The notes beneath the pieces are model-generated. The model saw only the letters and a program-made list of their open reading frames with translations, made no database searches and was not told where the DNA came from. Shown in pieces: positions 1 through 32,084 of a stretch of 32,084 bases of DNA. Made by a program: the position numbers and the translations under genes. Each line of letters opens with the position of its first letter. Position 1 is the first letter of the stretch. Source of the DNA: Chloroflexota bacterium (GTDB lineage Bacteria > Chloroflexota > Dehalococcoidia > Lucifugimonadales > UBA3495); the NCBI GenBank assembly GCA_022568195.1, contig JADFFS010000021.1, positions 1 through 32,084 on the forward strand, read 5' to 3'.

Positions 1-458
1 GAATTTGTGTTGAGAACAACTGCCGAACGGCACCCGAGCGAGAAACGTGCTCTTGGTAAAATTCCACGCTGGTCCCGGCGACGTTGCAACTTGTTCTGGA
101 ATCAGTACGGCATCGTATCATCGCCGTTGCCAAGGCGTCAACGCGGGTGCCTGAACAACGTGGTTAAACTAAAGTGAAATCCATGCGCTTCCCTGGGATC
201 CGTGGAACCCCTCCGGCCGAATAACTAGACGTAGGGGAATTGCTGCGCGTAGACAGCGTGCTCGCCGGGGTTATCCGTGAGGCCTGCCCGTCTAAAGGAT
301 CAGTTTAGGGTGGACGGATTGCCCAGGCAAACCTGTGGGACACGCGAGACGGAGTAGCAGCGACCCTGGAAAGATGGTATCTTGGGGAAAGTTTACGCTG
401 GGCATTCTAATCATCAACCGGTTCGGCCCCGGCCGGACATCGCCTAGAAAGGAGCAGC

Positions 459-887
459 ATGGCACAGATAAAGCATATAGCTATCGCCACCCAGAACGCC
501 GACGAGACCGCCAAGTTCTACAAAGAGGTTTTCGGCATGCGGGAGATGGCCAAGCTGGACAGCCCCAATGCCAAGGGGTACTACCTCAGCGACGGTAACA
601 TCAATCTGGCGATTCTGGACTTCCAGAACGACCAGGTGGCCGGAGCCGAGTACGGGAAGAGCTACAGTGGCATCCACCACATCGGCTTTGAGGTTGAGAG
701 TCTGGAGGAGATTGCCGCCAAGATGCAGGCCGCCAACGCTCAGCCCAGAGAAGATATCAACCAGGCGCTGGGCGTGGGTATGCCCGGCGCGAGCCACGAC
801 AACGTTGAAGTCAAGTACGGCGGTCCGGACGGGGTTATTATCGACGTTTCCCAGACCGGATGGGTGGGCACCCGGGGGTTTGACTAG
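459..887 (+). CDS. VOC (glyoxalase/bleomycin resistance) family protein
   Basis: MAQIKHIAIATQNADETAKFYKEVFGM... GIHHIGFEVESLEE, VOC-fold pattern; AGAAAGGAG upstream of the ATG. Confidence 0.85.
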   Translation: MAQIKHIAIATQNADETAKFYKEVFGMREMAKLDSPNAKGYYLSDGNINLAILDFQNDQVAGAEYGKSYSGIHHIGFEVESLEEIAAKMQAANAQPREDINQALGVGMPGASHDNVEVKYGGPDGVIIDVSQTGWVGTRGFD

Positions 888-890
888 GAG

Positions 891-937
891 ATAGCCGTCA
901 GCAATCAGCCGTCAGCTAGTGGCTGACCGCCGCTAGC
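891..937. repeat. Short intergenic repeat (direct AGCCGTCAGC copies plus inverted GGCTGAC) between convergent genes
   Basis: AGCCGTCAGC at 893-902 and 907-916 followed by GGCTGAC at 921-927. Confidence 0.5.
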
Positions 938-944
938 CGTTGGG

Positions 945-1373
945 TCAGGCGGGCCGGAAGGATGGCGCGGGGCTGTCCGGGTCCACATCGTCCAAGTCCA
1001 GCACCATGTCAATGCCGGTTTTGATGGTTTGCGGGTTGCGGGAATCCACCCCCAGGATGCGAGCGCTCAGCCTGGGGCCTTCCTCAAGGGTGACTATACC
1101 CGTGCAGTAGGGATTGTCCCGGCCGTAGCCTTTGGCGGCCATGGACAGCGGCACAATGGAAATGCAGGTAAAGGTGCTTAGGCGGCCCTTCCCGCTGAAC
1201 TCATGCCACTCCATCTCCGTGCTGTGGCAGCTATGGCACATGGGGCGTGGCTCGGGAGAGAGGGTCCCGCAAGAACGGCAACGCACGCCCATCAGCTTCT
1301 TTTCTTCAGTGAGGTAACGGTAGAAGGAGTCGGCGGTAAACGCCCGCTCACCCTCGGCCATGGTTTCTCCCAA
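945..1373 (-). CDS. DUF35 OB-fold / rubredoxin-like zinc-ribbon protein (thiolase partner)
   Basis: CRSCGTLSPEPRPMCHSC zinc ribbon followed by an OB-fold (GKGRLSTFT...); directly downstream of a thiolase gene. Start may be the internal Met MAEGER. Confidence 0.85.
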   Translation of the reverse strand: MGETMAEGERAFTADSFYRYLTEEKKLMGVRCRSCGTLSPEPRPMCHSCHSTEMEWHEFSGKGRLSTFTCISIVPLSMAAKGYGRDNPYCTGIVTLEEGPRLSARILGVDSRNPQTIKTGIDMVLDLDDVDPDSPAPSFRPA

Positions 1374-1385
1374 ATGCCCTGATTA

Positions 1386-1439
1386 GCCACGGAGTCACAG
1401 AGAAACGGAGATCTTTTGATTCTCTGTGCCCTCTGTGGC
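1386..1439. repeat. Imperfect inverted repeat (GCCACGGAGTCACAGAGAA / TTCTCTGTGCCCTCTGTGGC)
   Basis: Arms read directly; located between the DUF35 and thiolase genes. Confidence 0.7.
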
Positions 1440-1454
1440 CTGCCGATCGCCCGA

Positions 1455-2732
1455 TTAACCGCCCCTTCTTAGAATGGTGACCACGCAGGTACCTCCCGTA
1501 CCGCCCACGTTGTGGGTCAGGCCCAGTTCCAGGCCGGGATTGTTTACCTGGCGGTCTCCGGCCTCCCCCCTCAGTTGATGGAAGACTTCGGCTATCTGGG
1601 CGATGCCCGACGCGCCCACCGGATGCCCCTTGGCCTTGAGCCCCCCCGAGGTGTTGATGGGTTTGTCCCCGTTCAGGGCGGTCCTGCCTTCGTCCACCGC
1701 CCGGGGCCCTTCTCCGGGAGCGAAGAACCCCAGGTCCTCGACAGCCACGATTTCCGCGATGGTAAAGCAGTCGTGGACCTCGGCTACCTGGATGTCATCA
1801 GGTGTCACGCCGGCCATCTCGTAGGCCAGTTGTGAGGCCACCTTGGCTGCCGACAACGAGGTCAGTTCGTCCGCGTCGTGCAGGGGCCGCCCGCTGGCCT
1901 GCCCGGTGCCGGCTATCTCCACGGGCTTGTCGGTGAAGTTGTGCGCTATGTCCGAGGAAACCAGCAACACACAGGCAGCGCCGTCGGTAATTGGCGCGCA
2001 GTCGTAGAGCCGCAGCGGCCATGCAATCCACGGGTTGGCCTGAGGGTCGTTGAGGAAGTCCATTTCGTCCTGGTAGTCGGGCACCGGTTGTCCCCGCTCT
2101 TGAGCCCGGGACATCCGGCGCTGCATCAAGTCCTGAATGGTGACGTTGAACTGGGCTTTGGGGTTCAAGGCGCCGTTCCGGTGGTTCTTGATAGCCACTT
2201 TGAGCAAATGGTCCAGGTTGGTCTCGTAGCGGTCCATGTGGGCCTTGGCGATGGCGCCGAAAATCCCCGGGAACGTCATCCCCGCCGGTACTTCGTACAG
2301 ACCGTCGGCGGCTGTGGCCAGCACGTCGGTGACGCCCTCGGTGGGGAGGTTGGTCATCTTTTCCATTCCTCCCACCAGGACGATGTCGTACAGGCCCGAG
2401 GCGATGGCCATGATGCCCTCGCGCAGGGCGCTGCCGCCGCTGGCGCAGGCGTTTTCGATGCGGGTAACCGGCATGGGGGTCATGCCCAGCCAGTCGGCGA
2501 TGATGGGAGCGGTATGGCCCTGGTGCTCGAAGAGGTCCGAGGAGGCGTTGCCCACGTAGGCGCACTGGATATCCTCTATGTCCATGCCCTGGTCCAAGTT
2601 CTCCATCAGGTCCTGAAAGGCGTCGACGAACAAGTCACGGCTGCTCTTGTCGGGAAAGGCCCCGAATCGGGACATCCCGGCCCCGACGATAGATACGGGC
2701 CTGGCGAGCTGGCGCTTGCCGGTGGTTGACAT
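1455..2732 (-). CDS. Thiolase family protein (acetyl-CoA acetyltransferase / SCP2-thiolase-like)
   Basis: ENACASGGSALREG, EVHDCFT, NTSGGLKAKGHPVGASG, NVGGTGGTCVVTIL thiolase motifs. Confidence 0.9.
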   Translation of the reverse strand: MSTTGKRQLARPVSIVGAGMSRFGAFPDKSSRDLFVDAFQDLMENLDQGMDIEDIQCAYVGNASSDLFEHQGHTAPIIADWLGMTPMPVTRIENACASGGSALREGIMAIASGLYDIVLVGGMEKMTNLPTEGVTDVLATAADGLYEVPAGMTFPGIFGAIAKAHMDRYETNLDHLLKVAIKNHRNGALNPKAQFNVTIQDLMQRRMSRAQERGQPVPDYQDEMDFLNDPQANPWIAWPLRLYDCAPITDGAACVLLVSSDIAHNFTDKPVEIAGTGQASGRPLHDADELTSLSAAKVASQLAYEMAGVTPDDIQVAEVHDCFTIAEIVAVEDLGFFAPGEGPRAVDEGRTALNGDKPINTSGGLKAKGHPVGASGIAQIAEVFHQLRGEAGDRQVNNPGLELGLTHNVGGTGGTCVVTILRRGG

Positions 2733-2969
2733 AAGGCTTACCCCTCTACTGGTCGGTTAGCGGCGGACTACATACGGTTCTGCACCTGTATTATGCGCCG
2801 TCCCTTGGGATCCGGAGCGGTAAGCCCAAGTTCACGTGCTGCTTCGATCCACAACTGCCCAGACCCACCGTTGGATTCCATTATGTGGCTGTGAGGTTGA
2901 GGCCGTCAACCGCGATGGCGTGGGCGGCGGAGTGCGCGAACCAATAACCAATCTGGTGAAAGCGGATAG

Positions 2970-4052
2970 TTAAACCCCTCGGATGATTCCCTCGCACATC
3001 TCGGCGCCTTGCAACACCTGGGAGACAACCGCCGACTCCCTGACGGTGTGGAAAGACTCCACGCCGATGCCCACCGGCAGTGCTACGATACCGTGCTCTT
3101 GGAACACGTTGGCGTCGGAGCCCCCGCCGGTGGCCTCCAGCCGGATTTCCATGCCAATCCGGGCCAGGGCGCGGCCGATCATCGCCACCGCAGGATGGGA
3201 GTCCGCAACGCGGTACGCCTGGTAGGTGTTGCGTATGTCCAATGTTATTTCGGCGTCGGGATGCCTGGCCCTTGCCTGGTCGAACACCCTCTGGAACTCC
3301 TGGGAGTAGCGGTCCAGTTTGGCGTTGTCCAGGCTGCGCAACTCGCCGTCCAGGAGCACCAGCTCAGGGATGATGTTCCGCTTGAGACCGCCTTCGATGC
3401 GGCCGATGTTGGCCGTGGTCTCTTGGTCGATGCGGCCCAGGGGGAGCTGGGTCAGGATTTCGGCGGCCAGGATGATGGCCGAGAGGCCCTTCTCCGGCTC
3501 CACGCCGGCGTGGGCGGACCGCCCGCGAATCTGCGCGGTTACCACGTTTTGTGAAGGCGCGGCCACCGACACCCGGTTCACGGCGCCTTCGCCGTCGAAG
3601 ACGACGCCCCGTTTGGCGGAAAGCTGGCTAAAGTCCAGGTGATGGACGCCCACCAGCCCACCCTCCTCGGCCCTGGTGAACGCCACCTCGATGGGCAGGT
3701 GTTTGTCACCGGACTCGGTCACCGTGGTGAGGGCTTCCAGCACTATGCTGACCCCTGACTTGCAATCTCCGCCCAGGATGGTGGTGCCGTCGGAGCGCAG
3801 GACGTCTCCATCCAGGACAGGCTGAATGCCTCGGCCTGGTTCCACCGTGTCCAGGTGAGCGGAAAGGAGCACGGGCTCGCCTGCTCCGGGCAGCTTGGCG
3901 ATGACATTGTTAAACGAGTCGTGGTGGACCTTGAAGCCCAGTGCCTCAAGCCGGGAGCTGACCTCCCGGTCCATTGCGTCTTCCTCGCCGGTGGGGCTAT
4001 CGATTTGGATCAGGTCGATCAAGGTCTTCAAAAGCCGGTCTCGGTTAGCCAC
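2970..4052 (-). CDS. M20 family metallopeptidase (PepT/ArgE-like)
   Basis: SPTGEED, LLSAHLDTVEPG, GGDCKSGVS, RAEEGGLVG, GGGSDANVF. Confidence 0.88.
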   Translation of the reverse strand: MANRDRLLKTLIDLIQIDSPTGEEDAMDREVSSRLEALGFKVHHDSFNNVIAKLPGAGEPVLLSAHLDTVEPGRGIQPVLDGDVLRSDGTTILGGDCKSGVSIVLEALTTVTESGDKHLPIEVAFTRAEEGGLVGVHHLDFSQLSAKRGVVFDGEGAVNRVSVAAPSQNVVTAQIRGRSAHAGVEPEKGLSAIILAAEILTQLPLGRIDQETTANIGRIEGGLKRNIIPELVLLDGELRSLDNAKLDRYSQEFQRVFDQARARHPDAEITLDIRNTYQAYRVADSHPAVAMIGRALARIGMEIRLEATGGGSDANVFQEHGIVALPVGIGVESFHTVRESAVVSQVLQGAEMCEGIIRGV

Positions 4053-4076
4053 AGCAACCTCCAGGTCCCCGGATAA

Positions 4077-4493
4077 TTAAGGGAGTGCAGCGACGGCGCT
4101 GATCTCCACTAAAAACTCTTCCAGTACCAGGCCGCTGATTATCAGCAGGGTGTTTGGCGGGTAGTCTCCGCTGGGGTAAAGCCCCGGGAACACCTGGGTG
4201 CGGGCATCGATGAAGGGCTGAATGGACTCCCTCCCCACCAGATAGGTGGTGAATTCCACCACGTTGGCGAAGGAGGTTCCCGCGCCCGTCAGGACGCTGC
4301 CGATGTTGTGCAAGACCTGGCGGGTCTGGGCCGCCACATCACCAGGGCCCACCAGGTTGCCATTCGCGTCAACGCCCACCTGACCGGCGACGTAAAGCAT
4401 ACTCCCCGCCGTGACTTTGACGGCGTGAGAATATGCGCCTAGGGGCCGGGGGGCAGTGGCGGGGTTAAAGGCAACGCGCTCAAATTGTGGCAT
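4077..4493 (-). CDS. RidA family protein (start MPQFERVAF at 4493 rather than the ORF-track 4565)
   Basis: LGAYSHAVKV..LYVAGQVGVDANG..AAQTRQVLHNI. Confidence 0.88.
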   Translation of the reverse strand: MPQFERVAFNPATAPRPLGAYSHAVKVTAGSMLYVAGQVGVDANGNLVGPGDVAAQTRQVLHNIGSVLTGAGTSFANVVEFTTYLVGRESIQPFIDARTQVFPGLYPSGDYPPNTLLIISGLVLEEFLVEISAVAALP

Positions 4494-4627
4494 CTTAGGT
4501 ATCTCCCTTCGGCGTGTCGTTGAAACCAGGCCAATCGTACCTGGGAAAATCAGCGCAGTATCCATATCCTCTAGACCCGGTTAGTATATGCGCTGCCCCG
4601 GAAAATGTAATCCCAAAATGGCCGTGG

Positions 4628-4633
4628 TATACT
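4628..4633 (+). promoter_or_regulatory. Extended -10 (TGG-TATACT) seven nt before the NUDIX ATG; implies a leaderless transcript
   Basis: GTGGTATACTCGGCTCCATG, no Shine-Dalgarno between. Confidence 0.5.
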
Positions 4634-4640
4634 CGGCTCC

Positions 4641-5093
4641 ATGGCGCCTGACGTAGGGATGCCCCAGGTCGGGGTGGGAGTGGTGTTCGTTAGAGAGGGG
4701 AAGGTATTTCTGGCCAAACGTCAGGGTTCCCACGGGGAAGATACCTGGGCGTCGGCGGGTGGCCACCTGGAGTGGGAGGAGTCCCTGGAGGATTGCGCGC
4801 GTCGTGAGGCCTTGGAGGAACTGGGAGTCACGGTGGGAGAGATGCGCTTTCTGTGCATCAGCAACATCCTCGCTTACGGGAAACACTACGTGGACGTGGA
4901 GTTTCTAGGAGACATCGGTTCCCAGGAACCCCGATTGGCTGAGCCCGAGGCCTTTTCCGAATCCGGTTGGTTCCCCCTGGACGATTTGCCCCAGCCCCTG
5001 TTCCAAGCGGTTTGGTATGCCCTGGATAGCCTGCGCACTGCATGTTACTACTACCCGGGGTCCCCGTCGTCCGCTCCTGACACCGGCCAATGA
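4641..5093 (+). CDS. NUDIX hydrolase
   Basis: NUDIX box GHLEWEESLEDCARREALEELGV. Confidence 0.9.
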   Translation: MAPDVGMPQVGVGVVFVREGKVFLAKRQGSHGEDTWASAGGHLEWEESLEDCARREALEELGVTVGEMRFLCISNILAYGKHYVDVEFLGDIGSQEPRLAEPEAFSESGWFPLDDLPQPLFQAVWYALDSLRTACYYYPGSPSSAPDTGQ

Positions 5094-5133
5094 CGCCCGC
5101 TCTTATGCTGCTTTAAGCGTTTGAAAATATCTC

Positions 5134-5211
5134 ACCGCAGAGCAAGCGGAAAGCGCCGAGCCAAACTCAATTTTGGTCCGACGGTCCCGATGACTCTGCG
5201 ATCTCTGCGGT
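5134..5211. repeat. Degenerate inverted repeat (ACCGCAGAG ... CTCTGCGATCTCTGCGGT)
   Basis: Complementary arms; similar sequence style to the repeat at 1386-1439. Confidence 0.5.
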
Positions 5212-5237
5212 TTTTCAGAGTCTCTAGGAGGATCTTG

Positions 5238-5906
5238 ATGCCACCGAAAAAAGGGCATGGATTGTTGATGGTCTACACCGACGTTCCGGCCGACGTGGAA
5301 GAGGAATTCAATCGCTGGTATGACGAAGAGCACATACCCGAGAGACTGGCGATACCGGGAGTGTTGAGCGCGGCCCGGTACGTGGCCCTGCAGGGCGGTC
5401 CCAAGCACCTGGCTTGCTATGAGCTCAGCGAACCGGAAGCGTGGCATTCCGACGCTTGGCAACACCACCTGACCAATCCCACCGAATGGTCGAAGCGGAT
5501 GTCGCCCGGCGTCGTGGGCGAAGTTTACGTGAGAAATTTATACCGGCTGATTTACCCTGACGACGTTCCCGAGGAGACGGCCCAGGCCGACATGGCTCCG
5601 GTGATGTTGGTGGGGCGTATGTCCGTGCCTCCGGCATTGGAAACCGAGTTTAACCACGCCTACAACTCGGAAAGAATGCCCACTTGCCACGCTGTCCCTG
5701 GCTACATACGGGGCCGGCGCTTCGAAGCGATCATGGGAGAACCCAAGTACATCACGGTTCACGAGATGCAATCGGTTCAAGTGTCCGAGAGCCCGGAATG
5801 GGAATCCTGGCGTACCGCGGTAACGCCCCAGTGGTCGAACAACGTCCGTCCCAAAATGGTCCATGCGCCCGGATCGCCCGGCATTTACACCCGCATCAAC
5901 CCCTAG
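5238..5906 (+). CDS. Tandem dimeric alpha/beta-barrel (EthD/DUF4286-like) protein
   Basis: Two similar halves: EFNRWYDEEHIPERLAIPGVLSAARYVALQG...PKHLACYEL and EFNHAYNSERMPTCHAVPGYIRGRRFEAIMG-EPKYITVHEM; start ATG 5238 preceded by AGGAGG. Confidence 0.65.
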   Translation: MPPKKGHGLLMVYTDVPADVEEEFNRWYDEEHIPERLAIPGVLSAARYVALQGGPKHLACYELSEPEAWHSDAWQHHLTNPTEWSKRMSPGVVGEVYVRNLYRLIYPDDVPEETAQADMAPVMLVGRMSVPPALETEFNHAYNSERMPTCHAVPGYIRGRRFEAIMGEPKYITVHEMQSVQVSESPEWESWRTAVTPQWSNNVRPKMVHAPGSPGIYTRINP

Positions 5907-6028
5907 CAGAGCCATCGTCGGGGCAGCCGGTCATCCTTCCCTCTCAGATAGTGAGGGGCCAAGGGTTCATTAACATAAAATGCCCCATGCTACTACTAGA
6001 ACTGTAGCCAAGCCGGGTACGAATCTGG

Positions 6029-6034
6029 TATAAT
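6029..6034 (+). promoter_or_regulatory. Extended -10 TGG-TATAAT upstream of gyrB
   Basis: CTGGTATAATG; -35 weak. Confidence 0.55.
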
Positions 6035-6050
6035 GTATACAATATGTTGT

Positions 6051-6083
6051 AGGTAGAGGTACCCCACTCCTCTACTTATTTTT
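6051..6083 (+). terminator. Hairpin plus U-rich tract in the gyrB 5' leader (attenuator-like)
   Basis: AGGTAGAGG-TACCCCACT-CCTCTACTT then ATTTTT. Confidence 0.55.
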
Positions 6084-6089
6084 GTCTAG

Positions 6090-8066
<1,977 letters not shown>

Positions 8067-8215
8067 CCCCGTTCACCACCTGCAACCACCGGTAGGGCCT
8101 CTCCCGGCCGCGTGACTGGCTGAGTCCCGCTAACGCCAATTGCAACTCCTAGTTCAGTAATCCGTTTCTGGTTTGTCGCCGGGGCTAAGACGCCTATGGG
8201 GACGTCTGTCATTCG

Positions 8216-8244
8216 TTGGAAAAGGGCGTTCGGTGGTTTATAAT
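8216..8244 (+). promoter_or_regulatory. Sigma70-type promoter of rpsT (TTGGAA-17-TATAAT)
   Basis: Read directly. Confidence 0.7.
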
Positions 8245-8291
8245 GGGGTTGACCGGCTCCCAGCGACTAGATGATCCAACCGGAGGTAAAT

Positions 8292-8558
8292 TTGCCTGCC
8301 AAGAAGGCTTTCCGACAATCAGTTAAGCGGGCCCAGCGTAACCGATCTGTCCGCAGCGCCATGCGGACTGGAGTAAACAAGGCGCTGCGTTCCATGGAAT
8401 CTGGAGACCGCGACGAGGCGGCGCCCGTTGTCACCCAAGCGGCCGGCCTTTTGGATCAAGCGGTGCGGAAAGGGATAATGCCCAGGAAAACCGCTTCCCG
8501 GCGTAAGTCCCGCCTTGCGATTCGTTTGAATAAAGTGGGCGAAGCTGCTGCCTCCTGA
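8292..8558 (+). CDS. rpsT: 30S ribosomal protein S20, TTG start
   Basis: LPAKKAFRQSVKRAQRNRSVRSAMRTGVNKAL...GIMPRKTASRRKSRLA; GGAGG at 8282-8286 is spaced correctly for TTG 8292, whereas ATG 8271 would place the SD inside the ORF. Confidence 0.88.
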   Translation: MPAKKAFRQSVKRAQRNRSVRSAMRTGVNKALRSMESGDRDEAAPVVTQAAGLLDQAVRKGIMPRKTASRRKSRLAIRLNKVGEAAAS

Positions 8559-8721
8559 CACGCCCAAACCCTCCGGTTAGTTTCCGTTTGCCGACTGCCC
8601 CGCCTAAGTCATTGGTTTCTGCTGGTCTTGCCGCAGCCCCTGTACACCCCCGGCCATCCCCCACTACGCGACTTCAATACCGCAAGCGTCCCACTCCTGG
8701 CGAAAATGTGACACCCCGGCG

Positions 8722-8750
8722 TTGACAGCTATATGGGCCTTTGTTAGCCT
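8722..8750 (+). promoter_or_regulatory. Putative lexA promoter (TTGACA-17-TAGCCT)
   Basis: Read directly. Confidence 0.5.
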
Positions 8751-8757
8751 GGGTACA

Positions 8758-8770
8758 GAACATTCGTTTC
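8758..8770 (+). promoter_or_regulatory. Putative SOS/LexA box GAACATTCGTTTC
   Basis: GAAC-N4-GTTY pattern just downstream of the putative -10 and 13 nt before the lexA ATG. Confidence 0.6.
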
Positions 8771-8783
8771 GCGAGGATAAGGG

Positions 8784-9437
8784 ATGACGGCGAGAAGACA
8801 GCTACCGCCCCGTAGGCGGCGAATTCTGGAATTTATTCGAGAGTTCATCGCGGATAATGGGATTCCGCCCACGGTTCGGGATGTCCAGAAAGCCTGCGAC
8901 ATCAGCTCCACTTCGGTGGTGGACTACAACCTGCGAATTCTGGATCGGGACAGATACCTGAGCCGGCGGCCCGACGTGGCCCGCGGCATCGAACTGCTGG
9001 ATGAAGCCGGCCAGCCGGTTTCCAGCGCGCCCAGGGTACACATTGTTGGGAGCATCGCTGCCGGCCTTCCCATCCCCGCTTTCTCTACAGAAGAGGCCGC
9101 GTCCAGCGCCGAGTTCGACACCATAGAGGTCTCGCCGGAACTGGCCCGGCGTCACGGCAGATTGTACGGATTGACCGTCAACGGAACGTCGATGATCGAT
9201 GCACTGGTCGACGACGGTGACGTGGTTATCGTCAAGCCCGCTAACGAAGCCGTCAATGGCGAGATGGTGGTCGCCTGGTTGAAGGACGAAGAGGAGGCCA
9301 CACTCAAGAAGTTCTATCTGGAAGGCGATCGGGTGCGCCTGCAACCGGCCAATAGCCAGATGGAACCTATCTACAGCCCGGCCAGCAACGTGGAAATTCG
9401 CGGGAAGGTCGTCGAGGTTATCCGCAAATACGCCTAA
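8784..9437 (+). CDS. lexA: LexA repressor (S24 peptidase)
   Basis: wHTH RRRRILEFIREFIADNGIPPTVRDV, AAG cleavage site (GSIAAGLPIP), NGTSMIDALVDDGDVVIV, TLKKFYLEGDRVRLQP. Confidence 0.95.
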   Translation: MTARRQLPPRRRRILEFIREFIADNGIPPTVRDVQKACDISSTSVVDYNLRILDRDRYLSRRPDVARGIELLDEAGQPVSSAPRVHIVGSIAAGLPIPAFSTEEAASSAEFDTIEVSPELARRHGRLYGLTVNGTSMIDALVDDGDVVIVKPANEAVNGEMVVAWLKDEEEATLKKFYLEGDRVRLQPANSQMEPIYSPASNVEIRGKVVEVIRKYA

Positions 9438-9770
9438 AGACTACTCTGCTCCAATTGCCTCATTTTCCCGCCGCTGCCGCCGTATGCGCCCAAAACCCGA
9501 CTGCCTAATTGCACGCCGTTATTCCATTACTATGATGCGGAAGCCCCCTGGGGAGCGAAATTGGGGATCTTCCAGGTCCTATGCATCGGGGTCTCATCGT
9601 CCGCGAAAAGTTCTTTGTAACGGCTAACGCTTTCCCGTCGATGGGGACTAGAGCGTCCCCTTAGTGGGTTCGAAGGGATAAGCCTAGACGCCTCTCCCCG
9701 TGGGCAATCCTCTCCTTCAAGGGAAGGGTGATGGGCCGGCAGAGACCTGGTCCGTCGCGATGAAACCGGG

Positions 9771-10139
9771 CTACGTGCGGTTGTTGATCAAGGCGCCGTA
9801 GGTCGAGACCAGGAACGGCACACAGTAGGTCAAGGGGACCTTCCAGTAAAGGGAGGAGCTCCATTCCCCGGCCAAGAGGTTGTCTCCCTGGTTGAGGGCT
9901 GTCAACACAGTACCGACGACCAAGGCGGCTATCAGAGATCTCTTGAGCAGGGGTAGGTGGCGCAGAGCGCACAACAAGCACTTGGCCAGCTCGGCGGCGG
10001 GACTCGTTACTGCTGTTTCGCTGAGGACGGGTTTGGAGCGGAAAACGAAGGCCCGGCCCGCGTGCAAAGCCTTGCCGCAACTGGCACAGATGCCCTGGCC
10101 TCGGATTAGGTCCTCTTCGGTGTTGATCGAGTGCACCAT
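9771..10139 (-). CDS. NrtS-like small nitrate/nitrite transporter with N-terminal four-Cys zinc-ribbon
   Basis: CASC...CLLC N-terminal motif; C-terminal LIAALVVGTVLTALNQGDNLLAG...LYWKVPLTYCVPFLVSTYGAL resembles NrtS. Confidence 0.7.
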   Translation of the reverse strand: MVHSINTEEDLIRGQGICASCGKALHAGRAFVFRSKPVLSETAVTSPAAELAKCLLCALRHLPLLKRSLIAALVVGTVLTALNQGDNLLAGEWSSSLYWKVPLTYCVPFLVSTYGALINNRT

Positions 10140-10144
10140 GGCAA

Positions 10145-10163
10145 GCCACCTGTGGCCGGTGGC
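10145..10163 (-). promoter_or_regulatory. Hairpin GCCACC-(7 nt)-GGTGGC that would sequester the AGGTGG SD of the NrtS-like gene
   Basis: Perfect 6-bp stem; SD-like AGGTGG 6 nt before ATG lies in the 3' arm. Confidence 0.45.
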
Positions 10164-10267
10164 AACCGCGCAGGCAGGGAGATGAAAGGGTTAACCAGTG
10201 ATGCAAGAACTGTTAACGCTGGAGTCGCTTTCAGGTTCGATGCGCGAGGTTGCTAGAGATTCTCGGT

Positions 10268-10296
10268 ATTTTAGCTTTAGCCAACAGGCGTGTCAA
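10268..10296 (-). promoter_or_regulatory. Consensus promoter TTGACA-17-TAAAAT for the NrtS-like gene
   Basis: Minus strand TTGACACGCCTGTTGGCTAAAGCTAAAAT. Confidence 0.7.
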
Positions 10297-10340
10297 TCGA
10301 AGGAGCGTCCAACCGGCGATGGCGCCGGGGCCGCGCATCA

Positions 10341-10385
10341 TAAAAAAGGTCTGGCCCCGATTCTATCGGGGCCAGACCCTTTTTA
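10341..10385 (-). terminator. Strong intrinsic terminator (13-bp perfect stem; potentially bidirectional)
   Basis: GGTCTGGCCCCGA-TTCTA-TCGGGGCCAGACC flanked by A6 and T5; 20 nt after the stop of 10405..11139. Confidence 0.92.
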
Positions 10386-10404
10386 TCTCCTCGGTATGGG
10401 AAGC

Positions 10405-11139
10405 TCAGGACAAGATGTCCCACAAGCGTTGGGACTGCCAGCGCAGCACCCGGACAATGGTGGCCAGGGCTAAACCGATGCCGCTCAGCACTAGGCCGAT
10501 TCCGACGAACTTGAAGGGCGCCAGCCAGGCGGTGGTCGTATTGATGTTGGCCAGGCTATTCAGCAGCGCGCTGCCTGCCGTGGCAGGGTTCAGCTCGGTG
10601 GCGATGGAGTGGTTCCAATAACCATAGCTGATGAACGCCAGAACGATTCCGATGACCAGTGAGGCTATCAGCACCATCATGCCCATCATCATTAACATGG
10701 GGAACACTGTGGCCGTCATGGGGGGCTTGATTACCTTTACTGGTACGCCGACAGCTTCCTGGACCCTACCGCCACCGGTGCGCAGAGCGCCCAGGATGGT
10801 GGCCAGCAGGAAGGTTACGCCGCCTAGGATCATTCCCATGCCAAGGAACTTGAAGGAAGGTAGCCAGGCCTTGGTGGACTCCATGAATGCTTTTTGAGTG
10901 GCCAGGGCGGAGCCTGTAACTGCGGCTTCTCGTACCTCTTTGGAAGCCTGGAAGTAGTCGGAGGTAATCGAGCTGTTGACCAGACCGAAGATGAACGCCG
11001 CCAGAACCACCATGAACCCCATCGCGATAAATGGGACCCACATCTTACTGGCCATAGCCTGCATTCCGGTGACTCGCACCGGTAACTGGGTGGAGCTGAA
11101 GGAAATCTCGCGGGTGGATGGTTGAGCTAATGTTGCCAT
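10405..11139 (-). CDS. Duplicated 2xTM repeat membrane protein (two repeat units)
   Basis: Internal repeat: TGSALATQKAFMESTKAWLPSFKFLGMGMILGGVTFLLATILGALR vs AGSALLNSLANINTTTAWLAPFKFVGIGLVLSGIGLALATIVRVLR. Confidence 0.8.
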   Translation of the reverse strand: MATLAQPSTREISFSSTQLPVRVTGMQAMASKMWVPFIAMGFMVVLAAFIFGLVNSSITSDYFQASKEVREAAVTGSALATQKAFMESTKAWLPSFKFLGMGMILGGVTFLLATILGALRTGGGRVQEAVGVPVKVIKPPMTATVFPMLMMMGMMVLIASLVIGIVLAFISYGYWNHSIATELNPATAGSALLNSLANINTTTAWLAPFKFVGIGLVLSGIGLALATIVRVLRWQSQRLWDILS

Positions 11140-11193
11140 TTGTTTACTCCCTTTGGTTATGGTTCGACAATTGGGGCGTGGATAATCCGCGTC

Positions 11194-11577
11194 CTAGGCC
11201 TGCGTTTTGCGCCCCTTGAGAATGGGCAGAACTGCAGCCATGGTGTTGCCTCGGAGATGGACGTTTTTAAGAATGTTGGCGAAGGCGAATCCAAAACCCA
11301 ACAAGAAAGTGGCCAACCCTAGGACCTCGAGGGGAAGCACCCAGGCTTTAGTTGTTTGGAAGTTGGCCAGAGTGGCCAGCAATGCTGACCCAGGTTGCGC
11401 GGCGTCGCGTGCCGCTTTGCTGAAGGCGTAGTAGTCGCTGGCGAATGCGACTGCCATCACCACCCAAACGATAACGATGGCCATGATAATCATCATCCCC
11501 ACGACCCACAGGCCGCCGGCGATTTTGATTTGTGGGGCGGTTCTCTGTGCTTGCGCCCTTAACTCTTCGTTGCTCAT
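11194..11577 (-). CDS. Single-unit 2TM protein of the same repeat family
   Basis: PGSALLATLANFQTTKAWVLPLEVLGLATFLLGFGFAFANILKNVHLR matches both units of the downstream gene. Confidence 0.8.
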   Translation of the reverse strand: MSNEELRAQAQRTAPQIKIAGGLWVVGMMIIMAIVIVWVVMAVAFASDYYAFSKAARDAAQPGSALLATLANFQTTKAWVLPLEVLGLATFLLGFGFAFANILKNVHLRGNTMAAVLPILKGRKTQA

Positions 11578-11869
11578 TAACTGATACCTCCTATCTCCGG
11601 AAATGGCGCCTCAAGGTAATGTTTTGATCCGGTCATCCCATGTTGCACCTCGCCCTTGTTTCTATCCCATTCATCTGTTTAGATGCTATTGATATACAAT
11701 GGATTCGCTGGATTATCGAAATGTATTAACAGTGTTCGTAACCAATAAATCGTAGGTAGCAATTAATGAATATAAAAAAGAATGATTGCTAAAAAAGCGG
11801 CCCATGTAGGTTAGATGTTAATGAGACAACGCGGATTCGGCGGAAGTCAGTAGCAGTGGATAAATTTGG

Positions 11870-12360
11870 GGTGGGCAACCTGGGGTTGGAGGTCAAGACA
11901 CTGGGGACGGATTGCGCTGAAGGAACGAAAAGGTGGAACGTACCGGCATTCCCGGGTGTAGAGATCACTAGGTGCCCAGGGACGAGATAGGCATGGTGGC
12001 CCAGGCAGGCAGGGAGCTAGGCGCCAAGCTGGTCAACGTTTACGGGGAAACCATCTTGGAGAAGCGGTTGGCGGTGGAAAATGGAGTATATCTGGAGGTG
12101 TCCGGCCGCAAGGGCCACGGCTTAGCCACGGGCGCGTGGTTTAAGCGGCTCGGGAGACTGGGGCGGAGTTGTTAGTGGACTCGGATGCCCACGAGCCCGA
12201 GGACCAGTTGCCCCCGGAGTTGGCAGACCGAATAGCAGCGGGCGTGGGTCTCAACGTCGAAGAGCCCCACGCCCTATTGGTAATAAATCCGCAAAGCCTG
12301 CTGGCCAGACTCTGCTTCGGCCCGATCCCTGCGCCTCGCGCCCAGGGACTAAACCCTTAA
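11870..12360 (+). pseudogene. Decayed PHP-domain (histidinol-phosphatase-like) gene: N-terminal truncation, internal deletion, at least two frameshifts
   Basis: In three frames: NVPAFPGVEIT / VPRDEIGMVAQAGRELGAKLVNVYGETILEKRLAVENGVYLEVSGRKGHGL / AARETGAELLVDSDAHEPEDQLPPELADRIAAGVGLN. Confidence 0.7.
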
Positions 12361-12383
12361 GGACAGCGGTTGCTACCGGCTAA

Positions 12384-12524
12384 CTAAGCCTTGCCTATGC
12401 GAAAGACCTTGGTGTTGCACACGGGGCAGACGCCCGATGTAGCCGGACGCCCGTTCTTCAGGGTTACTTGTTGTGGGTTCCGTATCTCCTGCTTTCCCCG
12501 GCACTTGAAGCAATAAGCCTCCAT
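12384..12524 (-). CDS. DUF5679-type small zinc-ribbon protein (46 aa)
   Basis: MEAYCFKCRGKQEIRNPQQVTLKNGRPATSGVCPVCNTKVFRIGKA; the longer ORF-track extension looks non-coding. Confidence 0.85.
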   Translation of the reverse strand: MEAYCFKCRGKQEIRNPQQVTLKNGRPATSGVCPVCNTKVFRIGKA

Positions 12525-12745
12525 AATCTGCACCCCCATTACATTGAGTCTGCCCGGAGTTTGCCCGACCCGATACGGTGTAACTGGATCCCTCGATGGG
12601 TAGCTGTCCTCGTAGAGATGGTCGCAGTGAACTGCGGATGTAGGTTTTCGCCCTGTTCGATGCTCCCTGGATAATGGCCTAGGATTTGAAGCGGCCTGTT
12701 GGCGATCCAGAGCGTGAATGGCGTCAAGCCTGCGCGCCGGTTTCC

Positions 12746-12773
12746 AATATACAGGGCTGACGGCTTTTGTCAA
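12746..12773 (-). promoter_or_regulatory. Promoter TTGACA-16-TATATT with a ~215-nt leader before DUF5679
   Basis: Minus strand TTGACAAAAGCCGTCAGCCCTGTATATT. Confidence 0.6.
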
Positions 12774-12901
12774 GGAGTCAAGGGGAGCAATTGGTGCCTA
12801 GACTCGGACGCAGCATGTAAACCGTACTGATAGGCACTGGTCAATACGGGTTTCGGCGCGGCCCACAACCGAGCGCGCAAGGTCCAACAATATCTACGGA
12901 T

Positions 12902-13879
12902 CTACCGGATGTCCGAATCAGCCCCGGGAGCGTAGGGGGAAGGGGAGTCGATCTGAAAGACCTTGCTGGGCTTCCAAGCGTCGGCGGCACGGTCGTACCG
13001 TACCATGGCCAAAAACCGGCCGTCGCTGCTGTAGGCGCGGAATTGCTCCAGGTACCCGGCGTCCAGCACAGGGTGGCCCAGGTTAATCGATTGGCCGTGG
13101 CGCAGGAACTGCTCAGCCTGCCGCCCTACAGAGATACTCTTGAGGTCTTGCAACACCCAGTCCACGGGCAGGAGATGTTGCTGCCATCCTTCGGGTGTGG
13201 AGCCAGCCTGCTCAAGTTGATCCGGTGTTATGGCCGTCTCTGCCAGGAACCGTCCGCAATACAAGCGTTCCAGGTTGGCAACGTGGCCCCCACAACCCAA
13301 GGATTCCCCAAGGTCGTGGGCCAGGGAGCGCATGTAAGCGCCCTTGCCACTTTCCACTTCCAGTTGTAGGACCGGTGGCCTGCACTCTACGATGCGAATA
13401 TTGTGTATTTCCACAGGACGGGTCTGGCGCTCCACTTCGATTCCGGCCCGGGCCAGCTTGTACAGTCTTTGTCCCTTGACCTTGATGGCACTGTACATAG
13501 GGGGAGTTTGGTCGATCAGGCCGACGAAACCCTCGAGAGCTGCTTCAATCTGTTCCCTGGTGAGGCCGCTGGCGTCCGACTCCTTGACCACTTCCCCTTC
13601 GGCGTCGTAGGTACTGGTGGAGACTCCCAGTTTGATCTCCATCAGGTACCGCTTGGTCCCACCAACCACGTAGTCCATCAACCGGGTAGCTTGGCCGAAG
13701 CATACCGGTAGGACACCTTTGGCCAGAGGGTCCATCGTTCCGCCGTGCCCCACTTTCTGCCGCTGCCCGGTGATTCGCTTCACCTGGCGCAGGGCTTCCA
13801 TGGAAGTGATCCCGGCGGGTTTGTAGAGGTTGAGGAACCCGTCCACCGACGGCCGGCCGTTGTTTTTGGGCGTAGTCAT
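12902..13879 (-). CDS. truB: tRNA pseudouridine(55) synthase
   Basis: GFLNLYKPAGITSMEALRQVKRI, KVGHGGTMDPLAKGVLPVCFGQATR. Confidence 0.96.
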   Translation of the reverse strand: MTTPKNNGRPSVDGFLNLYKPAGITSMEALRQVKRITGQRQKVGHGGTMDPLAKGVLPVCFGQATRLMDYVVGGTKRYLMEIKLGVSTSTYDAEGEVVKESDASGLTREQIEAALEGFVGLIDQTPPMYSAIKVKGQRLYKLARAGIEVERQTRPVEIHNIRIVECRPPVLQLEVESGKGAYMRSLAHDLGESLGCGGHVANLERLYCGRFLAETAITPDQLEQAGSTPEGWQQHLLPVDWVLQDLKSISVGRQAEQFLRHGQSINLGHPVLDAGYLEQFRAYSSDGRFLAMVRYDRAADAWKPSKVFQIDSPSPYAPGADSDIR

Positions 13880-13885
13880 ACCTGG

Positions 13886-14299
13886 CTAATCACAGGGATT
13901 CGATGCCGAATGGCTGTTGGACTGGTCCCCGCCGTCGACCGGGGGTTGTTGAGCCTGCTCGTCGCGGATGTCATCCATGATTTGCAAGATGTGGGCGGCC
14001 TGCTCCAAGGTATCGTCCAAGGTGAACTTGAGGAAGGGGGTATAGCGCAAGGAAATCCGGTCTCGTAGCTCCCGCCGCAGATAGCTGGCGGCGGACTGAA
14101 TTCCGTCCAAAGCGGTACGTCTGGCGTCTTCATCTCCCATGACGCTAAGGAGCACCTCGGCGTTCCGGAGATCGTTGGAGGTGTTGACGCTGGTTATGCT
14201 GATGACCCCGGTCAGCCGAGGGTCCTTGATCTGCCGGGACAACAGCAAGCTGATTTCGTCGCGCAGGAGATCATTGATACGATCGATGCGTCTGGACAT
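13886..14299 (-). CDS. rbfA: 30S ribosome-binding factor A
   Basis: RIDRINDLLRDEISLLLSRQIKDPRLTGVISITSVNTSNDLRNAEVLLSV. Confidence 0.93.
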   Translation of the reverse strand: MSRRIDRINDLLRDEISLLLSRQIKDPRLTGVISITSVNTSNDLRNAEVLLSVMGDEDARRTALDGIQSAASYLRRELRDRISLRYTPFLKFTLDDTLEQAAHILQIMDDIRDEQAQQPPVDGGDQSNSHSASNPCD

Positions 14300-14362
14300 G
14301 CGGGGCTCCCAATTTTGAAGGGTGGAAGGGGCTGGGATTGGCGAATAGCTTCTGGGAGCAGC

Positions 14363-16195
14363 CTAGCGTTGGCCCCTTTCCTGACGGTGGGTTTCCAAGA
14401 TGTCGCCTACCTCGACGTCGTTGAACCCCTGGAGGATGATGCCGCAGTCGGAACCGTTGGTCATCTCGTTGACCTCGTCCCGGAAATGACGGAGGCTGGC
14501 GATGCTGGACTCCTGGAGCAACTCGCCATCCCGCATCACGCGGACCGTGGCTCCTCTGGTGATGCGCCCTTCGGTCACGCGGCAACCAGCGATGTTAACC
14601 CCCTGCCGTGTCGGGAATATCTCCCGGATCTCGGCTCGCCCTATGATCACATCGGTGTACACAGGCTCCAATATCCCGAACAGGGCCTGACTTATGTCGT
14701 CAATTAGCTGGTAGATGATGTCATAGTGGCGAATCGGCACGCCCATGCGGTCGGCCAATCGCTCAGCGCTGGGTTCGGTGCCCACGGTGAAGCCGACAAC
14801 GATTGCTTGCGAGGCGCTGGCCAACAGCACGTCGGACTCGGTAATGCCGCCGGAACCTCCGTGCAGGACGCGGACCTTGGCGCCTTCGGCGGTAAGCCCC
14901 TCCAGGGCCTGGCGGACCGCTTCCACACTCCCTTGTACGTCGGCCTTGAGTACAATGTTCAGTTCTTTTACGTCGCCAGCGGCGGTGCGGTTGACCACTT
15001 CCTCCAGCGTTAAGGCCCGGGACTGAGCTTGCTGCGAGAAAGTCTTCGCCCGGTCGTTCGCCATGGAGCGGGCTTGGCGCTCGTTGTCTACCACGGCGAA
15101 AGCGTCTCCAGCTTCTGGGAGGGAGCCCAAGCCGAGAATCTCGGCGGGGGCACCGGGAGGCACCGACTTGATAGATTTCCCTTGGTCGTTGGTTATGGCC
15201 TTGATTCGGCCGAAAGTCCCTCCGGCGGTGATGTATTCGCCAAGTTTAAGGGTGCCGTCTTGGACCAGCAGTGTGGCCAGCGGACCACGCCTTCGGTCCA
15301 GCTTGGCTTCGATAATCACGCCGGTGGCCGGTTTGTCCGGGTTGGCCTTGAGCTCCGCCACCTCGGCCACCACCGCGATGTTTTGCAGCAGGTCATCCAA
15401 TCCATCTCCGGTGCGAGCGGAAACCTCAACGGAGATAATCTCGCCGCCCCAGTCTTCGACCAACAGATCATGTTCGCTGAGCTGGCGTTTGACCCTCTCG
15501 GGGTCTGCTCCCGGCAGGTCCATCTTGTTGATTGCGACAATTATGGGCACCTTGGCGGCCTTGGCGTGGTTGATAGCCTCCTCTGTTTGAGGCATTATGC
15601 CGTCGTCCGCCGCTACAACCAATATGGCTATGTCGGTGATCTGGGAGCCGCGGGCACGGATGGCGGTGAAAGCCTCATGGCCCGGGGTGTCCAGGAAAGT
15701 TATTTGCTGGCCCTGGGTTTCCACCTGGTAGGCCCCGATGTGCTGGGTGATGCCGCCGACTTCATGCTCCGCGACATTGGTACGCCGGATGGCGTCCAAG
15801 AGAGCGGTTTTACCGTGGTCCACGTGCCCTAGAATCGTAACTACAGGAGACCTGGTGACCAGATGGGAATCGTCATCCGCAGGTCGAGATTTAGAGGCTG
15901 AAGCAGCAGCAACCGCTGCCTCAGGCTCGGCCATGCTAGTTCTGATACCGAAGGCGGCGGTCACCAAAGTAGCCATCTGGTAGTCGATGATCTGGTTCAT
16001 CGACGCCATTATCCCGTTGCGCATCAGTTGTTTGATGACGTCGATAGGTGTCTGGTCGGTCAACTCGGCCAGACGTTGCACAGTAATGGTTGGCGGCAGC
16101 TCCAGAACCCTGGGTTGGCCCCGGCGTCCCTGGCCTGCTGCTCGGTTGGAGGCGGGTGACCGGCCTCGACCGTCTACCGGTCTTTCAGAGGTCAT
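14363..16195 (-). CDS. infB: Translation initiation factor IF-2
   Basis: [64 protein letters not shown]. Confidence 0.98.
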
Positions 16196-16492
16196 TCATC
16201 TCTCCGACGGGGCTGAAACAGCCACCGATATTCGGTAATAGTCTTTCAACCTGGTCTGGTCTTGCGGAGAAAAAGAAACGCTCAGGCTCCGCTCCAAACC
16301 ACCTTTTTGTAGGCCCTTTGACCAGCAATCGGGAGAGTGGCAAAGGTAGGCGCCTCGGCCCGGCGTCTTTCCGGTGGGGTCTATAACGACCGGTCCCTCG
16401 GGCGTACGGACGACGCGAATAAGTTCCCGCTTGGCTATCTTCCGGCCGCAAGCAACGCAACTCCGTTCCGGAATGTGGCGCTGTTTGGGCAA
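16196..16492 (-). CDS. ylxR: YlxR family RNA-binding protein
   Basis: RSCVACGRKIAKRELIRVVRTPEG...GRGAYLCHSPDCW; position between nusA and infB. Confidence 0.92.
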   Translation of the reverse strand: MPKQRHIPERSCVACGRKIAKRELIRVVRTPEGPVVIDPTGKTPGRGAYLCHSPDCWSKGLQKGGLERSLSVSFSPQDQTRLKDYYRISVAVSAPSER

Positions 16493-16525
16493 AGCATCGA
16501 CCGCTTTTGTCAGCGAGCTGACCCT

Positions 16526-18163
16526 TTAGCGGCGACCTCGCTGGGGTCCTCTAGCCCTATTTGCTCCACCGCTTCGGCGGCGGCGATTCCGTCCCCCGGC
16601 GCCCCGGCCCTCTTCGATAATGTCCTCGGCGAACCGGATCTTGCCGGCGTCGGGCGTTAGGACCGGTATCTGTGGCATGTCGCCAAGGAGGACTCCGTCC
16701 TCGGGCTCCTCGTCCTCGTCTTCGTCATCTGACGCTTCGACATCACCCAGGGTGAAGGACTCCAGGTCTTCCACACTGAAGCTGACGGTTGCCTCTTGTT
16801 CCTGCTCGGCCTTCGCTTCGTCAGCCTTTTCTTCCTCGCGGATCAGGGCTTCAAGTATAGCGTCTTCGTCGAGTTGGGCAACTCCGGCTTCAATGGTTTC
16901 GACGGTTTCAGCGGCTGCCACGTCGGCCGTAGTCTCATCGGTAACGGTGACCTCGGCGACGGCCTCTTCCAGAAGTTCGGCCTGGGCAACCGCCGTCGCT
17001 GTTCCATTTACTTCGACACTATCCGCAGCCAACTCGGCCACGGGCTCCGACTCTTCGGATTCCTCAAGCTCCGTCTTCGAGGCAACCTTGGCAGCCTGAC
17101 GACGGCGAGCCTCTCTGATTTCCTCCCATTCGGTCATTCCCTTGATGTCCAAGCGCCAGCCGGTCAGCTTGGCGGCCAGCCGGGTGTTCTGGCCCTCTTT
17201 ACCGATGGCTAGGGAGAGCTGCCGGTCCGGCACGACCACCATGGCAGTGGCGTCACTGGGGGACAGTTCGACTTCAATCACTTCCGAAGGGCTGAGAGCC
17301 TTGGCGATGAACACCTTGGGGTCTTGATTCCAGGAAACGATGTCGATCTTCTCGCCCTGGAGCTCGTTGACAATGCTCTGGATGCGGTTGCCCCGTACGC
17401 CGATGCAGGACCCCACGGGGTCAATACCTTGTTGAGTGGCGCTAACCGCCACTTTACTGCGGTACCCGGCTTCCCGGGCGATGGCCTTGATTTCCACCAC
17501 CCCGTTGTAGACTTCCGGCACTTCTATTTCGAAGAGCCGGCGAAGCATATTTTTATGGCTGCGCGAGACCAGTATCTCCGGGCCTTTGGCGGTGTTGCGA
17601 ACACTGAGGACGTACACCTTGGCCCGCTGGCCTTTGCGGTAGCGCTCGGTAGGCACCTGCTCCTCGAAGGGCAGAATGGCCTGGGCCCTGCCAAGGTCCA
17701 AAGCGATGGAGCGGCCCGGTTCTGTTTGTTCGATCACGCCAGAGACTATGTCTCCTTCGTGTTTCAGGAACTCTTGATAAAGCAGTTCTCGTTCCGCTTC
17801 CCGCAGGCGCTGTAATACCACCTGTTTGGCCGTTTGCGCCGCAATACGGCTGGCGTTATGGGGCAGCGCCTCATCGGCGGCTACTTCGTCCCCCAGTTCG
17901 GCGCCCTGTTTTATCTCCTGGGCGTCGGCAACGGAGATCTCACGGTCACGGTCCTCAACGGATTCCACCACGGTTTTCAACGCGTAAACCCGCACCTCTC
18001 CGGTGTTGGGGTTAAGCTTCACCGAGATGTTTTGGCCCGATGCTGGATTGTCTTTCTTGAAAGCGGAGGCCAAGGCAACCTCGATGGCCTGAAGCACCTG
18101 CTCTCTGGGCAGGTGACGTTCAGCAGCCAACTGGGTCAACGCTATCAGAAAGTCGCTTTTCAT
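16526..18163 (-). CDS. nusA: Transcription termination/antitermination factor NusA with long acidic-then-basic C-terminal tail
   Basis: S1/KH regions ([58 protein letters not shown]); tail with [10 protein letters not shown] and [23 protein letters not shown]. Confidence 0.96.
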
Positions 18164-18216
18164 GGCGATGCCCCCTGAGTTTTGCTGCCTGGGAACCGAT
18201 TTAGCCCTTCAACAAG

Positions 18217-18237
18217 AAAGCGGGAGAAACCCGCTTT
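18217..18237 (-). promoter_or_regulatory. Hairpin in nusA leader (AAAGCGGG-TTTCT-CCCGCTTT)
   Basis: 8-bp perfect stem close to predicted +1, followed by CTTGTTG. Confidence 0.6.
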
Positions 18238-18261
18238 TCAGAAGACGAACTATTTCAAATC

Positions 18262-18290
18262 AGTATAGCACCGCCCGTTGGTGGTTTCAA
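18262..18290 (-). promoter_or_regulatory. Promoter of the nusA operon (TTGAAA-17-TATACT)
   Basis: Minus strand TTGAAACCACCAACGGGCGGTGCTATACT. Confidence 0.75.
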
Positions 18291-18412
18291 GGAGCGATGG
18301 GAGGGTCTTGGGCGTGGGGGCAGGGGCCAATTCGCGGTCCCGTGTGGCTTTGGACCACGGCTGGAGGACAGGAGGTTCCGAGGCTAATCAGGGCGATGCT
18401 TTATGGAGCCGA

Positions 18413-19363
18413 TTACCACCAGATCTTTCCGCCGGCCTCCTTGGCAAGCTGCTCGTAATCCTTGGTCCACAAGCTGGTGCTCAGGTATTTCCAGCCCCCG
18501 TCGGCCAATAGACAAAGGATGTTGCCCTGCTCCATGCGCTCTGCCTGGCGCATGGCGGCGTAGACCACCGAGCCCGAGGACACGCCAGCGAAGATGCCTT
18601 CCTTTTCAAGCAGCTCTTTGGTTCCCCTAAAGGCGTTGAGGCTGCTCACCAGGATGCGGGCATCCAGCAGGTTGATGTCCAGTATGGGTGGAATGAACCC
18701 TTCCTCCAGGCTGCGTAGCCCGGAGATGAAGTCGTCGGGCTCAGGCGCTGCGGCCACGATTTTCACTTTGGGATTGTGTTCCCTGAGACGGCGGCCGACG
18801 CCCATCAGGGTACCGCCGGTGCCCAGACCGGCCACGAACATGTCCACGTCGGGCAGCGATTCCACGATTTCCAATCCGGTGGTTTCGTAGTGAGCGTCCG
18901 GGTTCCCGCTGTTGCCGTACTGGTACAGCATGAAATAGTCGTGGGGATGCTTTTCGACCAGGTCCTGGGCTACTTCAATGGAGCCATTGGTGCCCCTGGA
19001 GCCATCGGAGGGAATGATCTCCGCCCCGTAGGCGTGGAGCAATTGGATCCGCTCTACCGACACGTTTTCCGGCATCACCACCGTTACTTTGTAGCCCTTC
19101 AATCGCCCGACCATGGCCAAGGAGATGCCGGTGTTACCGCTGGTGGGTTCCAGAATCGTGCGGCTGGCCGAGATCTCTCCATCCCGCTCGGCCTTTTCGA
19201 TCATTTTCAGGGCGATGCGGTCCTTCAAGCTGCCCGTGGGATTCTGCCCCTCCAACTTGGCAAAGATGCGAACACCTTCCTTGGGGCTCATGTGCTGGAG
19301 TTCCACCACCGGCGTGTTGCCAATGGTGTCCAGGATTCCTTTGTAGGTCAGCTTTGTAACCAT
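18413..19363 (-). CDS. cysM: PLP-dependent cysteine synthase, CysM type (sulfur-carrier/O-phosphoserine-type sulfhydrylase)
   Basis: NPTGSLKDRIA, LEPTSGNTGISLAM, VMPENVSVER, MLYQYGNSGNPDAHY, FVAGLGTGGTLMG, GLRSLEEGF, GWKYLST; resembles actinobacterial CysO-dependent CysM as recalled. Confidence 0.85.
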   Translation of the reverse strand: MVTKLTYKGILDTIGNTPVVELQHMSPKEGVRIFAKLEGQNPTGSLKDRIALKMIEKAERDGEISASRTILEPTSGNTGISLAMVGRLKGYKVTVVMPENVSVERIQLLHAYGAEIIPSDGSRGTNGSIEVAQDLVEKHPHDYFMLYQYGNSGNPDAHYETTGLEIVESLPDVDMFVAGLGTGGTLMGVGRRLREHNPKVKIVAAAPEPDDFISGLRSLEEGFIPPILDINLLDARILVSSLNAFRGTKELLEKEGIFAGVSSGSVVYAAMRQAERMEQGNILCLLADGGWKYLSTSLWTKDYEQLAKEAGGKIWW

Positions 19364-19383
19364 CGCTTTTAGTTGTGATTAGG

Positions 19384-20226
19384 CTAGTCCGAGGCCACCG
19401 CGGCGGTCTCCGGGGCGGCCAACCCGCAGAACACTTCATAGTCGATGAGCTCGGTGATTGTCGGATTGTCGCCGCACAGCGGGCAGGATGGGTTCTTCTT
19501 CAGCCTGACCTCCCTGAAGCTCATGCTCAGCGCGTCAATCAACAGAAGACGGGAGCTCAGGGACTCGCCGATGCCCAGCAGCAGCTTGAGCGCCTCGGTC
19601 GCTTGGATGCTGCCAACCAGCCCGGTAAGGGCGCCCAAAACCCCTGCCTCGGCGCAGTTGGGCACCATCCCCGGCGGAGGTGGCGCTGGGAACAGGCACC
19701 GGTAGCAGCCTTCTCCCGGCATGAACACGGTTGCTTGTCCGTCAAAGATCAGTATGCTGCCGTCCACCAAGGGCTTGCCCTCGAGATAGCAGGCGTCGTT
19801 GACCAGGTAGCGGGTAGCGAAGTTATCCGCGCCGTTGATCACCAGGTCGTATTGGCTGATGATCTCCCGGGCGTTGTGGGATTCGAGCCTGGTTTCGTGA
19901 CTCACCACATTGACGCCTGGGTTGTAGGCTTTGATGTTGTCGCGAGCCGAATCCAGCTTGGAACGCCCTATGTCGGCGGTGTGGTGCAGTATCTGCCTTT
20001 GCAGGTTGGATATTTCCACCACGTCGAAGTCGACGATCCCAATGGTGCCCACGCCGGCCAACGCCAGATAGATTGCCGAAGGAGAACCCAGGCCGCCGGC
20101 GCCGACAATCAGGGCCTTGGACTGCAAAAGTGCCCGCTGGCCCTTGCTGCCGACGTCGCCCATGATGATGTGCCGGCTATACCGCTGGACCTGTTCTGGA
20201 GTTAGTGTCAATGGTTGTTGGGTCAT
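19384..20226 (-). CDS. moeB: MoeB/ThiF family E1-like adenylyltransferase, no rhodanese domain
   Basis: YSRHIIMGDVGSKGQRALLQSKALIVGAGGLGSPSAIYLALAGVG, GCYRCLFP, PNCAEAGVLG, CPLCGD; stops soon after YEVFCGL. Start ATG 20226 with AGGAG. Confidence 0.88.
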   Translation of the reverse strand: MTQQPLTLTPEQVQRYSRHIIMGDVGSKGQRALLQSKALIVGAGGLGSPSAIYLALAGVGTIGIVDFDVVEISNLQRQILHHTADIGRSKLDSARDNIKAYNPGVNVVSHETRLESHNAREIISQYDLVINGADNFATRYLVNDACYLEGKPLVDGSILIFDGQATVFMPGEGCYRCLFPAPPPPGMVPNCAEAGVLGALTGLVGSIQATEALKLLLGIGESLSSRLLLIDALSMSFREVRLKKNPSCPLCGDNPTITELIDYEVFCGLAAPETAAVASD

Positions 20227-20326
20227 GTTGCCCGCTCCTACGTATTTTTTGTCTATCTTGGATGAGCCCGGGGATGTCGCGACCCCGTCCTTAAGGCCTG
20301 GCCGGTATTCCCCCTGCCCAGCGCAC

Positions 20327-20378
20327 AAAAAACCTGCGCTCACCCTCACGGGTTGCCTTGGCAGGCGGGCGCAGGTTT
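20327..20378 (-). terminator. Intrinsic terminator in the moeB-cysM leader, multibranched loop
   Basis: Minus strand AAACCTGCGC...ACCC-GTGA-GGGT...GCGCAGGTTTTTT; 10-bp perfect outer stem plus T6, about 100 nt before moeB. Confidence 0.8.
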
Positions 20379-20397
20379 GACGATTACCGGTAGATCC

Positions 20398-20423
20398 CTG
20401 CTCCCTATGTCGGGAGACAGGTA
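20398..20423 (-). promoter_or_regulatory. Leader hairpin upstream of the terminator (CCTG-T-CTCCC-GACATA-GGGAG-CAGG)
   Basis: Read directly on the minus strand; its 3' arm is complementary to the 5' arm of the terminator. Confidence 0.6.
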
Positions 20424-20468
20424 CAGGCGCGGATAAAGCCGTCTCGTTGGCGGGTCATCGTTCTTTCG

Positions 20469-20497
20469 AGTCTATTCTCGGCGGATGGGCTTGTCAA
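20469..20497 (-). promoter_or_regulatory. Promoter TTGACA-17-TAGACT for moeB-cysM
   Basis: Minus strand TTGACAAGCCCATCCGCCGAGAATAGACT; perfect palindrome AAATCGATTT at 20500-20509 just upstream of -35. Confidence 0.75.
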
Positions 20498-20637
20498 GTA
20501 AATCGATTTCGTCATATTCCAAGCGTCCGCCCATACCGCGTATAGCCGAAAGTTGGGTCCGTGGAAGCAAGCCTTTCTGATTTCAACGACACGGGCGGGT
20601 CAGGTCGCGGTGCCTGCAATCCGGCAGAGAGCCGGGT

Positions 20638-21075
20638 TTATACCCGGACCGCTTGCGATTCGCTCAGGTCACGCTGGCGTTGGGCCAGGTCGGCCAGGGT
20701 AATGTTGCTTAGAAGTTCCTGAATGGCCTCCTCCACCGACTTCCAGACCTCTTGCTGGGCGCATGAATCGGAGAATACACATTCGTCGGGATTGATCAAG
20801 CAGTCCAGTGGGGAAGAATTACCGTCCAGGGTTTTCATTACCATGGCCAGGTTGATTTCCGAGGGGTCTCTGGCCAGCCGGTGCCCTCCCTGCGGTCCAC
20901 GACGGCTGGAAACCAAGCCGAACTTGTGGAGGGTGGTCATAAGCTGGTCGAGATAGGCTTCCGGGATACCTTGCTTGTAGGCGATCTCCGCAGTCGGGAC
21001 CGGGCCTCCGCCGTCGTGCATCGCCAATTCCACCAAGGCCCGCACCCCATAGTCGACTTTCATGGGGATTCTCAT
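20638..21075 (-). CDS. Rrf2 family transcriptional regulator with three-Cys motif
   Basis: MRIPMKVDYGVRALVELAMHDGG..PTAEIAYKQGIPEAYLDQLMTTLHKFGLVSSRRGPQGGHRLARDP; CLINPDECVFSDSC. Confidence 0.92.
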   Translation of the reverse strand: MRIPMKVDYGVRALVELAMHDGGGPVPTAEIAYKQGIPEAYLDQLMTTLHKFGLVSSRRGPQGGHRLARDPSEINLAMVMKTLDGNSSPLDCLINPDECVFSDSCAQQEVWKSVEEAIQELLSNITLADLAQRQRDLSESQAVRV

Positions 21076-21105
21076 GTTGCGCACCTCCGAACCGGTCAGT
21101 CCCAA

Positions 21106-21134
21106 ATTATAGCATCACCCGGTGGGATTGCCAA
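21106..21134 (-). promoter_or_regulatory. Promoter of the Rrf2 gene (TTGGCA-17-TATAAT)
   Basis: Minus strand TTGGCAATCCCACCGGGTGATGCTATAAT. Confidence 0.75.
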
Positions 21135-21246
21135 TAATGTATATCCACAGACTCGACTTTCGGTGGGTCAGGACAAACCGGTCCAAAGGGCGTCTCTCGC
21201 CTGGTTCATAGAGCTAAAACCCAGTTTTACTGTGGTGATTGTTCGC

Positions 21247-21822
21247 TCACTCCGTGGGCGCCGTTATCAGGTAGGTACCCAGACAACGAGCTATCAAGCG
21301 GCTGTCCTGGTCTAAAACTTCTACGTCGCCCACGGCAACACGACGTCCCCGGCTGACCAGCTTGGCGTTGGCGGTTAGCTCGCCGTTCCGGGCTGGGGCG
21401 ATGAAGTTGACTTTCAGCTCCACTGTTGTGGTTGTTTCGCCGGGACGTAGCGTCGAATGCACCGCTCTATGAAAAGCGTAATCGGCCAGGGTGACGATCA
21501 GACCGCCTTGAACCATACCAGCGGCCTGCCGGTGCTTATCCTGGATTTTCATAAACGCGCTGCCGCAGCCGTCGGCGGAGATTCCAGGGCGCATCCCCAG
21601 CAATTGGGCGAATGGGGCCTCGTAACCGGGATCCTCGTCCGCTGGCACGGGTTTCTCGTCTGCTGGCACAGGTGGCAACTCCTTCAAGCGCTTCCAAGTA
21701 TACCGTTGCGGATTGTGGCTTGCCACTGGGAATTCGTGACCGAGGCTCTCTTGAGGGGCCCGTGGGAAGCGTAAACCCGCGTGGAATTGGCTAGGGTTAA
21801 TGGCTTCGGAGCGGGAATCCAA
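21247..21822 (-). CDS. PaaI-family (hotdog) thioesterase; exact start uncertain
   Basis: GMVQGGLIVTLADYAFHRAVHSTLRPGETTTTVELKVNFIAPARNGELTANAKLVSRGRRVAVGDVEV. Confidence 0.8.
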   Translation of the reverse strand: MDSRSEAINPSQFHAGLRFPRAPQESLGHEFPVASHNPQRYTWKRLKELPPVPADEKPVPADEDPGYEAPFAQLLGMRPGISADGCGSAFMKIQDKHRQAAGMVQGGLIVTLADYAFHRAVHSTLRPGETTTTVELKVNFIAPARNGELTANAKLVSRGRRVAVGDVEVLDQDSRLIARCLGTYLITAPTE

Positions 21823-21836
21823 TTTATAATGTCGGT

Positions 21837-21995
21837 ATGGTTTCAGAAACCAGTGCTCTAAAAGTGCCGGAACGCGGCCAAAACTCGATCAGGGAGGGAC
21901 GCTCCGTGGCGCCCTTGGACGGTTCGAATCGGAATGAACCCCGGTGGGACCTGGGTCCGTGGCGGTTGGTAGGGAAAATAGGGGAAGACCAGTGA
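21837..21995 (+). CDS. Candidate leaderless small ORF (52 aa), not in the ORF track
   Basis: MVSETSALKVPERGQNSIREGRSVAPLDGSNRNEPRWDLGPWRLVGKIGEDQ*; TATAAT ends 6 nt before ATG; TGA overlaps the next start (GTGA). Confidence 0.5.
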   Translation: MVSETSALKVPERGQNSIREGRSVAPLDGSNRNEPRWDLGPWRLVGKIGEDQ

Positions 21996-22333
21996 TCAAA
22001 GGGGTTTTGGTCGGATTCGGCATCATGTTGCTGCTGGCCCTGATCCCCATCGTCCATTTTGTGGGAATCCCTTTCGGGCCGTTTATCGGCGGCTACTTCG
22101 GTATAACTTCGGCCGCGAGCCATACTGGCTCCCATTTCACCAAAGCGTTGGTCTTTGGGTCCTTGTTGGGTGTACTGGTTTTTCTAATGGGATCCGGGGT
22201 CGGCGTGATACTGACCGTGTTCACCCAGTTTAACCTTGTGCTGGTGTGGATAGTAGTTGTGGTATTTACATTCTATACGGTGAGCATGGGAGCTCTGGGC
22301 GCCATGTACGCCCAACTCCGCGCGGCGAATTAG
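21992..22333 (+). CDS. Small integral membrane protein of unknown function (GTG start)
   Basis: VIKGVLVGFGIMLLLALIPIVHFVGIPFGPFIGGYFGI... hydrophobic segments; GGGGAAG upstream. Confidence 0.65.
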   Translation: MIKGVLVGFGIMLLLALIPIVHFVGIPFGPFIGGYFGITSAASHTGSHFTKALVFGSLLGVLVFLMGSGVGVILTVFTQFNLVLVWIVVVVFTFYTVSMGALGAMYAQLRAAN

Positions 22334-22550
22334 CTTGCATCACGCCGCTCTTACTGAGCCAATAGGCAGGTATTTTGGTGGAGAGGTACCATCAATAACA
22401 TGATCGCTGGGCCGTCATGCTGAGCATTATGACTCCGAGTAAAATGCCAGGCGCAGGCCGTCTGGTATGTCGAGCCCAATCATCTCGCGGCGAAGCAAGG
22501 GCGGACTAAGGTTTGGTCGATCTGGTTGAAATAAAAGGAGGGTTCCGGCA

Positions 22551-23522
22551 GTGACCAGCCGAAAGTTCCTGTTACTCATCGGGTTGACGGTCCTGGTCTT
22601 CGCCGGCCTGGCCGCTTATGGTGACTTCCAGGACGTGGTCGGCAGGTTGGCTCACTTTCCTGTGACCCATCTGGCCGCCGGTTTGGCGCTGGCGCTATTA
22701 AACTACATACTGCGGTTTGGGCGTTGGGCCTACTACCTCCGGGTCTTGAACATCAGGGTGCCCTTCGGCCTGAACGGCTTGGTGTTTCTCTCGGGACTGG
22801 CCATGTCAATTACGCCGGGCAAGGCGGGAGAGTTGCTGAAATGCTACATGTTGCGGGACCGGGTCAACGTTCCCGTGGCCGCCTCAGTGCCCGTGGTAGT
22901 TATGGAGAGGCTAACCGACGTGCTGTCGGTGGTACTGCTGGCCTTGATTGGGCTGGCCCTCTTGCCCGTTCAGGTGGTCTGGGTATTGGCCGCGGCTTTG
23001 GTTTTGCCGGTCGCTGGGTTTGGGATTTTCGCTTCACGGCGGGGTAGCCGCTTGCTTGGGCTGCCATTCCTTCGCCGGTGGCGGGACGAGATACTCATTT
23101 CTCAGGAAGGGTTCCGACGCCTGGCCGCACCGAGGGTGATGGCGGTGGGGGTGATTCTGGGGACCCTGGCCTGGTTCAGCGAGGGAGTCGCTCTATGGGT
23201 AGTTCTCCAGGGGCTGGACGCCGATATGTCCTTATTGCGTGCGCTGCCCATTTACGCCGCCGCCACGCTGGTGGGAGCGGTGACCACCCTTCCCGGTGGC
23301 CTCATTGGGACCGAAGGCAGCATGGTGGCATTGTTGCAACAGAGCGGCATGGACAAGGGGTTAGCCTCCGGCGGCACGCTGCTGGTAAGGCTGATAACCC
23401 TCTGGTTCGCCGTGGCCGTAGGGGTGGCTGCTTTGGCACTACTGCACAGGTTTTCGCCGGTCCGTGATGCGCCAGAAGCCGGCACCGAGGCGGATGGGCC
23501 GGCGTTGCGAACGCCTCATTAG
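22551..23522 (+). CDS. Lysylphosphatidylglycerol synthase TM / flippase-like (UPF0104) membrane protein
   Basis: GLALALLNYILRFGRWAYYLRVLNI, SGLAMSITPGKAGELLKCYML, VVVMERLTDVLSVVLLALIG, LPGGLIGTEGSMVALLQQSGM. Confidence 0.85.
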   Translation: MTSRKFLLLIGLTVLVFAGLAAYGDFQDVVGRLAHFPVTHLAAGLALALLNYILRFGRWAYYLRVLNIRVPFGLNGLVFLSGLAMSITPGKAGELLKCYMLRDRVNVPVAASVPVVVMERLTDVLSVVLLALIGLALLPVQVVWVLAAALVLPVAGFGIFASRRGSRLLGLPFLRRWRDEILISQEGFRRLAAPRVMAVGVILGTLAWFSEGVALWVVLQGLDADMSLLRALPIYAAATLVGAVTTLPGGLIGTEGSMVALLQQSGMDKGLASGGTLLVRLITLWFAVAVGVAALALLHRFSPVRDAPEAGTEADGPALRTPH

Positions 23523-23554
23523 AGCGTGAATCAGAAGGTAGAACGTGAATCCCG

Positions 23555-24502
23555 TTGAGCACTGCCGATAAATACGATCAACCGGCCGGGGACCAAAGGT
23601 TCCTGGCAAATCCAGCGGCCCTCTTGAGGGCGCTGAGGCCCCATCAGTGGATCAAAAATGGCCTGGTGTTTCTGCCCTTCGTGTTCTCAGTCCGGGTGGC
23701 TTGGTCTCTGGACAACCTGGAGGCCGTTCCCGATCTGCTTCTGCGCTTGCTGTTGGTGTTTCTCGCCTTCTGCGCCCTGTCCAGCGCCACCTATTTGCTC
23801 AACGACTTGATGGACCGGGAAGGAGACCGTCGCCATCCGGTAAAGAGCCACCGGCCTATCGCGTCGGGCCAGGTGAGCGTTCCCGTCGCGCTGGCGGTCA
23901 TGGCAACCCTGGGCCTGGGCGGACTGGCGGTAACCGCATGGTTGGACCCGGTTTTGGCCGGCATCGGTTTGTTGTATCTGGGCATAAACGTGGCCTATTC
24001 CCTGGGCATGAAGCGGCTGGTGTTGCTGGACCTGATGGCCGTGGCCAGTGGCTACGTGATTCGTGCCACCGCCGGGGCAGTGGCCATCGACGTTACACCT
24101 TCGCCATGGCTGTACGCCACCACGGCGGCGGGGGCGCTGTTCATCGTGCTGGGCCGCCGCTACGCCGAAGTGCGGTTGGCCGGGGACGCCCCTGAGGAAC
24201 AGCGCTCGGTGCTCCGCCATTACGCCGGACCGTTCATCGGTCAGTTGCTGACCATCTCGGCAACCGCGGCATGGTTGAGCTATACTTTATACACCATAGA
24301 AGCGGACAACTTGCCCGACAACAACAGCATGCTGTTGACCCTGCCCATTGTGACCTATGGCCTGTTCCGTTATTTGTATCTGCTGAATACCAGCCAGGAT
24401 GCCGAGGCTCCAGAGCAGCTCATTGTTCGGGACCCGCCAATGCTATTGTCTATCCTTTGTTGGATCGGCGTATCGGCATTGGTCCTTTTGTTGAATAGCT
24501 GA
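23555..24502 (+). CDS. UbiA-type prenyltransferase, decaprenyl-phosphate phosphoribosyltransferase-like
   Basis: LLRALRPHQWIKNGLVFLPF, NDLMDREGDRRHPVKSHRPIASG; TTG start likely. Confidence 0.82.
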   Translation: MSTADKYDQPAGDQRFLANPAALLRALRPHQWIKNGLVFLPFVFSVRVAWSLDNLEAVPDLLLRLLLVFLAFCALSSATYLLNDLMDREGDRRHPVKSHRPIASGQVSVPVALAVMATLGLGGLAVTAWLDPVLAGIGLLYLGINVAYSLGMKRLVLLDLMAVASGYVIRATAGAVAIDVTPSPWLYATTAAGALFIVLGRRYAEVRLAGDAPEEQRSVLRHYAGPFIGQLLTISATAAWLSYTLYTIEADNLPDNNSMLLTLPIVTYGLFRYLYLLNTSQDAEAPEQLIVRDPPMLLSILCWIGVSALVLLLNS

Positions 24503-24614
24503 GCCTGCCACGCTCGGACACCCGGCGTAACCCCGGGGTGCTAGAGACAACGGCACCAATGCCTAATCCGGGCGCACGTTTTTGATTGGTTTCGATATAT
24601 TCAGGAGTAGTTTA

Positions 24615-25760
24615 ATGCAGGCATCCGAATCTCCCTCGTCACGACCGTCAGAGACCCCGTCATCGCCCGGCGGACAGAGGGTGGAGCGACCTATTGTGGC
24701 CGTGGTGGCCACAACTCCTGAGACGGTGCTGGAGGATTTCCAGCGGGCCATGGTGCTGGGCGGTGTCAACGAGACCTTGGACCCCTCCATCGCGACCCTG
24801 TTGAAAATCAACATTTCTTGGCAGCACTGGTATCCCGCCTGCTCCACCACGCCCTGGCAACTCGAGGGCGTGATCATGGCCCTGCGCAACCTGGGCCACC
24901 GGGAGCTGATCGGCGCTCACAACGGCACTGTGGTGGTCGATTCTTTCGAGGGCGAGCTCAAAAACAAGCACAAGGTCGTGCAGGACCGGTGCAACCTGCC
25001 CACGGTTCATCTGGACACCCCGCCCAATCGGTGGGTCGATTACAAGCCCAAGGCCGAGATGCTGGTGCTGGACGATATCTTCCCCGAGGGCATCCAAATC
25101 CCGGAGATTTTCCAGGGCCGCAACATCGTCCAACTGCCCACTATGAAGACCCACGTGTTCACCACCATGACCGGAGCGATGAAGAACGCTTTCGGTGGAC
25201 TGCTGCACCGGAAGCGCCATTGGACCCACTCGGTGATTCACGAGACGCTGGTTGACTTGCTGGCCATCCAGCAGGAGATACACCCCGGCATCTTTGCGGT
25301 GATGGATGGCACCTTCGCCGGCGACGGTCCCGGCCCCCGGGCGATGCGTTGGCACGTCAAGGACCGCATCCTGGCCAGCGCCGACCAGGTGGCTATCGAC
25401 GCCGTGGCGGCCAAGATGATGGGCTTCGACCCAATGAAACTCAGGTTCATCCGTTTGGCCCACGAGCGTGGTTTGGGATGCGGCGACATTTCCAAGATTG
25501 AGGTGGTGGGCGAGGACGTCAGCCGGGTGAACTGGCAATTCTCCGGCGTGGAAAATACGTTTGCCAGCAAGGGTCAAAAGCTAATTTACTGGGGGCCGTT
25601 GAAGCCTTTAGAAAAGCTGCTGCTTCGCACCCCTTTGGTCAGCCTGGCCTTCCTGGCCTCCAACCTCTACCACAACGGCTATTGGCTCAAGACCATAGGA
25701 CGCCGCCGCATTCAGGCCGCATTGAAGACCGAATGGGGCAAGCTGTTCCAGTCGTACTGA
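24615..25760 (+). CDS. DUF362 domain-containing protein
   Basis: LLKINISWQHWYPACSTTPWQLEGVIMALR, LPTMKTHVFTTMTGAMKNAFGGLL, DGTFAGDGPGPRAM; no ferredoxin cysteine cluster. Confidence 0.75.
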   Translation: MQASESPSSRPSETPSSPGGQRVERPIVAVVATTPETVLEDFQRAMVLGGVNETLDPSIATLLKINISWQHWYPACSTTPWQLEGVIMALRNLGHRELIGAHNGTVVVDSFEGELKNKHKVVQDRCNLPTVHLDTPPNRWVDYKPKAEMLVLDDIFPEGIQIPEIFQGRNIVQLPTMKTHVFTTMTGAMKNAFGGLLHRKRHWTHSVIHETLVDLLAIQQEIHPGIFAVMDGTFAGDGPGPRAMRWHVKDRILASADQVAIDAVAAKMMGFDPMKLRFIRLAHERGLGCGDISKIEVVGEDVSRVNWQFSGVENTFASKGQKLIYWGPLKPLEKLLLRTPLVSLAFLASNLYHNGYWLKTIGRRRIQAALKTEWGKLFQSY

Positions 25761-25809
25761 TTCAGCCAAGGCCATATCAAATAAACACGGCAGGAGTAGC
25801 GATCTCCCC

Positions 25810-26901
25810 ATGGACATAGCCATTATTGGACTGCCACAGAGCGGCAAAACCACCGTGTTTGATGCCTTGACGCGGGGCCAAAGCTCCGCTACGGGAAGCG
25901 GCGGACCCGGCGCGCAGATGCGCGTGGGCGTGGTCAAAGTTCCCGACCCTCGGGTTGGTGTCCTGGCTGAGATGTACGAGCCCAAAAAGCTCGTCTACCC
26001 AGAGATCAAATATTTGGACTTGCCGGGACAGGAAGACTCAGGTCCGTACCGTGGGATCGGGGGCAGGAACAGGAACATTTTGCAGGAAGTGGACGCTTAC
26101 CTGATGGTCCTACGCGCCTTCAACGACCCGGGCGTGCACAATCCTTTGGGCGGCGTGGACCCGGGCCGGGACCTGGCGAACATGCTAAGTGAGCTGGCCC
26201 TGTCTGACCTGGAGGTGCTGGAACGGGCCCTGGAACGGCTGGATGACAGCATCAAGAAGTCCAAGGCCCAAGAACGGCCGGTGCGGGTACGCCAATTGGA
26301 GGCCGCCCGAATGGTCAAGGAAAGACTCGAAGAGGGTGTTCCCCTGCGACGCCAGGAACTGACCAGCTCGCAAGCCGAGTTCTTGACCGACTTTCAGTTG
26401 TTGACCGCCAAGCCCATCATCGTTGCCTTCAACACCGGCGAGTCCGGACCAGCCCCTGACCTGTCGAAGTTGGACATTGACCCGGCAGAGGCCGCCTCCC
26501 TGGGCCAAGTCAGCCTATGTGGCAAGCTGGAGGCCGACCTGGCGACGATGACCGGCGAAGAAGAAACCCTTTTTCGCCAGGAGCTAGGGGTGGAAGAACC
26601 GGCGACAGAAAGAGTGATCCGCGCCAGCTATGAGACCCTGGGTCTGGTCTCCTTCCTCACCATCGGAGATGACGAGGTACGGGCTTGGAGCGTACCCCAC
26701 GGCCTGGCGGCCCAGAAAGCTGCCGGGACCATCCATACCGACTTCTACCGTGGGTTCATCCGCGCCGAAGTGATCCCCTACGACGATCTGGTGCGCTGCG
26801 GGAGCATCGCCCAAGGACGCAAGGAAGGGGTCCTGCGGTCCGAGGGCAAGACCTATCCAGTTCAGGATGGGGACGTCATAGATTTCCTGATCAACGTCTG
26901 A
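25810..26901 (+). CDS. YchF-like Obg-family GTPase/ATPase
   Basis: IAIIGLPQSGKTTVFDALTRG, YLDLPGQ, FNTGE (NxxE), TGL-type FLTIGDDEVRAWSVPHGLAAQKAAGTIHTDFYRGFIRAEV. Confidence 0.92.
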   Translation: MDIAIIGLPQSGKTTVFDALTRGQSSATGSGGPGAQMRVGVVKVPDPRVGVLAEMYEPKKLVYPEIKYLDLPGQEDSGPYRGIGGRNRNILQEVDAYLMVLRAFNDPGVHNPLGGVDPGRDLANMLSELALSDLEVLERALERLDDSIKKSKAQERPVRVRQLEAARMVKERLEEGVPLRRQELTSSQAEFLTDFQLLTAKPIIVAFNTGESGPAPDLSKLDIDPAEAASLGQVSLCGKLEADLATMTGEEETLFRQELGVEEPATERVIRASYETLGLVSFLTIGDDEVRAWSVPHGLAAQKAAGTIHTDFYRGFIRAEVIPYDDLVRCGSIAQGRKEGVLRSEGKTYPVQDGDVIDFLINV

Positions 26902-26946
26902 GCCTTTAACCCGGCCATCAGAAACCCAGGCCATCGTGCCAGGACC

Positions 26947-27312
26947 CTAACGCTCGTCAACTATACGCCGGGCGAAGCTTAATTCGTGCCCGTCCGGGTC
27001 GGTGATGTGGAAGTATCGCTCGCCCCAGGCAGCGTTTTGTGGAGGCGAGTCAGGGGTCAGTCCGGTGTCGACCAGGCGATGGTAGATAGCGTCTACGTCG
27101 TCCACGTGAAGGATCAACCGCCCCCACCAGGACCAGCCGCCCTCGGCCGCCAGGATGAGGTTCAGGTAGCCTGGCCCCAACTTGAAGCTGGTAAATGATG
27201 CCCCAGGCCCTCCGTATAACAGCTCCAGCCCCACTCTGGCCCGGTAGAAGTCAACCCCGCGGGCCATATCCTGCACCGCCAATGTCACCGCGCTAATGTG
27301 CTCGACCGTCAA
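26947..27312 (-). CDS. VOC family protein
   Basis: VEHISAVTLAVQDMARGVDFYRARVGLELLYGGPGASFTSF...YFHITDPDGHELSFAR. Confidence 0.85.
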   Translation of the reverse strand: MTVEHISAVTLAVQDMARGVDFYRARVGLELLYGGPGASFTSFKLGPGYLNLILAAEGGWSWWGRLILHVDDVDAIYHRLVDTGLTPDSPPQNAAWGERYFHITDPDGHELSFARRIVDER

Positions 27313-27415
27313 TTTGCGTTACCTCCCGGATCTTCTTCGCATGGAGCTGCTTAAACTGTACAATACTGGCCATGCCTCCCAAATTGGATGGGCATGGCCC
27401 GAAGCGAGGTGCCCT

Positions 27416-28609
27416 TTGCGGATAGCATATATCCAGTCCATCGGAGGGGCCAGCGGCGACATGCTGCTGGGGGCCCTGTTGGACCTGGGATTTCCCATGG
27501 ATGCCCTGCAGGAAGAGCTGGCTAAGCTGGATTTATCTGGATTTCAGCTGACCGCGGCCCAGGAAACCCGAAAGGAGATGCGGGGCACCAAGCTGACGGT
27601 CAAGGTGGAGGACCCCACTCGCTACTCCCCTCGCTGGCTGCTGGACACCGTCAAGCAGAGCAGGCTGGATGAGCCTGTGAAAGAAAAGGCGGCAGGGGTG
27701 CTCACCGCATTATGGCGGGCGGAGAGCCGGGTCCACGGCGAATCGGAAGAGGATCTGGAGTTGGAAGAACTGGGCAGCGTCGACACCCTGGTCGATGTCG
27801 TGGGAGTCGTCGCCGGTTTGGCCCATCTGGGGGTGGAGCAGGTGCACGCCTCCCCGTTGGTGTTGGGAGCAGCCGAGCCGCCCCGCTGGCCCGGCGGCTA
27901 CCCGAACCCGGCGCCGGCCACCCTGGAGTTGGTGGGAATGGCCGGAGCGCCGGTGGCCGCCGACCACGCCATGTACCAGGGCGTGGGAGAGTTGACCACC
28001 CCCACCGGCGCCGCCCTCATCACCACCCTGGCTGACTTTCAACGGCCGGCCATGTCGGTGGACAGCATCGGCGTGGGCCTGGGCGCCAAGGACCCGGAGA
28101 ACTTTCCCAACGTTATCCGGGTGTGGCTGGGGGAGACCATTGAACGGCCTGCCGCCGGTAAACAGGGAGACATCGTTTTGCTGGAAACCAACCTGGACGA
28201 CGTTTCCGGCGAGGTTCTGGGCTACGCCCAGGAGCAGCTATTCGCATTGGGGGCGCTGGACGTGTGGTACACCCCCATTCAGATGAAGAAGAACCGCCCG
28301 GGAGTAATCCTGTCGGCCCTGGTCCCGGCGAGCCTTGAAGCGGCGGCTTCGGAGCTTATCCTTCGGGAAACCCCGACCCTGGGCGTTAGGACCCGTCCGG
28401 TGGAGCGATATGCCGCCGAGAGGCACAGCGTGCCCATGGAAACGGAGCTGGGCGTCATCAGCGTCAAGGTCAAATATCTGGGAGGCGAACCGGTAAGCGC
28501 GGCGCCCGAGTTCGAAGACTGCCGCCGGGTGGCGTTGGAGGCGGGATTGCCGCTACAAGAGGTGTACCAACGAGCGGTGGCCGAGGCCCGGAGCCGGTTC
28601 CTCACCTAA
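27416..28609 (+). CDS. larC: Nickel insertion protein LarC (P2TMN nickel chelatase)
   Basis: LRIAYIQSIGGASGDMLLGALLDLG, ELGSVDTLVDVVG, TPTGAALITTL, LLETNLDDVSGEVLGYAQEQLF, MKKNRPG; TTG start preceded by GAGGT. Confidence 0.88.
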   Translation: MRIAYIQSIGGASGDMLLGALLDLGFPMDALQEELAKLDLSGFQLTAAQETRKEMRGTKLTVKVEDPTRYSPRWLLDTVKQSRLDEPVKEKAAGVLTALWRAESRVHGESEEDLELEELGSVDTLVDVVGVVAGLAHLGVEQVHASPLVLGAAEPPRWPGGYPNPAPATLELVGMAGAPVAADHAMYQGVGELTTPTGAALITTLADFQRPAMSVDSIGVGLGAKDPENFPNVIRVWLGETIERPAAGKQGDIVLLETNLDDVSGEVLGYAQEQLFALGALDVWYTPIQMKKNRPGVILSALVPASLEAAASELILRETPTLGVRTRPVERYAAERHSVPMETELGVISVKVKYLGGEPVSAAPEFEDCRRVALEAGLPLQEVYQRAVAEARSRFLT

Positions 28610-28644
28610 TCGCGGTAGCTCATCGGCAGGTCACTGGACCAGGA

Positions 28645-29352
28645 TTACCGGCGCCTGCGGGACCGCATGGGGGACCCGGGGTAGACCTTTTCGGAGAGCA
28701 CCCATTCCACCCGTCGAAGCAGGGCCGCCGCCTCGCCGGGCTCCAGCAGGTCGAGCAACTCGCTGAGCCGGCCTTCGGGTGCTTGAAGCTGTTTTGCCAG
28801 CTTGCGCAGAGTACCCAGGTACTGTTTAGGAATACGATCCCCGCAGAAGTCCCAGATCACCGTACGGATTTTCATATCCGAGTGGAAGGTCAGGGCGTTG
28901 TCGATGCCCCACAGCTTGCCGCTCCCGTCCACCAACAGATGGTTCGCTTTGCGATCAGTGCTGTTGGCAACCAGGTCAAAGCAGGCGATCATTTGCAACT
29001 GATCGGCGTTGTTTTCGGGGAGGTTGTAATAGTTTTGCTTGGGGTCGTGCTCCACGAACTGCTGCACCGAGCCGATACCGTAGGGGCCGTCGCGGATCAC
29101 CGTATACGGGATGAAGTCCCAGCCCAGCACTTCGCTAAGCAGGTAAGCCGCGTATTCGCGCTTGTACAGCGTACCGGTGGGAAAGTCCCACAAGGGGGAT
29201 TCGCCATCCCGAGGCTTGTAAATTGCCAGCCCTTTTTGGTCGCCTAGTTCAAGCTGGGCTAGGAAAGTGTAATTAGAGCCCGCGGGAGTTAGTTGACAGG
29301 CAACGATTTCGCCGTTTTCGATGAGGTCTTGGCCAGACCGGTCGGCTTGCAC
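28645..29352 (-). CDS. SCO1664 family protein (PI3/4-kinase-like fold)
   Basis: AIYKPRDGESPLWDFPTGTLYKREYAAYLLSEVLGWDFIPYTVIRDGPYGIGSVQQFVEHD; GTG start inferred since the ORF-track start overlaps DUF3090. Confidence 0.85.
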   Translation of the reverse strand: MQADRSGQDLIENGEIVACQLTPAGSNYTFLAQLELGDQKGLAIYKPRDGESPLWDFPTGTLYKREYAAYLLSEVLGWDFIPYTVIRDGPYGIGSVQQFVEHDPKQNYYNLPENNADQLQMIACFDLVANSTDRKANHLLVDGSGKLWGIDNALTFHSDMKIRTVIWDFCGDRIPKQYLGTLRKLAKQLQAPEGRLSELLDLLEPGEAAALLRRVEWVLSEKVYPGSPMRSRRRR

Positions 29353-29381
29353 CCAAATTCCTGCTATTTTCGTCCCACGGG

Positions 29382-29912
29382 TCAGCCGGCCTCCAAAACG
29401 GTGTGGCCGTTGGACCGTGGGCAAGCGTGTCCATCGGGGTTTATGGGCTGTCCGCACAGGAAGCAAAGCGGGCGTCCGGCGGAGCAAATCCGAAGGGCCT
29501 CCTCGGCTATGGTTTCGGCTTGGGCGATGGATATCGAGAAACCGACAGAGGCCGGTTCCTCGCTGGCCCCCTCTTCCTCGCGTTCGTAGGCCACCAAACG
29601 GAAAGAGTTACTGTCTGGGTCGTGGCTTAACATGATCTGGCCCGCTTTGAAATCGATGGAAATCCCTTCGCCGGACCATTCAGGCTCGCTGCTCACACCA
29701 TGTCGCTGCTTGTCCTCCAGCGACATAGCGCTCACCACCTCTTGAAGATAGATTCCAAGCTGAAAAAGCTGCTCCTTCTCCAGCCATACCGTACAGTTGG
29801 CGTTGCCTGCCTCGATAACCAGGTTAAAAGTACGCTGACCTGGCTCGCCAAAGGTTCGCGGTTCGATGTAGGAGATTGACCCCAACGAATATTTGACTTC
29901 GCGCTGCTCCAT
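29382..29912 (-). CDS. DUF3090 family protein
   Basis: MEQREVKYSLGSISYIEPRTFGEPGQRTFNLVIEAGNANCTVWLEKEQLFQLGIYL; C-terminal CFLCGQPINPDGHACPRSNGH. Confidence 0.88.
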   Translation of the reverse strand: MEQREVKYSLGSISYIEPRTFGEPGQRTFNLVIEAGNANCTVWLEKEQLFQLGIYLQEVVSAMSLEDKQRHGVSSEPEWSGEGISIDFKAGQIMLSHDPDSNSFRLVAYEREEEGASEEPASVGFSISIAQAETIAEEALRICSAGRPLCFLCGQPINPDGHACPRSNGHTVLEAG

Positions 29913-30034
29913 GGCAATTATGATAAACCGGGGAATCGTTACTCGCAAGGGAGAGGTTAGGCAAAATTTCCACCAGAAATGCGGCCGTTTTCGGATGTTG
30001 GGCCGTCAGGTTCCCGGAGAACGTCCACCGCCGC

Positions 30035-30079
30035 CCTAGGCCACGAAGCTGCGGGAGCGGTATTGCAGTGTCTCGGCCA
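30035..30079. repeat. 45-bp perfect direct repeat of the comM 3' end (distal copy)
   Basis: CCTAGGCCACGAAGCTGCGGGAGCGGTATTGCAGTGTCTCGGCCA, identical to 30720-30764. Confidence 0.97.
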
Positions 30080-30106
30080 GGCCCGCCCTGAGCGCCGCCG
30101 AAGGGT
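30080..30106. repeat. REP-like intergenic element adjoining the distal direct repeat
   Basis: GCCCGCCCTGAGCGCCGCCGAAGGGTG, resembling the widespread CCTGAGC-N-TCGAAGG type intergenic element. Confidence 0.45.
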
Positions 30107-30240
30107 GCGCCACGCGCACCGTATTCGCGTTCCGCTGGCCTGGCATCCAGGTTCTGGTCACAGTAATTTAGACCTGTGTTGCTAGGTACTCCGCCATGCG
30201 AAAGTTGGGCGGGACGGGGGAGCACCAATTGAGGGCCCAC

Positions 30241-30456
30241 TCAGATAGCAGTGATGTTCTCTAAGTGGACTTGTGGTTGGTCCCTGCTAATGCCCAGGTG
30301 TATGGAGGCCGCCAGCACCTCAATGCCAACCACTTCCTCGCCCTGGCCCAAGTCAATGGCGATGTCTTTCGTTAGGTGGATGGTGGTCACTTGCGTAGGT
30401 CCCTGCTTGAAGGAGATGTACGCGGCATCCACCTCCGGATCATACGTTATCTTCAT
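30241..30456 (-). CDS. DUF2283 family protein (antitoxin-like)
   Basis: MKITYDPEVDAAYISFKQGPTQVTTIHLTKDIAIDLGQGEEVVGIEVLAASIHLG. Confidence 0.9.
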   Translation of the reverse strand: MKITYDPEVDAAYISFKQGPTQVTTIHLTKDIAIDLGQGEEVVGIEVLAASIHLGISRDQPQVHLENITAI

Positions 30457-30718
30457 ATGTTACCTCCAAAGCAGTAAACGTACACCGTCACTACGACGAA
30501 CCTGTCGGTTCCTCGGCAACAATGGGCCGCACCTGTTTGGTGGAGTAGATCCAGCCCTTCTATTCCCTACTGTACGGAAAGTTCTTGAGAAAGGATAGGA
30601 GTCCACGTTCTGCTTCTGCCCGGTCCCCAGACGAGATGGCCTCCTCGATTTCGGATTCGCTGGCGCCTCGGTCCTCCATCTGGTCGCGGGCATGCTGCGA
30701 GAGTATTACCGGTTTCAC
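30453..30718 (-). pseudogene. DUF4258 (toxin-like) gene, disrupted by TAG at 30560-30562 and a 1-nt deletion near 30501-30508
   Basis: VKPVILSQHARDQMEDRGASESEIEEAISSG...FLKNFPYSRE*KGWIYSTKQVRPIVAEEP(fs)RFVVVTVYVYCFGGNI; restored frame ends ATGA-overlapping the DUF2283 ATG. Confidence 0.75.
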
Positions 30719-30719
30719 T

Positions 30720-30764
30720 CCTAGGCCACGAAGCTGCGGGAGCGGTATTGCAGTGTCTCGGCCA
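30720..30764. repeat. 45-bp direct repeat, copy within the 3' end of comM
   Basis: Identical to 30035-30079. Confidence 0.97.
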
Positions 30765-32084
30765 AGTGCGCCACGCTGATGTCTTTGGCCCCGTCCAGGT
30801 CGGCAATGGTCCGCGACACCTTGAGAATGCGATGAAAGGCCCTGGCCGATAGGCTCAGCCGCTGGGTCGCTGCCTGAAGCAAGCCTCTGGCGCTATCGTC
30901 CAGCGGGCAGGCCTTCCAGACCTCGGACGGGCCCATCTCCGCGTTGCAAAGGAACCCGCTGTCGCGGAACCTCTCCTCCTGGATCTGTCGCGCACGCTCC
31001 ACCCTCAGGCGCACCTGGGACGAGTCTTCCACCGGCTCCTCGTCGACCAGCTTCTCATACTCCACTGGGGGGACTTCCGCGAAGACGTCGATGCGGTCGA
31101 GCAGCGGCCCGCTGATTCGCTTTTGATAACGAGCGACGATGGAAGGAGAGCAGGTGCACTCGGTGCGAGGGTGGGTGTGGAAGCCGCAAGGACACGGGTT
31201 CATGGCCGCCACCATCATGAAGCTGGCAGGGTAGGTCACGGTTCCAGTGACCCGAGTGATGGTCACCGTCTTGTCCTCCAGGGGTTGCCGCAATGACTCC
31301 AGGGCCGTGTGGGTAAACTCGGGCAGTTCGTCAAGGAAGAGGACGCCCCGGTGGCTCAGTGTAATTTCCCCGGGACGCAGGGTTCTCCCACCCCCAACCA
31401 ATCCCGCGTTGGAAATGGTGTAGTGAGGAGCGCGAAAGGGCCGTTGGGTTATCAGTGGGCTGTCCCCGGGCAGATTGCCGCTGACGCTGTAAATCTTGGT
31501 TACCTCCAGCGCCTCTGCCGCAGACATGCTGGGCAGAATGGAGGGCAGGCACCGGGCCAACAGGGTTTTGCCGCTGCCCGGAGGACCGTTGAACAGCAGG
31601 TTGTGGAAGCCGGCGGCGGCCACCTCCAACGCTCGTTTGGCGTGCTCTTGGCCCTTTACGTGGGCCAGGTTCATGCTGTCGGCTGGGATGCCACCATTTA
31701 CGGGCACCACGCCGGTGCTGGCCAAGGGGGTTATTTCCGACTCGCCCCGCAGGTGGCTGATCAACTCGGTAAGGGTCGAAGTCGGATACACCTGAAGACC
31801 ATCCACCAGAGCGGCCTCGGCGGCGTCTACCGTGGGTACGTGCACCGTAGGGAAGCCCTGGTCCCGGGCCACCGACACCATGGCCAGGACGCCGGTGGTG
31901 TGGCGCAAGCTGCCGTCCAGAGACAGCTCGCCCAGAAAGATGGTGTTGCCCTGGGGAGGTTGCACCTGCCCAGAACTCACCAGGATGCCAACGGCTATGG
32001 GCAGGTCGTAGGCCGGACCCGCTTTTTTCACGTCGGCCGGGGCCAGGTTGACCGTGATGCGGCGCATAGGGAACTCGCAACCGC
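30721..32084 (-). CDS. comM: YifB/ComM family Mg chelatase-like AAA ATPase (partial, N-terminus off the window edge)
   Basis: MRRITVNLAPADVKKAGPAYDLPIAVGIL, GPPGSGKTLLARCLPSILP, RPFRAPHYTISNAGLVGGG, NPCPCG. Confidence 0.95.
   Translation of the reverse strand, partial: GCEFPMRRITVNLAPADVKKAGPAYDLPIAVGILVSSGQVQPPQGNTIFLGELSLDGSLRHTTGVLAMVSVARDQGFPTVHVPTVDAAEAALVDGLQVYPTSTLTELISHLRGESEITPLASTGVVPVNGGIPADSMNLAHVKGQEHAKRALEVAAAGFHNLLFNGPPGSGKTLLARCLPSILPSMSAAEALEVTKIYSVSGNLPGDSPLITQRPFRAPHYTISNAGLVGGGRTLRPGEITLSHRGVLFLDELPEFTHTALESLRQPLEDKTVTITRVTGTVTYPASFMMVAAMNPCPCGFHTHPRTECTCSPSIVARYQKRISGPLLDRIDVFAEVPPVEYEKLVDEEPVEDSSQVRLRVERARQIQEERFRDSGFLCNAEMGPSEVWKACPLDDSARGLLQAATQRLSLSARAFHRILKVSRTIADLDGAKDISVAHLAETLQYRSRSFVA

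What the first reader, a model, noticed from the sequence alone, without database searches (positions are those of the whole stretch)
30035..30764. Toxin/antitoxin-like cassette at the 3' end of comM, bracketed by 45-bp perfect direct repeats of the comM tail
Seen: CCTAGGCCACGAAGCTGCGGGAGCGGTATTGCAGTGTCTCGGCCA occurs at 30035-30079 and 30720-30764. It covers the last 14 codons of comM (AETLQYRSRSFVA plus stop). The 640 bp between the copies holds only a DUF2283 ORF, a DUF4258-type ORF and a short REP-like element. Deleting one repeat plus the interval (685 bp) would restore an uninterrupted comM and its downstream sequence. Established: integrative elements often insert at gene 3' ends and regenerate the target end as a direct repeat. 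Inference: this is a minimal inserted cassette or the remnant of one. No recombinase is present, so it would have moved in trans or by recombination.
Basis: partly seen in the sequence, partly recalled or inferred. Interest (0 to 1): 0.78.

Follow-up and report, generated by a model that had tools for sequence, protein, structure and literature searches.

The report
Toxin-antitoxin cassette with duplicated gene tail
A small toxin-antitoxin gene pair has slipped in directly behind the housekeeping gene comM and left a second copy of the gene's tail behind it; the same arrangement recurs in many related bacteria and behind at least seven different genes, so it appears to be a general, recombinase-free way for such gene pairs to settle in genomes.

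Summary
A perfect 45-bp copy of comM's last 13 codons plus stop lies 685 bp downstream, with a DUF4258-DUF2283 (toxin-antitoxin-like) pair between the copies; there are only two copies in the 3.7-Mb assembly. The insertion reading holds and turns out to be general. Relatives G015 and G025 have one tail, no cassette and a gap of about 110 bp (window: 809-685 = about 124). Across the order, and in public MAGs, I found 18 DUF2283 loci where an upstream gene's 3' tail recurs just behind the unit: comM (8), an alpha/beta-hydrolase (4), polA, queA, hemB, miaB, uvrA, one unknown. Direct flanking repeats occur at 22/145 loci (inverted control 2/145). comM tail repeats occur in 8/12 genomes with the pair downstream of comM and 0/25 without. 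G108 and G114 carry arrays in which successive cassettes are separated by comM tails. Cassettes are horizontally acquired: DUF2283 is 81-85% identical between genomes whose ComM is only 65-68% identical. No recombinase is present. Best model: insertion-duplication by homologous recombination in the gene tail, with tail copies serving as homology arms and TA addiction stabilising the product. In the window the toxin gene is broken, so this copy is probably a remnant.

The parts
30721..32067 (-). comM/yifB (Mg chelatase-like AAA ATPase); contig ends inside its 5' part
   Evidence: Pfam PF01078/PF13335/PF13541; TIGR00368 1e-150
30720..30764 (-). proximal tail copy: last 13 codons + stop of functional comM
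   Evidence: 45-bp perfect repeat
30560..30718 (-). DUF4258 (RelE/ParE-superfamily toxin family) ORF, start codon 2 nt after the comM stop; truncated by TAG
   Evidence: PF14076 5e-6; tblastn with intact homologue reads through an in-frame stop, 30715-30509
30474..30559 (-). remnant 3' part of the DUF4258 gene (continues in frame after the TAG, then changes frame)
   Evidence: tblastn segments 30715-30509 (frame -1) and 30497-30474 (frame -3), the second only a weak hit (E=1.4) that matches family residues
30241..30456 (-). DUF2283 ORF (presumed antitoxin), intact, 71 aa
   Evidence: PF10049 6.6e-14
30105..30115 (-). outer 11 nt of the distal comM tail copy (GCGTGGCGCAC)
   Evidence: sequence identity with comM
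30080..30104 (-). REP-like insert within the distal tail copy at AC^CTGG
   Evidence: motif TTCGGCNNNGCTCANGGCNGG, 10 copies in genome; related inserts at equivalent comM sites in G024, G046, G108
30035..30079 (-). distal (second) tail copy of comM
   Evidence: 45-bp perfect repeat
29382..29948 (-). DUF3090 gene (likely ATG start at 29912), ancestral downstream neighbour of comM; right border of the insertion site
   Evidence: PF11290 1.4e-24; next to comM in G013, G015, G002, G030, G025

Best explanation
This is a horizontally acquired DUF4258-DUF2283 toxin-antitoxin-type cassette, added (not substituted) exactly at the stop codon of comM, with the displaced or co-imported comM tail left behind it as a direct repeat. 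Shown: the structure; the empty site in relatives; its recurrence at eight comM loci and at seven or more other genes; cassette arrays with tail copies between them; horizontal acquisition; absence of any recombinase in the unit. Inferred: incoming DNA carrying [gene tail - TA pair (- tail)] pairs with the recipient gene's tail by RecA-type homologous recombination. The first events are probably one-sided (homology in the tail, illegitimate join at the other end). Once tail-TA-tail exists, the two tails act as homology arms that let the cassette integrate additively into any tail-matching gene end and be deleted again. Such direct-repeat insertions are normally unstable; TA addiction would select for the ones that carry a TA pair. 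Docking right at the stop lets the pair use the target gene's transcription and restores that gene. In the window the toxin is broken, so the unit is a decaying remnant.
For: Direct flanking repeats at 22/145 DUF2283 loci vs 2/145 inverted and 1 cross-pair control (Fisher 1.7e-5). The repeat is the gene's 3' tail in 16 of them plus L213 and L232: comM, alpha/beta-hydrolase, polA, queA, hemB, miaB, uvrA, one unknown. comM tail repeats 8/12 with the pair vs 0/25 without (Fisher 1.3e-5). Empty site in G015 and G025, gap about 110 bp vs about 124 bp predicted after removing 685 bp. Arrays: G108 comM-[DUF4258/DUF2283]-tail-[DUF4258/MqsA-like]-tail-[Kelch]-tail; G114 comM-[221 aa]-tail-[DUF4258/DUF2283]-tail. 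Cassette/comM incongruence: DUF2283 81% with ComM 65% (L217-L218), 85% with 68% (L212-L213), but 65% with ComM 77% within the window's family (L216-L218). Differences between paired tails concentrate at third codon positions (63/107, p=8e-8), as expected if the two tails come from different functional genes. In L213, 4 of 6 tail mismatches lie in the last 14 nt, as expected of a recombination join near the stop. Upstream stops cluster 240-340 nt before DUF2283, i.e. at the DUF4258 start. One-sided-homology insertion is described for effector-immunity modules (PMC5361080).
Against: Most DUF2283 loci, including 4 of 12 comM ones, show no detectable tail repeat, so some arrivals were clean, used other routes, or the repeat has decayed. 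Which tail is foreign is not settled: in G024 the proximal tail is nearer to its congener (92% vs 86%), in G109 both tails are equally distant from the congener. No donor molecule, circle or excised junction was seen. The recurrent REP-like insert in distal comM tails is unexplained. Addiction is inferred from family membership, and the window's own toxin is broken. The window's DUF4258 type differs from the other comM-docked ones.
Confidence: 0.6

Rival explanations
1. Site-specific integration in trans: a tyrosine-recombinase-type enzyme elsewhere recognises conserved gene-end sequences (for comM the HLAEALQYRPR stretch) and inserts circular cassettes whose attachment site is a copy of the gene tail.
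For: Insertion is exactly at gene 3' ends; tails are regenerated; arrays resemble tandem accretion. The comM tail contains a conserved stretch across families.
Against: Repeat length (about 40 to over 200 bp), 5' boundary and sequence vary; many unrelated target genes; no integrase in any cassette; REP-like inserts differ in position.
Confidence: 0.2
2. Local tandem duplication: the pair was already downstream of comM, and the tail was duplicated later by replication slippage or unequal crossing-over.
For: In the window both copies are identical over 45 bp, so a recent local copy is possible. comM-TA without a tail repeat exists (G013, L220, L267).
Against: Paired tails differ mainly at third codon positions in several genomes; none of 25 comM loci without the pair shows a tail duplication; arrays alternate different cassettes with tails; cassettes are horizontally acquired.
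Confidence: 0.12
3. Homing-endonuclease-like mobility: DUF4258 or another encoded nuclease cuts the tail of empty genes and the cassette is copied in, bringing a resistant tail, as in fungal mitochondrial mORFs.
For: Architecture is essentially the same as mORF insertions with C-terminal duplication (PMC3630166).
Against: DUF4258 is classed with RelE/ParE-type (mostly RNase) toxins, not DNA endonucleases (PMC11980606); no homing-endonuclease domain in the units; some insertions carry DUF2283 alone (L059, L157, L170).
Confidence: 0.05
4. Assembly artefact of a metagenome-derived contig.
For: The genome is a draft of 293 contigs with 6.6% contamination.
Against: Same structure in many assemblies from unrelated projects, for several genes, with diverged (not identical) repeats.
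Confidence: 0.03

Closest known systems
Fungal mitochondrial mORFs with duplicated gene C-termini (atp6, atp9, cox2, nad3; Allomyces, Glomus; PMC3630166)
   Same: A small mobile ORF lies between a functional gene 3' end and a displaced second copy of that 3' end; horizontally acquired; different target genes.
   Different: mORFs encode a homing endonuclease that drives mobility; here the cargo is a toxin-antitoxin-type pair and no endonuclease is found; bacterial chromosomes; cassette arrays form.
Displaced effector 3' ends and orphan immunity arrays of Vibrio T6SS and Rhs/CDI loci (PMC5361080)
   Same: Successive horizontal modules are inserted at a gene's 3' region, pushing older 3' ends downstream into arrays; one-sided homologous (homology-facilitated illegitimate) recombination is the proposed mechanism.
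   Different: There the gene end itself is the variable toxin domain and is replaced; here a constant housekeeping gene keeps its own end and the cargo is independent of it.
Integron gene cassettes (many carry TA pairs)
   Same: Small promoter-poor cassettes, often TA, in tandem arrays separated by a repeated sequence.
   Different: The repeat is a copy of a protein-coding gene tail that varies with the target, not attC; no IntI.
Integrative elements at gene 3' ends (islands at tRNA or protein-gene ends)
   Same: Insertion at the 3' end with the target end duplicated as a direct repeat; tandem accretion.
   Different: No integrase, about 0.6 kb in size, repeats of variable length.
DUF4258 (PF14076) type II TA toxins of the RelE/ParE (BECR) superfamily (PMC11980606)
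   Same: DUF4258 in a two-gene unit; one G108 array cassette pairs DUF4258 with an MqsA-like protein, a partner known from fusions.
   Different: The partner here is DUF2283, for which no paper was found in the library; the window's toxin is broken.

Membership tests
DUF4258-type type II toxin-antitoxin module | DUF4258 toxin domain next to a small partner gene in one operon | tested here: met
   PF14076 and PF10049 hits on adjacent same-strand ORFs; pairs also at other loci
DUF4258-type type II toxin-antitoxin module | Intact toxin reading frame in this copy | tested here: not met
   In-frame TAG and frame change vs intact homologue
DUF4258-type type II toxin-antitoxin module | Toxicity neutralised by DUF2283 | not testable with these tools
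   Needs expression assays
Integron gene cassette | attC recombination site as the repeat | tested here: not met
   Repeat is the 3' coding tail of the upstream gene, different for each target
Integron gene cassette | IntI integrase nearby | tested here: not met
   None between the repeats and none among array ORFs examined; the rest of the genome was not searched
Integrase-bearing genomic island at a gene 3' end | Own integrase | tested here: not met
   640-bp interval holds only DUF4258 and DUF2283
Integrase-bearing genomic island at a gene 3' end | Target 3' end duplicated as direct repeats; empty site in relatives | tested here: met
   45-bp repeat; single tail and about 110-bp gap in G015/G025
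mORF / homing-endonuclease insertion | Encodes a homing endonuclease | tested here: not met
   Pfam scans
mORF / homing-endonuclease insertion | Proximal tail foreign, distal tail native | tested here: inconclusive
   L213 suggests foreign last codons proximally; G024 suggests the opposite; G109 equal
Insertion by homology-facilitated recombination (T6SS/Rhs-like displacement) | One-sided homology with displaced 3' ends and arrays | tested here: met
   Displaced tails and arrays; the mechanism itself was not observed

The most novel reading that the evidence does not exclude
Tail-TA-tail units are a distinct class of recombinase-free mobile cassette: the duplicated host-gene tail serves as both address label and homology arms, cells' own recombination moves the unit between gene ends across families, and toxin-antitoxin addiction keeps the otherwise unstable duplication and lets arrays of cassettes build up behind housekeeping genes.
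Probability: 0.35. Interest if true: 0.85.

Novelty: new variant of a known kind. Interest (0 to 1): 0.7.

Why it matters
How chromosomal toxin-antitoxin pairs spread without transposases or integrases is an open question. These loci give a concrete, repeatable anatomy (exact docking at a stop codon, duplicated gene tail, arrays), many natural replicates at known housekeeping genes, and a testable proposal: gene tails act as homology arms and addiction stabilises the duplication. It also shows that partial gene copies behind housekeeping genes can mark past insertions.

Tried and rejected
Assembly artefact: rejected, same structure in many independent assemblies with diverged repeats. Fixed attachment site or integron attC: rejected as the general explanation, since the repeat is each target gene's own tail with variable length. 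In some other phyla (L240, L248, L256) flanking repeats are non-coding and L248/L256 are also positive in the inverted control; I did not count them. REP-like element as the cassette's boundary: considered because it sits at the distal tail in the window, G024, G046 and G108, but in G024 comM sequence lies on both sides of it, so it is treated as a later insertion at ACCTGG. Simple local duplication followed by decay: disfavoured by the third-codon-position bias. Protein-level tail search without composition correction gave 88/296 control hits and was discarded in favour of nucleotide tests; one search returned nothing because an invalid tblastn option was used. Random-gene control: a stricter tail test gave 14/286 in control genes and 11/133 at DUF2283 loci, so raw counts need inspection; the seven control hits examined were tandem arrays, interspersed repeats or doubtful ORFs, the other seven lie in the same regions. 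A structure search with a DUF4258 sequence gave no relative in the PDB by sequence. Window DUF2283 has no match in phages and only about 41%-identical matches on Thermus plasmids.

Full report
The observation. The 45-bp repeat at 30035-30079 and 30720-30764 is exact and occurs only twice in the 293-contig assembly; the window is the complete contig C280. On the minus strand it is the exact 3' end of comM (13 codons, stop, 1 nt). Identity stops 1 nt behind the stop, where the cassette begins. The distal copy continues for another 11 nt of comM beyond a 25-bp REP-like insert. Between the copies are a DUF4258 ORF whose GTG start lies 2 nt behind the comM stop, and an intact DUF2283 ORF. The DUF4258 gene is broken by a TAG and a frame change.

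Empty site. In the window's family comM is followed by the DUF3090 gene in several genera. In G015 and G025 the two genes are about 110 bp apart with a single comM tail. The window has 809 bp between the comM stop and the likely ATG of DUF3090 (29912); removing 685 bp leaves about 124 bp, close to the empty sites. These relatives are of other genera, so this is an anatomical rather than a nucleotide-exact empty site.

Recurrence. A first search of comM flanks in 59 relatives already showed G024 (SAR202 cluster bacterium Io17-Chloro-G2) with comM-DUF4258-DUF2283-second comM tail of about 200 bp. A survey of DUF2283 loci in the family and order, with 145 loci usable, found direct repeats flanking the unit at 22 loci, against 2 when the upstream sequence was reverse-complemented and 1 when paired with another locus (Fisher 1.7e-5). 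In 16 the repeat is the 3' tail of the upstream gene. A search in named genomes added L213 and L232. The 18 loci comprise comM in eight genomes (window, G024, G046, G108, G109, G114, L213, L232), an alpha/beta-hydrolase in four (G009, G020, G027, G032), and polA, queA, hemB, miaB, uvrA and one unidentified gene. comM tail repeats were found in 8 of 12 genomes with the pair downstream of comM (in G114 it sits on a tail copy behind an intervening gene) and in none of 25 without it. A control of 286 genes from random 20-kb stretches gave 14 formal hits; the seven examined were tandem arrays, interspersed repeats or doubtful ORFs, none a gene tail flanking a small cassette, and the other seven lie in the same regions.

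Arrays. In G108 comM is followed by DUF4258/DUF2283, a comM tail, a second TA-like pair (DUF4258 plus MqsA-like protein), another tail starting 3 nt behind that pair's stop, a Kelch-repeat gene, and a comM fragment of about 350 bp. In G114 comM is followed by a 221-aa gene, a comM tail, DUF4258/DUF2283 docked on that tail, and another tail. In G020 the hydrolase tail copy is followed by a further, decayed DUF2283. In L213 the distal comM tail (TAA) is directly followed by the ATG of a HEPN gene with a nucleotidyltransferase partner. So insertions accumulate at the same gene end.

Horizontal acquisition. Among comM-docked pairs, DUF2283 of the SAR202 genome (L218) is 81% identical to that of another family (L217) although their ComM proteins are 65% identical; L212 and L213 share 85% in DUF2283 and 68% in ComM; while L216 and L218, of one family with ComM 77% identical, share only 65% in DUF2283. 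The cassettes therefore reached the comM end separately from comM's own descent. ComM was the commonest upstream gene (11 of 166 distinct ones), and upstream stops cluster 240-340 nt before DUF2283, i.e. at the DUF4258 start.

Mechanism. Shown: additive insertion precisely at the stop, tail duplication of variable length, arrays, horizontal acquisition, no recombinase in the unit. Differences between paired tails fall mainly on third codon positions (63 of 107, p = 8e-8), so in several genomes the two tails probably derive from different functional genes rather than from decay of a local duplicate; G024 and G109 supply most of the sites. In L213 the tails are almost identical over 136 nt but 4 of 6 differences lie in the last 14 nt, which fits a recombination join close to the stop. 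Polarity is not settled: in G024 the proximal tail looks native, in G109 neither is closer to the congener. I favour insertion by homologous recombination in the gene tail, first with an illegitimate join on the other side (as proposed for T6SS and Rhs modules, PMC5361080), later using both tails as homology arms; retention of an otherwise unstable repeat would be favoured by addiction. The mechanism is inferred; no intermediate was seen.

Known relatives. The anatomy is closest to mORF insertions in fungal mitochondria, where a gene's C-terminal duplicate lies behind the inserted ORF (PMC3630166), but those carry a homing endonuclease. DUF4258 is a recognised RelE/ParE-superfamily toxin family of unknown target, also found fused to MqsA (PMC11980606); no paper in the library mentions DUF2283, and none combines toxin-antitoxin with homology-facilitated illegitimate recombination. 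The library covers only openly licensed papers, so prior description elsewhere cannot be excluded.

Verdict. Its interest lies in the generality: a recurrent, recombinase-free way for TA cassettes to settle, and accumulate, behind housekeeping genes.

Noticed in passing
L227 (JACQUK010000141, G108) 3763-6830: Array of three cassettes behind comM separated by comM tail copies, including a second TA-like pair (DUF4258 + MqsA-like) and a Kelch-repeat gene.
   Followed up: partly
window 30080-30104; L218, L212, L227 distal comM tails: A REP-like insert sits in the distal comM tail at AC^CTGG in several genomes, independently as far as can be seen; only 10 copies of the motif in the window's genome.
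   Followed up: partly
L213 4409-5121: A HEPN-nucleotidyltransferase pair is docked directly on the stop codon (TAAATG) of the displaced comM tail.
   Followed up: partly
L127/L034 (G000 C20:15128-15527): A second, intact DUF4258-DUF2283 pair in the same genome lies between two amidase genes, its start codon 2 nt behind the first amidase stop, without tail repeat.
   Followed up: yes
L168 (G038 C3): Reverse case: the pair lies between a truncated copy of a gene's start and the gene itself (head duplication).
   Followed up: no
L244, L246 (Dehalococcoidia): The repeat flanking the unit is the upstream gene's 3' untranslated region with its terminator hairpin (84 bp, 88% in L244) rather than coding sequence.
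   Followed up: no
comM-DUF3090 interval in L006 (G002) and L019 (G030): Other genes (a cupin-like ORF, a 139-aa ORF) occupy this interval in relatives, so it is a plastic site.
   Followed up: no
L059 (G032 C92) 542-919: A small GIY-YIG-like ORF lies between inverted copies of a palindromic repeat just behind a hydrolase tail copy.
   Followed up: no
Thermus plasmids NC_021187.1 and others: DUF2283 relatives (about 41% identical) occur on small Thermus plasmids, possible vehicles.
   Followed up: no
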